Assembly (NCBI GenBank): GCA_001777915.1
Contig: MFFN01000005.1
Location: 62,001 to 126,000, forward strand
Source of the DNA: Candidatus Edwardsbacteria bacterium RifOxyA12_full_54_48
GTDB taxonomy: Bacteria; Edwardsbacteria; AC1; EtOH8
Reading direction: 5' to 3'
DNA: 64,000 nucleotides
The notes beneath the pieces are model-generated. The model worked only from the letters and a program-made list of their open reading frames with translations. It was not told the DNA's origin and did not search any database. Of the stretch, positions 1 to 64,000 are shown in pieces; the first letter of the stretch is position 1, and each line of letters opens with the position of its first letter. A program made the translations under genes and the position numbers.

Positions 1-1
1 A

Positions 2-1126
2 TTATCCGAGATCATTGCCCAGACCAAACAGGATTATTCCGAGGTGGCCGACCTATATCTGATCAATCTCAAGGGCACTGTTGCCGCATCCAGCAACGAG
101 ACCGCAGTGGGGGACGAGTTGATCATTCCCTCCGGCATAAAAAAACTGGCCGGGGAATCGGTATTGGTTCAAACTGCGGGGAATCCCAAATCCCCGGACA
201 AGGTGTACTGGGCCGCCGCCCCGGTATTGCTGGGGCGGGAGAGGATCGGCAGCGTCTACCTCCAGCTTAAAGGCAAGGCCAAGACAGCAGGGGCGGTAAA
301 AACCCCGCAGTCCATCTATATCCTGGCCGGCCAGGCCGCAGCCCTGGTGATGATGTTCCTGCTGATGATCTTCGGTCCCAAATCGAAAGCGGCCGAGGTC
401 TCCACCGAAGCCTTCGACAAGCTGGAACAGAAGAAAAAGGACATCGAGAAGGATCTGGAGAACAAGCGCAAGGAGCTGAAAAGGGTGGAGGCCGAGGCCG
501 CCGACCATAACCGCTGGCTGGAGATGTTCCGTTCCGAGGAGAACGACCTGGCCGGCCAGGTCAAGAAGCTGCGCGAGGAACGGGGACAGATGGATAGTCA
601 TCTGGATGAGGGACGCAAACAGCTGATAGAATTCGAAACCCTGCTCAGGGAGAAGCAGACCAAACTGGAGGAGGTCAGCAATCATCTGTCGGACCGTATA
701 CAGGAGGGCATAGAACTGGATAAGAGACTGGAGCGGGTCCAGCACCAGGAGGCAGAATTGAACCAGCGGATGGTGGAACTCAAGAAGGGTGAGGAGAATC
801 TGGCTCAGTGGCTCAAACAGTCCAAGACCGAGGTGCAGAACCTGGTCCAGTTCATAGCAGAGAAACGGGTGGAGGAGAGCGAACTGGAACAGACCATCGA
901 GGAGAGACAGCGCTTGAACGCCGAGTTAGAGGAACGGGGGCAGCAGTTGCAGTCGCAGATCGCAGAACTGGCCAATGTCTGCGAACAGTGGAGCGCCGAG
1001 CATGAAAGGCTCTCCAACGAGGTCTCCGAAAAACAGCAGAACCTGACGGCCATCATGCAGCTGTTGGAAGGCTCCCGGACCAGGTTAGAGAAACTTCAGA
1101 AACAGGGATCGGAGGTATCCTCCTGA
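2..1126 (+). CDS. Membrane-anchored coiled-coil protein, 5' end outside window
   Basis: The reading frame is already open at the left edge, so the true start lies upstream; a GTG at position 44 is only an internal candidate. About 374 residues are visible. The first ~90 resemble a small extracytoplasmic sensor domain (alternating strands, a DLYLINLKG segment). A single hydrophobic membrane segment follows (about 311-377 in nucleotides). The remaining ~250 residues are charged heptad-rich coiled coil dominated by Glu, Lys, Gln and Leu. The likely arrangement is one sensory domain outside and a long cytoplasmic coil. Its stop codon overlaps the start of the J-domain gene by one base, so the two are translationally coupled. 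No catalytic motif is visible and the function is unknown; a scaffold or sensor linked to the following TPR protein is a guess. Confidence 0.7.
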   Translation, partial: LSEIIAQTKQDYSEVADLYLINLKGTVAASSNETAVGDELIIPSGIKKLAGESVLVQTAGNPKSPDKVYWAAAPVLLGRERIGSVYLQLKGKAKTAGAVKTPQSIYILAGQAAALVMMFLLMIFGPKSKAAEVSTEAFDKLEQKKKDIEKDLENKRKELKRVEAEAADHNRWLEMFRSEENDLAGQVKKLREERGQMDSHLDEGRKQLIEFETLLREKQTKLEEVSNHLSDRIQEGIELDKRLERVQHQEAELNQRMVELKKGEENLAQWLKQSKTEVQNLVQFIAEKRVEESELEQTIEERQRLNAELEERGQQLQSQIAELANVCEQWSAEHERLSNEVSEKQQNLTAIMQLLEGSRTRLEKLQKQGSEVSS

Positions 1127-3021
1127 TGAGCGACTATTATTCACTGCTGGGCGTCCGCCGGGAAGCCAGCACCTCTGAGATCACGGCAACCTACCGAAAC
1201 ATCCTGAGGGAAAAATTTCAGGAAGCGGGGTATAGTTTCCTTTTTTCCGATGTCACCCAGGCCTACCGCACCCTGTCCAACCCCCAAAAGCGCAAGGACT
1301 ATGATCTACTGCTGCAAAAGGTGGTGGGCAGATACATAGTGCAGAATCCCAACAATCCTACACCGGCCGATAAGAAATATCAATCCGGGCTGAATGCCAT
1401 AGAACAAAAGAGATTCCAGGCAGCGGTTGATTTTTTCACCCAGGCCATAAAAATCGACCCCGAGAAGAGTCATTTTTACAGCCAGCTGGGACTGGCCCTG
1501 GGGATGTTCAATGGCCGGCTGGCCGAGGCCGAAAGATACTGCAAAAAGGCCATAGAACTTGAGCCCGACAATCCGGAGCTGTGCTACAACCTGGGTTTTC
1601 TCTACCAGAGGCACAACCTGGTGGATGCCGCACAACAGGCCTTTCTGCAGGCCCAGCAGGCCGAGCAGGATCGATGGGGGACCGTATTTAACCCAAGCAA
1701 CGCGGTGATCGAATTGCAGTGGACCGAAGATGAGGAGAAGCCAGCAAAAGGACCGGAGCCCATCGAAGATGAATTGCCGGGAGATACCGCAGCCCAAGAA
1801 CCGACGGAGGCGCCGGAATTAGTAGAAGACGAGTTGTCGGAAACAACCGAACCTGCGCCCGCCGACCTGTCCGCTGCAGCGCCAGCGAAGGAGGAAGATC
1901 TTCGATCCGCCGGCGGGGCTGAAGATCTGTCGGAGGCGTCAGAGATAGACAAAGAGACTGAAACCATCGAAACGCCGGGGACTGCCCAGGAAAAGCCCAC
2001 TGAAGACGAAACGATAGACTATTTTGAGGAACCGATAATACTCAATGACGGGCCTTCGATGGAAACTGCAGATACCGAATCATGGGCTGAAGAAATAAAA
2101 CCCGAAAAAATACCGGAAAACAGAACATCCGAAGCCCCGGCTGTCAGCCTGGAAAATGGCCCAGCAGAGCCGAAAATAACTATTGAGCCAATTCAAGCCG
2201 AAGCGCCTGAATCAGGGGATCAGGTCAGCCTGGCCCAGATAATAGACGACGACCATGAGTATCTGTCCACTTCAGAGGTGGATGGTAAAAAGGCGAATGC
2301 TCCTGAAATCCTACCAGAGATCGGAAAGGGACCCGCCGGTCCAGAAACTGGATCCCAAAACGATTTGGAGATAGCCTCCAATGCCGTCGATGATGCCGGC
2401 CCAGATAGGGAAACCTTAACAGAGCCTGGAGGGGAATCCTCACAAGCAGAGGATCAAGTCGATTACGGGATGGTGGTGGACGATGTTTCACCCCAAGCTG
2501 GACCGGCAAAGGATCCTGATCGGGATGACGCCCTGCTCAGGGATCTGGCCTCGTTGGAGGCAGAACTGGCCGGGGTGGATGCTTCCTCCGGCATCGGTTC
2601 CGGGGATAACGGGCTTCTTTTGGAGATGAAGGGTCATCGGGAGGTCGGGCAATACCCGTCTACTGATGCCGCCGCATCAGACAAGCCCTGGCTGACATCC
2701 CAGGAAAAAATCGAGCCGGAAAGCACCAGTTTGGATGATCTGGAGGATGAAGCCTTAAACCTGCTGCGAGAGTTGGGACTGAATCCCTCTGAATATGCTC
2801 CGGATGACAACCAAGAAACGAACCAGGGTGGCGTAAAGGAAGAGGGACAACCGACTGATACCGCGGAGCGGTTCGAATCTAGTGATACCGAAATGGAGCC
2901 GGAACATGATGATCTGGAGGAATTGAAGAAGATCGAAGAAATGGAAAGAAAGATGGCCGAGGAACTGGAGCGATTGAAGCGGGAGCGGGAGAAGCTGAAG
3001 AAAAAGAAGAAAAAGAAGTAA
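1126..3021 (+). CDS. Degenerate J-domain protein with TPRs and long acidic tail
   Basis: Residues 1-65 have the spacing of a DnaJ J-domain (YYSLLGV start, helix III ending in LSNPQKRKDYD), but the HPD tripeptide needed to stimulate DnaK is absent between helices II and III. Residues ~84-185 form about three TPR units with typical W/G/Y/A/P positions. Residues ~200-560 are a low-complexity, Glu/Asp/Pro/Ala-rich, probably disordered stretch. The last ~50 residues are a charged helix ending in a lysine run. The protein has no signal peptide and is probably cytoplasmic. It overlaps the upstream coiled-coil gene (TGATG) and is followed by a strong terminator. An adaptor or scaffold role is more likely than an active co-chaperone. 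Confidence 0.8.
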   Translation: MSDYYSLLGVRREASTSEITATYRNILREKFQEAGYSFLFSDVTQAYRTLSNPQKRKDYDLLLQKVVGRYIVQNPNNPTPADKKYQSGLNAIEQKRFQAAVDFFTQAIKIDPEKSHFYSQLGLALGMFNGRLAEAERYCKKAIELEPDNPELCYNLGFLYQRHNLVDAAQQAFLQAQQAEQDRWGTVFNPSNAVIELQWTEDEEKPAKGPEPIEDELPGDTAAQEPTEAPELVEDELSETTEPAPADLSAAAPAKEEDLRSAGGAEDLSEASEIDKETETIETPGTAQEKPTEDETIDYFEEPIILNDGPSMETADTESWAEEIKPEKIPENRTSEAPAVSLENGPAEPKITIEPIQAEAPESGDQVSLAQIIDDDHEYLSTSEVDGKKANAPEILPEIGKGPAGPETGSQNDLEIASNAVDDAGPDRETLTEPGGESSQAEDQVDYGMVVDDVSPQAGPAKDPDRDDALLRDLASLEAELAGVDASSGIGSGDNGLLLEMKGHREVGQYPSTDAAASDKPWLTSQEKIEPESTSLDDLEDEALNLLRELGLNPSEYAPDDNQETNQGGVKEEGQPTDTAERFESSDTEMEPEHDDLEELKKIEEMERKMAEELERLKREREKLKKKKKKK

Positions 3022-3112
3022 ACTTGTACCGGCAGATGTTCTTTTCGTGCGCATTTAAGCGCAAGGGTGTTGCTTTTTCATATGATGGCATACCCCATCT
3101 AAATCCTTAAAT

Positions 3113-3146
3113 GACAAACGGCTGGATAAAACTCCAGCCGTTTGTC
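3113..3146. terminator. Bidirectional rho-independent terminator
   Basis: A 14-bp perfect stem (GACAAACGGCTGGA and its complement) with a six-base loop is followed by a T-rich stretch on the plus strand. It lies between the convergent J-domain gene and the PilT pair and can serve both. Confidence 0.85.
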
Positions 3147-3159
3147 ATTAGTTAAATTT

Positions 3160-4224
3160 TTACGCCGAAAGGCTCTTCAATACCATCTGCAGATTATCGG
3201 GATCGCCGGACTTGCTCATGGCCTCGTCCAGGGTGATGATATTTTTGCGGCACAGGTTGGCCAGAGACATGTTAAGGGTGGTCATCCCCTGTTTGATGCT
3301 GGTCTGGATAAGGCTTTGCAGCTGATAGGTCTTGCCCTCCCGGATCAGGTTCCGGACGGCGCCGGAGCCGGTCATAACCTCGAAGGCGGCCACCCGGCCC
3401 TTGCCGTCGGCCCTCTTTACCAGGATCTGGGAGATGACGGCCACGAAGTTCACCGCCACCTGCATTCGTATCTGTTCCTGCTGATGCATGGGGAAGACGT
3501 CGATGATGCGGTCCACCGTCTGGACGGCGTCGGTGGTATGCAGGGTGGCCAGCACCAAATGGCCGGTCTCGGCCGCGGTAATGGCCAGGGCGATGGTCTC
3601 CAGATCCCGCATCTCGCCGATCAGGATCACATCGGGATCCTGCCGCAAGACGTACTTCAAGGCATCGGCAAAGGTCAGGGTGTCGCGCCCCAGCTCCCGC
3701 TGGTTGACGATGGCTTTCTTGTCGCTATGGACGAATTCGATGGGATCCTCAACCGTCATGATATGACAGGGGTCATGGGCGTTGCGGTAATCTATCATGG
3801 CAGCCTGGGTGGTGGACTTGCCGCAGCCAGCCGGCCCGGTTATCAGCACCAGGCCGCGGGGCCTCAGGGAGACCTCTTTTACGATGGGGGGAAACCCCAG
3901 TTCGTCTATGGTGGGGATCTTCTCGGGGATCAGCCGGAAGACTATCCCCAGGGAGTTGCGCTGCTGGAAAAGGTTGACCCGGAAGCGTCCGGTGCCGGGG
4001 AGGTTGTAGGCAAAATCCAATTCCAGCTCCTGGCCGAATCTCTGGGCCTGGGCCGGGGTGATGATGGTCATCAAAAATCTCTTGACGTCATCGGGGCTGA
4101 TGGATGGCATTTTGCAGGGGGACAGGTCGCCGTTTACCCGGAGCAGGGGCGGGCTGCCCACCTTGATCTGCATGTCGGAGGCCCCCTGTTCGGCCATCAT
4201 TTTTAACAGGTCGGCAATTTCCAT
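3160..4224 (-). CDS. Type IV pilus retraction ATPase, PilT/PilU family (second copy)
   Basis: A 354-residue hexameric secretion-type ATPase predicted to power depolymerisation of type IV pilin fibres at the inner-membrane base. The N-terminal domain has the PilT-like GASDMQIKVGSPP segment. Walker A is GPAGCGKST (130-138), followed by the Asp box (TVEDPIEF), Walker B (DVILIGEMRD) and His box (HLVLATLHTTDA). AVRNLIREGK near the C terminus is the motif typical of PilT rather than of the assembly ATPase PilB. It starts 3 bp after the stop of the other PilT gene, so the two form an operon and arose by duplication. The second copy may act like PilU, a partner for high-force retraction, but sequence alone does not separate the roles. 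Confidence 0.9.
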   Translation of the reverse strand: MEIADLLKMMAEQGASDMQIKVGSPPLLRVNGDLSPCKMPSISPDDVKRFLMTIITPAQAQRFGQELELDFAYNLPGTGRFRVNLFQQRNSLGIVFRLIPEKIPTIDELGFPPIVKEVSLRPRGLVLITGPAGCGKSTTQAAMIDYRNAHDPCHIMTVEDPIEFVHSDKKAIVNQRELGRDTLTFADALKYVLRQDPDVILIGEMRDLETIALAITAAETGHLVLATLHTTDAVQTVDRIIDVFPMHQQEQIRMQVAVNFVAVISQILVKRADGKGRVAAFEVMTGSGAVRNLIREGKTYQLQSLIQTSIKQGMTTLNMSLANLCRKNIITLDEAMSKSGDPDNLQMVLKSLSA

Positions 4225-4227
4225 GTC

Positions 4228-5292
4228 TTAAAAAGCCTTCATCGCTAATTTTTCAAACTCCTGGGGGTTGGTCGACTTGGCCATGGCCTCCTCGATGGTC
4301 ACCAGGCCCTTTTGGTAGAGCTCCTTGAGGCAGGAATCCAGGGTGTTCATGCCGAACTTTCCCCCGCTCTGGAGGACGCTGAATATCTGGTGGGTCTTGC
4401 CCTCCCGGATGATGCTGCGGATGGCAGGCATGCAGACCAGCACCTCATAACCCACCACCCGGCCCTTGCCGTCCACCCGGGGCAGCAGGGTCTGGGAGTA
4501 GATGGCCTGGAGGGTGGTGGAGAGTTGCAGCCTGACCTGCTGCTGCTGGCCCGGCGGGAAAACGTCGATGATCCGGTCGATGGTCTGGGCGGCGTCGGCG
4601 GTATGCAAAGTGGCCATCACCAAATGGCCGGTCTCGGCCGCGGTAATGGCCAGAGAGATGGTCTCCAGGTCCCGCATCTCGCCCACCAGGATGATATCCG
4701 GGTTCTGACGCATCACGTGTTTCAGGGCGTTGGCGAAGGAGTGGGTGTCGATGCCCACCTCGCGCTGGTTGATGCAGGCCTTTTTATCGCGGTGCAGGAA
4801 CTCGATGGGGTCCTCCACCGTCATGATGTGGCAGGAACGATTCTCGTTGATATAATCTATCATGGCCGCCAGGCTGGTGGATTTCCCGCTGCCGGTGGGT
4901 CCGGTCACCAGGACCAGCCCCCGGGGCAGCATGCAGATCTTCTTCATGTTCTGGGGCAGCCCCAGGTCGTCGATGCTTTTTATCAGAAGGGGGATGACCC
5001 GGAGGACCGATCCCAGGGACTGCTTCTGGCGGAAGACATTGACCCGGAAACGGGAAACGCCGGGAATGGAGTAGGACATGTCAAGTTGGTGGGTCTTCTC
5101 GAAACGCTCCCGGCGTTCCTGGTTCATGATCTCGTAAAGCAGTTCCTGGGTGTCGTCGGGGGTCATCACCGGAAGGCTGGAACGGACCAGCTGGCCATGG
5201 ATCCGGTATACCGGCGGCTCCCCGGATTTGATATGCAGATCCGAGCCCTGCTGGGTGACCAGCAATCTCAACAGTTCATCTATTTTGGGCAT
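4228..5292 (-). CDS. pilT: Type IV pilus retraction ATPase PilT
   Basis: The ATG at 5292 is preferred over an upstream TTG/ATG at 5337-5340 because MPKIDELLRLLVTQQGSDLH matches the usual PilT N terminus and gives 354 residues. Walker A is GPTGSGKST (131-139), the Asp box is TVEDPIEF, Walker B is DIILVGEMRD and the His box is HLVMATLHTADA. AIRSIIREGK is the C-terminal PilT signature. It is first in a two-gene operon with the second PilT copy. No pilin, PilB or secretin gene lies in the window, so the rest of the apparatus must be elsewhere. PilT drives twitching motility and DNA uptake in known systems. Confidence 0.92.
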   Translation of the reverse strand: MPKIDELLRLLVTQQGSDLHIKSGEPPVYRIHGQLVRSSLPVMTPDDTQELLYEIMNQERRERFEKTHQLDMSYSIPGVSRFRVNVFRQKQSLGSVLRVIPLLIKSIDDLGLPQNMKKICMLPRGLVLVTGPTGSGKSTSLAAMIDYINENRSCHIMTVEDPIEFLHRDKKACINQREVGIDTHSFANALKHVMRQNPDIILVGEMRDLETISLAITAAETGHLVMATLHTADAAQTIDRIIDVFPPGQQQQVRLQLSTTLQAIYSQTLLPRVDGKGRVVGYEVLVCMPAIRSIIREGKTHQIFSVLQSGGKFGMNTLDSCLKELYQKGLVTIEEAMAKSTNPQEFEKLAMKAF

Positions 5293-5396
5293 GTTTTCGC
5301 ATAGTAAATTATCGGCTGAAAACCACTTAGCCGGCATCAAGCTGTCGGCTCAGGTTTAGTTTAACAGACTGTTTTGACAAAGTCAAGAAAAACTTA

Positions 5397-5424
5397 TTGA
5401 CTTTTAGCATAAATTTGGTATAGT
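5397..5424 (+). promoter_or_regulatory. Sigma-70-like promoter with very short or no leader
   Basis: TTGACT (5397-5402), a 16-bp spacer and TATAGT (5419-5424). The expected transcription start falls at about 5431, next to the ATG at 5433, and no Shine-Dalgarno sequence precedes that ATG. This suggests a leaderless message for the HD-GYP operon, unless transcription starts elsewhere. Confidence 0.5.
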
Positions 5425-5432
5425 TACTAGAT

Positions 5433-6731
5433 ATGGGAAAGCAGGGAAAAGACACCATCATCCTTCCGGCCGACCGGCTGCGGAAAATACTGGGGGCCAT
5501 GGCCAGCAGCTGGGGCTTTGAGATAGTTTTTCTTGATGCCGGAGACGGCAAAGACAGGCAGCCGGGAGCCAAAAATATCCGGGTTGTCGAACTGGATGAT
5601 TTCAGGCAGCGGATAGCGCTATCCGGGCCGGCCGAGTTGATGGACCGGATGAACGATGCCATAGTCAAGCTGGCGGACATCATCTCCGAACAGGAGCTGG
5701 AGAGCATCTCCCTGACCGAGGAGATAGTGGAGAGGTATCAGCAGCTGTCGCTGTTGTTCGAGATGAGCGACCGGCTGGGGGCGGCCAGGGATAATCAGAG
5801 CAGGATGAAGGCCATTCTGGAGACCGCCATAGATGCGGTGGGTGCGGTAGGCGGCTGCCTGTTGATGAAAAACAGCCAGGAACACTGGTGTTGGGTCAAT
5901 CGGGAAAAAGTGGAGTCCGAAAAACTGGCCCAGCTGGCGGCAGAGACCATAGAACACACAAAAAATTTTGTCGAGGAAAACAGGCATTGCGCCCTGTTGC
6001 TCAGGGTCAGCCGGGGAGACATAATCGGTTCCCTGGTGCTGGGCCCCAAAGCAAAGGCCGCCTACCGCTCGGGCGACATAAAGCTCCTGACCACGCTGGG
6101 GGCCTATGCTTCCCTGCTTTTGGAGAGCGGTCGGCTTTACGAGGACCTGGAATCCCTGTTCTTCAGCACCATCAAGAGCATGATCGAGGCGGTCGATGCC
6201 AAGGATCCCAGCACCAGGGGCCATTCCGAGAGGGTGCGGCGGTACTCCCACATCATAGGCCAGGGCCTGAATTTCGGCCCGGAAGAACTGAAAAGCCTGG
6301 AGCTGGCGGCCTTGCTGCATGACGTGGGAAAGATCGGCCTGCCGGACATCATCCTCAACAACGAAAAGGAATACCTGTCCGAGACCCAGTGGGAGCTGGT
6401 CAGGATGCATCCCGAGATAGGTGTCTCCATCCTGTCCCATGTGGCCCAGCTGAAATCCATACTGCCGGCCATCGGCCAGCATCACGAGAGGTTCGACGGG
6501 CAGGGCTATCCCAACGGCATCGACGGGGAGGATATCACCCTGTTTGCCAGGATCATCGCGGTGGCCGATTCCTTCGACGCCATGACCATGAATCGTACCT
6601 ACCGCACCCGTTTTTCGCTGGACAAGGCCCTAAAAGAGCTCAGCCAGAATTCCGGCAGCCAATTCGATCCGCAGCTGGTGAAGCTGTTCATAGCCAATAT
6701 AAAAAAGACGGAGATCAAGCTTGATGGCTGA
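5433..6731 (+). CDS. GAF and HD-GYP domain cyclic-di-GMP phosphodiesterase
   Basis: A 432-residue protein. Residues ~1-90 are unassigned, ~90-240 look like a GAF sensor domain and ~245-425 are an HD-GYP domain. The metal-binding HD pair is at 296-297 in HDVGKIG. The signature [11 protein letters not shown] (350-360) and the ADSFDAMT motif are intact, so hydrolysis of cyclic-di-GMP (or a related cyclic dinucleotide) is expected. It has no membrane segment and is probably a cytoplasmic sensor. Its end overlaps the start of the giant histidine kinase by 8 bp, so both are co-translated with the receiver and second kinase that follow. The nearby PilT pair is divergently transcribed, which fits control of pilus-based motility, but that link is inference. 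Confidence 0.9.
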
Positions 6732-9700
6732 GAGACAAGACCCTGCCACTCTGCAAAACAAGGTGTTGAGCGAATCCCTGAGGCTGTCACAGGTTTTGTC
6801 CGGGGAACCCGGGCCGGCCAAGATATTGCAGGAAGTGGGGCAATCGATCAAGGAGGCTCTGGGATACAAGGTAATAGTCTTAAGCCTTTATGAAAATGAT
6901 ATCGGCGCTTTCAAGCCTCTGTGGATGGAATCGGTGGACCCGGATACAGGCACTGAACTTTTAACCAGCCCCAATCCCCTTATCAGGACCCAGCTTTTAA
7001 CAGAGGACTTCCTTCGGTCGGGAAGCTATATCATCAAAGCCGATCATCCGGTCTGGGAGGGGATGAAAGCATCCCGTTACCTCCCGGGCCTGGGGGAGGA
7101 AGCACTGAACGGAAGCGGGGATGTGATACTGAATCCGATCTTCAGTTCGGGGACTGCCATGATCGGACTGATAATGGTTGTGGTGAAGGATGCTGAAACG
7201 GACACCGATCAGGTTGAGTACCTTTCCTATTTTTCCCGATTAGCCGGCTGTGCCTTGGAGAGAGGATTGCTGTATCTGCAACGGGAGGAGAACAGCAATT
7301 TCAACCGGATATTGATCCAGACCGTGGAGAAACTGGAAAAGATCAGCGACCCCGGCCATTTTTGGCAGACCATAGCCGAGAATATCGGGACGGCCCTCAA
7401 GGGGTTTGAACTGGTGGTTTCGATAGCCAATCAGGAGGGCAGTTATTATGTCCATCCCCTGGTACTGAGGGATGGGAAGCAGATGGATGGGTTGACCTCG
7501 GTTGACGGCGCCTGGCTGGACCGGGTGGCCGAACAGGGGCCCCAGACCGAGCTGATCACGGTCCATCCGGAAAAACCAGCAGTGATTAAAATGGGCTGGC
7601 CCCTGGAGATAGAAAAAGAATCCCTGGGCGTTTTGACAGTCACCGGTCTCAATTCCGGGGAGATGGACCGGCCCACCGCCGATTTTCTGGGCATGATGGC
7701 CACCCAGATCGCTCTGGCCCTGTTCCGGGTGCGTTCCGTAGACGAGTGGACGTCGCGCAAAGAGGTGCTGGAGGCCTATATCAAGAATATCGATGATGCG
7801 GTCCTGATAGTAGACTCGATCAAACGAATAGTTTTTGTCAATAACTCCGCCCAGCAGCTGACTGATCTGCGGCAGGGGGGCATCGACAAACTTCCCCTTA
7901 ACCAAAGCGATAAAGAATGGCTTTCCACCGCCCTGGATGATGTCTCAAAGGGGGTAACCAAAGAAGCCGGAAAAAAGATAATCATCAAGGACAGTTACTG
8001 CTCCATTGGGATAAAAGGGTTTTTTGACGAAAAAAAATATACCGGATCCATCATTAAAATCCACAGCCTTAAGCAGGAGGGGCTGGAATATTTCAAAGAA
8101 CTGGCCGGGATGGTAGCGGCCCTGGAGGACGTGGAGCTGCTTCCCCAGATACTTTTAAAGGCGGTCAGGCATTTCGTGGATTTCGATGCCGGCTCGATAT
8201 TATTTCGGGAACGGGGCGACAGCTTCAGGTTTTTGGCCAGCCAGGGGACGATGATCGACCACGATCCGGACATGACTTTTAATCTGATTACCGGGTTGGC
8301 CGAAGCCGCCATCAATGAGGGGCGCACCCTGGGCTTGGCGGGGAAAGAGGGGTCCCTGGCAGAGGGGCTGGGAATTTCCGGGATGGAAAAACCCCTGGCC
8401 GGAGCCCGCTCGGTGCTGGTAACCCCCTTGATATTCAAGGGCCAAAATACCGGATTGATGGTCCTTTCCAAAAAAGATCAGGCCGCCTACCCCGAAACCA
8501 ACGTGGCCATGATAGATGAATTAAGCACCGGGCTCTCTAAAATATTATGGCAGATAGGAGTAGCCAGCAAGCTTAAGCAGGAAAATGCCCTGCGAACCAA
8601 ACTGTACGAAATAGGTTTTGCTTCGGGCTCGGTGCTTCAGGTCGGCAGCCTGCTGAACCTGATGATCAGGACCATCGCCAAAGAGCTTAAGATCGACGAG
8701 ATGGGCATTTATTTTTTCGACGAGGTCCTGGGGGAATGGAACGGCAAAGCCATTCAGTCCACCGGCAAAAACGGCGGTTTTTTGGAATTGATGAAGAGTT
8801 CTGGAATAAAGCTGGATTACGAGAGGTTGTCGGAGATCAAGGAGATCACGGCCACGGTCATAGCCCGGGGAGAACCGGAGATAGTTCCCGACCTTAAATC
8901 TGACCCCCGTTTTCTGTCAGCCGGGCATTACCAAGGCCTGCGGTCCGGGCTATGGCTGCCGCTGAAGCTGAAGGATAAGCCGATAGGTGCGATCAGCGCC
9001 CTGTCCAAGCAGATCAGCTATTTCGGACATGATGATCTGACCCTTCTCCAGGAGCTCTCCCCCTTGGTCACTTTCGCCCTGAGGAGCGCCGTTCTTTACG
9101 AGGAGATTCGCCGGGAAGGCAGCCGGGTAGGGGCTATCATAAACTCCATGCCCGAGGGTTTGCTGATGGTGGACTCTCATTTCAAAGTGATCATGAGCAA
9201 TGAGGGGTTTGAGGGATTGTGGGGTTTGAAGCAGACCATCCGGCCGGGGGCCGCCCTGCAGGAGGGTATTTTATCTTTATTGACAAACAATCTGGCGAAC
9301 CCCAGGGGTTTGATAGATTTTTTCCAGGATTGCGCCATTTCCACCACCGGTGTGGTCACTCCGGTGGAGTTGGAGCTTAAGAACGGCAAGCACCTGAAGA
9401 TCAGCTCCTTTCCGGTGGAGGAGCTGGATCGGCCGCGAACCGGCCTGGTGATACTGAGCCAGGACATAACCACCGAACACCAGATCGCCGAACTGAGGCA
9501 GGAATTCGTGGGCATGTTATCCCATGATCTGCGAAACCCGCTGGCCGCCATAATTGCCACCCTGGAGCTGGCCCTGGACGGGAGCCTGGGAGAGCTGAAC
9601 GAAAATCAGAACCAGTTCTTAGGCAACGCCATGAACGACAGCCGGCGGATGCTTGAGATGCTTAATGACTTTCTGGACGGTTATAAATACGATGCCGTTG

Positions 9701-10167
9701 AGATCAAACTGGAGAAAATAAACTTTGACATCGCCCAGCTGATATCCAAACTGGTGGCCGATTTCTCCCCCCTGGCCCGAGAGCGGAATATCGAGCTTCT
9801 ACAGGAAACGTCCCCCACTATCACAATTACCGGGGACGAAGGCAAGCTGGCCCGGGTGATATCAAACCTGCTCTCCAATGCGCTGAAATTCACCCCCCGG
9901 GGAGGAACCATCATTCTTAAGAGTGCTGAACGTACCGACAGCGTTGAGATCGCCGTCAGCGATACCGGGGAAGGCATTTCCGCCGAGGACAAGGAAAAGG
10001 TGTTTGAAAAATTCTACCAGGTTGAGAAACGCCGGCACGGACGGAAGACCGGCACCGGCCTGGGTCTGCCGCTGTGCAAAAAACTGGTTGAGGCCCACGG
10101 CGGAAAAATATGGGTGGAGAGCCAGGTGGGGAAGGGCAGCAGATTTATTTTCAGCCTGCCCCGATAA
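6724..10167 (+). CDS. Very large multi-GAF/PAS sensor histidine kinase
   Basis: A 1147-residue soluble hybrid sensor. By pattern there are GAF-like regions at ~40-185, ~200-340, ~470-610 and ~635-795, PAS-like regions at ~350-460 and ~805-915, a HisKA dimerisation domain with phosphoacceptor His934 (LSHDLRNPL), and an HATPase domain at ~1035-1147. The N box (NLLSNALKF), G1 (DTGEGIS), F box (FEKFYQ) and G2 (GTGLGLPL) are all present, so kinase activity is expected. No membrane segment or receiver is visible. The ATG at 6724 is chosen over the TTG at 6721. The obvious partner is the single-domain receiver 45 bp downstream. The signals sensed cannot be read from the sequence. Confidence 0.9.
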
Positions 10168-10212
10168 TAACCAAGTACAAAATTTCTAAATAAAAGATCA
10201 AGAGGTGAGATA

Positions 10213-10590
10213 ATGGCCAAAAAAATCATGGTGGTGGATGATGAACCCTACATTGCCAGGGTGATCAAATTCAAGCTAGAGCAGGAGGGGTATACCGTCA
10301 TTTCAGCCAATGACGGCCAGAGCGGCCTGCAGAAGATCAAGGAAGAGAAGCCGGACATGGTTTTGTTGGATGTAATGATGCCCGGGCTTTCCGGTTATGA
10401 GGTATGTCAAAAGATCAGAGAGGATGCCGAGCTGGCCGGCATTCCAGTGGTAATCCTGACCGCCAAGGGCCAGGAGCGGGACCGGGAGCAGGGGTTATCG
10501 ATGGGGGCCAGCGACTATATCACCAAACCATTCAGCCCCAACCGGCTTCTGGAACTGGTGAAAAGCATGATAGGGGACGCCAAGCAATAA
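10213..10590 (+). CDS. Single-domain response regulator (CheY-like receiver)
   Basis: A 125-residue receiver with no output domain. The acidic pocket is Asp9-Asp10, the phosphoacceptor is Asp53 (LLDVMMPG), the switch Thr is Thr83 and Lys105 lies in TKPFSP. A good ribosome site (GAGGTGAG) precedes the ATG. It is flanked by two histidine kinases and shares one base of its stop with the start of the second, so it probably takes phosphate from one or both. Such receivers act by protein contact, for example on a motor, kinase or adaptor. Confidence 0.93.
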   Translation: MAKKIMVVDDEPYIARVIKFKLEQEGYTVISANDGQSGLQKIKEEKPDMVLLDVMMPGLSGYEVCQKIREDAELAGIPVVILTAKGQERDREQGLSMGASDYITKPFSPNRLLELVKSMIGDAKQ

Positions 10591-11918
10591 TGTTGCACCT
10601 TTTATGGCTTTTATCCCTGCCCTTTGCGGCAATGATGCTTTTTCTGCCGGGAAGCCTGCTCCTGAAGATCTCGGCTTTTAGCGCTGCCTCTTTGCTGGGC
10701 GGGTGGGGCCTGATCTTGTTTTCCAGGCAAAAGAAACAGCTCTATGCTTTGCAACAGGCGCAAAGGGAATGCGACGCTCTTAAGGAGAATATCCAAAACC
10801 AGCAGCGCATCAGCGGGCAGGAGGTGTCAAAACTAAAGGAGATCGTCGGATCGTCAAAGAAACAACTGGAGGAGGCCAGCAAATACGAGCAGGTATTGAA
10901 CCAGCAGCCGATCGGCCTGATACTGGCGGATTACGAAGGCAGTATTTTGTTTGCCAATCCCGGCATGGAAGATATTACCGGGTGGACGGCCAAGGATATA
11001 CTGGGCAAAAACTGGAATAGAGTATTCAAGAATTCCGGGAACGACATTACCGCCAAAATAGAGTCCTGTCTGGCTGATCAGGATAAGGCCGAAAAGGAGC
11101 AGGAGACGATCGTGGCCAAGGACGGCAAGGATATCACCATTAATTCCCGGCTCTGGAAATATGATTCGGGAAAGAACCTGGGTTGGGTTTTCATGCCCAC
11201 CAGCCCGGCGGTGGATTTCAACAAATTAAGGGATGAATTCGTCACCAACATCTCCCACGAATTGCGGACTCCCTTGACGGTGATAAAGGGCTATGCGGAA
11301 ATTTTGTATGACGAAGCGAAGAAAACCGATCAGCAGAATGCCGAGTTGACGAAAGTGGTGCTGGACGAGAGCGAACGCCTGGCAAACATCCTTGATTCGA
11401 TTTTGAATTTCCGCTATGCCAGCTCGGGACAGATAGGTTTGAGGAAGGAAAAGGTTGATGTTCTGGGCCTGCTGAATACGGTGGTCAACGACCTGAGCCA
11501 TAAGGCCCAGAAAAAGAACATTAAAATTATAAAAAAATTCCCGGAGAGCGTTTCCCCGGCCAAGGGAGACATCAATGCCTTAAGATTCGCCTTCAGTCAG
11601 ATACTGGACAATGCCGTGAAATTCACCAATGAAGGCGGCAGCGTGACCGTTGAAACCGGCGGCTGGCGGCTGGAGGAAGGCCTTTGGAAGATGGAGATAA
11701 ACTTCATCGACACCGGAGTGGGCATCTCGGCCCAGGATCTGCCGCATATTTTTGAAAAATTCTACCGCACCGACCAAAAGGTGCACACCCTTCAGGGCAC
11801 GGGCATCGGGCTGTCGCTTTGCAAGGAGATCATAGAGACCAACGGCGGCAGCATAGCCGTGGAAAGCATCGTCGACAAGGGCAGCCATTTCTCGGTAAGC
11901 CTGCCGATGTCGGATTAG
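10590..11918 (+). CDS. Membrane-anchored PAS sensor histidine kinase
   Basis: The start is the ATG sharing its A with the stop of the receiver gene (TAATG), giving 442 residues. Two hydrophobic segments lie within residues 1-45, then a coiled coil (~50-100), a PAS domain (~105-205), HisKA with phosphoacceptor His223 (ISHELRTPL) and HATPase with N box (QILDNAVKF), DTGVGIS, FEKFYR and GTGIGLSL. The layout is PhoR-like but with almost no extracytoplasmic loop, so it probably senses membrane or cytoplasmic cues through PAS. It is the last gene of the HD-GYP, kinase, receiver, kinase operon. Confidence 0.92.
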   Translation: MLHLLWLLSLPFAAMMLFLPGSLLLKISAFSAASLLGGWGLILFSRQKKQLYALQQAQRECDALKENIQNQQRISGQEVSKLKEIVGSSKKQLEEASKYEQVLNQQPIGLILADYEGSILFANPGMEDITGWTAKDILGKNWNRVFKNSGNDITAKIESCLADQDKAEKEQETIVAKDGKDITINSRLWKYDSGKNLGWVFMPTSPAVDFNKLRDEFVTNISHELRTPLTVIKGYAEILYDEAKKTDQQNAELTKVVLDESERLANILDSILNFRYASSGQIGLRKEKVDVLGLLNTVVNDLSHKAQKKNIKIIKKFPESVSPAKGDINALRFAFSQILDNAVKFTNEGGSVTVETGGWRLEEGLWKMEINFIDTGVGISAQDLPHIFEKFYRTDQKVHTLQGTGIGLSLCKEIIETNGGSIAVESIVDKGSHFSVSLPMSD

Positions 11919-11990
11919 AGACGGCATATCAGGAGCAACATTTGAAGTCCGGGGCCAGCGTCCCGGATTTTAAAATATCCTTGTCACCGG

Positions 11991-14030
11991 ATGAGAGAAT
12001 ACCAAATCAGGGTCATGATTTCAGAGGATAAAAAAAATAAATTTCGGGAGTTAGTTCCCTTGGGGGCTATCTTTCTGGCGGCTTTCGCGGTCCGGTTAAT
12101 TTACCTGCTCAAAGTAAAGGACCTGCCTTTCTATATCTTCCCCCTGGGAGATTCCGCGGTATATTACCAGAGAGCCCAGGAAATATTGTCGGGGAAGATA
12201 CTAAGCCCAGAAGTCCCGTTCCTGGGCTCGGTCTTTTACCCCTATTTCATGTCCGCCATTCTCCTGCTCTCCCGGCACAGCCTTTTTTGGGTGTCCCTGA
12301 TCCAGATAATCATCGGCAGTCTTACCTGCCTGTTCACCTATCAGCTTTCGCTGAAGCTGTCGAAAAGCAGGATCGCAGCCTTACTATCGGGTTTTACGGC
12401 CGCTTTTTACGGGCCCCTGGTTTTCCTAGACGCCGACCTGCTGATGATATCCATCACCGTGATGGCAGTGGCCGGAGGTTTGCTGCTTTTGCTGAAGGCC
12501 CGGGAGGATAAAAAAGCCAGATGGGCACTGGCAGCCGGGCTGCTGCTGGGGCTGGCCTGCCTGGACCGGGCCAACCTAATGTTATTCATACCGGTGGCGG
12601 CGGCTTGCCTTTACTCCCGTCGGTCAGAGGAAAAATTTAATCCGGCTTTTGCAGCGCTGTTCTTGACGGGACTGCTGGCGGTGATCCTGCCGGTGACCAT
12701 CAGTAATTCCCTGCATAATAGGGACCTGGTGCTGACTGGTTCCAACCTGGGGGTGAATTTTTACATCGGAAATAACCAGGAGGCCCGGGGGGTTTTTCTG
12801 CTGCCGGAAGGGTCCGGTCTGGAGAATTCCGATCTTTACCAAAGCTCCAAGGCGGTTGCCGAAAAGGAGGCCGGGCGGGAACTGAAACCGTCCCAGGTCT
12901 CCCGCTATTGGCTGGGGCGGGGGCTGCAGTTCGTCAAGTCCCATCCGCTGGAGGAGGCCCGGCTGATCCTTCGGAAGGGCGGACTGTTCTTCAACGCCTA
13001 CGAGATACCCAACCACCTAAATTTCTATTTCATTAAAAGAGAATATGCCCCGGTTCTTAACATCGCCTTTTTGGGGTTTTGGCTGATTGGTCCCCTGGCT
13101 CTGGCCGGTATATTCTGGCTGATAAGGGGGGGGATCAACCGCGCCGGAATGCTGGGCCTGTTGTTTTTGGCAGCATATCTGATATCCCTGTTGCCATTTT
13201 TTATAACCGACCGTTACCGTCTTCCGATAGTGCCGGTGATGATAATATTTGCCTGGGATCTGGTGGCCAGGATGGCCTCCCATCTCCGGCTCCGACATTA
13301 CAGTGTTTTAGCCGCCCAGCTTTTGACCATAGGGCTGATGGCCCTGTTGGTCAACCTGCCGGTCCAGGAGTTCCCCTACAGTTCTGACCGGATAGAGGTC
13401 TCCCGGACTTATCTGGAAAGGGCCATGGCTCAAAAGGACCCCGGGGGGAGCGACATCCGCCGGGCGGTGGAGGGTCTCAAATGGGCCTTGGAATCCTCCC
13501 AACCCTTCGATCCTTGGATGGCCCCAGGGCACTTCCATATGGCCCGGGCCTATGCCTACTTGGGATATTATTCCGGTGCTGTTGGGGAGTTGGAGAAATT
13601 GAAGCGGCTAAAGGGGGAAAATTCCCCGGCCGATGAGGCTCTACGGCTGGTGCGGGAGGAATATGAGCGCACCGGCGATCTGGTAACGGTCGGAGAGATC
13701 CCCCAGACCCCCTTTGAAAGGGCCCGGGAACTGACATCTGCCGGAGACTATCTTGCTGCCATTTCTATCTACCGGGAGATCCTGGAGCGGGACCCATTCC
13801 ACCTGGGGGCCATCAACCACCTGGGACTGATATTCTATGATCAGGGACAGTACCACCTGGCCCTGGGGGTACTGGACCGGGGCTTGGAAAATCTGCCGGA
13901 CAGCGAGCTGCTGACTAAAAACATCTGCCAGGTCTACCGCCGAATGGGCCGGGAACAGACAGCCCAGGATATCTGGAAAAGGTTCAGGGAAAGAAACCAG
14001 AATACAAATGAAAAATCCTCCGCCATATAA
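11991..14030 (+). CDS. GT-C-like polytopic membrane protein with C-terminal TPRs
   Basis: A 679-residue protein whose first ~450 residues contain about ten membrane helices. They resemble the dolichyl-phosphate-mannose/ArnT-type glycosyltransferase fold: an early periplasmic loop carries an acidic residue in LGDSAVYYQRA, where family members have catalytic Asp or Glu. Residues ~480-670 are soluble and contain TPR-like units. The probable role is transfer of a sugar from a polyprenyl carrier onto protein or lipid in the periplasm, with the TPRs recruiting the acceptor; substrate unknown. Starts at 11991 or 12015 are both possible and neither has a clear ribosome site. The last 23 bp overlap the lamin-tail protein gene, which could encode an acceptor. 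Confidence 0.7.
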   Translation: MREYQIRVMISEDKKNKFRELVPLGAIFLAAFAVRLIYLLKVKDLPFYIFPLGDSAVYYQRAQEILSGKILSPEVPFLGSVFYPYFMSAILLLSRHSLFWVSLIQIIIGSLTCLFTYQLSLKLSKSRIAALLSGFTAAFYGPLVFLDADLLMISITVMAVAGGLLLLLKAREDKKARWALAAGLLLGLACLDRANLMLFIPVAAACLYSRRSEEKFNPAFAALFLTGLLAVILPVTISNSLHNRDLVLTGSNLGVNFYIGNNQEARGVFLLPEGSGLENSDLYQSSKAVAEKEAGRELKPSQVSRYWLGRGLQFVKSHPLEEARLILRKGGLFFNAYEIPNHLNFYFIKREYAPVLNIAFLGFWLIGPLALAGIFWLIRGGINRAGMLGLLFLAAYLISLLPFFITDRYRLPIVPVMIIFAWDLVARMASHLRLRHYSVLAAQLLTIGLMALLVNLPVQEFPYSSDRIEVSRTYLERAMAQKDPGGSDIRRAVEGLKWALESSQPFDPWMAPGHFHMARAYAYLGYYSGAVGELEKLKRLKGENSPADEALRLVREEYERTGDLVTVGEIPQTPFERARELTSAGDYLAAISIYREILERDPFHLGAINHLGLIFYDQGQYHLALGVLDRGLENLPDSELLTKNICQVYRRMGREQTAQDIWKRFRERNQNTNEKSSAI

Positions 14031-15741
14031 AAGCGCTGCCATTATCGGGGTCTTTCTGACGATCCTCGCGGCAGGCAGCATTGCCGGGGCCGCCGTGGTG
14101 GTCAACGAATTCTGCTACCATCCCCACCCCAGCAACGACACCGGACTGGAGTGGATAGAACTTTACAATTCCGACTCCACCGAGCAGGACCTCTCCGGCT
14201 GGGACCTGTACCCCTCGCGCAGCCCGCATTTTGTCCTTCCTGCCGGGATCAAGATCGGGCCGCAGTCTTTTATCCTGATATATCTGCGGAGGGATGGCAT
14301 CAATACCGGCGCCGAGATCTACGAGGGGACTGCCGGCATATCAAGCAACATGACCAACACCAGGGGCTCGATCGCCCTGTTCAGCAACAGCGAAAGGGAT
14401 TCCATAATCGATTTCGTTGAGTACGGCGATGACAGCATGACCTACGAAGCCACCGCCGCCGCTGCCGGCATCTGGACCAGGGGCGTTTTCCTGGACACCG
14501 CCTTATGCAGCAATTCACTAGGGCTTATAAGCGACGGTTCTGATTCCAACCGCAAGGCCGACTGGAAGGAGTTTGTCAGGCCAACTCCCGGGCATACCAA
14601 TCAGCCCTATCCGGTAGATATCGCTGTTTCAAGCATCCTTGTCTCTCCCGAAAGCATCCTGCCGGAAGGGGAGTTCACCCTTTCGGCCGAGATAGTCAAC
14701 ATGGGGCTGGACACCGCATATCTGCCGGTGATCGAAGTGTTCGAGGACAGGAACGGCGATTCCGTCCGGGATGCCGGCGAAAAACTGTTCGCTTCTTTGT
14801 CCTGGGACCTTTTAAGCGACAAGCGCACCGCCCTGGCCCAAATATCCGGGCTGGCCGAGGGACAATACGATCTGGCGGTGGCGGTCCGCTGCAGCAGCGA
14901 GAATTACACGGCCAATAATTACCGCAGTATCAGGATATGCGCCGGCAGTCCGGTGGCCATCAACGAGTTCCTGTATTATCCGGTCAGCGGCGCCGCCGAA
15001 TGGTTAGAGTTATACAACCGTTCCGCCGGCCCAGTTAACATCAAGGGTTGGACGGTGGAGGACAATACCGGAGTTCTCCATACCATCGATCATTACGATC
15101 AGTTCATCCAGCCGGGCGGCTATTTGATCCTGACCTCCATAGACAACCAGCCGCTGGCCGGTTGTCTCCGCCTGGTGCCGGACGGCGGGCTGCCGTCGCT
15201 GAATGACGACGGGGATGTTTTAAAACTGAGGGATTCACGCCGGGTGCAGGATGACATGGTGCAGTACGACTCCGACTGGGGAAAAAGCCGGGGCAAGGCA
15301 CTGGAAAGGGTCAACCAGTTTCTGCCCACGAACGCCTCTGCCAGCTGGGGATTGTCCCTGGATCCATTCGGTTCCACTCCCGGCAGGCAGAACAGCATCT
15401 ACGCGGAAAATAATTGCGGCAATGCCGAGATCTCCGCCGGGCCAAACCCCTTTTCGCCCGACAACGACGGGCATGAGGACCGCACCATTTTCAGCTACCG
15501 GCTGCCGTGGAACCAAGGGGTGGTCAATATCTCTGTATTCGACCGGATGGGACGCCGGGTGCGGAGCCTGCTCAGCAATTATAGGTCGGTCAGGGAGGGG
15601 AATTACGCCTGGGACGGAAGGGACAATGACGGGAGGAAATGTCCCATGGGGATCTACGTGATCCTGCTGGAGGCCGGGGAGGCTTCCGGGAACGGCACCA
15701 TCAAGGCAAAGGCCACGGTGGCGTTGGCCGGCAAATTATGA
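14008..15741 (+). CDS. Secreted lamin-tail domain protein with FlgD-like C-terminal domain
   Basis: A 577-residue protein with a Sec signal peptide (hydrophobic core ~10-28, cleavage near AGA). Two lamin-tail (LTD) domains are visible: VVNEFCYHP...EWIELYN at ~30-200 and AINEFLYYP...EWLELYN at ~315-455. An Ig/CARDB-like segment lies between them. The C terminus (~470-560) has the GPNPFSPDNDG...VFDRMGRRV...WDGRDNDG pattern of FlgD-type Ig domains common at the ends of secreted FCB-group proteins. No enzymatic motif is visible, so the likely role is cell-surface or extracellular adhesion. It overlaps the upstream GT-C-like gene, suggesting coupled expression and possibly glycosylation. Confidence 0.8.
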   Translation: MKNPPPYKSAAIIGVFLTILAAGSIAGAAVVVNEFCYHPHPSNDTGLEWIELYNSDSTEQDLSGWDLYPSRSPHFVLPAGIKIGPQSFILIYLRRDGINTGAEIYEGTAGISSNMTNTRGSIALFSNSERDSIIDFVEYGDDSMTYEATAAAAGIWTRGVFLDTALCSNSLGLISDGSDSNRKADWKEFVRPTPGHTNQPYPVDIAVSSILVSPESILPEGEFTLSAEIVNMGLDTAYLPVIEVFEDRNGDSVRDAGEKLFASLSWDLLSDKRTALAQISGLAEGQYDLAVAVRCSSENYTANNYRSIRICAGSPVAINEFLYYPVSGAAEWLELYNRSAGPVNIKGWTVEDNTGVLHTIDHYDQFIQPGGYLILTSIDNQPLAGCLRLVPDGGLPSLNDDGDVLKLRDSRRVQDDMVQYDSDWGKSRGKALERVNQFLPTNASASWGLSLDPFGSTPGRQNSIYAENNCGNAEISAGPNPFSPDNDGHEDRTIFSYRLPWNQGVVNISVFDRMGRRVRSLLSNYRSVREGNYAWDGRDNDGRKCPMGIYVILLEAGEASGNGTIKAKATVALAGKL

Positions 15742-15767
15742 TATTATTAATATAAGGATATTATCAA

Positions 15768-16286
15768 ATGAAGGGCATGATCCAGGTTTACACCGGCAAC
15801 GGAAAGGGCAAGACCACCGCTTCATTGGGGCTGGCCCTGCGGGCCTCGGGACAGAAGAAAAAGATCCTGATGATCCAGTTCATGAAGGGCAAGGTCAACT
15901 ACGGGGAGCTTCGTTCCGCCAAAAAGCTGCCGGGCTTCACCATAAAACAATTCGGCCGGCCCAGCTTCGTGGACAAGAAGAACCCGGCCCCGGCCGACAT
16001 CAAAGGGGCGGGCCAGGCGCTGGAGTTTGCCCAAAAATCCTTTGCCTCCGGCAAATATGATATCATCATCCTGGACGAACTGAACGTAGCTTTGGATTTC
16101 AATCTTGTTTCTCTCAAAGATGTGCTGGACTTGATAGCTACAAAGCCAGAGAAGGTGGAACTGATCATCACCGGGCGTTATGCCCATCCCAAGGTGATCA
16201 AACTGGCCGACCTGGTCTCGGAGGTCAAAGAAGTGAAGCACTATTATATGCAGGGGGTGCCGGCCAGGAAGGGGATAGAGTTTTAA
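15768..16286 (+). CDS. cobO: Cob(I)alamin adenosyltransferase, CobO/BtuR family
   Basis: A 172-residue enzyme predicted to move the adenosyl group of ATP to the cobalt of reduced corrinoids, forming adenosylcobalamin. The P-loop GNGKGKTT (10-17) follows VYT at the N terminus as in the family. A Walker-B-like IIILDELNVAL segment and the conserved ITGRYAHP motif are present. Length is close to typical CobO. No other cobalamin genes and no cobalamin riboswitch are visible in the short upstream gap, so it may serve corrinoid salvage. Confidence 0.92.
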   Translation: MKGMIQVYTGNGKGKTTASLGLALRASGQKKKILMIQFMKGKVNYGELRSAKKLPGFTIKQFGRPSFVDKKNPAPADIKGAGQALEFAQKSFASGKYDIIILDELNVALDFNLVSLKDVLDLIATKPEKVELIITGRYAHPKVIKLADLVSEVKEVKHYYMQGVPARKGIEF

Positions 16287-16338
16287 TACAAATTGCAAAA
16301 ATCAAAATTCAAATATAAGTGTCTGAAAAAGGAGTTTC

Positions 16339-17700
16339 ATGGAGAATCTGATCAAAAAAGCCCTGGGACTGGGGACGGTGGATTACCTGGAGATACGGCT
16401 GGAGGAGAGGGCCGTCACTTCGGTCAACTATGTGGGGCGGGAGTTGGAGAACGTCGGGGTCAACAACTTCTTCGGCGGCAACGTCCGGGCCCTGCACAAG
16501 GGCGGCTGGGGATTCTCCTCGTTCAATTCCCTGGAACAGCTGGACCAAAAGGTGGCCCAGGCTTGCCAGGCGGCCAGGCAGGTGGGCAAGAGCCGGTCCC
16601 AGCTGGCCAAGGTCAAGCCGGTTCGGGACCATGTCCGGGTCAGCTTGCCGGACGATCCCCGCAAAATATCGCTGGCCCAGAAAAAAGAGCTGACCGAGAG
16701 GTACAACGGCCTGATCATGGACTCGCCGGGCATCATCAGCTCCAACACCCGGTACGAGGACGTCTTCAAAAAGCAGACCTACGCCAACAGCGAGGGCAGC
16801 TATATCACCCAGGAAAGGATCTACTGCGGGGCGGCCTTTGCCGCGGTGGCCAAGGAGGGGGCCAACGTCCAGCGGGCCCATGCCTCGGTGGGAGACACCA
16901 GGGGATATAACACGGCCCTGGGCCAGGAGCCCAAGGCCGAGCAGGCGGTGCGGGACGCCTTAGGACTGGTCAAGGCGGAAAAGGTCTCCTCCGGTAAATA
17001 TACGGTGGTGATAGATCCCATAATGTGCGGGGTTTTCGCCCACGAAGCCTTCGGGCACCTGTCCGAGGCCGACGAGATCTACCAGAACAAGGAGCTCCAG
17101 AAGCTGATGAAGCTGGAAACCCGTTTCGGCAACGACGACCTGACCATTCTGGACGACGCCACCCTGGTGGGCGAGCGCGGTTTCTACGCCTACGATGAGG
17201 AGGGGGTTCCCTCCGGCAAGAACTACCTGGTGAAGGACGGCTTGCTAGTGGGCCGTCTGCACTCCCGGGAGACCGCCGGGATAATGGGCGAGAAGCCCAC
17301 CGGAAGCTCCCGGGCCATCAGCTACCAGTTCAAGCCCATCATCCGGATGGGCTGCACCTATATCGAGCCCCGGGGCTATGAATTCGAGCGGATGATCGGC
17401 GAGATAGAGAATGGACTATACGTGGTGTCGGCCCTGGGGGGTATGACCGAGACCGAGATGTTCACCTTCTCGGCCATGAAGGCCTACCGGATCATAAAGG
17501 GCAGGATCGGCCCGATGGTGCGGGACGTCATCCTGACCGGCAACGTCTTCACCACCCTCAAGAACATCGACGCCATCGGCAACGACCTGCAGCTGCACGG
17601 GGGCCTGGGGGGCTGCGGCAAGGGCGGGCAGATGCCCCTGCCGGTCTCGGATGGCGGGCCGCATATCAGGATAAAAGACGTAGTGATCGGAGGCAAATAG
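16339..17700 (+). CDS. tldD: TldD-family metalloprotease subunit
   Basis: A 453-residue member of the TldD/PmbA family. The zinc-binding HExxxH motif is present as HEAFGH (235-240), and the C-terminal GGCGKGGQ segment supplies the conserved cysteine region. In E. coli, TldD and TldE form a heterodimer that degrades unfolded peptides and trims leader peptides (microcin B17, CcdA antitoxin). A strong ribosome site (AAGGAG) precedes the ATG. The partner gene begins on the very next base after the stop. Confidence 0.93.
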   Translation: MENLIKKALGLGTVDYLEIRLEERAVTSVNYVGRELENVGVNNFFGGNVRALHKGGWGFSSFNSLEQLDQKVAQACQAARQVGKSRSQLAKVKPVRDHVRVSLPDDPRKISLAQKKELTERYNGLIMDSPGIISSNTRYEDVFKKQTYANSEGSYITQERIYCGAAFAAVAKEGANVQRAHASVGDTRGYNTALGQEPKAEQAVRDALGLVKAEKVSSGKYTVVIDPIMCGVFAHEAFGHLSEADEIYQNKELQKLMKLETRFGNDDLTILDDATLVGERGFYAYDEEGVPSGKNYLVKDGLLVGRLHSRETAGIMGEKPTGSSRAISYQFKPIIRMGCTYIEPRGYEFERMIGEIENGLYVVSALGGMTETEMFTFSAMKAYRIIKGRIGPMVRDVILTGNVFTTLKNIDAIGNDLQLHGGLGGCGKGGQMPLPVSDGGPHIRIKDVVIGGK

Positions 17701-19020
17701 ATGAAGAACATCATCGATACAATACTGTCCAAGTGCCGCAGCAGGGTACAGTCGGCCGAGGTTATAGCCTACCACGGGCAGTCGATGCCGGTGGAGTTCA
17801 GGGCCGGCAAGCTGCATTCGGTGGAACACAAGGAGAGTACCGGACTGGGCCTGAGGGTCATAAAAGAAGGTCAGATAGGCTTTTCCTCCACCACCGATCT
17901 GTCGAAATTAGACCAGCTGGTGGAAAATGCGGTGGCCAGCGCCGGTTTCGGGCAAAAGGCCTTCTTTGAATTTCCGGGCAAATGCGCCGTGCGCCGGGCC
18001 AAAATGTACGATCCCCGGCTGGAAAAGTATTCCTCCGATTCGGCCATCGCCGAGGGAAAGAAGAACATTGAAACACTCAAAGAGAAGGCCCCCAAGCTCA
18101 AACTGGATGTCACCCTGCGCAAGGACCTGACAGAGGTCTACATTGCCAACAGCAAAGGGCTGGATGTTTCCTACCGGAAGAGCGGTTTCTCCCACAGCAT
18201 CTCCGGGATGGCGGTCACCCCCAACGGCCTGCTGTACGTGGGCGACGGCAGAAGCAGCTGCCAGCTGGTCCGGGAGGGGTCCAAGATGACCGGCAAGATC
18301 GCCAAACTCTACAGGGAGGCCCAGAAGCCGGCAGCGGTCGCCACCGGCAGCATGCCGGTGATCTTCTCCACCGACGCCGCCTATCTGCTGTGGCTGGCCA
18401 TAGGGATGGGGGTCAACGGCAAGCAGGTGCAGAAGAAGGCCTCGCCCCTGACCGGCAAGATCGGCCGGAATATCCTGAATAAAAAGATCACCATCACCGA
18501 CGACCCGGGCTACGAATATGCCGTGGGCTCCTCGCCCTACGACGACGAGGGGGTGTGCACCGCCAAAATGAAACTGTTCAACCAAGGGGTGCTCCAGGGC
18601 TTTATTTACGACCTGCAGACCGCTGGGATCCTGGGAGAGAAGTCCACCGGGCACGCCCAGCGGGATTTCAACAGCCTGCCGTCGCCGGGGGTCAGCAACC
18701 TGGTGATAAAACCGGGCACTGCCCGGCTGGCCGGGATGATAAAGGACATCAAATCCGGCATCATCGTCTACGATTTTCTGGGGGCCGGGCAGAGCAACCT
18801 GCTGGCCGGAGATTTTTCGGCCAATATCGCTTTGGGCTACAAGATAGAGAACGGGAAGATCGCCGGCCGGGTGAAGGACGTGATGATCTCGGGCAATGTT
18901 TACCAGATGCTCAAGGACCAGTTGGTGGAGCTGTCCGAGGACCAGGAGATGGTGGTGTCGCGGGGGAGTTTTGTCACCCCGGCGGTGATGTTCAAGGATG
19001 TGAATATAGCGGGGAAATAA
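17701..19020 (+). CDS. pmbA: TldE/PmbA-family protease partner subunit
   Basis: A 439-residue TldD/PmbA-family protein without HExxxH, as expected for TldE, which lacks metal and forms part of the substrate channel. Family features are visible: STGLGLRVIKEGQIGFS near the N terminus, SSPYDDEGV and the GDFSANIALGYKIENG segment. It starts directly after the TldD stop codon, so the two are co-translated in stoichiometric amounts. A terminator follows 34 bp after the stop. Confidence 0.93.
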   Translation: MKNIIDTILSKCRSRVQSAEVIAYHGQSMPVEFRAGKLHSVEHKESTGLGLRVIKEGQIGFSSTTDLSKLDQLVENAVASAGFGQKAFFEFPGKCAVRRAKMYDPRLEKYSSDSAIAEGKKNIETLKEKAPKLKLDVTLRKDLTEVYIANSKGLDVSYRKSGFSHSISGMAVTPNGLLYVGDGRSSCQLVREGSKMTGKIAKLYREAQKPAAVATGSMPVIFSTDAAYLLWLAIGMGVNGKQVQKKASPLTGKIGRNILNKKITITDDPGYEYAVGSSPYDDEGVCTAKMKLFNQGVLQGFIYDLQTAGILGEKSTGHAQRDFNSLPSPGVSNLVIKPGTARLAGMIKDIKSGIIVYDFLGAGQSNLLAGDFSANIALGYKIENGKIAGRVKDVMISGNVYQMLKDQLVELSEDQEMVVSRGSFVTPAVMFKDVNIAGK

Positions 19021-19053
19021 GAGACCGCCCCTGATGGGGCGACCTAACCCCTG

Positions 19054-19082
19054 CCCCTTCCCGATGCGGGAAGGGGTTTTTT
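19054..19082 (+). terminator. Rho-independent terminator after tldD-pmbA
   Basis: A 10-bp GC stem (CCCCTTCCCG and its complement, three-base loop) followed by six T residues, just downstream of pmbA. Confidence 0.85.
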
Positions 19083-19427
19083 GTCGGCCAAATTACCGTA
19101 GGGGCAATTCATGAATTGCCCCTACCTGCATGCCCGCCCAATGTGTCATTCCCGTGGAAATGGGAATCCAGGATTTATTACCACAAAGCGCACAAAGAAC
19201 ACAGAGAATTTTATTCTGGCAAATAATCATTGCAAGAGAAACATCTAAGGTTGGCAAATTATCGTAGGGACACGATGCATCGTGTCCCTACCAGCATGCC
19301 CGGCAGGGTTGACCGCCCCTGGCGGGGCGACCCCTCCCTCGTCCCCTCCCCGCGACGGAGAGGGACCTTTTATGCCCCTTCCCGTAGCGGGAAGGGGTAG
19401 GGGTTGGGTCATAATACCACGCCCGGC

Positions 19428-19430
<3 letters not shown>
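19083..19430. repeat. Intergenic stretch packed with palindromic repeats
   Basis: No gene is visible here. It holds perfect palindromes at 19098-19125 (GTAGGGGCAATTC arm) and 19264-19291 (GTAGGGACACGATG arm), a REP-like GTCATTCCCG...GGGAATCCAG element at 19145-19171, and another CCCCTTCCCG hairpin near 19374-19397. The same families recur at 24193-24224, 30619-30644 and 37898-37962. It marks the left border of the AT-rich island. Confidence 0.7.
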
Positions 19431-21199
<1,769 letters not shown>

Positions 21200-21219
21200 G
21201 TTAATGGTGAGGTATAGAT

Positions 21220-22842
21220 ATGAATGATAAATATTTAAAAACCGATGATTTTATTCAATATGCAAAATCATTGAATGTTGATGCATCAGAATATCAATTG
21301 GAAAAATATGAAGAAATAGGTTTGTTGTATCCTTCGTATCGTGTTGTGTTGCCAATTGATTATGTAAAACAGTGCACAATTTCTTTGCTCAAAAATCCAT
21401 TAAATTGTAATGTTTATAAAAAATACCAAGAAGCTGATAAGGCAAATAACGTATGTTCGTTTTTTTCTTATTATCCAAAATATTTTTCTACGGCATTAAA
21501 ATACGGACATCCCTTAGATTATTATTACCAAAATAATAAACACATTGTAAAGCCGTGTAAATCAAATTATAAACCATGGAAGGAGTATGAATTCTATGAT
21601 TGTGAATATAAATACTACGCCGATATAAAGCAAAAATATGCAGTAAACTATTATGCGGAATGGCAGGTTTTCGTTTTGTACGAATTAAACAAGTATAATT
21701 CATATCTTGTAAATGATTGCATTAAACATAAAAGCGGTTATGGGTTCACAATTAAAACGCCATATGTGTCGCGATTTGCTAATATGGCTAAAATGTTAGG
21801 TAATGTTTATGATTACATGAACATAATTGATTATTTAACCAGTGTTGTTACTACTGACAAAGCTATGAATTTGTGCTACGCAAAGGTTTACAACGCTGAA
21901 ATAAAACGGGTGGCTAAAAGAATATATTTGAAACAATGTAAAGACGAATGGGTACGGTTTATACGCAATATTGTTCAATGTCACAAAACTTATGAAGAAA
22001 ATGAAAAGTATAAATTAGCAACAGAAGTTAAATCTATATTGACAAATACTATTAGGCTGATTGCATTGGCAACGGGCAAGACAATTGTAGAAATAAGCGA
22101 TTTCTACGAGGGGAAGTTTAAAGGTTCGCGCTATTCTTCATGCATAGATGATGATAAAAGTTTAGTAAGTGTTGGTGCTTTAAGGGAAATATACAAAAAA
22201 GAATACAGCCACACAAAAGAAAATATTCTGGATATATTGTTAAACTACTCAAATGGCTATGCACCTTTGGAAAAATATAACAGAAAAGATTTATGTGCAA
22301 ACCTGGTTGATGATATAATGTTAAAAGGTTATGAATATTTTATTATTTATTTGGCAGAAATTAGAAGTTTATGGAATGACAAACCATTGTATTGGGAAGC
22401 TGCTATATGGTCACAATTGAGATCATTTAATACGGCGGCAGAAGCATTAAGTAAAGAGTGGTTTAGTGAGAAGCATTTAAATAATAATATACAAAAAGCC
22501 TTCGGCAAAGATTATGACAAATTAGTAAAATCAATATCAAATAGTAAAACTATAACTGATGCTAAAACATTAGATGAATTTAAGGCCAACTATTTTGGGA
22601 TTATTAAGTACAGTAATGAAAAGCTTAATAACGAAAAATTGCTGTGCAATAGAAATTTAGTTATCATGCATTTGGCACGTAATTATCTTTCGCATAATAT
22701 CAAAACGGAGGGTACACAGTTAAGGTCAGAAGAATTTGGAACGATATTTGATAGCATAATTTATGCTGTATTATCGCTTTATTGTAAACATCTTTACCCA
22801 AGGAATCAGTTAAGCATACATTATCCTGCTCAACGCTGTTAG
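21220..22842 (+). CDS. Unknown protein with C-terminal HEPN-type Rx4H motif
   Basis: A 540-residue, Lys/Tyr/Asn-rich protein from an AT-rich gene unlike its GC-rich surroundings, so probably acquired. Near the N terminus, LEKYEEIGLLYPSYR resembles the wing of MerR-type DNA-binding domains. Near the C terminus, within helices, lies RNYLSH (487-492). This fits the R-N-x3-H active site of HEPN ribonucleases, which are frequent in abortive-infection, toxin and RM-linked proteins. The middle is mostly helical with no recognised motif. It lies 20 bp after the methyltransferase-nuclease gene, has no promoter of its own and is followed by a terminator, so the two form an operon. An RNase effector paired with the modification system is inference. 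Confidence 0.55.
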   Translation: MNDKYLKTDDFIQYAKSLNVDASEYQLEKYEEIGLLYPSYRVVLPIDYVKQCTISLLKNPLNCNVYKKYQEADKANNVCSFFSYYPKYFSTALKYGHPLDYYYQNNKHIVKPCKSNYKPWKEYEFYDCEYKYYADIKQKYAVNYYAEWQVFVLYELNKYNSYLVNDCIKHKSGYGFTIKTPYVSRFANMAKMLGNVYDYMNIIDYLTSVVTTDKAMNLCYAKVYNAEIKRVAKRIYLKQCKDEWVRFIRNIVQCHKTYEENEKYKLATEVKSILTNTIRLIALATGKTIVEISDFYEGKFKGSRYSSCIDDDKSLVSVGALREIYKKEYSHTKENILDILLNYSNGYAPLEKYNRKDLCANLVDDIMLKGYEYFIIYLAEIRSLWNDKPLYWEAAIWSQLRSFNTAAEALSKEWFSEKHLNNNIQKAFGKDYDKLVKSISNSKTITDAKTLDEFKANYFGIIKYSNEKLNNEKLLCNRNLVIMHLARNYLSHNIKTEGTQLRSEEFGTIFDSIIYAVLSLYCKHLYPRNQLSIHYPAQRC

Positions 22843-22904
22843 ATAGCATTCCTCTAAGCAAGCACATTACATCGGTAAACGATCATATTTTACCCTATTA
22901 TTCG

Positions 22905-22930
22905 AAAAGCCCCCATCGGGGGGCTTTTTT
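22905..22930 (+). terminator. Rho-independent terminator after HEPN-motif gene
   Basis: AAAAGCCCCC, a three-base loop, then GGGGGGCTTTTTT. Confidence 0.9.
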
Positions 22931-23049
22931 ATTTCCCCCCACCCGTCCCAAAAATAATTCCAAAAATCTTCACCCGGGTCATTGACAAAAATTTGACAAA
23001 ACGACTATTATTAATAAAAGAACCAGGCATAAAATATATGTTAGGTTAA

Positions 23050-23305
23050 AATACACCGGCAACCGGTAAAATAACACGGGCCAATGCCCCGTAACCGCAT
23101 TTCACCGCCGCAGGGCCGCATTTTACCGGAACAATGCCAAGTATCACCGTATACCAATGCCCGTTTACCCGGCCGGAAGAACCTGGCACCACCCCGACAG
23201 GGCATAACCCCGGTCCACCCCGGCAGGGAACCTTTACCCCGGCGCATTTTACCGGTACAAAAGAATATTTCACCGGAACAATTTGGCGTTTTACCGGAAC
23301 AAGGG
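23050..23305. repeat. Degenerate tandem array with 21-bp period
   Basis: A core TTTTACCGGAACAA recurs in register: clear copies at 23121, 23247, 23268 and 23289 are spaced by multiples of 21 bp. The ACC triplet also appears on the same 21-bp grid at 23062, 23104, 23146, 23167, 23188 and 23230. In one plus-strand frame this reads as heptapeptides such as RILPEQC, RILPVQK and NISPEQF; on the minus strand as VPVK repeats. About a dozen units are recognisable. A 91-codon frame (23084-23359) crosses it but has no ribosome site, so coding is doubtful. It may be a relic minisatellite, a protein-binding array, or a decayed repeat gene. Confidence 0.7.
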
Positions 23306-23389
23306 AACGGACCACCTAAACTCCTTCTCCGTATCTGCGGGGCGGGGGGGCGGTCCTAAACCACAAACCACAACATACAAGGAGCCTGT

Positions 23390-24136
23390 ATGCCAGTCAA
23401 AACCAGCCGCACTATCGCCGCCCAGCTCAATTCCGCCCAGGTGGCCGTATCCAACGCCCTGGCCGACGCCGGCATGCTTAAACTGCTGGCGGAATACGGC
23501 TACACCGCAGCCAGGATCAAGGAGGGCCAAAAACTCTACGAGGCCGCCCGCCTGGCGGTAAACGCCCACAAATCGCTGGTCGGCAGCCAGCAGGACAAGA
23601 CCGCCAAGGTCAAAAAGGTGACCAAAAAAGCCTACGACGCCTACCAGGCGCTGGCCAAGGTGGCCCGGGCCATCTGGCTAAAGGATAAGGCCCGGCTGGC
23701 GGCCCTGGGCTTGCAGGGCAAGATGCCCAAAACCACCGCCGGATTCCTGACTGCGGCCTATATCCTGTTCGACAATGCGGCCAAGGGCGGCCTGGCCGCC
23801 GCTTCCAACCCCACCGGCCTGCTGGGTGACTACGGATATACCACGGCCAAGCTGACGGCCGAGCGGGCCAAGATCGCCGAACTGGACAAGATCAACCAGG
23901 CTCAGGAGGCGGCCAAGGGCATGGCTCAGGATGCAGCCCGCGCCCAGGACAAGGCATTAAAGGCCCTGGCCGAATGGCTGGCCCGGTTCGTGAAGATCGC
24001 CAAGGTGGCGTTAAGGGACCAGAGGGAATATCTGGAGAAGCTGGGGGTGCTGGCCAGGACAGGCAAGACCAAGGCCCAGAGGGCGGCGGCGGCCAAGGCC
24101 AGCGCGACTAAGAAGGCCAAGAAATCCGGGGCGTAG
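23390..24136 (+). CDS. Ala/Lys-rich helical protein with internal duplication
   Basis: A 248-residue, basic, almost all-helical protein. The two halves are related: LLAEYGYTAARI (~34) and LLGDYGYTTAKL (~145) start each copy, and both halves then run through Ala/Lys-rich helices ending in LAALG or LEKLG. The C-terminal ~25 residues are a Lys/Ala tail like those of nucleic-acid-binding proteins. The gene is GC-rich, unlike its neighbours on both sides. A weak ribosome site (AAGGAG) precedes the ATG. No known family is recognised; a structural or DNA/RNA-coating role is possible. It follows directly on the 21-bp repeat array. Confidence 0.7.
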   Translation: MPVKTSRTIAAQLNSAQVAVSNALADAGMLKLLAEYGYTAARIKEGQKLYEAARLAVNAHKSLVGSQQDKTAKVKKVTKKAYDAYQALAKVARAIWLKDKARLAALGLQGKMPKTTAGFLTAAYILFDNAAKGGLAAASNPTGLLGDYGYTTAKLTAERAKIAELDKINQAQEAAKGMAQDAARAQDKALKALAEWLARFVKIAKVALRDQREYLEKLGVLARTGKTKAQRAAAAKASATKKAKKSGA

Positions 24137-24192
24137 GGCTGGCCGTTATTAACCGCAAAATTCACAAAGGGTTTTTATCTGGTCACGAATTA

Positions 24193-24224
24193 CCGTAGGG
24201 GCACGACACGCCGTGTCCCTACGG
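24193..24224. repeat. Palindromic intergenic repeat
   Basis: CCGTAGGGGCACGACACG... forms a long inverted repeat related to the elements at 19098-19125 and 19264-19291. It lies between the helical protein gene and the second promoter repeat. Confidence 0.7.
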
Positions 24225-24294
24225 CAGAAAACCGGACCACCGATAACCCCACAGCCTGCGCCCTGCTGCTATCGGGGCAACGGCGGACAAGATG

Positions 24295-24363
24295 TGTGAA
24301 ACGATAAAATACCAATAAAAGCAAGATTTCCCGTTGACTTTTATTAGGGTTTGGATGTAATAT
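24295..24363 (+). promoter_or_regulatory. Repeated promoter element, copy 2
   Basis: TTGACT (24334-24339), 18-bp spacer, TAATAT (24358-24363). The 18-bp spacer differs from copy 1 only at its last base. It drives the membrane protein gene at 24409. Confidence 0.7.
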
Positions 24364-24408
24364 GTAATTAATATTATTCATAATCATTTTGAAAATAAGG
24401 TGCAGTAA

Positions 24409-24924
24409 ATGGATATTATTAGCATAATAAATATTTCTCTGTCATTTGTGACAGTAATAGTTATTATATGGTACACATGTGAAACTAGAAAGATGCAATT
24501 ACGAATAAAAGAGCAAATTGAACTTTCATTGATACCTATGATTGATATAAGTATTAAAAACAGAGAAATTATAAATGTAGGTCATGGGACCGCAATAAAT
24601 ATAGTTTTTACGGACATTATCGAAGGTGATCATAAAGTTGAATTATTTGATATTCCACAAGCATTATTTTCAAGATGTAGCAAGAATTTTGGATATAATA
24701 AAAGACATAATAAGAATATATATGTATATGCTAATAGAATTGACGAGCACCCAATGATTGGACTCGCAACAGATGATATTAGCAATCCTAAAACAATTAC
24801 TGAAACAAAAATTAGTTTTGAAGATTTGCATAATAAAAGATATGAACAAATATTAAAATACGATTGGAAGACAGATGAAATTAATTTAGGGTATCCAAAA
24901 TTAATTGATATAGATAAAATATAA
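24409..24924 (+). CDS. Small membrane-anchored protein of unknown function
   Basis: A 171-residue AT-rich gene product with one N-terminal membrane helix (~5-25) followed by a basic segment, suggesting an N-out anchor and a cytoplasmic domain. The soluble part contains NVGHGTAIN, which fits the N-x-G-x-G-x-A-x-N pattern seen in many poorly described membrane-anchored proteins of mobile and defence regions. No catalytic residues can be assigned. It has its own copy of the repeated promoter and its own terminator, so it is a single-gene unit. Confidence 0.65.
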   Translation: MDIISIINISLSFVTVIVIIWYTCETRKMQLRIKEQIELSLIPMIDISIKNREIINVGHGTAINIVFTDIIEGDHKVELFDIPQALFSRCSKNFGYNKRHNKNIYVYANRIDEHPMIGLATDDISNPKTITETKISFEDLHNKRYEQILKYDWKTDEINLGYPKLIDIDKI

Positions 24925-24935
24925 TTATTCATTAT

Positions 24936-24966
24936 AAAAGCGGCTGGAGTTTTCTCCAGCCGCTAC
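24936..24966 (+). terminator. Terminator after membrane protein gene
   Basis: AAAAGCGGCTGGAG, short loop, CTCCAGCCGCT. It is homologous to the terminator at 27266-27297 that ends the permease operon and belongs to the duplicated segment. Confidence 0.75.
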
Positions 24967-25062
24967 TCGTTTTCCAATATAAAACACACCGGTATCACTT
25001 TTACTCTCTTCAGCCCGAACTTCAGCGGCAAAGACATGGCGATGCCCGACGACAAAAGAGCA
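24963..25062 (-). pseudogene. Diverged relic of an ABC permease C terminus
   Basis: Read on the minus strand this encodes LLSSGIAMSLPLKFGLKRVK. It closely matches LLLSGIAMYLPLRFGLKKIK, the end of the intact permease gene whose stop is at 27313. It then continues for a few extra codons to a stop at 24963-24965, and the adjoining terminator is duplicated too. Nothing of the rest of the gene is found. The protein-level similarity with many base changes suggests it derives from a homologous permease rather than from a recent local copy. Confidence 0.75.
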
Positions 25063-25180
25063 TACTTCGCCGCAGTAGCCCCTGTAAAAATAGGCTATGT
25101 AGGCTGAATGCGGTGAGGGATAAAATATCCCTCTCCTAATGCGTTAGGAGAGGGAAGGGTGAGGTCCCCCGGTGGTAACC
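25063..25180. other. Non-coding stretch with one palindrome
   Basis: No gene is seen. It contains an inverted repeat at 25129-25154 (CCCTCTCCTAA, four-base loop, complement) and a GC-rich tail leading into the third promoter repeat. Confidence 0.6.
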
Positions 25181-25247
25181 GGCCCAAAATAAAATAGCAA
25201 TAAAATGAAAAACCCCGTTGACTTTTTTAGGGGTTTGGATGTATTAT
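25180..25247 (+). promoter_or_regulatory. Repeated promoter element, copy 3
   Basis: TTGACT (25218-25223), 18-bp spacer, TATTAT (25242-25247), with the same CGGCCCAAAATAAAATAGCAA upstream block as copy 1. The next gene begins about 100 bp downstream. Confidence 0.7.
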
Positions 25248-25345
25248 CTCTTATTCTTTTCGGATGGCAAGCAACTTAAAATACTGTCAATAAAGCAGGT
25301 TCATGTTACTTTTAATTAGCAAGGCTAAATTATTAAAAGGATAAT

Positions 25346-26089
25346 ATGTTTATTAGTAATATTCTTGCAAGTTTTATAGCAAATCTAATATTTGGCGCAT
25401 TGCTATTTCTTGTAGGTTTAATTCCATTTCTTTTAATTAAAAGAGCAAGATTGTTGAATTTTTTCGGTTTATCGAAGCATAAAATGCTGTATGTTTATAT
25501 TTCTAATATAAGTGTTATTGAAGGCGGCAGCATTGGTGTAGATAATGTACAGCGTTTATATGCGGGCCTTGTGGTAACCTATGGTGAATCACTTTATGCA
25601 AATAACTTTATATCACTATTTAATCAAATTATACCAAGTTTGTCAAACCAATATGGTGTATTTAAGTATCTGCTTCTATCTGATATTAGTACAAATATTT
25701 ATCCTGCGCATCCAAGATTTACAATTCCCAGTAATGGTACTATTGTTTCGATAGGTTCCCCAGGTTATAATTTTGTTTCTGGTTGGATACAAAATACATA
25801 TCAAAATTCAATAAAATTTTCAGAAAACAATACATCGTTTTTTGTTAATTCTTTGCCAGAATATAGTTCACCACGATGCGGTTTTATACAACGTTTGATT
25901 GATAGTTCAAATAATAGACATATTTATTATATTGCCGGCATAAATGAATATTCAACCGTAAATGCTTTTAACTATTTTACAAAAAATTGGAAAACCTTCA
26001 ATAAAAAGTATTCTTTTTGTCAGTCATTTTTAGTCTTAGTGAAGTTTGAAGATCATAGATCTGAAATTATTTTAGAAAGGAATATTTAA
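25346..26089 (+). CDS. Membrane-anchored protein, unknown soluble domain
   Basis: A 247-residue AT-rich gene product with a strongly hydrophobic N terminus (~5-33, one long or two short helices) and a ~200-residue soluble domain. The domain has an alternating strand/helix layout with IVSIGSPGYNFVS (~132-144) and YIAGINEYSTVNAFNYF (~203-219). The Gly-rich loop followed by a second loop with AG...ST is reminiscent of Rossmann-like nucleotide-binding folds, but no family is recognised. AAAAGGATAAT precedes the ATG. It sits just upstream of the deoxyribosyltransferase/TIR-like gene in the same direction; the two may be sensor and effector, by inference only. Confidence 0.6.
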   Translation: MFISNILASFIANLIFGALLFLVGLIPFLLIKRARLLNFFGLSKHKMLYVYISNISVIEGGSIGVDNVQRLYAGLVVTYGESLYANNFISLFNQIIPSLSNQYGVFKYLLLSDISTNIYPAHPRFTIPSNGTIVSIGSPGYNFVSGWIQNTYQNSIKFSENNTSFFVNSLPEYSSPRCGFIQRLIDSSNNRHIYYIAGINEYSTVNAFNYFTKNWKTFNKKYSFCQSFLVLVKFEDHRSEIILERNI

Positions 26090-26196
26090 GAACATTAAAT
26101 AAAAGTGTGTGTTCGCGATGTTTTCAAAAGGGTAGGTACATTATACAATTGGTGTTTTTATTTTTATAAAATTAAAAAACTAATAAGGAATATATT

Positions 26197-27183
26197 ATGG
26201 CTTATAGTTTTCCTGTAATTAAATTAACAGCCCCACAAAAGCTTTGGCTTGAAACAAGTGTGGCGTTCTTTTTGAGGGGTGAACCAAATGACCGTATTAA
26301 AATGAAGATACACCTATTCGGCAAGTTGGGGGAAGAATTTAATGTAGATGATATAGATGATCGTTTAATTGGTTTTGGCATGGCACCAACAATTTTGGGA
26401 TTATGGCATGTTGAGCCAAATAATAATTTGTTGCCGCTAACAGATAAAGTTATTAAATGTATACGCAATAATATAATTAAGGATTATGTAAAAAGAAAAT
26501 ATAGTGCAGAGGAAATATCTAATGAATTGGATGTTAATATAGATGATATTGAAATGGTTTTCAATTTGATGGGGTCCTTGCGTGGTTTTTGGGATGGCGC
26601 TAGTGGCAATAACATTGGTCGGTATTCCTCAATTGACATTAATCGAGAAGAAACAATAGACAATTATTTAAATTATGTTAATTTAGAGAAAATATATGAT
26701 AGAAAAGAACAACAAGTAAAAACGAGTACATATAAATTATTAGATGAAGTGTTTAACGAGCAGCCCGTTAAAGAAGAAAAGAATACTGCATTTATAATCA
26801 TGCAGATAGATAAACAGCAACCCGATTTGGAAGATACATGTAATGCCATAAAAGAGGTATGCGGTTTGTTTGATTTAAAAGCAATAAGAGCAAATGATAT
26901 TGAGCACCAAGACAAAATAACAGATGTCGTTCTTCAATATATTCGCACATCTGAATTTTTAATAGCTGATTTAACGGGTGAAAGACCCAACGTGTATTAT
27001 GAAGTTGGCTTTGCTCATGCCATTGAGAAAAGGCCAATATTATGCAGAAAATATGGAACAAAATTGCATTTTGATCTTTCAGTACATAACGTGCCAGAAT
27101 ACAAAAATAATACAGAGTTAAAAGAAATATTGACAAAAAGATTTGAGGCAATTTTAGGCAGACTACCTAAGGGAAAAGCATGA
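26197..27183 (+). CDS. Protein with nucleoside-deoxyribosyltransferase/TIR-like domain
   Basis: A 328-residue AT-rich gene product. Residues ~1-130 look like a mixed helical, possibly winged-helix, domain. Residues ~195-320 match the Rossmann-like fold shared by nucleoside 2-deoxyribosyltransferases and TIR-like NAD-processing domains: AFIIMQI as first strand, then [23 protein letters not shown] with Asp258 and Glu269. The spacing suits a catalytic Glu that attacks an N-glycosidic bond. Domains of this kind occur as effectors that destroy NAD or nucleotides in anti-phage systems, so such a role is plausible but unproven. It is the last gene before the island's right border. Confidence 0.7.
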
Positions 27184-27265
27184 AATAACAGAATAAGATT
27201 AAGCCAAACCATTGTGGAGTATTTCATTTACCTGCCTGACCTAAAAACATTCATTTGCCAATCAT

Positions 27266-27297
27266 AAAAGCGGCTGGAGTTTCCTCCATCCGCTTTT
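27266..27297. terminator. Terminator between island and permease operon
   Basis: AAAAGCGGCTGGAG, loop, CTCCATCCGCTTTTT: a hairpin with one mismatch and T runs on both strands. It can end the island on the plus strand and the permease operon on the minus strand. Confidence 0.8.
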
Positions 27298-27312
27298 TGT
27301 TTCCCAAATTCC

Positions 27313-28977
27313 TCACACCTGCATCTCTTTTATCTTCTTCAACCCGAATCTCAGCGGAAGATACATGGCGATGCCCGATAATAATAAAAATATCCCGAAG
27401 GATATCACCAGCGCCTGGCCGTAGTTCACCCGGCTTCTCCATTGATTCAAGGCAAACAAATAAGCCGGCCAGGCCAGCACCACAATGGACAGGGCCACAT
27501 AGGCCAGGCCCGCCAGGGCCGCCAGCAGGCCGCCCAGCCCGGAGGCGATCTTGCTGGGGTTGCGCTCCTTGAAATCCGGTATCATCGCCCCCAGGCCCAG
27601 GGTCAGACTGGTCAGCACCAGGCACATCAGCCCCAGGCTGATATGGCTGATCACCTTCAATCCCGGCATGGTGTGCAGCAACTGGTTGGATATCAAACTC
27701 AAGGTCTCGGTCAACACCAGGGCCACGATGATGCTGACGAAGGCCTTTTCGGCGAACAATCTGTATCCTTTTATGGGGGAGGATTTGATGAACCAAAGGG
27801 TGGGCCCCTCCAGGCTGATCACCGGGAAGACGAAACGCACCGAGAGGGTGGCCAGGATATACCCGGCAAAGGCGAAATTGATGAAGGTGATCACCACCTT
27901 CCACATGGGAAAGGTGAAGAACATGGGATATCGGCGCAGGCTGCCCAGGTAGATCACCAGCAGGGAGATGAAGATCAGGCCCTGGGCCCACTGGGTGGGG
28001 TCGCGCAGGAACAGCAGGCTGTCCTTGGCGGCGATGGGGAATTTTCGGGCCCACCAGGAGGTCAGCCGGCGGTTGGAGCCGTAGCTCTCCATTTGGGAGC
28101 CGGTCACCCGGGTGGTCAGGCTGTTAAGATAGAACCTTTGGCTCAGGTAATAGCACAGCGAGGTCAGGAACAGGGCGGTGATGGCCAGCAGCCACAGCCG
28201 GCCCAGAGCCGTGGAGATCCCGCCCCCCACCCCGGCCATCAGTCCTTCGGTGATCCAGGTGCTGGGCAGCAGCGGGGAAGTGACCACCGCCAGGGAGGAC
28301 ATATAGCTCTCCAGTTCGGGCATGGTGTTTATCTGGGAGATGGACAGCCCCTGGGGCCGGGCAAAGGCGAAGAAGGTCCAGGAGGCCAGGGCCAGGAAGG
28401 CCAGCAGGCCGGCCAGCAGATGCCGCAGGCTCAATCTGGGGAAGACCCTTACTGCCACCAGCAGCAGCGAGACCGCCAGGGCGGCCGGGATGGCCACAAA
28501 AGGCGGCAGCAGGGCCAGGCCCAGCAGGATCCCCCAGGGGCCGGCTTTAAGGGTCGCCAGCAGGGCCACGGTCAGCGGAAGCCCCAGGATCAAGGTGGCC
28601 CAGGAGCTGTAGAAGAAGGTCTTGTAGAAGCTGTATTCAAAAAGTGCCCGGGAGGGCAGGGGGGTGGACAGCAGGAAATCCACCTCCCGGGAGCGGAACA
28701 GGGTGGACAGCGAGGTGATCAGATTGCTTAAAAAAAGCATGATGAAGAAGGTCAAAAAAGACGAGGACAGCAGGCGGAACAGCAGGGACCGCCCGATGTC
28801 CTCCAATGCCAGCAGGTAGGCGAACAGCCGGTGGAACAGCAGGTAGCCGCCGGCCAGGAACAGGGTCAAAGCGAAGAGATAGGAGGCCAGCTGGAGCAAC
28901 TTTCCCGGCCGGGGCTCCAGCAGTTTCCTGAAGGAGCCCCTAAGATTCTGCCGGCTGATGTAGAGCGGCAGGTTCAT
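27313..28977 (-). CDS. ABC-2-type transporter permease
   Basis: A 554-residue polytopic protein with about twelve predicted membrane helices and no ATPase motifs. Two charged cytoplasmic loops, including FRSREVDFLLSTPLPSR near residue 105, resemble the large putative ABC-exporter permeases. It is the membrane partner expected for the ABC ATPase at 30656-31384. Its ATG overlaps the stop of the DUF4388 gene by 4 bp, showing translational coupling. The substrate cannot be inferred. A diverged copy of its last ~25 codons is present at 24963-25062 beyond the accessory genes. Confidence 0.85.
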   Translation of the reverse strand: MNLPLYISRQNLRGSFRKLLEPRPGKLLQLASYLFALTLFLAGGYLLFHRLFAYLLALEDIGRSLLFRLLSSSFLTFFIMLFLSNLITSLSTLFRSREVDFLLSTPLPSRALFEYSFYKTFFYSSWATLILGLPLTVALLATLKAGPWGILLGLALLPPFVAIPAALAVSLLLVAVRVFPRLSLRHLLAGLLAFLALASWTFFAFARPQGLSISQINTMPELESYMSSLAVVTSPLLPSTWITEGLMAGVGGGISTALGRLWLLAITALFLTSLCYYLSQRFYLNSLTTRVTGSQMESYGSNRRLTSWWARKFPIAAKDSLLFLRDPTQWAQGLIFISLLVIYLGSLRRYPMFFTFPMWKVVITFINFAFAGYILATLSVRFVFPVISLEGPTLWFIKSSPIKGYRLFAEKAFVSIIVALVLTETLSLISNQLLHTMPGLKVISHISLGLMCLVLTSLTLGLGAMIPDFKERNPSKIASGLGGLLAALAGLAYVALSIVVLAWPAYLFALNQWRSRVNYGQALVISFGIFLLLSGIAMYLPLRFGLKKIKEMQV

Positions 28978-30557
28978 TTTTTTTTCGGGCCGGCAAAGAT
29001 GCGGTCGAACTGGTCCCGGGAGATGGCCGCCACGTTGTCCAGCTGGAACAGCCAGCGGACATCGTTGACCTTGCGCTTCAGGAAGGCCAGACGGGCGGCG
29101 GGCGGCAGGCGCATCAGCACCTGGACGGTCTTCTCGATGTACTTCTCCCGGCCCCCGCGGCTGTAAACTCCAAAGGCCTTCTCGGCGGAGTTCTCGGCCT
29201 CCTCCAGTTTGAGGCTGTCCTCCGGGGCCAGGGGCGGGGCCGGGAATTGTATCACCTGCTTGAGGCTTTCAAAAAGATGCCGGCTGTCCTTCTGCCTGAT
29301 GGCCTCGTTATCCTGGTCGTCCAGCAGCTCCATGAAGCGGCTGGGGATCACGAAGACCCGCTCGCTCTGCATCAGTGGCTCCAGGCGCTGCCGGGAATGC
29401 TCGATCCGGATGTGCGGCAGGTGGTGCCCTTTTATCAGCGCTGCCGGCCCGTCCAGCATCTGCACCAGGTCGGAAGGCATGGCCAGCAGGTAGGCGAAGG
29501 TCCGCAGTTCGTCGCTCTTAAGCTGGGGCAGCAATTCCAGCTTTTCTATCTGGCGCTGGCTCAAGTACAGGCCGAATTGGGTTATCAGGTCATGCCGGGG
29601 ATCTATCAACTGTCCGTTGATCCTGGCGCCATCCAGGCCGGGAATGATGGACAGACCCTCTTCGGCCAGCCCCAGGCCGTTGAACAGGTAGAAGAATTCC
29701 TCCAGGGCCGACAGCACCCGGGGATTGTTGAAGGGATAGATGGACAAACGCCGGATCAGCGAGCCCAGGTGATTGAGCATCAGGCTGATGACGCTGGCCT
29801 GGGTGGCGGCGTTGAACCCCTGGACACCCGATTTGGCCGGCTCCGGCCGGGTCTGAATGATGTTGATGGCGCCCATCTCGGCCAGCTCGACGATGGTCTG
29901 GCAGGTGATGAACTTGCCCAGGCCGCTGATCTCCACCAGCTTGCCGGCCGCCAGATGCCGGGATCCCAGAAATTCCAGGACCTTCTCCTGCTCGGGATTG
30001 AGCCCCTCGGGCCGGAATCCCGGTTTGAGATGGACCATGGTCTCGGAGGAGGGGATCAGCACCCGGATCCTCATCCATTCGTCCAGCCGGCGCATGCCCT
30101 CCAGCAGAAAGCCGTCGGTATCCAGCTTGACCGGATATTTGCTCTGGGTATAGAGCCGGGTCTTCAGGTCGAAGGTATAATGCCCCTCCACCCAGATGAA
30201 GACCTCGTCCATGATCTCCTGGATCTTGAAGCGGATGACCTCGGTGAAATCCTCCTCCGAGATGAAGCCCTTCTCGATCAGCACCTCCTCCAGCGGGATG
30301 TTCAGCCGTTCCTGCTGGGCCTCGGCCTGGGCCAGGGCGCTCTCGGTGATCAGCCCGGTCTTGAACAGGTAGCCGCCCAGGAATTCCTGGCGGTCCTTCC
30401 GGCGGTAGAACCCGCCGGTGATCTTTCCTTCCTCGAAATCGAAAGCGGCGCTGTCGCCCTCCTGCTCCAGCTGCAGCACCCCGGTCTTGCGCTGGCTGGA
30501 CAGCAGCTGCAGTATCTCCGGCAGGCTGAATTCCGATATGTTGCCTTCAAGAGCCAT
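28974..30557 (-). CDS. DUF4388 domain protein
   Basis: A 527-residue cytoplasmic protein. The N terminus (LEGNISEFSLPEILQLLSSQRKTGVL, then FDFEEGKITGG) is the DUF4388/PatA-type domain found in regulators of motility and development. A second segment at ~60-160 (LGGYLFKTGLITESALAQA...) resembles the type II secretion/pilus ATPase N-terminal fold often joined to it. The C-terminal ~300 residues are helical with no clear family. It lies between the ABC ATPase and permease genes and overlaps the latter, so it may regulate or localise that exporter. Confidence 0.8.
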   Translation of the reverse strand: MALEGNISEFSLPEILQLLSSQRKTGVLQLEQEGDSAAFDFEEGKITGGFYRRKDRQEFLGGYLFKTGLITESALAQAEAQQERLNIPLEEVLIEKGFISEEDFTEVIRFKIQEIMDEVFIWVEGHYTFDLKTRLYTQSKYPVKLDTDGFLLEGMRRLDEWMRIRVLIPSSETMVHLKPGFRPEGLNPEQEKVLEFLGSRHLAAGKLVEISGLGKFITCQTIVELAEMGAINIIQTRPEPAKSGVQGFNAATQASVISLMLNHLGSLIRRLSIYPFNNPRVLSALEEFFYLFNGLGLAEEGLSIIPGLDGARINGQLIDPRHDLITQFGLYLSQRQIEKLELLPQLKSDELRTFAYLLAMPSDLVQMLDGPAALIKGHHLPHIRIEHSRQRLEPLMQSERVFVIPSRFMELLDDQDNEAIRQKDSRHLFESLKQVIQFPAPPLAPEDSLKLEEAENSAEKAFGVYSRGGREKYIEKTVQVLMRLPPAARLAFLKRKVNDVRWLFQLDNVAAISRDQFDRIFAGPKKK

Positions 30558-30655
30558 TTAATATTTTATTTATTGATTCAGAAATTTGGTAATTTGGATT
30601 TGGTTGCAAACCAGGTTTCGTCATTCCTGCGGAAGCAGGAATCCATAAAGTAAAA
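30558..30655. repeat. Intergenic gap with REP-like palindrome
   Basis: An inverted repeat at 30619-30644 (TCATTCCTGC...GCAGGAATCC) lies between the ABC ATPase and DUF4388 genes. It is related to the elements at 19145-19171 and 37898-37962. Confidence 0.7.
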
Positions 30656-31384
30656 TCATACCGTGAATTCCAGGTAAAGATCCTCCAGGCCCTGGTGCTT
30701 CTTCTGGGAGAGCTCCCGCAGTTCGTCCAGGGTCCCCAGGGCCACCAGCCTGCCCTGGGCGATGATCCCGATCCGGTGGCAGACCGCCTCGGCCAGGGAC
30801 AGGGTGTGGGTGGAGATCAACAGGGCCTTGCCCTTGGCGGCCTCCCGCTTGAAGATATTGCGCACCGTGATCATGCTGGCCGGGTCCAGGCCCACCATCG
30901 GCTCGTCTATCAGATAGACCAAGGGGTCGTGCAGCATGGCCGCGGCGATCACCACCTTCTGGCGCATGCCGTGGGAATAGCCCTCGGTGCGCTGGTCCAG
31001 CCAGGCCAGGGCGTCCAGCTCCTCGGCCAGGCGGTTTATTCGGGGCTCGATATCCTCCTTGGGGATCTGGTAGATATGGGCCACCAGCCTTAAAAACTCC
31101 CGGCCGGTCAGCAGTTCGTAGATGAAGGGATCATCGGGTATGTAGCCCAGCTGCATCTTGGCCTTCTCCGGATCGGCATGAATATCCATCCCGCAGATGG
31201 AAGCCTGGCCGCTGTCGGGCTTCATCAAACCGGCCAGCATCTTCAGAGAGGTGGTCTTGCCGGCGCCGTTGGGGCCCAGCAGCCCGAAGATCTCCCCCGG
31301 CGCCACGCTGATGCTGAGACCGTCCACTGCCGTCTTGTCGCCGAATTTTTTTAGGGCTTGGTTTAACTCTATTCCGGCGGTCAT
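30656..31384 (-). CDS. ABC transporter ATP-binding protein
   Basis: A 242-residue ABC ATPase of the drug/antibiotic-exporter (CcmA-like) type. Walker A is GPNGAGKT (37-44). The signature is the variant YSHGM in place of LSGGQ, as often in ABC-2 exporters. Walker B is LVYLIDEP and the switch His is in STHTLSLAE. It should energise the permease at 27313-28977. It overlaps the transglutaminase-like gene by 4 bp (ATGA), so the operon order is transglutaminase-like, ATPase, DUF4388, permease. Confidence 0.92.
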   Translation of the reverse strand: MTAGIELNQALKKFGDKTAVDGLSISVAPGEIFGLLGPNGAGKTTSLKMLAGLMKPDSGQASICGMDIHADPEKAKMQLGYIPDDPFIYELLTGREFLRLVAHIYQIPKEDIEPRINRLAEELDALAWLDQRTEGYSHGMRQKVVIAAAMLHDPLVYLIDEPMVGLDPASMITVRNIFKREAAKGKALLISTHTLSLAEAVCHRIGIIAQGRLVALGTLDELRELSQKKHQGLEDLYLEFTV

Positions 31385-32835
31385 CGGGACTCCAATATCT
31401 CGATCCTTAAATTCCCCAGCGCCGGCAGCAGCCGGTTCTGCTGGGAGAGGTCGCCCTCGATGATACGCAGCCGGGCGGCATCGGCCGGGTTAAGGCCGAA
31501 GGTGGGGTCCAGCTCTATCCATTTGTAGCCGCAGTATACGGCGTCCCAGGCGTGATAATAGAACCGTCCGTCCATATAAACCACGCCCAGGCACAGCTTG
31601 GTCGGGATGCCGGCGGCCCGGGCCAGGGCGGCGAACAAGGTGGCGTGCTCGTTGCAATCGCCCCGCCGGGACGACAGCACCTCCACCGCCGAGGGCAGGC
31701 TGACGGTCATCTGCTTGGCCAGGTTCTTATTGACCCACCGGCTGATGACCAAAGCCTTTTCCCAAGGGGTTTTTTTCCCCGAGATGATCTGCCGGGCGGT
31801 CGTTTTTATCCTTGGATCGTCCGATTGGATCAGGGCGGTGGATGCCAGGTATTTTTCCAAGCTGTCGGGCCGAATAGCATCCAGTATATTGCCTTTTAAT
31901 TCCGATATGGAAACAATCTGTTGTACACTGTCCAAAACCTTTTGCCGGCCTCCGGCAATATCCATGTTGGTTATATCCAAGCCGGCTATTTTGATCTTAA
32001 GATACTCAATATCCCGGGGATTGTCCAAAGCCATCCCAGTGACCGGGACCGAAAGCTGGGTCAGCAGGTCTATCCCGGTGTCATCAGCCGGGATCTGCAG
32101 GGCTGATTCCTTGGTCTCCCGGACCAGTGTTATGCCCAGCGGCCCGTTCTCTTTAAGGGTATTTCCCGCCGAGTCCACCCAGATGGTGCTGGTGGTGCCG
32201 GCCATCTCCAGGCTCAATTTGGTGGCCCAGTGGGATTGGTCATCGATCCTAAGGCTCTCCTGGGACTGAACCTCGATCACCGCCGGCTGGAGCGACAGGG
32301 AGGTGGGGTCGAAGGTGGAGAAATTATATTTACTGCCTTTTTTTATGCTTTTATTGGCGATCATCGGCTCGATGGCATCCGGCAGGTATACCGGCCCGTC
32401 TAATTTAATGGTCTGCCGCTGTTGCTGCCCGCCGGTGACCACCTCGATGTCCAATTGCCGGCCGTTCACCCGGCCGTGGACGTTTATCTCGGCGGCCCCC
32501 TCTATTACGAAGTTGAAGTCCTGCAGGTAAAAGTTCCTATCCAGCTGGTAGCTGGTGGCGGTCTTGATCTGCTGGGGGGTGTCCATCATGCTGATCCTTA
32601 AAAAAGCCCGGTTACTGACCTGGCGGCCGCCGCCGTCCAGGCTTTGGGAGACGGTCACCGAATAGCCGGCCTTCTGCCCGGAGAAATAGATGCCGTGCCA
32701 GATCTCCTTGTAGGCGGTGGTGTCGCCCTGCAGGGTGGCGAGCGGTCTCTGGCAGCTGGCCTTTTGATATCCGAACCATCCCAGAGATACGATCCACAGG
32801 AATCCGAATATCATCAAGGGCAGAGTTTTTTTCAT
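31381..32835 (-). CDS. Exported transglutaminase-like protein
   Basis: A 484-residue protein with an N-terminal hydrophobic signal or anchor (~5-22) and a large beta-rich region. A C-terminal transglutaminase-core domain has the complete triad: Cys394 in RRGDCNEHA, His428 in YYHAWDA and Asp443 in LDPTFG. Bacterial relatives are often proteases or amide-processing enzymes on the outer face of the inner membrane. Coupling to an ABC exporter suggests that it processes or depends on the exported substrate; this is inference. The gene starts the minus-strand operon. Confidence 0.85.
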   Translation of the reverse strand: MKKTLPLMIFGFLWIVSLGWFGYQKASCQRPLATLQGDTTAYKEIWHGIYFSGQKAGYSVTVSQSLDGGGRQVSNRAFLRISMMDTPQQIKTATSYQLDRNFYLQDFNFVIEGAAEINVHGRVNGRQLDIEVVTGGQQQRQTIKLDGPVYLPDAIEPMIANKSIKKGSKYNFSTFDPTSLSLQPAVIEVQSQESLRIDDQSHWATKLSLEMAGTTSTIWVDSAGNTLKENGPLGITLVRETKESALQIPADDTGIDLLTQLSVPVTGMALDNPRDIEYLKIKIAGLDITNMDIAGGRQKVLDSVQQIVSISELKGNILDAIRPDSLEKYLASTALIQSDDPRIKTTARQIISGKKTPWEKALVISRWVNKNLAKQMTVSLPSAVEVLSSRRGDCNEHATLFAALARAAGIPTKLCLGVVYMDGRFYYHAWDAVYCGYKWIELDPTFGLNPADAARLRIIEGDLSQQNRLLPALGNLRIEILESR

Positions 32836-32912
32836 AAATCTAAAAAATTATCAATTTGTTTTATTATTATACCATCTGGGAGAAAATAGTCAATAATTTT
32901 ATAAATTAATGC

Positions 32913-32941
32913 TTGACATGGATGTTATCTAAATGTATTAT
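32913..32941 (+). promoter_or_regulatory. Strong sigma-70-type promoter
   Basis: TTGACA (32913-32918), 17-bp spacer, TATTAT (32936-32941), followed by a ~110-base AT-rich leader to the outer-membrane protein gene. The region 32836-32912 shows no gene. Confidence 0.75.
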
Positions 32942-33059
32942 TATAGCATTAAGTACGAAAGGGGGTGAGGTGCCAATTCATCGTAATTTTTAGGTTAGGT
33001 ATAAATTTAACTTACATTAATATCATCAACCTAAAGCTAAATCAATAATTGGAGGAAAA

Positions 33060-34703
33060 ATGAGAGCAAAAGTTTTGACCATCCTGGTTTTACTAGCGAT
33101 AGCGTCAGCAGCTTTGGCCCAGGCGCCGATCGTGCAGACCTATCCTTGGTACAATTCGTTCCGCAACCAGTCGACCGCCGGGTTATTGGAGGATAACCTG
33201 GACCTGATGCTGGGCCGCTGGGGTTTCCTGGATCCGGCCCGGATCGATTTGATCGACGGCAAGTACCTGTACACCAACCTGGCCAACATCTACAACAAGA
33301 ACGAGGAGCAGTTCAACCCCTCCGATGCCGGCACTTACGTGGTGGGCGGAACCTCGGACATCTTCGGCTACGGCAAGCTGGGTTTGCTGTATTCCCGCAA
33401 CTATATAATGGAGACCGACAGCCAGGTCGTTGAAAATGTGACCCTGACCGATATCGATCCCGGGACCAATCCCGGATACGATTTCAGGGAAACCACCAAG
33501 GAAGAAGACCAGTGGCAGGGCCAGGAAGGCAAGACCGATTATTTCCTAGGATGGGCCAAGCAATTCAACGACATGAGACTGGGCCTGGCCTTCAAGCGCA
33601 CCGCCCAATCATACAAAGAGGATGCTTTCAGCAACTGGGACCTCCTGGAGCAGAACATCATCACCGGCCAGACCATCTACACCGAGACCGGCAGCGATAC
33701 CGGCAGCTTTGCCGAGATCCTGACCGAGAACTGGATCGGCACCTCGGTCTGGAAGCCGATGAATGACAAGATGGATCTCAGCCTGCGGCTGGCCATCGGC
33801 ATGGGCGGTATTGATATGTTGGAAGAATATGATTATATTTACAATGAGGCCGTCCCCGGCGGCGACAGCTACGGCGAGACCGAGACCGAGACTCGCGACA
33901 TCACATACTCCGGGACCGCTTTTTCCGGCGGCGGTGCCTATGTCTACAAGTGGACCGATGACGTCAATACCCGCTTTGACCTGCAGTTCACACATATGGG
34001 TTACACCGCGGAGGATGCGACCTTTGAGGGAACTTATCATGAACAAAGTGTGTCTGTAAACTCGGATTATTACACCGACAGCTATACCGAAGCGGTCACC
34101 GGGGAATACACCCAGAACCAGATAGACTTTCGGATGGTCAACACCGCCAAGCTGGAAAAAGCGGTATTCGCCATCGGGCTGGGCTTCAGCACCACCGGCA
34201 CGGAGATGACCGAAACCAGTGACCGGGCAGATCGGACAGTATCCGAGTATCGCTTTATGAACAACACCTCCTTGCCCACCAGCTATGTGGCGACCACCAC
34301 CCGGGGGGAGACCTGGGAATACAAGGCCACCGAGGCCGGATACCTGCTTTCACTGCCGGTGGGCGTCGAGTTCAACCTGACCGACAATATCGTCTTCCGG
34401 CTGGGAGCCGATCACAATATCAGCAATTTTGACTTCACCGACAACGAGACCCTGACCGGCGGCAGCGAGATGGAGACCACCGTCACCCGCATGGGCGACG
34501 GCTCCACCACCACCACCTATACCCCCAATCCGCTGAACGATGTGACCGGAGAATCCTGGACCTACAAAGAGAACTACAGCTACACCAACTACACCTACGG
34601 CGCCGGATGGAAGGTCACCCCCAACCTGCAATTGGATTTCATGGGCTTCGCCCAGTTGAACGACCTGACCAATTGGAAGCTTTCAGCCGTATTTAAATTC
34701 TAA
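33060..34703 (+). CDS. Putative outer-membrane beta-barrel protein
   Basis: A 547-residue protein with a clear signal peptide (cleavage near ALAQ-AP at ~21). The rest is rich in Thr, Asp, Tyr and Gly with alternating hydrophobic strands. It ends in LSAVFKF, a terminal aromatic of the type recognised by the BAM outer-membrane assembly machinery. A strong ribosome site (GGAGGA) and promoter suggest high expression. No known porin family is recognised. An Ig-domain lipoprotein follows 18 bp downstream, probably co-expressed at the cell surface. Confidence 0.75.
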   Translation: MRAKVLTILVLLAIASAALAQAPIVQTYPWYNSFRNQSTAGLLEDNLDLMLGRWGFLDPARIDLIDGKYLYTNLANIYNKNEEQFNPSDAGTYVVGGTSDIFGYGKLGLLYSRNYIMETDSQVVENVTLTDIDPGTNPGYDFRETTKEEDQWQGQEGKTDYFLGWAKQFNDMRLGLAFKRTAQSYKEDAFSNWDLLEQNIITGQTIYTETGSDTGSFAEILTENWIGTSVWKPMNDKMDLSLRLAIGMGGIDMLEEYDYIYNEAVPGGDSYGETETETRDITYSGTAFSGGGAYVYKWTDDVNTRFDLQFTHMGYTAEDATFEGTYHEQSVSVNSDYYTDSYTEAVTGEYTQNQIDFRMVNTAKLEKAVFAIGLGFSTTGTEMTETSDRADRTVSEYRFMNNTSLPTSYVATTTRGETWEYKATEAGYLLSLPVGVEFNLTDNIVFRLGADHNISNFDFTDNETLTGGSEMETTVTRMGDGSTTTTYTPNPLNDVTGESWTYKENYSYTNYTYGAGWKVTPNLQLDFMGFAQLNDLTNWKLSAVFKF

Positions 34704-34721
34704 AAGAGAGGAGCAAAAGAG

Positions 34722-36530
34722 ATGAAAAAAGCCTTATATACTCTGACTGTTGTCCTTTTGATCGGGGCCGTCATCGTGGGATGCGGCAAGAAGGAAAATC
34801 CGTTCGAACCGATCACCAGTTCCTACCTGCCGACCACCGCCATGGAATCCCAGGGCCCGACCGTGCTGAGCATCAACACCCGGGACGGCAACAATGCCCT
34901 TTATGAGTCGCCGACCTACGATGAGATCGTGGTGCTGTTCGATGCCGACATGAATCCTTCAACCATCACCACTAGCACCATCCTGCTGCAGGAGGTGGAG
35001 CATTTGACCACCCCCCTGACCTATACCGTAAGCTATGACAAGGCCTCCAAGAAGGCCACCATCAAGTCGCCCAACGGCTGGGATGATGACGCCAGATACC
35101 TAGTGACCGTCACCACCGGGATCAAAGACATCCACGGACACGCCCTGGACGGCAACGACAACGGCTGGGTGGACCCGCAGGACTTTTACCGCGAGCAGTT
35201 CACGGGTTTTACCACCACCACCGCGGCCTACGATGTCACCCCTCCCATGGTGACCATGGCCAATCCCACCAACGATGCCATCTATTTCAGCACCACCGAT
35301 TCCATCGAGATATGGATCTTTGACAACGACAGCGTCGACCGGGCCAGCATCACCCAGGACGCTTTTGTGCTGACCAAGGCCAACGGCCAGGTGGTCACCC
35401 TGCCGGCCATGTATGTTGAAGAAAGTTTCGCTCCCGCGTTGTATATCGTCAGGTTCCGTCCTTTGGCCACGGTTCTGGTGGATTCCAACGATTATTTCTT
35501 CACCGTCAAGACCTCCATCAAGGACATGAAGGGCAACATGCTTGATGGAAATAACAATGGAGACGCCGAGAACGAGTTCCTGGACCGGGAGCGGATCAAA
35601 TTCCGCACTTACGATCCCCGCAACGGAGGCATTCCCACCCAGGCCACCAACCTACGGGTGCTGTCCACCGCCTATGTGGATGCCAACCGGGGCCTGGTGA
35701 TCAGGTTCACCCGCAAGATGAACCCGGCCACCCTCAATACCTCCAACATCAAGATCTACAATAACTCTAACTACACAGATTATATCCCGGGCAGCATCAC
35801 TATACTTCCCGATACCATGGGGGTGCGCTATTCCCTGGAGAACTACGATGGCTCGGGCTACCTGTGGGTCAGCCGCCTGGTGCGGGATACCGCTGGATTC
35901 TATCTGGACCAGAACAATAACGGCATCTCCGGCGAGGCCGCCTATACCACCGGCGAGGGCACTTTCCAGGCTTCGGATGACCTGTTTGCCTCTATCGCCT
36001 ACAATTCCGGCCTGGAGATGATCCTGTTCAATGATATGGCAGAGGATGGAAACGTGGGTTGGACCACCCGGGGGACCACTCCCCAGCTATGGCATCGCAG
36101 CACCCGAAGTGTGGCTGCAAATCCTAATAATGGCGGGCTATATGCCTGGCATTGCGGGGTGGATGCCGACTCCAGCTATCTGGTGACCGGGCCCACCGCG
36201 GTTCACGATACCCTGATGATGCCGGAGATAGACCTTACCTCCTACAACATCTACAGCAACTGCCGCATACGGTATGATAGATGGTATCGTACTGATGGCG
36301 CGGCCGACGCCTGCCGTATGATCGCCTCCACTGACAATGGAGCAAACTGGAGTACAGTAATAACCTGGTCGGGCACAGATACTCCCTGGACTACCAACAC
36401 GAGCATGGGCCTTAATGGTTATCTGGGCACCAAGGTGCGCTTGGCTTTGGCCTTTGACACCGATGCCGTGGGCAACGTTTGGCCGTCGGAAGGCTTTTAT
36501 ATCGACAACATCCGTTTAGTGGTATACTAG
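34722..36530 (+). CDS. Lipoprotein with Ig-like (SbsA/Big_5-type) domains
   Basis: A 602-residue lipoprotein: the lipobox VIVGC puts the lipidated Cys at 21. Residues ~40-160, ~170-285 and ~300-410 are three Ig-like domains with the VLFDADMNPSTI and IRFTRKMNPATL signature (SbsA/Big_5 type). Residues ~430-602 form a beta-sandwich of the kind found at the ends of secreted proteins (DNGANWSTV, GFYIDNIRL). It is probably surface exposed, with a binding or structural role. It is co-transcribed with the preceding barrel protein and followed by a strong terminator. Confidence 0.85.
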   Translation: MKKALYTLTVVLLIGAVIVGCGKKENPFEPITSSYLPTTAMESQGPTVLSINTRDGNNALYESPTYDEIVVLFDADMNPSTITTSTILLQEVEHLTTPLTYTVSYDKASKKATIKSPNGWDDDARYLVTVTTGIKDIHGHALDGNDNGWVDPQDFYREQFTGFTTTTAAYDVTPPMVTMANPTNDAIYFSTTDSIEIWIFDNDSVDRASITQDAFVLTKANGQVVTLPAMYVEESFAPALYIVRFRPLATVLVDSNDYFFTVKTSIKDMKGNMLDGNNNGDAENEFLDRERIKFRTYDPRNGGIPTQATNLRVLSTAYVDANRGLVIRFTRKMNPATLNTSNIKIYNNSNYTDYIPGSITILPDTMGVRYSLENYDGSGYLWVSRLVRDTAGFYLDQNNNGISGEAAYTTGEGTFQASDDLFASIAYNSGLEMILFNDMAEDGNVGWTTRGTTPQLWHRSTRSVAANPNNGGLYAWHCGVDADSSYLVTGPTAVHDTLMMPEIDLTSYNIYSNCRIRYDRWYRTDGAADACRMIASTDNGANWSTVITWSGTDTPWTTNTSMGLNGYLGTKVRLALAFDTDAVGNVWPSEGFYIDNIRLVVY

Positions 36531-36545
36531 TAAGGTATCCTTTCA

Positions 36546-36576
36546 AAAAGCCCCCCGCCTTGGGCGGGGGGCTTTT
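36546..36576 (+). terminator. Rho-independent terminator
   Basis: AAAAGCCCCCCGCC, TTG loop, GGCGGGGGGCTTTT, directly after the lipoprotein gene. Confidence 0.92.
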
Positions 36577-36620
36577 GCTATTTACAATCTTAAAAAAATA
36601 TGAGATAATTAAAAACAGTT

Positions 36621-37796
36621 ATGAGAAAAGCGATTCTGATAGTGCTGGACGGGTGCGGGGTGGGCGAACTGCCCGATGCGGCAAAATACGGGGATAGCGG
36701 CAGCAATACCCTGGGCAATCTATCCCTTAAGATACCGGGGGGATTTAATCTGCCCAACCTGCAAAAACTGGGGCTGGGCAACATCATTCCCCTGGCCGGG
36801 ATGGAACCATCAGACAAACCATCGGGCAATTTCGGCAAGATGGCCGAAAGATCGCCGGGCAAGGACTCCACCGACGGGCACTGGGAGATGGCCGGGCTGA
36901 TAACCGAAAAACCATTTCCCACCTATCCCCGTGGCTTTCCCCCGGAGGCCATCGAACCCTTCAAAAAGGCCATCGGCCGGGATATTCTGGCCAACCAGAC
37001 CGCCTCAGGGACGGAGATCATCAAGGAACTGGGCGATGAGCATGTCCGGACCGGTTTTCCGATAATCTACACCTCGGCCGACAGTGTCTTTCAGATAGCC
37101 TGCCACGAGGAGGTGGTCCCTCTGGAACAGCTTTATGATTGGTGCCGGATAGCCAGGAATATTTTGGCCGGCGAGCATGCGGTGGGGCGGGTCATCGCCC
37201 GGCCGTTCATTGGCGCCTCCGGCAGTTACCAGAGGGTGGGCGGGCACCGGCAGGATTTTTCGCTCCAGCCGCCCCGGCCAACCATTCTTGATCATATTAA
37301 AAAAGCCGGGCTGGAGGTGGTGGGGGTGGGCAAGATCCACGACCTGTATGCCGGCCAGGGGCTTACCCAGAGCCTCCACAGCGACGGCAACCATGACGGC
37401 ATGGCCAAGATCCTTGATGCCTGGCCCAAGCTCTCCCGGGGCCTGCTGATGGCCAACCTGGTGGAATTCGACATGACCTGGGGGCACCGCAACGATATGG
37501 CGGGCTTTTACCAGGGCCTGCGGGATTTTGATGCCTGGCTGCCCGGGCTGCTCAAAACAATGACCAAAGACGATTTATTGTTCATCACCGCCGATCACGG
37601 CAACGACCCCACCACATCATCCACCGATCATTCCCGGGAATACGTGCCGCTGTTGGTCTATGGTCCGGGGATAAAAAGCGGCATCGATCTGGGCATCAGG
37701 GAAAGTTTTTCCGATATAGCCGCCACCCTGGCGGAGATGTTCGGAATAACCAGCACCGGGCAGGGAACAAGCTTCTGGCCACAGGTCAGGTCTTAG
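36621..37796 (+). CDS. deoB: Phosphopentomutase
   Basis: A 391-residue alkaline-phosphatase-superfamily enzyme that interconverts ribose or deoxyribose 1-phosphate and 5-phosphate in nucleoside salvage. Metal and active-site motifs are present: VLDGCGVGELPDA at the N terminus, SGSNTLGN with the phosphorylated Thr, KDSTDGHWEMAG, FDMTWGHRND and ITADHGNDPTT. Length is typical. The nearby cytidine deaminase gene supports a nucleoside catabolism role. The ribosome site is weak. Confidence 0.95.
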   Translation: MRKAILIVLDGCGVGELPDAAKYGDSGSNTLGNLSLKIPGGFNLPNLQKLGLGNIIPLAGMEPSDKPSGNFGKMAERSPGKDSTDGHWEMAGLITEKPFPTYPRGFPPEAIEPFKKAIGRDILANQTASGTEIIKELGDEHVRTGFPIIYTSADSVFQIACHEEVVPLEQLYDWCRIARNILAGEHAVGRVIARPFIGASGSYQRVGGHRQDFSLQPPRPTILDHIKKAGLEVVGVGKIHDLYAGQGLTQSLHSDGNHDGMAKILDAWPKLSRGLLMANLVEFDMTWGHRNDMAGFYQGLRDFDAWLPGLLKTMTKDDLLFITADHGNDPTTSSTDHSREYVPLLVYGPGIKSGIDLGIRESFSDIAATLAEMFGITSTGQGTSFWPQVRS

Positions 37797-37897
37797 ACAG
37801 GATTTACATGATTTCAGGTTTAAAAACAGAGTAATCAGTCTTTATTAACCAGAGCTGGATATTGATTGCATACATATTTGGTTGATTGCGTTCGTTT

Positions 37898-37962
37898 GTC
37901 ATTCCCGCGTAGGCGGGAATCCAGTGTAATTCTTATGGATACCTGCTTTCGCAGGTATGACA
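37898..37962. repeat. Paired REP-like palindromes
   Basis: GTCATTCCCGC...GCGGGAATCC is followed by a second inverted unit GGATACCTGC...GCAGGTATGAC in opposite orientation. This is a bacterial interspersed palindrome pair in the deoB-cdd gap; nothing else is seen between 37797 and 38054. Confidence 0.75.
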
Positions 37963-38054
37963 AGAAGACGCAATGATTCATTGGTGTCATCAGCATGCGT
38001 GATAAATGCAATCTTTTAACCGCTCCCATTAATAACCGCTTCCAATCGAAAAAT

Positions 38055-38462
38055 ATGACTCAAAATAAAAAAACAAATCAAACCGAACTGATAATTGCCG
38101 CCCAGGCAGCAAAACAAAAGGCCTATGCGCCTTATTCCAAGTTCAAGGTGGGCGCCGCCCTGTTGGGTAAAAGCGGTAAAATATACGCCGGCTGCAATGT
38201 GGAGAATGCTTCCTATGGGCTGGCCTGCTGCGCCGAAAGGAACGCGGTTTTCAAGGCCGTTTCCGAAGGGGAGAAGGATTTTCTGGCCATTGCCATAGTG
38301 TCCAGCAGCAATGAACCTACCGCTCCCTGCGGGGCCTGCCGCCAGGTGCTTAACGAATTCGCCCCGGATATATCGGTCATCATGCCGGGCAGGAAGAGGA
38401 CCATCAAAACGACCCTGAAGAAATTACTGCCGTTTGCCTTTGGACCAAAATCACTGAAATAA
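38055..38462 (+). CDS. cdd: Cytidine deaminase
   Basis: The start at 38055 gives 135 residues, typical of homotetrameric cytidine deaminases; an upstream ATG at 37995 would add an unrelated tail. Zinc ligands are Cys59, Cys92 and Cys95, and Glu61 in CAERNA is the catalytic proton shuttle. The substrate-binding CNVENASYG motif is intact. The enzyme converts cytidine and deoxycytidine to uridine forms in pyrimidine salvage, fitting the upstream deoB gene. Confidence 0.93.
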   Translation: MTQNKKTNQTELIIAAQAAKQKAYAPYSKFKVGAALLGKSGKIYAGCNVENASYGLACCAERNAVFKAVSEGEKDFLAIAIVSSSNEPTAPCGACRQVLNEFAPDISVIMPGRKRTIKTTLKKLLPFAFGPKSLK

Positions 38463-38483
38463 ATATAAAAGGAGGAGACCAAA

Positions 38484-38810
38484 TTGTTCGGAATAGCATT
38501 TGCATTGGGCCAGGGCGGAGCGCCCTCCGGAAGCAGCTCGGGCGGGGGGCTGATGGGCCTGCTTCCCATCATCATCATGTTCGTGATAATTTATCTGCTG
38601 CTGATACTTCCCCAGCAGAAACAGCAGAAGAAGCACAAGGAGATGCTGAACACCCTGCAGAAGGGCGACAGGGTGGTGGCGGCCGGGGGCATCCACGGCA
38701 CCATCGTCGGGGTCGACGAACAGAGGAACATCGTGGTCCTGAAGATCGACGAGAACGTCAAGATAGAGGTCCAGAAGTCAACCGTGGCCTCCAAGATCGA
38801 AAATAAGTAG
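38484..38810 (+). CDS. yajC: Preprotein translocase subunit YajC (TTG start)
   Basis: A 108-residue protein with one membrane helix (~24-44, LLPIIIMFVIIYLLLILPQQ), then the charged cytoplasmic YajC domain (GDRVVAAGGIHGTIVGV). It associates with SecYEG-SecDF. TTG at 38484 is the start because GGAGGAG sits at the right distance and no ATG gives the full N terminus. It lies in a run of plus-strand housekeeping genes before def. Confidence 0.92.
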   Translation: MFGIAFALGQGGAPSGSSSGGGLMGLLPIIIMFVIIYLLLILPQQKQQKKHKEMLNTLQKGDRVVAAGGIHGTIVGVDEQRNIVVLKIDENVKIEVQKSTVASKIENK

Positions 38811-38843
38811 GGCTTTCCCGTGACCGGGCAAGGCAATAAAATA

Positions 38844-39341
38844 ATGCCCATCAGGATCTTCGGCGATCCGGTGCTGCGAAAAAAGGCCCAGGTAATCGAA
38901 AATATCGACGGCTCGATAGACCGGCTGGCCAGGGGTATGGTGGAATCCCTCAGCCAGGCCCGGGGCCTGGGGCTGGCGGCCCCGCAGGTGGGGCAATCCA
39001 AAGCGATCTGCATCATCAACCTGCCGCTGTTGGACGAGAAGGTCAAACAGCCGCTGGTGGTGATCAACCCCCGGATACATCTGAGGGAGGGCGAGGTCAT
39101 TTACGAGGAGGGGTGCCTGAGCTTTCCCGGCATCTATGCCGAGGTAAGCCGCCCCAAGAAGATCGCCCTGACGGGTTTCGACCTTGACGGCAATGCACTG
39201 GAGTACGAGGCCGATGACATCCTGGCCCGGGTGTTCCTGCACGAGGCCGACCACCTTGACGGGGTGCTGTTCATAGATCATTTGAGCATCATCAAAAGGC
39301 AGCTCCTGAAAACCAAATTGAAAAATTTGAATCAAGACTAG
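38844..39341 (+). CDS. def: Peptide deformylase
   Basis: The start at ATG 38844 (MPIRIFGDPVLR) matches the family; a GTG at 38820 is also possible. It has 165 residues. The three motifs are GLGLAAPQVG (41-50), EGCLSFP (89-95) and HEADH (133-137), supplying the Cys and two His metal ligands and the catalytic Glu. It removes the formyl group from nascent proteins. HEADHLDG replaces the more usual HExDHLxG only at the non-catalytic position. Confidence 0.95.
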   Translation: MPIRIFGDPVLRKKAQVIENIDGSIDRLARGMVESLSQARGLGLAAPQVGQSKAICIINLPLLDEKVKQPLVVINPRIHLREGEVIYEEGCLSFPGIYAEVSRPKKIALTGFDLDGNALEYEADDILARVFLHEADHLDGVLFIDHLSIIKRQLLKTKLKNLNQD

Positions 39342-39350
39342 AAGCAATCC

Positions 39351-40451
39351 ATGTTCGGCCGTAAAAAAGGTTTGATCATCAAGGTGGAGTCCGGGCAACC
39401 GGGCTCTTTTGCCGTTGAGCGGGCGGCCAGTGTCCTTAAGGAAGAAGGGGTCATAGCCTTTCCCACCGACACCGTTTATGGCTTGGGATGCCGGGCCGAT
39501 TCGGCCAAGGCGGTTCGGGCCATATTCAAATTAAAAGGACGGGATTTCAAAAACCCCCTGATCCTGTTCATCGGTTCGGCCGGGGAGATCCAGCGATATT
39601 CCAAAGAACTTCCGGCCTATGCCGAAAAGCTGCTCCGGGCATTCTGGCCCGGGCCGCTGACCCTGGTGGTGAGGGCTTCCGACCGGGTGGTTAACTGGAA
39701 GCTTGACAAGGGAGGGACCATCGGACTCCGGGTCCCGGACAACGCCCTGCTGCAGGAGATCATCAATTCAGCCGGGCTGCCGCTGGCGACCACCAGCGCC
39801 AATCGCAGCGGGGCTGAAGAATCCTTTTCCGCCCAGGAGGTGATGGGTTCATTGCCGGGTCCGGCGGACCTGATGCTTGATGGGGGCCAGATAACCAGAA
39901 GTTGTCCTTCGACCGTGCTGGACATCACCGGAGATCATCCGGTGATCCTTCGGAAAGGGGCCGTCCCTTCAGAACGGATCCAGCGGGAGCTGGGTCTTCC
40001 GGTCAAGCTCAGCAGGATGCAGGTGCTTTTCGTATGCACCGGCAACACCTGCCGCAGCCCCATGGCCGAGGGCTACCTGAGGCACATCCTTCCCGGAAAG
40101 TGGAGGGAGCGGGTGGCGGTGAGCTCCTGCGGGACCGGAGCCATGCCGGGAATGCCGGCCATGGGCAACTCCCAGCAGGCCTCCTCCAGGAACGGTTTTG
40201 ACATCAGCCGCCACCGGTCATCGTCCTGCACCCAAGGCTTGGTGCGGCAGGCGGACCTGATAATAGCCATGGAAGAGAAGCACCGCCGGGACGTCAAAAA
40301 ATTGGTTCCCGAAAATGAAGTGAAGCTATTATCTCCTGACGGGGTCCCCGATCCCATCGGGGGAACCCCGGAGGATTACTTAAGGACCATGGATCTCATC
40401 AAGGCCGAGATGCCGGATGTTCTGGAGTTGATAAAAGAGAAGCTGGACTGA
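39351..40451 (+). CDS. Fusion of TsaC/YrdC-Sua5 domain with low-molecular-weight arginine-phosphatase-like domain
   Basis: A 366-residue two-domain protein. Residues ~15-215 are a YrdC/Sua5 domain (FPTDTVYGLGCR, GRDFKNPL, TTSANRSG), which makes threonylcarbamoyl-AMP for the t6A37 modification of tRNA. Residues ~223-362 are a low-molecular-weight phosphatase with the P-loop CTGNTCRS (Cys229, Arg235) and the general acid Asp334 in DPIGG. The Thr in CTGNT is the residue that makes B. subtilis YwlE a protein-arginine phosphatase rather than a tyrosine phosphatase. In B. subtilis, ywlC and ywlE are near neighbours, so the fusion joins genes already linked elsewhere. The ribosome site is weak. Confidence 0.88.
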   Translation: MFGRKKGLIIKVESGQPGSFAVERAASVLKEEGVIAFPTDTVYGLGCRADSAKAVRAIFKLKGRDFKNPLILFIGSAGEIQRYSKELPAYAEKLLRAFWPGPLTLVVRASDRVVNWKLDKGGTIGLRVPDNALLQEIINSAGLPLATTSANRSGAEESFSAQEVMGSLPGPADLMLDGGQITRSCPSTVLDITGDHPVILRKGAVPSERIQRELGLPVKLSRMQVLFVCTGNTCRSPMAEGYLRHILPGKWRERVAVSSCGTGAMPGMPAMGNSQQASSRNGFDISRHRSSSCTQGLVRQADLIIAMEEKHRRDVKKLVPENEVKLLSPDGVPDPIGGTPEDYLRTMDLIKAEMPDVLELIKEKLD

Positions 40452-40502
40452 CAGGGCGTTTTAGCGCCCTGTTTTTCAATTTTGAAGACAGGAAAAAGAT
40501 CG

Positions 40503-42620
40503 ATGGAAAAAAAATATTGGACCTCTGCGATGCTGGCGGCGGCCATTTGTACCTCGCTGTCATTTGCCCGGCCCGGGGCCCATCTTCCAAAGCCGCCGGA
40601 GGCCGCAATTGCCCGCATGTCGGACACCCTGTTCAGCGATATCAGGAGCGATGATTACCGCTGGCTGCGCCAGCGGGAGGACCCCGAGGTCATCCGGTAT
40701 CTGAATTCGGAAAACCAATACGCCGAAACGGTGATGGCGCCCACCCGGGCACTGCAGGAAACCCTGTACCAGGAAATGCGGGGCAGGATCAAGGAGACCG
40801 ACCTGACGGTGCCGGAAAAAATGGGAAGCTATTTTTATTATTACCGGACCGAACAGGGCCGGCAATATTCCTTGTTTTGCCGGAAAAAAGACAGGCGGGC
40901 TGCCGGCGAGGAGATAGTTTTCGACGAAAATGCCGCTGCCCACGGGCATCAATACTTCGATATCGGTTCCTACCGGATCAGCCCCGATCACAAGATGCTG
41001 GCCTATACCCTGGATACCACCGGATCGGAATACTACTCCCTTCATATTAAACACATCGCTAAGGGGCGGGTCCTGGCAGACAGCATCGCCCGGGTCGACA
41101 ACAGCCTGGAATGGGGCAACGATGCCAAGACCCTGTTCTATCTGACCCTGGATGAATCCCACCGGCCCTATCGTCTCTACCGGCATGTCCTGGGGACATC
41201 ACAATCGGGCGACGATCTGCTTTACCAGGAGGACGACCCTAAATACTCCTTGGAGCTGTTCAAGACCCGTAGCCGGAAATACATCGTGCTCCATATATCC
41301 AGCAAGAGCACCGCCGAAGAGCGCTACATCGAAGCCGACAAGCCCCGGAGCGGACTGAAAATATTATCGCCCAGAAGGCCGGGGATCGAATATTACCTTG
41401 AGCATCAGGGCGGGTATTTTTATGTTCTGACCAACCAAAACGCCGTCAATTTCAAGCTGCTGAGGTCTTCCACCCAGGACGGCGGGGTATGGCAGGAAGT
41501 CATCGCCCCAAGCGACTCCGTATTGCTGGAAGGAGTGGATGCATTCAAAGATTTCATGGCGGTATATGAACGGCGTAACGGCCTGAAGAATATAAGGATC
41601 ATCGACAGTAAAAACGGAACCGAGCATTATGTGGAATTCCCGGAGCCGGACTACAGCTTCTGGCCCAGCCGCAACTGGGAATACGATTCATATAAACTGA
41701 GGTTCTCCTACACCTCCTTTGTCACTCCCCGCACGGTTTATGACTATGATGTCAGGAAAAGGGCCAAGGAAACCCTGAAACGACAGGAGGTGCTGGGCGG
41801 CTATAACCAGGATGATTACCGGTGTGAACGTATCTTTGCCCGGGCCGGGGATGGGGTCCTGATCCCGGTCTCGCTGGTCTATAAGAAGGGTCTGGCGACG
41901 GATGGCAAGAGCCCCCTGGTGTTGGAAGGTTACGGGGCCTATGGGGCCAGCAGCAATTCTTATTTCTCCAGCGCCCGCCTGAGTCTGCTGGACCGGGGAT
42001 TTATTTATGCCATAGCCCATGTCAGGGGAGGCGGGGAGATGGGCCGCCGGTGGTATGACCAGGGAAAGTTGCTGAACAAGAAGAACAGCTTCACCGATTT
42101 CATTGCCTGCGCCGAATACCTGATTTCTCAAAAGTATAGCTCGCCGGACAAACTGGTTATCACCGGAGGCAGCGCCGGGGGGCTGCTGATGGGGGCGGTG
42201 GCCAATATGCGCCCCGATCTTTTTAAGGGAGTGGTGGCCAATGTTCCGTTCGTGGACGTCATCAACACCATGCTTGACCCTTCCATCCCCCTGACCACCG
42301 CTGAATACGAGGAATGGGGCAACCCCGGAGACCCTGCCTATTACTTCTATATGAAATCATATTCGCCCTATGATAACGTAAAAAGGCAGAACTATCCGAA
42401 TATGCTGATAACCGCCGGGCTGAACGACCCCCGGGTGGGCTTCTGGGAGCCGGCCAAATGGACGGCAAAGCTCAGGGCCCTTAAGACCGATAATAATCTT
42501 CTGCTGCTTAAAACCAACATGGCGGCCGGCCACGGGGGCTTGACCGGAAGGTTCGATTACCTTAAGGAGGAGGCCTTTGAATATGCCTTTATTCTAGGCC
42601 TTTTCGGGATCAGGAAATAA
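40503..42620 (+). CDS. Exported prolyl oligopeptidase (S9A family)
   Basis: The ATG at 40503 is preferred over TTG 40482 because of the AGGAAA ribosome site and because it gives a clean signal peptide (~8-23). It has 705 residues: a seven-bladed propeller (~80-400) then an alpha/beta hydrolase. The triad is Ser557 in GGSAGG, Asp642 in NDPRVGFWEP and His677 in AGHGG, typical of oligopeptidase B/prolyl oligopeptidase. It should cut short peptides in the periplasm. Substrate preference (Pro versus basic residues) cannot be settled by eye. Confidence 0.9.
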   Translation: MEKKYWTSAMLAAAICTSLSFARPGAHLPKPPEAAIARMSDTLFSDIRSDDYRWLRQREDPEVIRYLNSENQYAETVMAPTRALQETLYQEMRGRIKETDLTVPEKMGSYFYYYRTEQGRQYSLFCRKKDRRAAGEEIVFDENAAAHGHQYFDIGSYRISPDHKMLAYTLDTTGSEYYSLHIKHIAKGRVLADSIARVDNSLEWGNDAKTLFYLTLDESHRPYRLYRHVLGTSQSGDDLLYQEDDPKYSLELFKTRSRKYIVLHISSKSTAEERYIEADKPRSGLKILSPRRPGIEYYLEHQGGYFYVLTNQNAVNFKLLRSSTQDGGVWQEVIAPSDSVLLEGVDAFKDFMAVYERRNGLKNIRIIDSKNGTEHYVEFPEPDYSFWPSRNWEYDSYKLRFSYTSFVTPRTVYDYDVRKRAKETLKRQEVLGGYNQDDYRCERIFARAGDGVLIPVSLVYKKGLATDGKSPLVLEGYGAYGASSNSYFSSARLSLLDRGFIYAIAHVRGGGEMGRRWYDQGKLLNKKNSFTDFIACAEYLISQKYSSPDKLVITGGSAGGLLMGAVANMRPDLFKGVVANVPFVDVINTMLDPSIPLTTAEYEEWGNPGDPAYYFYMKSYSPYDNVKRQNYPNMLITAGLNDPRVGFWEPAKWTAKLRALKTDNNLLLLKTNMAAGHGGLTGRFDYLKEEAFEYAFILGLFGIRK

Positions 42621-42662
42621 ACCGGGGGAGATATCTTTGAATATCAAGGGGAATGAACTGAT

Positions 42663-45596
42663 ATGAGCATGGAATTAAACAGATCACAGGAAAGCGCCGT
42701 CAAGCATGGGAATGGGCCGCTGTTGATAATTGCCGGGGCCGGCACCGGCAAGACCAGGGTGATCACCGAGCGGATAAGATATCTGATAGAATCAAAGAAG
42801 GCCAAGCCCTCGGAGATACTGGCTCTGACCTTTACCGAGAAGGCCTCCCGGGAGATGTCCGACCGGGTGGACGCCGGACTGCCCATCGGGCACGAGGAGA
42901 TCTGGATATCAACCTTCCATTCATTCTGCGAGAGGCTGCTGCGCCAGGACGGCCTGGAGATAGGATTGGATACCAGTTACCGGATATTGGCCGAGCCCGA
43001 GGTCTGGCTGTTCGTCCGGCAGAACCTATTCAAATTCCATCTTGATTATTACCGGCCGCTGTCAAATCCGGCCCAGTTCATTCATGCCCTGCTGAGGGTC
43101 ATCTCCAGAGCCAAGGACGAGGATATTTCAGCCGAGAGATATTTAAAATGGGCAGAGGACAACAATAAAAAAGCGTCGGATCTTAAAAGCGATGATAAGG
43201 CCACCCTGGAGGACGCTTCGAAGCAGCTAGAAGTGGCCCGGGCTTATCTTGATTACCAAAAACTGATGCTGGATCAGGGTTTCATGGATTTTGCCGATCT
43301 ACAGACCTATTGCCTGAAGGCCCTCAGAGAAAAGCCCAGCCTTGGCATGAAATATCAGAAACGGTTCAGATACATTCTGGTGGACGAGTATCAGGACACC
43401 AATTACAGCCAGAATCAGATGCTGAAACTGCTGGTGGGACAGGAAAAAAATATAACCGTCTGCGGAGATGACGACCAGTCCATTTACAAATTCCGGGGGG
43501 CGTCCATCAGCAATATCCTGCAATTCCGACGGGATTATCCGGAAGCTGAAACGGTGGTGCTAACCGACAACTATCGCTCGGGCCAGAAGATATTGGATGC
43601 CGCCTATCGTTTGATACAGTTCAACAACCCCGACCGCCTGGAGGCATCGGAGAAGGTGGATAAAAAGCTCGGATCCCTGGCTGGAAAGGCGGATAACGAC
43701 ATCCGGTATCTGTCCTTTAAATCAGCCGAGGATGAGGCCTCCTGGGTGTCCGAAGAGATCTGGCGGCAGCTGCAGGCCGGAGAGCGGAAACCGTCGGATT
43801 TCGCCATTCTGTCGCGGAACAATGATTACCTGCTGCCGTTCGTAACCGCCTTGAAACAGCGGGGCATCCCCTACCAATTGGTGGGAAATCGCGGACTTTA
43901 TGACCTGGAAGAAGTGAAGAACCTGATAGCCTACATTCAGGTGCTGTACAATTTTTACGATAACCCCGCCCTGTTCAGGTTGTTGACCCTGGAATGCTTT
44001 GAACTGCCGATGGAGGATATCACTCGACTACTGGGCCATTCCCGGCTGATAAACCAGCCATTGTATGAAACAATATCTGCAACGGTCAATCCTGAGCCGG
44101 GGGGGGGTGATGGTGCTGATGCTTCGATTTACAAAGCTGCACAGAAAAAAGAATTTTCAGCATTGAAAGCCATTCCTTTGGAAAGCATCGAAAAGATCAA
44201 GAAAATAAAGGATCTGATAGAAACCCACCTGGAGCTGTCCCGGAGACAGCCGGCCTCCCTGGTCCTGCTGGATTTCATCCGGCAGACCAATTATGCCCGT
44301 ATCGGGGGCTTTCCCGAGACCCCGGAGGAGGAACTCAGGATCAAGAACATCGGCTTGTTCCTGGCCAAGCTCAATCAGTTCGAATCATTGAGCGGAGACC
44401 GGACGGTAAAGGGATTTGCCGAGTGGCTAAAGCTGATGGACGAGGCCGGGGACGATCCGGCCCAGGCGGTGATAGAGGATGTTGACGTGGTGACCCTTTC
44501 CACGGTCCATTCGGCCAAGGGCCTGGAATATCCGATGGTGTTCATGGTGCAACTGGCGCAGCTGCGTTTTCCGGGCAGGAACCTGGGCGACCAGATAGAA
44601 CTGCCCGATGAATTGGTCCCCGAGGATAGGCCGGCCGGTGATTTTCATATTCAGGAGGAGAGGCGGCTTTTCTATGTGGGGCTGACCAGGGCCAGGGAGC
44701 AGCTGTATCTGACCGCGGCTGAAATGTATACCGCCAAAAAGGTGTTCAAGCCGTCTGCCTTCATTGCCGAGGCTTTGGGAGAAACTCCGCCCCAAATGAT
44801 CCCGGCCGGGGTGGGGCTGCTGCCAGAGGCGGCCCAGACCAAAGCCTTGGTCTGGGAGCAGAGACCCCTCCCATCGCCAGCAGAGGTAAGGCGTTTTTCC
44901 TACAGCCAGTTTAAGGATTATGAAAAATGCCCCAGATTCTACAAGCTGAAATATATCCTCAAGATCCCGGAGACCCCGGCCCACAATGCCAGCTTCGGAA
45001 AAAGCATCCACGATGCCTTGAATGAATATCACCAAAACCTAACTGCCGGCAAAAGCATCAGCGGAGAACAGCTTAAGGAGATATACCGGAAACGCTGGGT
45101 GCCGGTGGGATACAAAAGCCAGGAACACGAACAGGCCATGTACCAGGAAGGCCTGGAATTATTGGAGAAATACTGCCAGATGGATGCCCGCCGGGATTCG
45201 ACCCCGGAGATGCTGGAGAAGGAATTCTCCGTAAGGCTGGCAAGCTGCCAGCTGGTGGGGCGGATAGACAGGATAGACCGATTGCCTGACGGTGATTACG
45301 AGGTAATAGACTACAAGACCGGAAAAAGCCGGCCCCAGAAGGAGGTGGACAAGGACGAGCAGCTTACGGTGTATGCCTTGGCCTGTCACCAGGCTTTGGG
45401 CCTTAAACCCAAAATATATTCGCTGTACTTTGTTAAACAGGGGGAGAAAATAAGCACGGTAAGGAGCGAAAAACAGATGGAAGAGATAAAAAGCGCGGTC
45501 AACCAAACGGTGGAGGATATCCGGGCGGGCAATTTCAAACCGGTCAAAAACGAGCGCACCTGCGGACAATGCCAATACCAGATCATATGCGGGTGA
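42663..45596 (+). CDS. UvrD-type helicase fused to RecB-type nuclease with Fe-S cysteines
   Basis: A 977-residue superfamily 1A helicase. Motif I is GAGTGKT (25-31), motif II is DEYQDTN, and other motifs include GDDDQSIYKFRGA, NYRS, VHSAKGLE and YVGLTRARE. The C-terminal ~230 residues are a RecB-family PD-(D/E)XK nuclease with Asp883 and Lys885 in VIDYKTG. Cysteines 756, 967, 970 and 976 have the C-xn-C-x2-C-x5-C spacing of the 4Fe-4S cluster of AddB and related nucleases. It is a single-chain helicase-nuclease for DNA repair or recombination, possibly working with a separate AddB-like partner not seen here. Confidence 0.9.
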   Translation: MSMELNRSQESAVKHGNGPLLIIAGAGTGKTRVITERIRYLIESKKAKPSEILALTFTEKASREMSDRVDAGLPIGHEEIWISTFHSFCERLLRQDGLEIGLDTSYRILAEPEVWLFVRQNLFKFHLDYYRPLSNPAQFIHALLRVISRAKDEDISAERYLKWAEDNNKKASDLKSDDKATLEDASKQLEVARAYLDYQKLMLDQGFMDFADLQTYCLKALREKPSLGMKYQKRFRYILVDEYQDTNYSQNQMLKLLVGQEKNITVCGDDDQSIYKFRGASISNILQFRRDYPEAETVVLTDNYRSGQKILDAAYRLIQFNNPDRLEASEKVDKKLGSLAGKADNDIRYLSFKSAEDEASWVSEEIWRQLQAGERKPSDFAILSRNNDYLLPFVTALKQRGIPYQLVGNRGLYDLEEVKNLIAYIQVLYNFYDNPALFRLLTLECFELPMEDITRLLGHSRLINQPLYETISATVNPEPGGGDGADASIYKAAQKKEFSALKAIPLESIEKIKKIKDLIETHLELSRRQPASLVLLDFIRQTNYARIGGFPETPEEELRIKNIGLFLAKLNQFESLSGDRTVKGFAEWLKLMDEAGDDPAQAVIEDVDVVTLSTVHSAKGLEYPMVFMVQLAQLRFPGRNLGDQIELPDELVPEDRPAGDFHIQEERRLFYVGLTRAREQLYLTAAEMYTAKKVFKPSAFIAEALGETPPQMIPAGVGLLPEAAQTKALVWEQRPLPSPAEVRRFSYSQFKDYEKCPRFYKLKYILKIPETPAHNASFGKSIHDALNEYHQNLTAGKSISGEQLKEIYRKRWVPVGYKSQEHEQAMYQEGLELLEKYCQMDARRDSTPEMLEKEFSVRLASCQLVGRIDRIDRLPDGDYEVIDYKTGKSRPQKEVDKDEQLTVYALACHQALGLKPKIYSLYFVKQGEKISTVRSEKQMEEIKSAVNQTVEDIRAGNFKPVKNERTCGQCQYQIICG

Positions 45597-45640
45597 TCAG
45601 ATGAAAACAGAGATTGCGGGCAATCGGGGGGTAATGTATC

Positions 45641-46558
45641 TTGGCGGCAAAGGCCTTGAAGAATAAACTACTGATATACTCCTGTGCGGTAATTCCGTCT
45701 TTTTTCTGGGGGTTCTCGTTCATTTGGATGAAGCAAACCTACCAGTATTATCAGCCGATAACGACGGTATTCATCCGGGTGGTGCTGGCGGCTGTATTCT
45801 TGGGGATTTTCATATGGGTCTTTAAGAAGGAGCAGAAAATCCGTTCCGGAGACCTGAAAAAATTCCTGCTGCTGGCTTTTTTTGAGCCATTCTGTTATTT
45901 CCTGGGCGAGAGCTATGGGATAAGGCTGGTTTCCCCCACCACCGCTGCCATTATAATCTCGACCATCCCTGTTGTGACGCCGGTAATAGCCTTTTATTTT
46001 ATTAAGGAAAAACTCAGGGCGGTCAATATAATTGGTCTTATCCTATCTTTTGCCGGGGTAGTGCTGATGATCAGCGGTCCGGAAAGCTCTTTATCCGGTT
46101 CGCTGAAGGGAATTCTGCTATTATTTTGTGCTGTAATAAGTGCGGTATTTTATGGCATAATGCTCAAGAAACTTTCGGCAGTCTATTCCCCTTTGGTAAT
46201 AGTAAGGAACCAGAATATCATCGGAGGGCTTTTGTTTTTACCGATCTTTATGTTGTTGGGATTTAAGAATTTCATCAGCATTGTTCCCGGAAGGGACCTT
46301 ATAATAACCCTGCTTAACCTGGCCCTTTTTGCTTCTACCCTGGCTTTTTTGCTGATAACCGTGGCGGTTCGGGAACTCGGATTAAGCCGGACCAACATTT
46401 TTGCGAATATCATTCCGGTTATTACTGCGGTGTTTTCTTATTTATGGTTCAGGGAGAGCTTCGGCTGGCAAAAGATAATAGGAATGGTGGTTGTTTTGGC
46501 TGGGCTTTTTATTTCCCAGGCCGAAGGTAATTGGCAGGTTATGAGAGCGGATGAATGA
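45641..46558 (+). CDS. DMT-superfamily (EamA) transporter
   Basis: A 305-residue inner-membrane protein with ten predicted helices in two EamA repeats, beginning with PSFFWGFSFIWMK and ending near MVVVLAGLFI. The TTG at 45641 is the likely start, with a GGGGGG-containing purine run upstream, since no in-frame ATG precedes the first helix. Family members export amino acids or other small metabolites; the substrate here is unknown. Confidence 0.85.
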   Translation: MAAKALKNKLLIYSCAVIPSFFWGFSFIWMKQTYQYYQPITTVFIRVVLAAVFLGIFIWVFKKEQKIRSGDLKKFLLLAFFEPFCYFLGESYGIRLVSPTTAAIIISTIPVVTPVIAFYFIKEKLRAVNIIGLILSFAGVVLMISGPESSLSGSLKGILLLFCAVISAVFYGIMLKKLSAVYSPLVIVRNQNIIGGLLFLPIFMLLGFKNFISIVPGRDLIITLLNLALFASTLAFLLITVAVRELGLSRTNIFANIIPVITAVFSYLWFRESFGWQKIIGMVVVLAGLFISQAEGNWQVMRADE

Positions 46559-46588
46559 AACCATCATATAGGTTGGCCCAAAATAAAA

Positions 46589-46616
46589 AAAAGACCGGTA
46601 TTTTATGCCGGTCTTT
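46589..46616. terminator. Bidirectional terminator
   Basis: AAAAGACCGGTA, short loop, TGCCGGTCTTTT between the convergent transporter and XRE regulator genes, with A/T runs on both sides. Confidence 0.85.
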
Positions 46617-46634
46617 TCCGTTAGGGCGGACTGA

Positions 46635-47000
46635 TCAATTGTCGTTCTCTACCGTGATCTTGATGATGCGTTCTATGTTCTTCAGTTTGATGTTGTCTAT
46701 CTTGTTCAAGTGGCGCATGATCTTGGACAGGGTTTTCTCCCGCTCGGTGACTTGGGCGGGAACGCCCTTTTTGTTCTTGATGAGATCCTCCTGACTGGGA
46801 CAGAGGTCGCAAAGGTATACATTAAGGGCATTAGCCACCTTCTCCAGGGTCTTGATGGTGGGGTTGACCCTGGCCTGCTCGATAAAGCCGATGTAACGGT
46901 AATCAAAACCGGCCTTCTCTCCCAGTTTCTCCTGGGAAAGCCCCTGGGCTTTCCGCAGCTTGCGGACCCTGTCGCCCAACAATCTGATGAAAGTATCCAT
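46635..47000 (-). CDS. XRE-family transcriptional regulator
   Basis: The ATG at 47000 (ribosome site AAGGATG) gives 121 residues; longer forms add an unrelated AT-rich tail. Residues ~8-65 are a Cro/C1-type HTH (LRKAQGLSQEKLGEKAG, then YIGFIEQARVNPTIKTLEKVANAL). The remaining ~50 residues are helical and may dimerise. It lies alone between a terminator and tRNA-Glu. Its target is unknown. Confidence 0.88.
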   Translation of the reverse strand: MDTFIRLLGDRVRKLRKAQGLSQEKLGEKAGFDYRYIGFIEQARVNPTIKTLEKVANALNVYLCDLCPSQEDLIKNKKGVPAQVTEREKTLSKIMRHLNKIDNIKLKNIERIIKITVENDN

Positions 47001-47127
47001 GATGTCATCCTTATTTATGGTTAAAATATATCTATTATTGATGGATACCAATCCAGCAAACACTTGCCTTATCATTATAAGGGGGAAATTGTAAATGTAA
47101 ATAGGCGGTAAAATCATTATTTATAAT

Positions 47128-47156
47128 AAAGGGATGCCGCAAGAGGCATCCCTTTA
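47128..47156 (-). terminator. Terminator after tRNA-Glu
   Basis: AAAGGGATGCC, GCAAGA loop region, GGCATCCCTTT; on the minus strand it is followed by TTATTATAAA, directly downstream of the tRNA. Confidence 0.75.
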
Positions 47157-47158
47157 TG

Positions 47159-47234
47159 TGGTAGCGCTACGGGGAATCGAACCCCGGTTTGATGGCTGAG
47201 AACCATCCGTCCTAGGCCACTAGACGATAGCGCC
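47159..47234 (-). tRNA. tRNA-Glu (anticodon CUC)
   Basis: The minus strand folds as a tRNA. The 7-bp acceptor is GGCGCTA with TAGCGCT (G-U at the first pair). There is a D arm, an anticodon stem GATGG/CCATC with loop TTCTCAG (anticodon CTC), a T arm CGGGG/CCCCG with loop TTCGATT, discriminator A and an encoded CCA. No sign of an integrated element is seen beside it. Confidence 0.93.
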
Positions 47235-47489
47235 GCAGATTATGTGTGAGATCCCGCCTCTTTTATGGTCAAGCAAACCCAGTATTTTAATTGAACAGAT
47301 ATATATTCTATAATATTATCCCCCAAAAGTCAATAGTCAAAAAACCGCGGGCCTTACCCGGTGCCGGTCTGCAAAAGTCGGCAACGGCCCCCTATCCATT
47401 TAGGCTTGTAATTAAGGCTCAACCGGTGTATACTTACCTCAAAGGGGTGGCCGGTATTGATGGCCCTGACCTTAATTAAATAATAGATA
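47235..47489. other. Intergenic stretch without recognised gene
   Basis: AT-rich near 47290-47330, then GC-richer sequence leading to the zinc-ribbon gene. No convincing ORF or RNA is seen. A -10-like TATAAT lies at about 47311 on the plus strand, but no matching -35 was found. Confidence 0.5.
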
Positions 47490-47906
47490 ATGGAAGAAAA
47501 AATGAAAAAATTCGATCGCGATAACAAATTTGAAAAAAAGGGTTCCAGCCGACCCCCCAGCCGGGGCCCCAAAAAGTTCGGCCCCCGCGGGGGGAAGGAT
47601 TTCGGCAAAGGGAGCTTTGATAAACAGATGCACCCGGCCACCTGCGATAGTTGCGGAACAAGCTGCGAGGTCCCCTTCAAGCCCACCGGAGGCAAGCCCA
47701 TCTACTGCCGTGACTGCTTCAGGAAAATGGAGGGTTCGGAGGCGCCCCGGCGCTTTGACCGGCCCGAGCGCCCACGGTTTTCCAGACCTGACCGGTTCGC
47801 CCCCCGGGAGCATTCCAGCCCGGGCGGCGGAGACCAGGTGCAAAAGGAGCTGGATAAGATAAATATCAAGCTGGATAAAATACTGCGGGCCCTGGAGGGT
47901 GAATAA
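47490..47906 (+). CDS. Small basic zinc-ribbon protein (CxxC...CxxC)
   Basis: A 138-residue protein. Arg/Gly/Pro-rich disordered flanks surround a compact zinc ribbon: CDSCG, then VPFKPTGGKPIYCRDC. This pattern is common in small ribosome- or RNA-associated proteins of many candidate phyla. A short C-terminal helix (KELDKINIKLDKILRAL) could mediate oligomerisation. Starts at 47490 and 47502 are both possible. It is a single-gene unit with its own terminator. The function is not established. Confidence 0.8.
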   Translation: MEEKMKKFDRDNKFEKKGSSRPPSRGPKKFGPRGGKDFGKGSFDKQMHPATCDSCGTSCEVPFKPTGGKPIYCRDCFRKMEGSEAPRRFDRPERPRFSRPDRFAPREHSSPGGGDQVQKELDKINIKLDKILRALEGE

Positions 47907-47924
47907 CTTGTTTTGTAGAAGCGG

Positions 47925-47957
47925 GCCGAAGCAATTTGCTTCGGCCCGCTTAATTTT
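47925..47957 (+). terminator. Rho-independent terminator
   Basis: GAAGCGGGCCGAAGC, AATT loop, GCTTCGGCCCGCTT, then AATTTT, right after the zinc-ribbon gene. Confidence 0.9.
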
Positions 47958-48123
47958 CAAGATAGAAAATGATGCGACTTTATGCTGGATTTATAGTTGA
48001 CAAATGCTGTATGGAGTGATAGCATTAAATGAACAAAGCAAAGAAAAGATCAAATAAGACCCAGTAGGGGTTTAACCCCGCCCTTCTTCAGAACATCGTA
48101 TCAGCGATGTTGTTTATCGGAGC

Positions 48124-49638
48124 ATGATCATTGTGAAGATCGAGATCAAAAAGAACTATTTTCCGTTGCTGGCCCTGCTGGCAGGGTCGCTGATAGGCCT
48201 TCTGGAGGTCTATCAACTGGTGCATACCCGCCAAACTCTGATCGAAAACGCCAAACAGCGGAATGCCAATATCGCCAAGATCTCCGCCCAGCGGTTATCG
48301 GGTGCACTCAGGGAGATCGACTACATCATGCGCGGCATCCACGACGATGTCAACGGCATGATGCCCCGTCTTATAGACGGCCCAAATAAAGAGGCCACGG
48401 ACAAGCTGAATGCGGTTCTGTTGAAGAAGATCAACACCCATCCCTGGATATTCGGGCTGGGTATCATGAATGCCAAGGGCGTCTTTGTCAGCGGGGTTGA
48501 CCGGTCCGGGCCGGTCAAGGAAAGCATCGGGGCCGACCGCTCGTTCCGGGAGTACTTTTCCTATCTATCATCACATCCCGATGAGGATATCCACTGTTCG
48601 GGAGCGTTCGAGGAACTGAACACCAAGGACATATGGTTCGCCTATTCCCGCGCCATCCGGGTGGAGGGGCGAAATAGCCTGTTCGGGGTCATCTATGCCG
48701 GCCTTTACGCAAAACAGATGGCCGGTCTTTTTGGGGACGCTGATTTTGCAAATACCGGGGCCATAGCCGTGGTCGATCCGGTCGGGATCTTGTTGCTGCA
48801 CATACCCAAGATCGCCAAGGCCGAAGGCAAGAAAGCAAACTATCCGGTCTTGGAGGTTTTTTTATCCAAAAGTATAAAAATGCTGCAGTCCTTAACTGTG
48901 TCTCCCTGGGACGGACAGGAGAGGATTAGCGCATTTTATAAGGTAGGGGATTATCCCTATACGGTGATAGTGTCTTCGACCGTCAAGGAGGACCTTGAGC
49001 AATGGAGGGAGCAGTGCCTCTATCAGATCGCCGGCCTGATCCTGATCTTCGGACTGCTGCTCGGCATTGCTCTGCTGGCCGGCCGGCTATTGAAAATAAA
49101 GGATCAACTGGTGGAAAAATCCAAGGAGCTTGAACGGCAGGCCCAGACCGACCATTTGACCGGCATCAGTAACCGACGCCATTTCTTCGAACTGGCCGGG
49201 CGGGAGCTGTCGCGAGGCAAGCGATCCAGCAGACCGATGGCTTTTCTGATGCTGGATATCGACAAATTCAAAAAGGTCAACGACACGCACGGGCATGATA
49301 TCGGAGACCAGGTGCTTAAGGCGCTCTGCAAGACCTGCCTGGGCATGATCCGCAACATAGACATTTTTGCCCGCATGGGCGGGGAGGAGTTTGCCATAGT
49401 TCTTCCCGAAACCAACAAAATCCAGGCCCAAACGATAGCCGAGCGTATACGGGAAAAACTTTCCGAGACATCGGTCACCCTCCCCGGGGGCGATGCCGTC
49501 TTCTTCACGGTATCGATAGGCATATCCGCTACGGCATCCAAGGAAGCAACAGTGGACGGGCTGTTAAAATCGGCCGATGTGGCCCTCTATAAGGCCAAAA
49601 GATACGGCAGGAACCGGGTGTGCGTTTATAAGGAATGA
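48124..49638 (+). CDS. Membrane-bound diguanylate cyclase with Cache-like sensor
   Basis: A 504-residue protein. A membrane helix (~12-32), a periplasmic dCache-like sensor (~40-295), a second helix (~300-325) and a C-terminal GGDEF domain (~345-504). The active site is GGEEF (419-423), and an inhibitory-site RxxD (RNID, 410-413) lies five residues before it, so both activity and feedback inhibition by cyclic-di-GMP are expected. It opposes the HD-GYP protein encoded at 5433. The ligand sensed is unknown. It is followed by a terminator. Confidence 0.92.
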   Translation: MIIVKIEIKKNYFPLLALLAGSLIGLLEVYQLVHTRQTLIENAKQRNANIAKISAQRLSGALREIDYIMRGIHDDVNGMMPRLIDGPNKEATDKLNAVLLKKINTHPWIFGLGIMNAKGVFVSGVDRSGPVKESIGADRSFREYFSYLSSHPDEDIHCSGAFEELNTKDIWFAYSRAIRVEGRNSLFGVIYAGLYAKQMAGLFGDADFANTGAIAVVDPVGILLLHIPKIAKAEGKKANYPVLEVFLSKSIKMLQSLTVSPWDGQERISAFYKVGDYPYTVIVSSTVKEDLEQWREQCLYQIAGLILIFGLLLGIALLAGRLLKIKDQLVEKSKELERQAQTDHLTGISNRRHFFELAGRELSRGKRSSRPMAFLMLDIDKFKKVNDTHGHDIGDQVLKALCKTCLGMIRNIDIFARMGGEEFAIVLPETNKIQAQTIAERIREKLSETSVTLPGGDAVFFTVSIGISATASKEATVDGLLKSADVALYKAKRYGRNRVCVYKE

Positions 49639-49654
49639 TAGGTGATAAAAACAC

Positions 49655-49684
49655 AAGCGGCAATCTGTAGGATTGCCGCTTCTT
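49655..49684 (+). terminator. Terminator after diguanylate cyclase gene
   Basis: AAGCGGCAATC, five-base loop, GATTGCCGCTT, CTTT. The stretch 49685-49940 beyond it is AT-rich and holds no convincing gene. Confidence 0.8.
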
Positions 49685-49940
49685 TATTACTGGCTGCCAT
49701 ACTGGACGAGTTTCATAATGGGGTGCTATTCGAAGAAAATACAAAGTATAATCAAAATAACCAAATACTCCATGTTTTATCTAAAAGGCAGAAGAACTGC
49801 TGGACCAGTTTTAGGAGGTGAGTCAGGCATATATAGTTTTAAAGTATTACACCAAAGCTATGGGGTTTATTTTACTTGATATTATTAGATTGAATTGTTA
49901 CGCTTAAACAAATAAACAGACAAACTGAAATGAAAATCAA

Positions 49941-51281
49941 TTGGATAACTACAAATACAAGATAGATCACTGCAGAGTCGTCTACATCCTTTTGAACCGG
50001 TCCCGGGTGTTGTCGCTTTCAGGCAAAAACGAGCGAGCTCTGGCCGACCTGGGAAGGGGCCTGGCCATCTCAGGGAAACTGGGGGACCAGAAGGGCCAGG
50101 GGGAATGCTGGCTGGAGATGGGGGACGTTTACTCCGAACTCGGCAACCATGACCTAATGAAGGCGGCGGCGGAAAAGTCCCTGCTGATATACCAGGCATT
50201 GGGAGACCGCAAGGGCCAGGCGGAAAGCCTTAACAACCTCGGGCTGGTCTGCACCCGGAAGGGGGATTATGCCGGAGGTCTGGAGCATTACGGCCGGGCC
50301 TTGGCGATCCACCAGGAGCTCGGTAACCAGCCGGGCCAGTCCGTGAGTCTGGGCAACATCGGGGTGGTGCACAAAAACCTGGGGGATTACCACAAGGCCC
50401 TTGAACATTATGAAAGATCCCTGGAAATGTGTGAGGTCGAGGACCTGGTGGGGCAGGCGTTGATCCTTAACAACATCGGGGATGTTCATAACTCGCTGGG
50501 GGATTTCTCCCGAGCTTTGGAATGCCACAATCGGGCCTTGGGGATTCGGAAGAAGATCGGGGACCGGTTCGGCCAGGCGATGAGCCTGAACAACATTGGG
50601 GTGGTAAATGACAGGCTGGGGAATTATCTCCGGACCCTGGAGTCCCACCGCCTATCGCTGAAGATACGAGGCGAGCTCGGTGACCGGCGTGGTCAGGCGA
50701 TGAGCCTGAACAACATCGGCACGGTCCACAACGGACTGGGAGATTATCCCACGGCCCTGGACCATTTCACCCGGTCGCTGAAGATCCGGGAGGAGTTGGG
50801 CGACCGGCTGGGCCAGGCCAACACGCTGAACAATATGGGCCGGGCCTGCCTAGAACAGGGCAGGCTGGGCGAGGCCCGGGAACATTTGGCCCGGTGCCGG
50901 GACATAGCCGCCGGAATCAGGGCCAAGGAAACGTTGCGCCGAGTTTCCACCTCCTTCGGGATGCTGGAACTGGCCGAGGGGCATAGGGAGGAGGCGGTGG
51001 AATACGCTGAGACAGCACTGCGGCTGGCCGGTGAGTTGAATTCCAGGGCGGGCAGAGCCGAGGCCTTGCTGATCTTGGCTCGGATATGGAAAGACGAAAG
51101 CCGATTCGGCGAGGCAGTGACGATTTACCGGGAGCTGGGCCAGCAACCGGCCCTGGCCAACTCCCTCTATTACTGGGGGCAGGTGATGGGCAGCGTCACT
51201 AAGCTGAAGGAAGCCAGGGATATATATGACCGATTGGGGATACAAAACCGGGTTGACAAAGTCGATAGAGCCTTGGCCTGA
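49941..51281 (+). CDS. TPR protein of LGN-like 40-residue repeats, possibly 5'-truncated
   Basis: About 446 residues with at least seven 40-residue TPR units of the pattern GDRxGQAxSLNNIGxVHxxLGDYxxALEH. The units are very similar at DNA level; TGAGCCTGAACAACAT occurs twice, 120 bp apart. Such repeats usually form the C-terminal half of large signalling ATPases, cyclases or kinases, but no catalytic domain is present. The only start is a TTG just after an in-frame stop, without a ribosome site, and the N terminus begins inside a repeat. It may be a remnant of a longer gene or a stand-alone scaffold. Confidence 0.65.
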   Translation: MDNYKYKIDHCRVVYILLNRSRVLSLSGKNERALADLGRGLAISGKLGDQKGQGECWLEMGDVYSELGNHDLMKAAAEKSLLIYQALGDRKGQAESLNNLGLVCTRKGDYAGGLEHYGRALAIHQELGNQPGQSVSLGNIGVVHKNLGDYHKALEHYERSLEMCEVEDLVGQALILNNIGDVHNSLGDFSRALECHNRALGIRKKIGDRFGQAMSLNNIGVVNDRLGNYLRTLESHRLSLKIRGELGDRRGQAMSLNNIGTVHNGLGDYPTALDHFTRSLKIREELGDRLGQANTLNNMGRACLEQGRLGEAREHLARCRDIAAGIRAKETLRRVSTSFGMLELAEGHREEAVEYAETALRLAGELNSRAGRAEALLILARIWKDESRFGEAVTIYRELGQQPALANSLYYWGQVMGSVTKLKEARDIYDRLGIQNRVDKVDRALA

Positions 51282-51351
51282 CTAAAAATAACGGGAAGCA
51301 CAAGATTGATCGGCCAGTATAAATGTTATTGTCCATCAGATCCGAACCGCA

Positions 51352-51482
51352 ATCTGTGAACACCAAGGCCATCACTGCATCCCAGACCTCCGAAAAGTGG
51401 GCATTATTCAATTTGATGAAAAATAATTCTGTCCCCCGCTCCTGCTCACAGTCCCATCTCTTAAATGAGGTGGGTTTTTTTT
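51352..51482. repeat. Dispersed ~130-bp repeat, copy A, ending in a terminator
   Basis: ATCTGTGAACACCAAGGCC through GGGCATT, TTCAATTTGATGAAAA and AATTCTGTCCC to a terminal hairpin CCCATCTC/GAGGTGGG with a T8 tail. The same sequence order recurs at 58174-58302. It contains no intact ORF. It could be a small mobile repeat, an untranslated RNA or a decayed gene end. Confidence 0.7.
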
Positions 51483-51569
51483 GATTATTTGGCCATATCG
51501 TGTTGGAAGGGTATAACTAATTCCCAAAAATAAAAAAAATATATTTTCAGGGAACAAATAAAACAGGAC

Positions 51570-51611
51570 TTGACAAACTTGAATTATTTGGTTATAATGA
51601 TAATCATTATC
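51570..51611 (+). promoter_or_regulatory. Promoter overlapped by Fur box
   Basis: TTGACA (51570-51575), 17-bp spacer, TATAAT (51593-51598). A 19-bp palindrome at 51593-51611 (TATAATGATAATCATTATC) matches the classic Fur box GATAATGATAATCATTATC at 18 of 19 positions. Binding there would block the -10, so the operon is probably repressed by its own first product. Confidence 0.88.
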
Positions 51612-51633
51612 AATAACATATAAGGTGATTAAT

Positions 51634-52107
51634 ATGCATTGCCGACGTGCAGGAAAGCAGGGTCCCTTTTGGCCTTCTACGGGGTGCGGTGAAAGAATGA
51701 CCGCTCCCAGGAAAGCTATTTTTCAAACCCTGCAGGCAATGGATGGCCATCCAACGGTCGATGAGATATTCAGCCGGTTGCGCAGTCAGTTCCCCGGAAT
51801 TGGCCTGGCGACGGTTTATCGCAATCTGGAGCTTTTGCGCAACAACGGCCATGTGCTAGCCTTCGATTCCGGGGATGGAAAGCTTCGCTATGAGTTGCGG
51901 GAAAGGGCCGATCGCCCTGGGCACCACCATCATTTGGTCTGCCGCAACTGTCATGAGGTGGTTGATTATATGAATTTTGAGCAGCAGGAGCTGGATCTGG
52001 TTAAAAAGCTGGAAAATCATTTGATTACCAAATACCAGTACCAGATTGTCGATCATGATTTTACTTTTTATGGATTATGCCCAAAATGCATCAAGAGTAA
52101 CGCATAA
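51634..52107 (+). CDS. Fur/PerR-family metal-dependent regulator
   Basis: The ATG at 51634 (AAGG upstream) gives 157 residues. Residues ~30-85 are the winged helix (HPTVDEIFSRLRSQFPGIGLATVYRNLELL). Structural zinc cysteines are 103, 106, 149 and 152. Candidate metal-sensing ligands are His39, Glu87, His97-100 and Asp111. Asp at the last position recalls PerR, while Glu87 recalls Fur, so iron versus peroxide sensing is unclear. It heads an operon of iron-sulfur assembly genes that ends in a peroxiredoxin, and its promoter carries a Fur box. Confidence 0.9.
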   Translation: MHCRRAGKQGPFWPSTGCGERMTAPRKAIFQTLQAMDGHPTVDEIFSRLRSQFPGIGLATVYRNLELLRNNGHVLAFDSGDGKLRYELRERADRPGHHHHLVCRNCHEVVDYMNFEQQELDLVKKLENHLITKYQYQIVDHDFTFYGLCPKCIKSNA

Positions 52108-52199
52108 TTGCCCGGCAGCAAATAAATCGGAACACTAAATCTGCGGCTCCAAAAGCCCAGTGACCAGAAGAGAAATAAATAATTATAGGAGGAAATCAC

Positions 52200-52391
52200 A
52201 TGCCAAGAGGCGACGGAACAGGTCCGCAGGGCAAAGGCCCGGCCACTGGCCGGGGCATGGGGCGTTGCGATAGCAAGGCAACCCAAAAAACAACAACCCA
52301 GCAAGGGCAGGGACAGGCCTTAGGCCGGGGGCTTGGCCAGGGCCGCAAAGCCGGCCACGGACAGGGGAAACAATCGGAAACAAACAAGTAA
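52200..52391 (+). CDS. Small Gly-rich DUF5320-like protein
   Basis: A 63-residue protein starting MPRGDGTGPQGKGPATGRG, the hallmark of DUF5320 proteins found beside MinD/NifX-type genes in anaerobes. The rest is Gly/Gln/Lys-rich and disordered, with one Cys (in MGRC). An AGGAGG ribosome site precedes it. Its function is unknown; a small metal- or cluster-binding accessory is possible. It is followed 17 bp later by a longer paralogue. Confidence 0.8.
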   Translation: MPRGDGTGPQGKGPATGRGMGRCDSKATQKTTTQQGQGQALGRGLGQGRKAGHGQGKQSETNK

Positions 52392-52408
52392 TCATAGGAG
52401 GTAAGATC

Positions 52409-52768
52409 ATGCCACGTGGTGATGGAACAGGCCCCATGGGGATGGGGCCGATGACCGGACGCGCAGCCGGTTTCTGCGCAGGATCTGGTATACCGGGATT
52501 TATGAATTCCGGATTGGGAAGGGGGCTGGGAATAGGCCGGGGTTTCGGGCGTTCTGGCGGCGGCCGGGGATGCAGGAATCAGTTCTATGCCACCGGCCTG
52601 CCGGGCTGGAAGCGATTCGGAGTGGACCAACAGGTCATGTCCGAGTTTACCCCGGAACAGGAAAAATCAGCCCTTAAAAGCCAGGCAGAAGCGCTTCAAT
52701 CCCAAGTTAATGCCATTCAAAAACGTCTGGCCGACCTCGGGGTAAAGGAAGAAAAGACCAGTAAGTAA
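52409..52768 (+). CDS. DUF5320 domain protein
   Basis: A 119-residue protein with the same MPRGDGTGP start as its neighbour, a Gly/Arg-rich low-complexity stretch with two Cys (GFC, GGRGC) and a C-terminal coiled coil (~80-115, EQEKSALKSQAEALQSQVNAIQKRL). An AGGAGG ribosome site is present. It is usually encoded with NifX-like and Mrp/MinD genes. The biochemical role is not known. Confidence 0.88.
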   Translation: MPRGDGTGPMGMGPMTGRAAGFCAGSGIPGFMNSGLGRGLGIGRGFGRSGGGRGCRNQFYATGLPGWKRFGVDQQVMSEFTPEQEKSALKSQAEALQSQVNAIQKRLADLGVKEEKTSK

Positions 52769-52862
52769 GGCATTCTGCAAATCACGGCCGCACCTGGCAA
52801 CGTGGTACGGCCGTTGGTTTCTTGTCCATTAAGGCTAATTATATTTATTTTGGAAGCAATAA

Positions 52863-53303
52863 ATGAAGATTGGAATCATCATCTGTGCCCGCTACCGGGA
52901 CTGCGGCGGGGGAAAGTGTTTCAGGTCGGTACGGGAGAGAAAGGGCGGGTTCGCACGATATGCCCAGTCCGAGCCGTTGGAGGTGGTGGGTTATTCCAAC
53001 TGCGGCGGGTGCCCCGGGGGAAACATCGAATACGTCCCGGAGGAAATGGTAAAGAACGGCGCCCAGGCCATCCATCTGGCCACCGGACTGGTGGTGGGCT
53101 ACCCACCGTGCCCAAATATCAGGAGGTTCAAGAGCTTTATCGAAGAACGGTACGGTGTTCCCGTGGTGATCGGAACCCACCCCATCCCCAAAAAATACAT
53201 GGATGTCCACCAGCGGCTGTCTTTTTGGAAGGAAACCAAGATGGAAGAGATCGTGGGCGGGTTGATGGAGGAATCCGAAGTCGTAAAAGAAGATTATAAT
53301 TGA
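52863..53303 (+). CDS. CGGC domain protein
   Basis: A 146-residue protein with conserved cysteines: ICARYRDCGGGKCFR at the N terminus, SNCGGCPGGN (the family's CGGC) and YPPCPN. GTHPIPKKY follows. CGGC proteins are presumed metal or cluster binders in anaerobes and archaea, but their activity is not established. Its place among cluster-assembly ATPases and NifX-like genes supports a metal-cofactor role. GGAAG lies upstream of the ATG. Confidence 0.88.
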   Translation: MKIGIIICARYRDCGGGKCFRSVRERKGGFARYAQSEPLEVVGYSNCGGCPGGNIEYVPEEMVKNGAQAIHLATGLVVGYPPCPNIRRFKSFIEERYGVPVVIGTHPIPKKYMDVHQRLSFWKETKMEEIVGGLMEESEVVKEDYN

Positions 53304-53340
53304 TGAATTTTAAACTTGACCCTAAAATAAAAGGAGCAGC

Positions 53341-53703
53341 ATGAAGATAGCCTTCACCACCTCGGGAACCGAGCTGAGCGGGCCGCTTGACAGCCGATTT
53401 GGCCGGGCTCCCAAGTTTCTGATCTACGACACTGAAACCAAGGGCTTTACAATCATCGACAATGTACAGAACCTCAACGCGGCCCAGGGAGCCGGTATTC
53501 AGTCGGCCTCCGCCGTATCGCAGTCAGGCGCCCAGGCGCTGGTAACTGGGCACTGCGGCCCCAAGGCTTTTCAGGTACTAAAAGCCGCTGGGGTAAAGGT
53601 CTACAACACCGACGCACCGACGGTGGAAGAAGCTTTACAACGGTTCATCAACGGCCAGCTGGCCGAGGCAAAAGATTCCGATGTCGAGGGGCATTGGGTT
53701 TGA
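53341..53703 (+). CDS. NifX/NifB-C-type dinitrogenase iron-molybdenum cofactor family protein
   Basis: A 120-residue RNase-H-like fold protein of the NifX/NifY/orange-protein family: SGPLDSRFGRAPKFLIYDTE at the N terminus, GAGIQSASAV and VTGHCGPKAFQVLKAAGVKVY later. Family members bind Fe-Mo or Mo-Cu clusters in transit. Nitrogenase genes are not seen, so an orange-protein-like role is more likely than nitrogen fixation. The ribosome site AAGGAG is strong. Confidence 0.9.
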   Translation: MKIAFTTSGTELSGPLDSRFGRAPKFLIYDTETKGFTIIDNVQNLNAAQGAGIQSASAVSQSGAQALVTGHCGPKAFQVLKAAGVKVYNTDAPTVEEALQRFINGQLAEAKDSDVEGHWV

Positions 53704-53782
53704 ACTGTTCGAAAATAGTTCACCGCTCCGGGGCGATCGAAAACCGTCGCCTGAACGGAATAGATATCGACAGGGGAAAGAT

Positions 53783-54625
53783 ATGATACTTGCCATTGCC
53801 TCGGGCAAGGGCGGAACCGGCAAGACCACGGTCTCGCTGAACCTGGCAAAATCGCTGGGCCGACCGGTTCAGCTGCTGGATTGCGACGTGGAGGAGCCCA
53901 ATGCCCACCTGTTCCTTTCCGGTAAGCCGGGAGCCGAGTCCGTGGTAACCGTGCCGGTGCCGGTGATCGATGCCACCCGGTGCGATCTGTGCGGTGAGTG
54001 CGGCCGGGTCTGCCAGTTTCATGCCATAGCCGTGGTCAAACCCGGGCCGATCGTTTTTCCGGAACTATGCCATGGCTGCGGGGGCTGCGTCCTGGCTTGC
54101 CCGCAGAAAGCCATCAGCGAAAAGGACCGCCGGATCGGAGCGGTGGAAACCCTGAAATCCGGAGACATCACCTTGATCATGGGGCGGCTGGATGTTGGTG
54201 TCTCCCTGGTGCCCCCGTTGATCCGGGCGGTGAAGTCGCGCCTGAACCCGGAGATTCCGGCAATACTGGACGCCCCGCCCGGGACCTCATGTCCGGTGGT
54301 GGCCACCATCAGGGACACTGATTACGTCCTGCTGGTCACCGAGCCGACACCGTTCGGGCTGAACGACCTGGCCCTGGCCGTTGACATGGTGCGGGAGTTG
54401 AAGATTCCCTTCGGGGTGGTCGTCAACCGCGCCGGTTCGGGCGATGACGGAGTGAACGCCTACTGCCGGGAGCAGGGCATTCCCATTCTACTGGAGATCC
54501 CGGACGACCGGAGGATCGCCGAGGCCTACTCCAGGGGGGTGCTGATGGTGGATGCGCTACCAGAGTACCGGAAGATGTTTGCGGATCTGGCAGATACATT
54601 GGCGGCGACCAATGGTAAAAAATGA
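53783..54625 (+). CDS. MinD-superfamily ATPase with inserted 2[4Fe-4S] ferredoxin domain (first)
   Basis: The ATG at 53783 (GGGGAAAG upstream) gives 280 residues; a longer frame to 53681 lacks family similarity and overlaps the NifX-like gene. The deviant Walker A GKGGTGKTT is at 8-16. Eight cysteines (67, 70, 73, 77 and 96, 99, 102, 106) form two 4Fe-4S sites inserted in the ATPase fold. DAPPGTSCPV is the Walker-B region. Such proteins occur in pairs in orange-protein clusters and are thought to couple ATP use to cluster transfer or electron flow. Confidence 0.92.
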   Translation: MILAIASGKGGTGKTTVSLNLAKSLGRPVQLLDCDVEEPNAHLFLSGKPGAESVVTVPVPVIDATRCDLCGECGRVCQFHAIAVVKPGPIVFPELCHGCGGCVLACPQKAISEKDRRIGAVETLKSGDITLIMGRLDVGVSLVPPLIRAVKSRLNPEIPAILDAPPGTSCPVVATIRDTDYVLLVTEPTPFGLNDLALAVDMVRELKIPFGVVVNRAGSGDDGVNAYCREQGIPILLEIPDDRRIAEAYSRGVLMVDALPEYRKMFADLADTLAATNGKK

Positions 54626-54683
54626 TGGGGATAGCCTAAGACAAATTTCAAATATTTAAATATTGCTAAAACAGGAGTAAATA

Positions 54684-55568
54684 ATTATCACAGAACTTGT
54701 TATCATCAGCGGAAAGGGCGGCACCGGAAAGACCAGCGTAACCGCCTCGCTGGCGGTCCTGGCCGGCCGGCCGGTCATCGCCGACTGCGATGTAGACGCG
54801 GCCGACCTGCACCTGGTGCTTGCTCCCCAGGTAAAAGAGACCAATAAGTTCAGCAGCGGGCATGAGGCAATGATCATCCGGGAAAAATGCACCGGCTGCG
54901 GGGAGTGTCTGAAGAATTGCCGGTTCGGAGCGGTAAAGAAAACCGCAGGGGAGGCCGGGAAAGGATTGAAATTCCATATCGATCCGGTGTTCTGCGAGGG
55001 CTGCGGAGTCTGCGTCAGGATCTGTCCGGCCCAGGCCATCGATTTCCCGGAGCGGGTCTGTGGTCAGTGGATGGTCTCGGATACCCGGTGCGGTCCGATG
55101 GTCCACGCCAGGCTGGGGGTGGCGGCGGAGAACTCCGGCAAGCTGGTGTCGATGGTCCGTAACCAGGCCCGGATGCTGGCCCAGGAGACGGGAAGAAATC
55201 CGATAATAATTGACGGGCCCCCGGGCATCGGCTGCCCGGTGATTGCCTCGATAACCGGGGCCTCACAGGTGCTGGTGGTGACCGAACCCACGGTATCGGG
55301 GGAGCATGACCTGGAGAGGGTTCTCAAGCTGGCCGGACACTTCGGGGTTCCGGCGGCCGCCTGCGTCAACAAATGGGACATCAACCCCGGCATGGCGGAA
55401 AAGATAGAGGAAAAAGCCCGACTGGCCGGAGCCGGGATAGCCGGACGCATCAGATATGACCCCGGGGTCACCCAGGCCCAGATCCGGAAAAAGGCCGTGG
55501 TTGAGACCGACGCCCCCTCGGCCGAAGACATTAAAAATATCTGGGATAAACTCGGCATAAAGGGATGA
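54684..55568 (+). CDS. MinD-superfamily ATPase with inserted ferredoxin domain (second), ATT start
   Basis: The conserved P-loop (GKGGTGKTS, residues 10-18) lies upstream of the first ATG, GTG or TTG in frame (GTG at 54816, which would delete it). An in-frame TAA sits at 54678-54680, so translation must begin at ATA 54681, ATT 54684 or ATC 54687. ATT fits best, with AGGAG at 54673-54677. This gives 294 residues beginning like its paralogue. Ferredoxin cysteines are 69, 72, 75, 79 and 104, 107, 110, 114. It overlaps the scaffold gene by 4 bp. Pairing with the previous ATPase is typical. A base error in the start codon is the alternative. Confidence 0.85.
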   Translation: MITELVIISGKGGTGKTSVTASLAVLAGRPVIADCDVDAADLHLVLAPQVKETNKFSSGHEAMIIREKCTGCGECLKNCRFGAVKKTAGEAGKGLKFHIDPVFCEGCGVCVRICPAQAIDFPERVCGQWMVSDTRCGPMVHARLGVAAENSGKLVSMVRNQARMLAQETGRNPIIIDGPPGIGCPVIASITGASQVLVVTEPTVSGEHDLERVLKLAGHFGVPAAACVNKWDINPGMAEKIEEKARLAGAGIAGRIRYDPGVTQAQIRKKAVVETDAPSAEDIKNIWDKLGIKG

Positions 55569-55945
55569 GTCTAATGGATTGCACTGACCTGAACTGTTTT
55601 TCCGAAACAGCGCGCGATCATGCCATTAAACCCCGCAATTACGGCCCCCTGAAAAAGTACGATGGTCATGCCAGGATAACCGGCCCCTGCGGAGACACCA
55701 TGGAATTCTGGGTGGCGCTTCAAAACGGGCGGGTCGCCCAGGCTTCTTTCGTCACCGACGGGTGCGGCCCTTCTTTGGCCTGCGGCAGCATGGCCAGCAT
55801 TCTAGCCATCGGAAAAACCGCCATTGAAGCTGCAGCCCTAAGCCAGCGGGATCTCCTGAACTTTCTGGGAGGCCTGCCCAAAGAACACCAGCATTGCGCG
55901 CTGCTGGCCGCCAATACTTTAAAAACAGCCTGTGAGGATTTATGA
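55565..55945 (+). CDS. IscU/NifU-like Fe-S scaffold protein
   Basis: A 126-residue protein of the IscU/NifU N-terminal family. Ligand residues are conserved: Cys42 in GPCGDT, Cys67 in DGCGPS, and His110-Cys111. Asp44 in CGDT corresponds to the residue that helps cluster release. The start may be ATG 55565 (overlapping the upstream stop) or 55574. It overlaps the Mrp gene by 4 bp. It would assemble or receive iron-sulfur clusters for transfer by the ATPases around it. No cysteine desulfurase is seen in the window. Confidence 0.9.
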   Translation: MSLMDCTDLNCFSETARDHAIKPRNYGPLKKYDGHARITGPCGDTMEFWVALQNGRVAQASFVTDGCGPSLACGSMASILAIGKTAIEAAALSQRDLLNFLGGLPKEHQHCALLAANTLKTACEDL

Positions 55946-56879
55946 AACAAACGTCTGACAATCACGCTCCTTCGTCCAGCCCTGAAACCGCCGGTTTCAG
56001 CTGCGACAGCTGCAGTGATAAAAACTGCGATGCTTCCAAGCGCAAGGGAAACGAAGGCGATGCGGATTTCCAGAATCGCCGCAAGCTCCGGTCACGCCTC
56101 TGTCATATCAAGCATAAGATAGTAGTGATGTCCGGCAAGGGCGGGGTGGGCAAGAGCACGGTGGCGGTCAACCTGGCGGCATCGCTGGCCCTGGCCGGGA
56201 AACGGGTCGGCCTGCTGGATATCGACATCCATGGGCCGAGCATTCCCACCATGCTGGGGCTGGAGGGTTCGGTCGTCGCCGGTCCGGATGGAGAGATGCA
56301 GCCGCTGGAGGTTGACGGGATAAAAGTCATGTCCATCGGCTTTTTCCTGGAAAACCAGGATCATGCCGTGGTCTGGCGCGGCCCGATGAAGACCACCATG
56401 ATCAGGCAGTTCCTCAAGGATGTGTCCTGGGGGATCTGGACTATCTGATCATCGATTCGCCTCCGGGGACGGGAGATGAACCTTTATCGGTCTGCCAGCT
56501 GATCGGTAACCTTGACGGAGCGCTGATCGTCACCACCCCGCAGAAGGTGGCGGCGGTGGATGTCCGTAAGTCAATAACCTTCTGCCGGCTGATCGACGTT
56601 CCGGTGCTGGGGATGGTGGAGAACATGAGCGGATTTGCCTGTCCCAAATGCGGCGAGGTCACCCCGATCCTGGGCGCCGGAGGCGGCAGGCAGATAGCCG
56701 CGGACATGGGGGTGCCGTTCCTGGGATCGATACCCATCGATCAGGCGGTGGCTGAAAGCGGAGATGGCGGCCGGGCCTATGTTAGCCAGCATGCCGGTAC
56801 CGCCATGGCCGCAATCATGCAAAAGATCATTGATCCGATAATTTTAAGACTTGAAAAAACTTGGGGTCAGATAAAATAA
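55942..56879 (+). pseudogene. mrp: Mrp/NBP35-type Fe-S carrier ATPase interrupted by a frameshift
   Basis: Residues 1-168 start with a cysteine motif (21, 24, 29), then the Walker A MSGKGGVGKST (63-73), and run in frame to a stop at 56448. From about 56430 the family sequence continues in another frame (DLDYLIIDSPPGTGD, then GFACPKCGEV) to 56879. One extra G in the five-G run at 56429-56433 would restore a ~312-residue protein. A lost base in a homopolymer, whether a sequencing error, a real mutation or programmed slippage, is the simplest explanation. Mrp proteins bind and deliver 4Fe-4S clusters; this gene belongs to the cluster-assembly operon. Confidence 0.85.
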
Positions 56880-56904
56880 ACCAAAAATAAAAGGAGCATC
56901 ATTC

Positions 56905-57243
56905 ATGAAAATAGCAATTCCCCTGGCTGAAGGAAAACTGACCATGCACTTTGGGCATTGCGAGAGCTTTGCCCTGGTAGATGTGGATGCGGCCGAAAAG
57001 AAAATCATGGGCCGGGAGGACATCAAGGCCCCGCCCCATGAACCGGGCCTGCTGCCCCGCTGGCTGGCGGAAAAGGGCGCCAAGGTGATCATTGCCGGCG
57101 GCATGGGACAAAGGGCCCAGGGGCTGTTTGCGGAACAGGGCATCAAGGTGATAGTGGGCGCACCGGCAGAGGCGCCGGAAAGACTGGTGGAAGATTATTT
57201 CAAAGGAACCCTGCAGACCGGCGCCAATGCCTGCGATCATTGA
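56905..57243 (+). CDS. Second NifX-type cofactor-binding protein
   Basis: A 112-residue NifX/orange-protein-family member: LTMHFGHCESFALVDVD, PPHEPGLLPRWLAEKGAKVIIAGGMGQRA and GIKVIVG. The HFGHCE and PPHEPG motifs contain His and Cys that could bind a metal cluster. AAGGAG precedes the ATG. It is distinct from the first copy at 53341, so the operon makes two different cluster carriers. No nitrogenase structural genes are present. Confidence 0.9.
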   Translation: MKIAIPLAEGKLTMHFGHCESFALVDVDAAEKKIMGREDIKAPPHEPGLLPRWLAEKGAKVIIAGGMGQRAQGLFAEQGIKVIVGAPAEAPERLVEDYFKGTLQTGANACDH

Positions 57244-57326
57244 GGCCGCTATGGGACCTGCTAACAGCAGGCTGATGATTCCGAACCGATGACCAAAAGA
57301 GTAAACTCTAAAACCAGGAGACCAAC

Positions 57327-58052
57327 ATGGAACAGAACCCCCAAACTCCTTCCCCGGCCATGCCCCGGATCGGGGACAGGGCCCCCTCATTCAAGGCGGT
57401 GACCACCCAGGGCCAGATCACTTTTCCGGAGCAGTTTGCCGGCAGCTGGGTGATCCTTTTTTCGCATCCGGCCGATTTTACCCCGGTCTGCACTTCGGAG
57501 TTCATGACCTTTGCCACTCTGGAGGGGAAATTCGGCGAGGCCAACTGCAGGCTGGTGGGCCTGTCCATCGACGGGCTATACAGCCACATCGCCTGGCTGA
57601 GGACCATCAAGGAGAAGATCGAATACAAGGGAATGAAGAACGTGGAGGTGAACTTTCCGCTGATCGAGGACATCACCATGGAGGTGGCCAGGAAGTACGG
57701 GATGATCCAGCCCGGCGAGAGCCAAACCAAGGCGGTGCGGGCGGTTTTCGTCATAGACCCCAAGGGGATCATCCGGACCATCATCTATTACCCCTTAAGC
57801 CTGGGCCGGAATTTCGAGGAACTGTACCGGGTGGTGGTGGCACTGCAGACGGCGGACGCCTTCTCCATCGCCACCCCGGCCGACTGGCAGCCGGGCGATG
57901 ATGTCATTGTGCCGACGGCGAGTTCCTGCGGCGCGGCCAAGGAACGCATGGAAAGCAAGGACGAAATGCACTGCTACGACTGGTTCTTCTGCACCAAGAA
58001 ACTGTCCAGGGATAAAGTGATGGAATCACTTAAAAAGGGATCAAAGAAGTAA
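57327..58052 (+). CDS. Peroxiredoxin, Prx6-like
   Basis: A 241-residue thiol peroxidase with peroxidatic Cys55 in PADFTPVCTSEF, matching the Pxxx(T/S)xxC signature. The long C-terminal part is typical of Prx6/archaeal peroxiredoxins. Extra cysteines near the C terminus (ASSCG, MHCYDWFFC) could act in resolution. An AGGAGA ribosome site is present. As last gene of the Fur-box operon it probably protects oxygen-sensitive clusters from peroxide. A terminator follows at 58104. Confidence 0.93.
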   Translation: MEQNPQTPSPAMPRIGDRAPSFKAVTTQGQITFPEQFAGSWVILFSHPADFTPVCTSEFMTFATLEGKFGEANCRLVGLSIDGLYSHIAWLRTIKEKIEYKGMKNVEVNFPLIEDITMEVARKYGMIQPGESQTKAVRAVFVIDPKGIIRTIIYYPLSLGRNFEELYRVVVALQTADAFSIATPADWQPGDDVIVPTASSCGAAKERMESKDEMHCYDWFFCTKKLSRDKVMESLKKGSKK

Positions 58053-58103
58053 GCAGACGAAAACCCGGAGAATTGTCGAATCTGAACAAATCATCTGAAA
58101 ATC

Positions 58104-58137
58104 AAAAAGGACTGAGGCAAAAGCTTCAGTCCTTTTT
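58104..58137 (+). terminator. Terminator of the Fur-box operon
   Basis: AAAAAGGACTGAGGC, short loop, GCTTCAGTCCTTTTT. Confidence 0.88.
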
Positions 58138-58173
58138 ACTTGGCTGGGGGTAGTGGTGTACGTTCGTAAAGCG

Positions 58174-58302
58174 ATCTGTGAACACCAAGGCCATATCTGC
58201 ATTCCAGACCTCCGGAAAGGGGGCATTGTTCAATTTGATGAAAATTAATTCTGTCCCACACCCTAGTTCACAGCCTCATCTCATAACTGAGATGGGGCTG
58301 TT
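58174..58302. repeat. Dispersed ~130-bp repeat, copy B
   Basis: The same order of blocks as 51352-51482 (ATCTGTGAACACCAAGGCC, CCAGACCTCCG, TTCAATTTGATGAAAA, AATTCTGTCCC), ending in a hairpin AGCCTCATCTCA/TGAGATGGGGCT. The hairpin arms differ from copy A while still pairing. Confidence 0.7.
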
Positions 58303-58360
58303 TTGTTTCCCGCTCCATTTGATATTATCGGAATAAAAGCCAGTGAGACCGAACTTGGCG

Positions 58361-60109
58361 TTATATCGGCAATTCTGCCCAAAATTCGCTACCTTTTCCG
58401 ATCTGGCTTGAGACACCAACTTTTCCCTGATGCATTTCTACGATATGTTTGACGATAGCCAACCCCAGGCCGGTTCCCCCCATTTCGCGGGATCGCCCCT
58501 TATCAACCCGGTAAAATCTTTCGAAAATACGGGGCAGGTGCTCGGAAGATATGCCCGATCCGTTATCTGATACCATGATACGAACTATATTATCCTTGAG
58601 TTCGACAGAAACCTCTATCCGTCCGCCTTCCGGAGTATATTTGGAGGCATTATCCAAAAGGTTGGTCAGGGCCTGTATCATTTTGATCTCATCGGCCATT
58701 ATTTGGCAGCTGTCGGGAATATCCTTCACCAATATTGCCTGCTTCTTTTGGCCGGCCGGTTGCTGTATGTTATCAACAGCCCGCTGCACCAGGTCTTTTA
58801 GCGGGACCGGCTGCAGATTGATGGCATAACTTCCCGTTTCAAAAGACGACAACGTCAGAAGGTCGCTCACTATCCGATTCATGCGCTCCGATTGACTGTA
58901 TATCCGCTCCAAAAAATCACGCATCTGGTCTTGGTTCTGATAATTGCCGTCATTGAGCGCCTGGCTATAGCCTATTATGGCCGACAGGGGTGTTTTTAGC
59001 TCATGAGAAACATTGGCCACGAAATCCTTGCGGATGTTCTCCAGCCTTTTATAGTAGGTGATGTCGGTGACGACGATTACGATATCCGAATCCTGCTTAT
59101 TGCTTTCCAGGGGCGAGCCGTGAACCAGATAGCTCTTATTGCCGACCGCAAATTCGAGGCCGGAGGAACAATGGCGAGACCATTCTCCTATGTCGGGATG
59201 GCGTATGACCTCAATGAGCAGTTTGCCCTGGCAATCGGAATGTTCCAGGCCGAACATGCGGCAGGCCGGAGCATTTATCATCGTTATTCTTTGGCGATTG
59301 TCAATCACCAGCACTCCTTCGGACATGCTTTGCAAGACCGCTGATAGACGGAGTCTTTGTCCGTCACGGTCGGACAGGGTATTTTCCCATGACCGGGCCA
59401 ATTTATTCAGTGACTCGGCGATAAAATTCAATTCCGCGCTCCCTTGGTTGGTAGATGCCCGGGCGGAAAGATCGCCGCCGCTTATCCGGGCCACCGCCTC
59501 CTCCAGTTTATTTATCGATTTGATGACCGCATTCCAGTAGGCGTTATAAATAAAAATTAAAAGGGAGGCAGCTATCAGAAATCCGGTTAGCAACGAAAAG
59601 AACAGGTGCCAGCGGTAGGAGGCGAAATCGGTGAACGGCCAGGCAATGCGGCAATAGCCCCAAGGCGTGCCTCGTACAGAGATGGGGACAGCCAGATAGA
59701 TCAGCTCTTTTTTAATCGTTTGGCTGTAGCGCAATGAATGCCCGCTTCCGGTTCGGGAAGCGGTTCGTATTTCTGGCCGGCCCAGATGGTTGTCCATGGC
59801 GGCCAAGTTCGCGCCGTCCTCCTCGGAATCACCCAGGACCCTGCCGGCAGAATCTATGATGGTTATGCGGTACCCGGTGATTCCGGAATAACCATCAGCC
59901 AGAGAATCCAAATCGACAGAAGCGGGGCCGGTCAAGGAAATGGAGATATTCTCCGCAGTCAGTCTGGCCAGCGGTTCCATCCCCTTGAGGGTTATATTAA
60001 GCAGGTAATGGCGGCTGACCATCGAAAGATATATGCTCAGCAGGCCTATCATACAGACGATGGTCAGAAGGGTGATGGAAAGCAGCCTGGCCTTGAGGCT
60101 TTTGGCCAT
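58361..60109 (-). CDS. phoR: PhoR-like sensor histidine kinase
   Basis: The ATG at 60109 overlaps the stop of the regulator gene by one base and gives 582 residues; a longer frame to 60244 is spurious. Two membrane helices (~8-30 and ~165-190) flank an extracytoplasmic domain, then HAMP, PAS (~250-350), HisKA with His369 (VSHELKTPL) and HATPase (NLLDNASKY, DNGSGIS, FERFYR, GTGLGLA). This is the WalK/PhoR architecture. The neighbouring phosphate porin and PstS genes and TTAAC boxes favour PhoR. It is transcribed with the regulator. Confidence 0.88.
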   Translation of the reverse strand: MAKSLKARLLSITLLTIVCMIGLLSIYLSMVSRHYLLNITLKGMEPLARLTAENISISLTGPASVDLDSLADGYSGITGYRITIIDSAGRVLGDSEEDGANLAAMDNHLGRPEIRTASRTGSGHSLRYSQTIKKELIYLAVPISVRGTPWGYCRIAWPFTDFASYRWHLFFSLLTGFLIAASLLIFIYNAYWNAVIKSINKLEEAVARISGGDLSARASTNQGSAELNFIAESLNKLARSWENTLSDRDGQRLRLSAVLQSMSEGVLVIDNRQRITMINAPACRMFGLEHSDCQGKLLIEVIRHPDIGEWSRHCSSGLEFAVGNKSYLVHGSPLESNKQDSDIVIVVTDITYYKRLENIRKDFVANVSHELKTPLSAIIGYSQALNDGNYQNQDQMRDFLERIYSQSERMNRIVSDLLTLSSFETGSYAINLQPVPLKDLVQRAVDNIQQPAGQKKQAILVKDIPDSCQIMADEIKMIQALTNLLDNASKYTPEGGRIEVSVELKDNIVRIMVSDNGSGISSEHLPRIFERFYRVDKGRSREMGGTGLGLAIVKHIVEMHQGKVGVSSQIGKGSEFWAELPI

Positions 60110-60795
60110 TATTTTTCGTCCTTCAATTTGTAGCCGAATGATTTTACGGTGACCAGGGAGGCTTTCAAGAGGGGAATCTTTTCGCGCAGGTGGCGGATAT
60201 GGACGTCGATGGTGCGGTTGCCCCCGTAATAATCCATGCCCCAAACCGCATCGAGTATGTTGTCGCGCGACACCAGCTTGCCCTTGCGTTGCAGCAGATA
60301 TTCCAGCAGGGCGAACTCCTTGGCGGTCAGGGTCACTTCTTTATTATTGACGGTTACGGTATGGGTCTCGATATCAAGGAAAAGCTTTCCATATTGAATA
60401 TTCTTTACCGCTTCCAGATCCGGTTGGTTGCGGCGGAAAAGGGCCTTGACCCTGGCCACCAATTCCTTGGGGCTGAAAGGTTTGGTGATATAGTCGTCGG
60501 CCCCCATCTCCAGGCCGACGATCTTGTCGGTCTCCTCGCCCTTGGCGGTCAGCATGATTATGGGCAGTTTTTTTGTCGGCGGCTCAGATCTCAACAGGCG
60601 GCAAATCTCCAGGCCATCCATGCCGGGCAGCATCAGGTCCAACAATAAAAGATCCGGGACCGAAAGCCGTACCCTCCTTAAAGCTTTTTCTCCATCTTCA
60701 AAGACCTCTACGCCATAGCCGGCATTCTTGAGGTAATGCTTGACGATATCGGCGATGTCCTTTTCGTCCTCCACAATATATATCTTCTTGGGCAT
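60109..60795 (-). CDS. phoB: PhoB/PhoP-like response regulator (OmpR family)
   Basis: A 228-residue receiver plus winged helix. Acidic pocket Glu9-Asp10, phosphoacceptor Asp53 (LLDLMLPG), TKPFSP with the conserved Lys, and a C-terminal DNA-binding domain (LTAKEFALLEYLLQRKGKLVSRDNIL, then GGNRTIDVHIRHLREK). GGAG precedes the ATG. The promoter region carries three 11-bp-spaced TTAAC repeats, suggesting autoregulation. It likely controls the porin and PstS genes to the right. Confidence 0.9.
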   Translation of the reverse strand: MPKKIYIVEDEKDIADIVKHYLKNAGYGVEVFEDGEKALRRVRLSVPDLLLLDLMLPGMDGLEICRLLRSEPPTKKLPIIMLTAKGEETDKIVGLEMGADDYITKPFSPKELVARVKALFRRNQPDLEAVKNIQYGKLFLDIETHTVTVNNKEVTLTAKEFALLEYLLQRKGKLVSRDNILDAVWGMDYYGGNRTIDVHIRHLREKIPLLKASLVTVKSFGYKLKDEK

Positions 60796-60836
60796 ATCTT
60801 AAACATCTCCATATGTTCGGTTAAATAATAATGTAA

Positions 60837-60890
60837 ATTATATATAAAGTAAAGAGAAAAAAGGTTAAGAACTTGTTAATTTCCGGTTAA
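60837..60890 (-). promoter_or_regulatory. Three TTAAC direct repeats (Pho-box-like) and -10 for phoBR
   Basis: On the minus strand TTAACC, TTAACA and TTAACC occur with exact 11-bp spacing (plus-strand GTTAA at 60864, 60875 and 60886). TATAAT follows on the minus strand (60837-60842) toward phoB. The unit matches the tandem TTAACA arrangement bound by PhoP in Bacillus and the 11-bp period of Pho boxes in general. Confidence 0.7.
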
Positions 60891-60973
60891 ATCATATTTA
60901 ATATTAAATTAACATTACTGTAATCATTTCATAACTGCAGAAGGTTATATTTAGGCAGAATTAAAAAAAGAAT

Positions 60974-61684
60974 ATGGGTAAATCAGATCTACATATCCAT
61001 ACAGTATATTCGGACGGCTCCGGAACAATTGAAGAGGTGCTGCGAAAATCAATCTCCGCCGGGCTGGATACGATCGCCATAACCGACCACAACGAAATAG
61101 AGGGTGCCCTTAAGGCCCGGGAGCTGGCGGTAAGGTGGGGACTGAATATTGATGTGGTAGTCGGCGAGGAAATAACCACCTCGGACGGGCATGTGGTGGG
61201 CCTTTTTTTAAAAGACCGGATCCGGCCGCTATTGACCGCCGAGGCCACGGTGGATGAGATCCACCGGCAGGGAGGCCTGGCCGTGGCGGTGCATCCGTTC
61301 TCACTATGGCTTAAATTGTTCAAGTGCGGCGGGGTGGGAACTCTGGTGGAAAGCCTGCAGTTCGACGCCATTGAGACGGTTAACGGCTCTCCCACCGAAG
61401 GATTCAGCAATGCCTATACCCAAAGATTCAATTCCAAAATCAGGCTGGCGGGGGTGGGGGGATCCGATGCCCACACTCCGGAAGCCATCGGCCAGGGATA
61501 TACGGTTTTCCCGGGAAGGGGATCAGCCATGCTGTATTCAGCCATCAGGAACAAGGCGGTACGGGCCAAAAGCGGCAGATCGGCCGGCAGGGCCTTATGG
61601 GACTTTCTGATGAAATACCTATGGGGCAAAATGGCCCTGTACGGGCCCAAAGGAGGGGCTATTGACCAGATGACGGCAAGTTAA
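60974..61684 (+). CDS. PHP-domain metal-dependent phosphoesterase
   Basis: A 236-residue PHP-domain protein. Metal-binding motifs are HIHTVYSDG (His7, His9), ITDHNEIEG (Asp38, His39), GEEIT, AVHPF and GSDAH. Family members hydrolyse phosphate esters such as nucleoside 3',5'-bisphosphates or DNA ends. Divergent from phoB and upstream of the porin, it may release phosphate during starvation; substrate unknown. The ribosome site is weak and no signal peptide is present, so it acts in the cytoplasm. Confidence 0.88.
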   Translation: MGKSDLHIHTVYSDGSGTIEEVLRKSISAGLDTIAITDHNEIEGALKARELAVRWGLNIDVVVGEEITTSDGHVVGLFLKDRIRPLLTAEATVDEIHRQGGLAVAVHPFSLWLKLFKCGGVGTLVESLQFDAIETVNGSPTEGFSNAYTQRFNSKIRLAGVGGSDAHTPEAIGQGYTVFPGRGSAMLYSAIRNKAVRAKSGRSAGRALWDFLMKYLWGKMALYGPKGGAIDQMTAS

Positions 61685-61734
61685 CGCATTTTTAACTTTG
61701 ACGCAATCTATGCCCAACGTTCGAAATGTATAAT
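61681..61734 (+). promoter_or_regulatory. Pho-box-like repeats and -10 before the porin gene
   Basis: TTAACG at 61681 and TTAACT at 61692 are exactly 11 bp apart; weaker matches fall on the same grid at 61703 and 61714. TATAAT lies at 61729-61734 (TGTATAAT), with no good -35, as in activator-dependent Pho promoters. Confidence 0.65.
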
Positions 61735-61775
61735 GGCAAAACAAAATCAAAATTAAGTAAACACAAGGAGCAGAA

Positions 61776-63098
61776 ATGAGCAAGGTAAAGGTGATGGTAA
61801 CCAGTCTGGCAGTAATGATGGTCTGTCAGACAGCATTTGCCCAGAGGTCAAGAACAGCCAAGCCAGACACTGCGGTGATAAACCTTCAGCAGAGGATGGA
61901 GGCCCTGACCTTGCAGGTGAACAGCCTGGGCCAGGAACTGAGCGCCGCCAAGGATCAATTGAACAAACAGGAGCAGACCCCGGTCCAGGCGGTGGAAGAA
62001 AAAGTATCGGCCGCCCACGACAAGCTGGCCGGTATTGACGAGAGGATGCTGACCGCCGAGAGCGATATCGCCGGGATCAAGAAGCTGAAAGTCTCCGGGT
62101 ACATCCAGACCCGCTTCGAGTACATCAACCATGACAAGATCGACACCGCCGCCGGCTCCACCGACAGCCGGACCGATTCCAGCTGGTTCTATGTCCGCCG
62201 GGGCCGGGTGAAATTCGTTTATACTCCAGCCAAGACCTCCCAGTATTTTCTGTACTTTGATGGAGCCAAGGACAAGGTCTCTCTCAAGGAGGCCTGGATC
62301 AAACTGAGCGAGCCTTGGACCGCCATGAAATTCAACCTGACCATGGGACAGATGAACTGGCCGTTTGGGGTGGAGATCGAACGTTCCTCAACGGTGCGTG
62401 AAGTTCCGGAGCGGAGCATCATGTCCAATACCCTGTTCAAGGGTGAGCGGGATAGGGGCGTCAAGCTGAATTTCACCCCGGTCAAAAACCTTGACGTAGA
62501 TCTGGGCGTTTACAACGGCTATGGAGTGGACAACTCCACCTTCACTTGGACCGATCCCACCAAGCCCAAGGATTTTGTGGGCCGGGTGCGCTACGACTTC
62601 GGGCTGGTGGCCCTGAGCGGCTCCTGGTACGAGGGCCGGGAGAAGTTTTCCTCCAACAAGGATTCGGCCGACCATTACAAGGGCCGGATGGGCGGGACCC
62701 TGGAGTTCTACCACCAGTTCCTGCCGGTGGGCGGCACCGGCCTGCTGGCCGAGGTGGTCAAGGGCGAGTCCCGGGAGAAGGAGGTCATGGGCTTCTATGT
62801 GATGGGCATCCAGAACATCGGAGACAAGCTGGGGCTGGCCTTCCGGGTGGACAGCTATGACCCCAACATCTCATCCGACACCACCACCTTCAATACCACC
62901 GCCGCGGCCTTGGAGTACGACCAGAAGTCCAACATCTCCCTGGCCGTCAACTACTGGTGGGATGCCGCCGTCCGGCTGACCCTGGCGGTGGACCGCACCC
63001 TGTACCATACCAACATGACCCTGGCCCAGGACCCCGATTCCCGGTATAAGAGCTACCAGGACGACAAGATCACCGCCCAGATGCAGATCAAATTCTAA
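61776..63098 (+). CDS. Phosphate-selective porin O/P-like outer-membrane protein
   Basis: A 440-residue protein with a signal peptide (cleavage near AFAQ at ~23), a short periplasmic coiled coil (~34-75) and a ~340-residue beta-barrel of the OprP/OprO type (SGYIQTRFEY, FYVRRGRVKFVY, PFGVEIERSS, terminal QMQIKF). It would let phosphate or polyphosphate cross the outer membrane. AAGGAG ribosome site. PstS follows 28 bp later in the same unit. Confidence 0.88.
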   Translation: MSKVKVMVTSLAVMMVCQTAFAQRSRTAKPDTAVINLQQRMEALTLQVNSLGQELSAAKDQLNKQEQTPVQAVEEKVSAAHDKLAGIDERMLTAESDIAGIKKLKVSGYIQTRFEYINHDKIDTAAGSTDSRTDSSWFYVRRGRVKFVYTPAKTSQYFLYFDGAKDKVSLKEAWIKLSEPWTAMKFNLTMGQMNWPFGVEIERSSTVREVPERSIMSNTLFKGERDRGVKLNFTPVKNLDVDLGVYNGYGVDNSTFTWTDPTKPKDFVGRVRYDFGLVALSGSWYEGREKFSSNKDSADHYKGRMGGTLEFYHQFLPVGGTGLLAEVVKGESREKEVMGFYVMGIQNIGDKLGLAFRVDSYDPNISSDTTTFNTTAAALEYDQKSNISLAVNYWWDAAVRLTLAVDRTLYHTNMTLAQDPDSRYKSYQDDKITAQMQIKF

Positions 63099-63126
63099 GC
63101 AATATTTAATTAAAGGAGATATTTAG

Positions 63127-63960
63127 ATGAAAATCAAGACCATAATATTCTGGGCGTCGCTGGCGCTGGTGGTCATCACGGCCAGCAGTTTTGTGATGGC
63201 CGGGAAAGCCATCACCCTTAAGGGTTCCGATACCCTGCTGATGCTGGGGCAGAGATGGGCCGAATTGTACATGCAGAAGAACCCCGGGGTGGTGATCCAG
63301 GTGACCGGGGGCGGCTCGGGAGTGGGGATCGCCGCGCTGATCAACGGCTCCACTGACATCTGCCAGGCCTCCCGCAGCATGAAGGATTCCGAAAAGAAGA
63401 AACTGCGCGAGCGCTATTTCAACATGGGTACCGAGATCCCGGTGGCCAAGGACGGAGTAACCATCTATATCAACGAGAAAAACCCGGTGGACGAACTGAC
63501 CCTGGACCAGATCCGGGACATCTACACCGGCAAGACCACCAATTGGTCCCAGCTGGGCGGGCCCGATGCCAAGATAATCGTCTACGGGCGCGAGAACAGC
63601 TCCGGCACCTACGTCTTCTTCCGGGAATCGGCCATGAAGAATGCCGACTATACTTCCAGCATGCAGTCCCTGCCGGGGACCGCGGCGGTGGTCAATGCGG
63701 TGGCCAAGGATAAGTTCGGCATCGGCTACGGCGGGGCTGCCTACGCCAAGGGGGTCAAGGAAGTGGCCATCAAGACCGCCCAGGGCAGTTTCCGGCCCAC
63801 CACCGAGACCGTCAAGAGCGGACAATATCCCCTGTCCCGCGATCTTTACTGGTACCTGAGGGGCAAGCCCAGCGGCGAGATCAAGAAGATGATCGATTGG
63901 GTGCTTTCCCCCGAGGGCCAGGAAGTGGTTAAAAAGGTGGGATACTTTACCGTAAAATAA
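63127..63960 (+). CDS. pstS: Phosphate-binding periplasmic protein PstS
   Basis: A 277-residue protein with a signal peptide (~1-25). Phosphate-contact loops are visible: KGSDTL, GGGSGVGIAAL, and RENSSGTYVFF. It is the periplasmic receptor of the high-affinity PstSCAB uptake system. AAGGAG precedes the ATG. The membrane and ATPase subunits would be expected just beyond the right edge. Only 40 bp without a gene remain after its stop. Confidence 0.93.
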   Translation: MKIKTIIFWASLALVVITASSFVMAGKAITLKGSDTLLMLGQRWAELYMQKNPGVVIQVTGGGSGVGIAALINGSTDICQASRSMKDSEKKKLRERYFNMGTEIPVAKDGVTIYINEKNPVDELTLDQIRDIYTGKTTNWSQLGGPDAKIIVYGRENSSGTYVFFRESAMKNADYTSSMQSLPGTAAVVNAVAKDKFGIGYGGAAYAKGVKEVAIKTAQGSFRPTTETVKSGQYPLSRDLYWYLRGKPSGEIKKMIDWVLSPEGQEVVKKVGYFTVK

Positions 63961-64000
63961 TATCACCGTCATTCAGGGGCTTGATCCAGGGGGTTTCGTG

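Follow-up and report, generated by a model that had tools for sequence, protein, structure and literature searches.

A 21-bp-period DNA array of drifting sequence recurs upstream of PQLLE-family genes in several bacterial phyla

RESULTS

A degenerate 21-bp-period array precedes a PQLLE-family gene

In a 64,000-nt stretch of Candidatus Edwardsbacteria DNA (hereafter, the window), a faint direct repeat with a period of 21 bp lies directly ahead of a gene for an internally duplicated helical protein, which raises the question of what the repeat is and whether the two belong together. An earlier note on this DNA had described a strict 21-bp grid of about a dozen units and offered two explanations, namely, an array of sites for a DNA-binding protein, all facing one side of the helix, or a decayed gene for heptapeptide repeats (RILPEQx). 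The grid proved to be real. Specifically, lag-21 identity at 23050–23305 was 0.481, compared with 0.260 ± 0.029 in dinucleotide shuffles (n = 2,000), none of which matched the score of this region, either at lag 21 itself or anywhere among the lags to 79. Autocorrelation was likewise elevated at lags 42 and 63, and a scan for periods of 12 to 23 placed 23050–23305 as the top-scoring periodic region of the 64-kb window. The features of the locus are as follows:

22910–22922, (+) strand: terminator-like hairpin followed by a T-run, dividing the upstream gene from the array and its gene (consensus scan)
22982–23011, (+) strand: sigma-70-like promoter, TTGACA-18-TATTAT, just before the array (consensus scan, 11/12)
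23059–23333, no strand assigned: 21-bp-period array of ~13 units, with the consensus ttt.ACCgg..Ca.....gca in gene orientation (autocorrelation, grid, window periodicity scan, homologous arrays)
23121–23134, 23247–23260, 23268–23281, and 23289–23302: best-preserved units of the array
23380–23384, (+) strand: AGGAG, a Shine-Dalgarno-like site ahead of the ATG (direct sequence reading)
23390–24136, (+) strand: PQLLE-family protein of 248 aa with a duplicated all-helical domain and a K/R-rich C-terminal tail (NCBIfam NF052641)

When 23061–23333 is laid out on a 21-column grid, an ACC/CC block keeps a constant phase in 12 of the 13 rows, and the ~12 to 13 units run strictly in register with a mean unit-to-unit identity of 0.45, which makes the array more degenerate than the earlier wording had conveyed. 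The 14-mer core occurs exactly only twice (at 23121 and 23289), both in the window and in the whole genome, with two further copies (at 23247 and 23268) carrying one mismatch; what the remaining units retain is mainly the ACC/CC block. Because the units are so degenerate, Tandem Repeats Finder did not detect the window array. With transcription from the promoter at 22982–23011, the leader of the downstream gene would include the array; the position of this promoter is not conserved among relatives. Elsewhere in the window, the product of 19490–21199 (upstream of the array) joins an N6/N4 DNA methyltransferase to a restriction-endonuclease domain that is Mrr-like or inactive, and the C-terminal, nucleoside-deoxyribosyltransferase-like region of the protein encoded at 26197–27183 matches the PADLOC TIR-effector model (E = 1.8e-10).

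The protein encoded at 23390–24136 scored 145 bits (E = 2.4e-42) against NF052641, well above the curated cut-off of 80, and is thus a member of this family. The match is full length and spans both domains (protein residues 6–220 on positions 2–211 of the 211-position model). An AlphaFold2 model from a six-sequence alignment (mean pLDDT, 83.6) is all-helical, free of strands, and composed of two matching halves with a 56-residue helix in each (40–95 and 152–207), and profile comparison found the halves to be homologous (hhalign E = 1.7e-20). Values of dN/dS between close orthologs (0.15 to 0.44 overall; 0.19 to 0.44 for the window gene against its orthologs) indicate purifying selection. In the resources used, NF052641 is a family name with no stated function, and the 21-bp array is absent from the family model. 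There was no Pfam family match, no convincing PDB relative by sequence, and nothing below E = 0.001 in a Foldseek search of the PDB; no DNA-binding fold was recognized, the best PDB matches (E > 0.1) being generic coiled coils. The open papers searched contained no mention of PQLLE. The nucleic acid-binding-like tail pointed out in the earlier note is not general, being missing from the KSB1 and Calditrichota relatives.

The array and the gene recur as a pair

Homologues were drawn from the same family, from a genome-wide scan (the named matches of which were in Aminicenantes, KSB1, Calditrichota, and Chlorobiota), and from the phyla of two genomes matched in that scan. An upstream 21-bp array was present at 33 of the 48 homologous loci, compared with a downstream array at 1 of 46 (Fisher P = 1.3e-12), which confirms the suspected link between the array and the gene that follows it. 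The arrays ahead of PQLLE genes comprise roughly 6 to 35 direct units. Array and gene thus form a recurrent two-part cassette in several bacterial phyla, and the window array is a worn member of it. The earlier idea that older units have decayed is doubtful, as most of the relatives that look intact are likewise degenerate.

PQLLE homologues are rare: outside the window's own family, only one genome matched in a sample of 386 genomes of relatives. A tblastn search of 72,556 plasmids and 50,697 phages gave no match, IMG/VR was likewise negative, and some copies of the cassette sit on chromosome-sized contigs. Three close paralogs (L007, L009, and L010) are family genes with no array. No gene was conserved as a neighbor across the loci examined, which makes the cassette look self-contained. 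An identical contig has been binned in both a KSB1 and a Phycisphaerae genome (L013 and L014), which makes its host assignment uncertain. No description of the pair was found in the open papers searched.

Spacing is held far more strictly than sequence

In the homologous loci, the grid is conserved and the letters are not. The earlier note had named the loss of the grid at such loci as grounds for refutation, and this outcome was not seen. Among periods of 15 to 29, the best period in the homologous arrays was 21, and autocorrelation peaked exactly at multiples of 21, out to at least 210 bp, with unit identity of only ~55%. Consecutive core spacings were multiples of 21 in 253 of 257 cases and were never off by 1 or 2, in arrays whose delimitation by periodicity favors in-register units. 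The only clear exception to exact spacing is the upstream flank of L036, which alternates between 20 and 21 (period 41). So few indels among so many substitutions point to selection on phase, and across phyla it seems to be the spacing, rather than the letters of the repeat, that is kept. The arrays also contain higher-order periods of 42 and 63 bp, and their gene strand is rich in A (mean AT skew, 0.17). In two arrays (L012, 2550–3160, and L033, 1100–1455), the orientation flips midway and the 21-bp grid continues, giving an inverted array pair.

The unit sequence, for its part, turns over much faster than the gene, differs between loci, and can be replaced outright. Two loci of the same genome (L045 and L051) encode proteins that are 96% identical, and unit identity between their arrays (0.63) is no higher than that within one array (0.61 to 0.65). 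Unrelated cores are found beside proteins that are 66% to 71% identical (the window and L005 versus L006; the window and G009 versus G008). A CACC...AAAATG-like motif, oriented alike with respect to the gene, is common to related loci, and similarity of the unit motif tracks protein relatedness in that orientation only (Mantel rho = 0.32, reached in 0 of 5,000 permutations; reverse, 0.075), a correlation of which common descent may be the sole source. A core common to all arrays was sought and rejected, the motifs of unrelated loci being no better than the null. Likewise, weak/strong, purine, and keto class patterns revealed nothing common to unrelated arrays, and identity gave no half-turn (10/11 bp) substructure. 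As a separate observation, the keto (G/T) content within units of the 33 arrays showed an unexpected third harmonic (7 bp, z ~5) that was not seen by lag-7 identity.

Other 21-bp arrays in the same genome

A scan of the window's own genome for 21-bp periodicity, made independently of the protein, yielded about six non-coding arrays among coding coiled-coil repeats. This search by itself led to a half-size PQLLE relative directly beside an array (L146), and another array, at C4:719 kb, lies near a truncated remnant of the PQLLE family and is syntenic with an array of the sister genome G002. Apart from these two and the window array itself, which the scan also returned, there were three orphans; L146 and the orphans are as follows:

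L146, 9640–10580 (G000:C4, ~829.6–830.6 kb): array between a 117-aa half-size PQLLE-like gene and cas3, directly 3′ of the former (profile E = 1.5e-8; hhalign E = 1.9e-6)
L208, 15590–15725; L094, 2440–2600; and L189, 4700–4845: orphan non-coding 21-bp arrays with no recognized family member beside them

Membership of the PQLLE family was also considered for a 262-aa helical protein adjoining a C4 array and was unsupported. A defence or fixed-neighbour role was set aside, as some of the arrays in this genome are near restriction or cas genes and others near housekeeping genes. The core AACGGGACCGAT is common to the L208 and L146 arrays, and the L189 array stands directly ahead of an EcoRI-like methyltransferase and a GmrSD/HNH gene. 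At L092 (16830–17375), another half-size PQLLE-like gene, of 115 aa, is preceded by a run of ~16 CCAGA pentamers and not by a 21-bp array.

DISCUSSION

A proposed role for the array as a series of helically phased sites

Twenty-one base pairs correspond to two turns of B-DNA, so that equivalent sites in an array of this period would all face the same side of the helix. A non-coding array in which spacing is held and sequence drifts is most simply understood as a set of such one-face sites to which a protein binds cooperatively, and the tandemly duplicated helical protein, whose gene is consistently found next to the array, is the obvious candidate. We therefore propose, at about even odds, that the array consists of helically phased DNA sites, most likely bound by PQLLE, with one unit per two turns. 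Of the two options originally offered for the locus, this is the better supported, the binding itself being a prediction. The PQLLE protein, with its two tandem long-helix domains, would bind the series of equivalent sites cooperatively, perhaps with each unit taken up by one protein and each turn by one of its domains, and protein and array might together form a filament or a compacted complex. The likeliest use would be to regulate the protein's own gene or the way in which the DNA is organized locally.

The unit spacing at integral helical turns (the 253 of 257 above) is what a cooperative DNA-binding array would need. Since proteins that are so similar can stand beside unrelated cores, specificity would have to shift fast if the protein reads sequence; otherwise, spacing or DNA shape would be read rather than letters. 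Several points count against this reading: no DNA-binding fold was recognized in PQLLE, similar proteins can adjoin unrelated cores, the arrays were delimited by periodicity and L036 alternates between 20 and 21, the arrays of distantly related proteins share no common motif, and the window's own genome contains three orphan arrays with no recognized family member. More tentatively, and with less confidence than in phased sites as such, the pair might be a new bacterial nucleoprotein element, in which a spacing-defined, sequence-drifting array (a miniature satellite) is joined to a duplicated helical protein of new structure, which is dedicated to the array and reads the two-turn spacing or the DNA shape and not a fixed sequence, the whole being a self-contained cassette maintained and spread across phyla.

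Comparison with known systems

Arrays of helically phased sites have precedents as such. Iterons, the direct repeats that accompany plasmid Rep proteins, are spaced about two helical turns apart, lie next to the gene of their presumed binder, and vary in sequence between systems. The present arrays resemble them in that their units repeat directly, about two turns apart, ahead of the gene of a putative binder. Unlike in iteron/Rep systems, no Rep or winged-helix domain was recognized in PQLLE by Pfam, NCBIfam, or PDB fold (its model lacks strands), no plasmid or phage copies of the cassette were found in the collections searched (72,556 plasmids, 50,697 phages, and IMG/VR), and the array sequence drifts even between close relatives. 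The partition sites parC (bound by ParR) and tubC (bound by TubR) also recur in helical phase ahead of the gene that encodes their small binding protein, an arrangement that the arrays, with PQLLE as the candidate binder, resemble. However, no partner filament NTPase was found among the neighbors examined, and PQLLE is all-helical with an internal duplication rather than ribbon-helix-helix or winged helix.

CRISPR arrays are similar in the regular spacing of units with variable parts, but here the whole unit is 21 bp, the parts that vary are copies that have diverged and not spacers unrelated to one another, and neither cas1 nor cas2 was identified beside the arrays. TAACTGA repeats are likewise reported to be intergenic direct repeats that precede genes in several phyla, in which a fixed heptamer forms direct-repeat sets before many unrelated genes (MacGregor 2015, PMC4679880); identity with them was rejected, given the 21-bp units, variable cores, and single gene family seen here. 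No system is known to share both parts of the array/PQLLE pair. The pairing gives an uncharacterized family a candidate physical partner and hence a testable function, and it provides an unusual case, with spacing kept to the base pair and letters free, in which one can ask in vitro how a protein might read helical phase and not sequence.

Alternative explanations

It is unlikely, though the least so of the alternatives, that the array works as RNA, whether it forms the leader of the PQLLE mRNA or a repeat RNA in its own right, bound by the helical protein. The strong promoter-like site just ahead of the window array, the conserved orientation of arrays relative to the gene among related loci, and the A-rich gene strand would all suit an RNA. 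However, L008, L017, and L038 have promoter-like sites downstream of the array, between it and the gene, and transcription from those sites would miss the array, which speaks against a general leader-RNA role; no promoter layout common to the loci was found. Folding of the arrays showed no excess over shuffled sequence (mean z ~−0.5), and Rfam gave no match at the gathering score in the window or the loci. Furthermore, RNA has no need of an exact 21-bp step, and two arrays flip orientation midway.

Rather less probable is a bacterial satellite with no regulatory role, in which an unknown process of amplification and homogenization in 21-bp steps, perhaps aided by PQLLE, would generate the units. 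Their turnover, faster than that of the gene (L045 versus L051), the wholesale replacement of cores between close relatives, the 42- and 63-bp periods (which suggest block duplication), and the orphan arrays in the same genome all fit such a satellite. Plain amplification nevertheless leaves unexplained the 21-bp register of diverged units, kept almost without indels, as well as the fact that the arrays lie upstream of genes from a single family.

A still more doubtful account has a different host protein (a nucleoid protein or a regulator, for example) binding the arrays, with PQLLE as no more than the regulated gene. This would accommodate a core that varies widely between loci while the gene persists, as well as the three paralogs that have no array, but no other gene consistently adjoins the arrays, and the pairing crosses phyla in which host regulators differ.

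Finally, a decayed or real heptapeptide-repeat gene is very improbable as a general explanation: although a frame at 23084–23359 is open for 91 codons and is also open in the sister array L005, codon-phase bias is absent from the arrays, three of the six frames are open in both the window array and L005 (as expected of any 21-bp repeat with no stop in its unit), the 22 of 33 homologous arrays with an open frame fit the 17.7 expected by resampling if they are non-coding, and the other 11 are closed in all six frames, one of them with at least 10 stops per frame.
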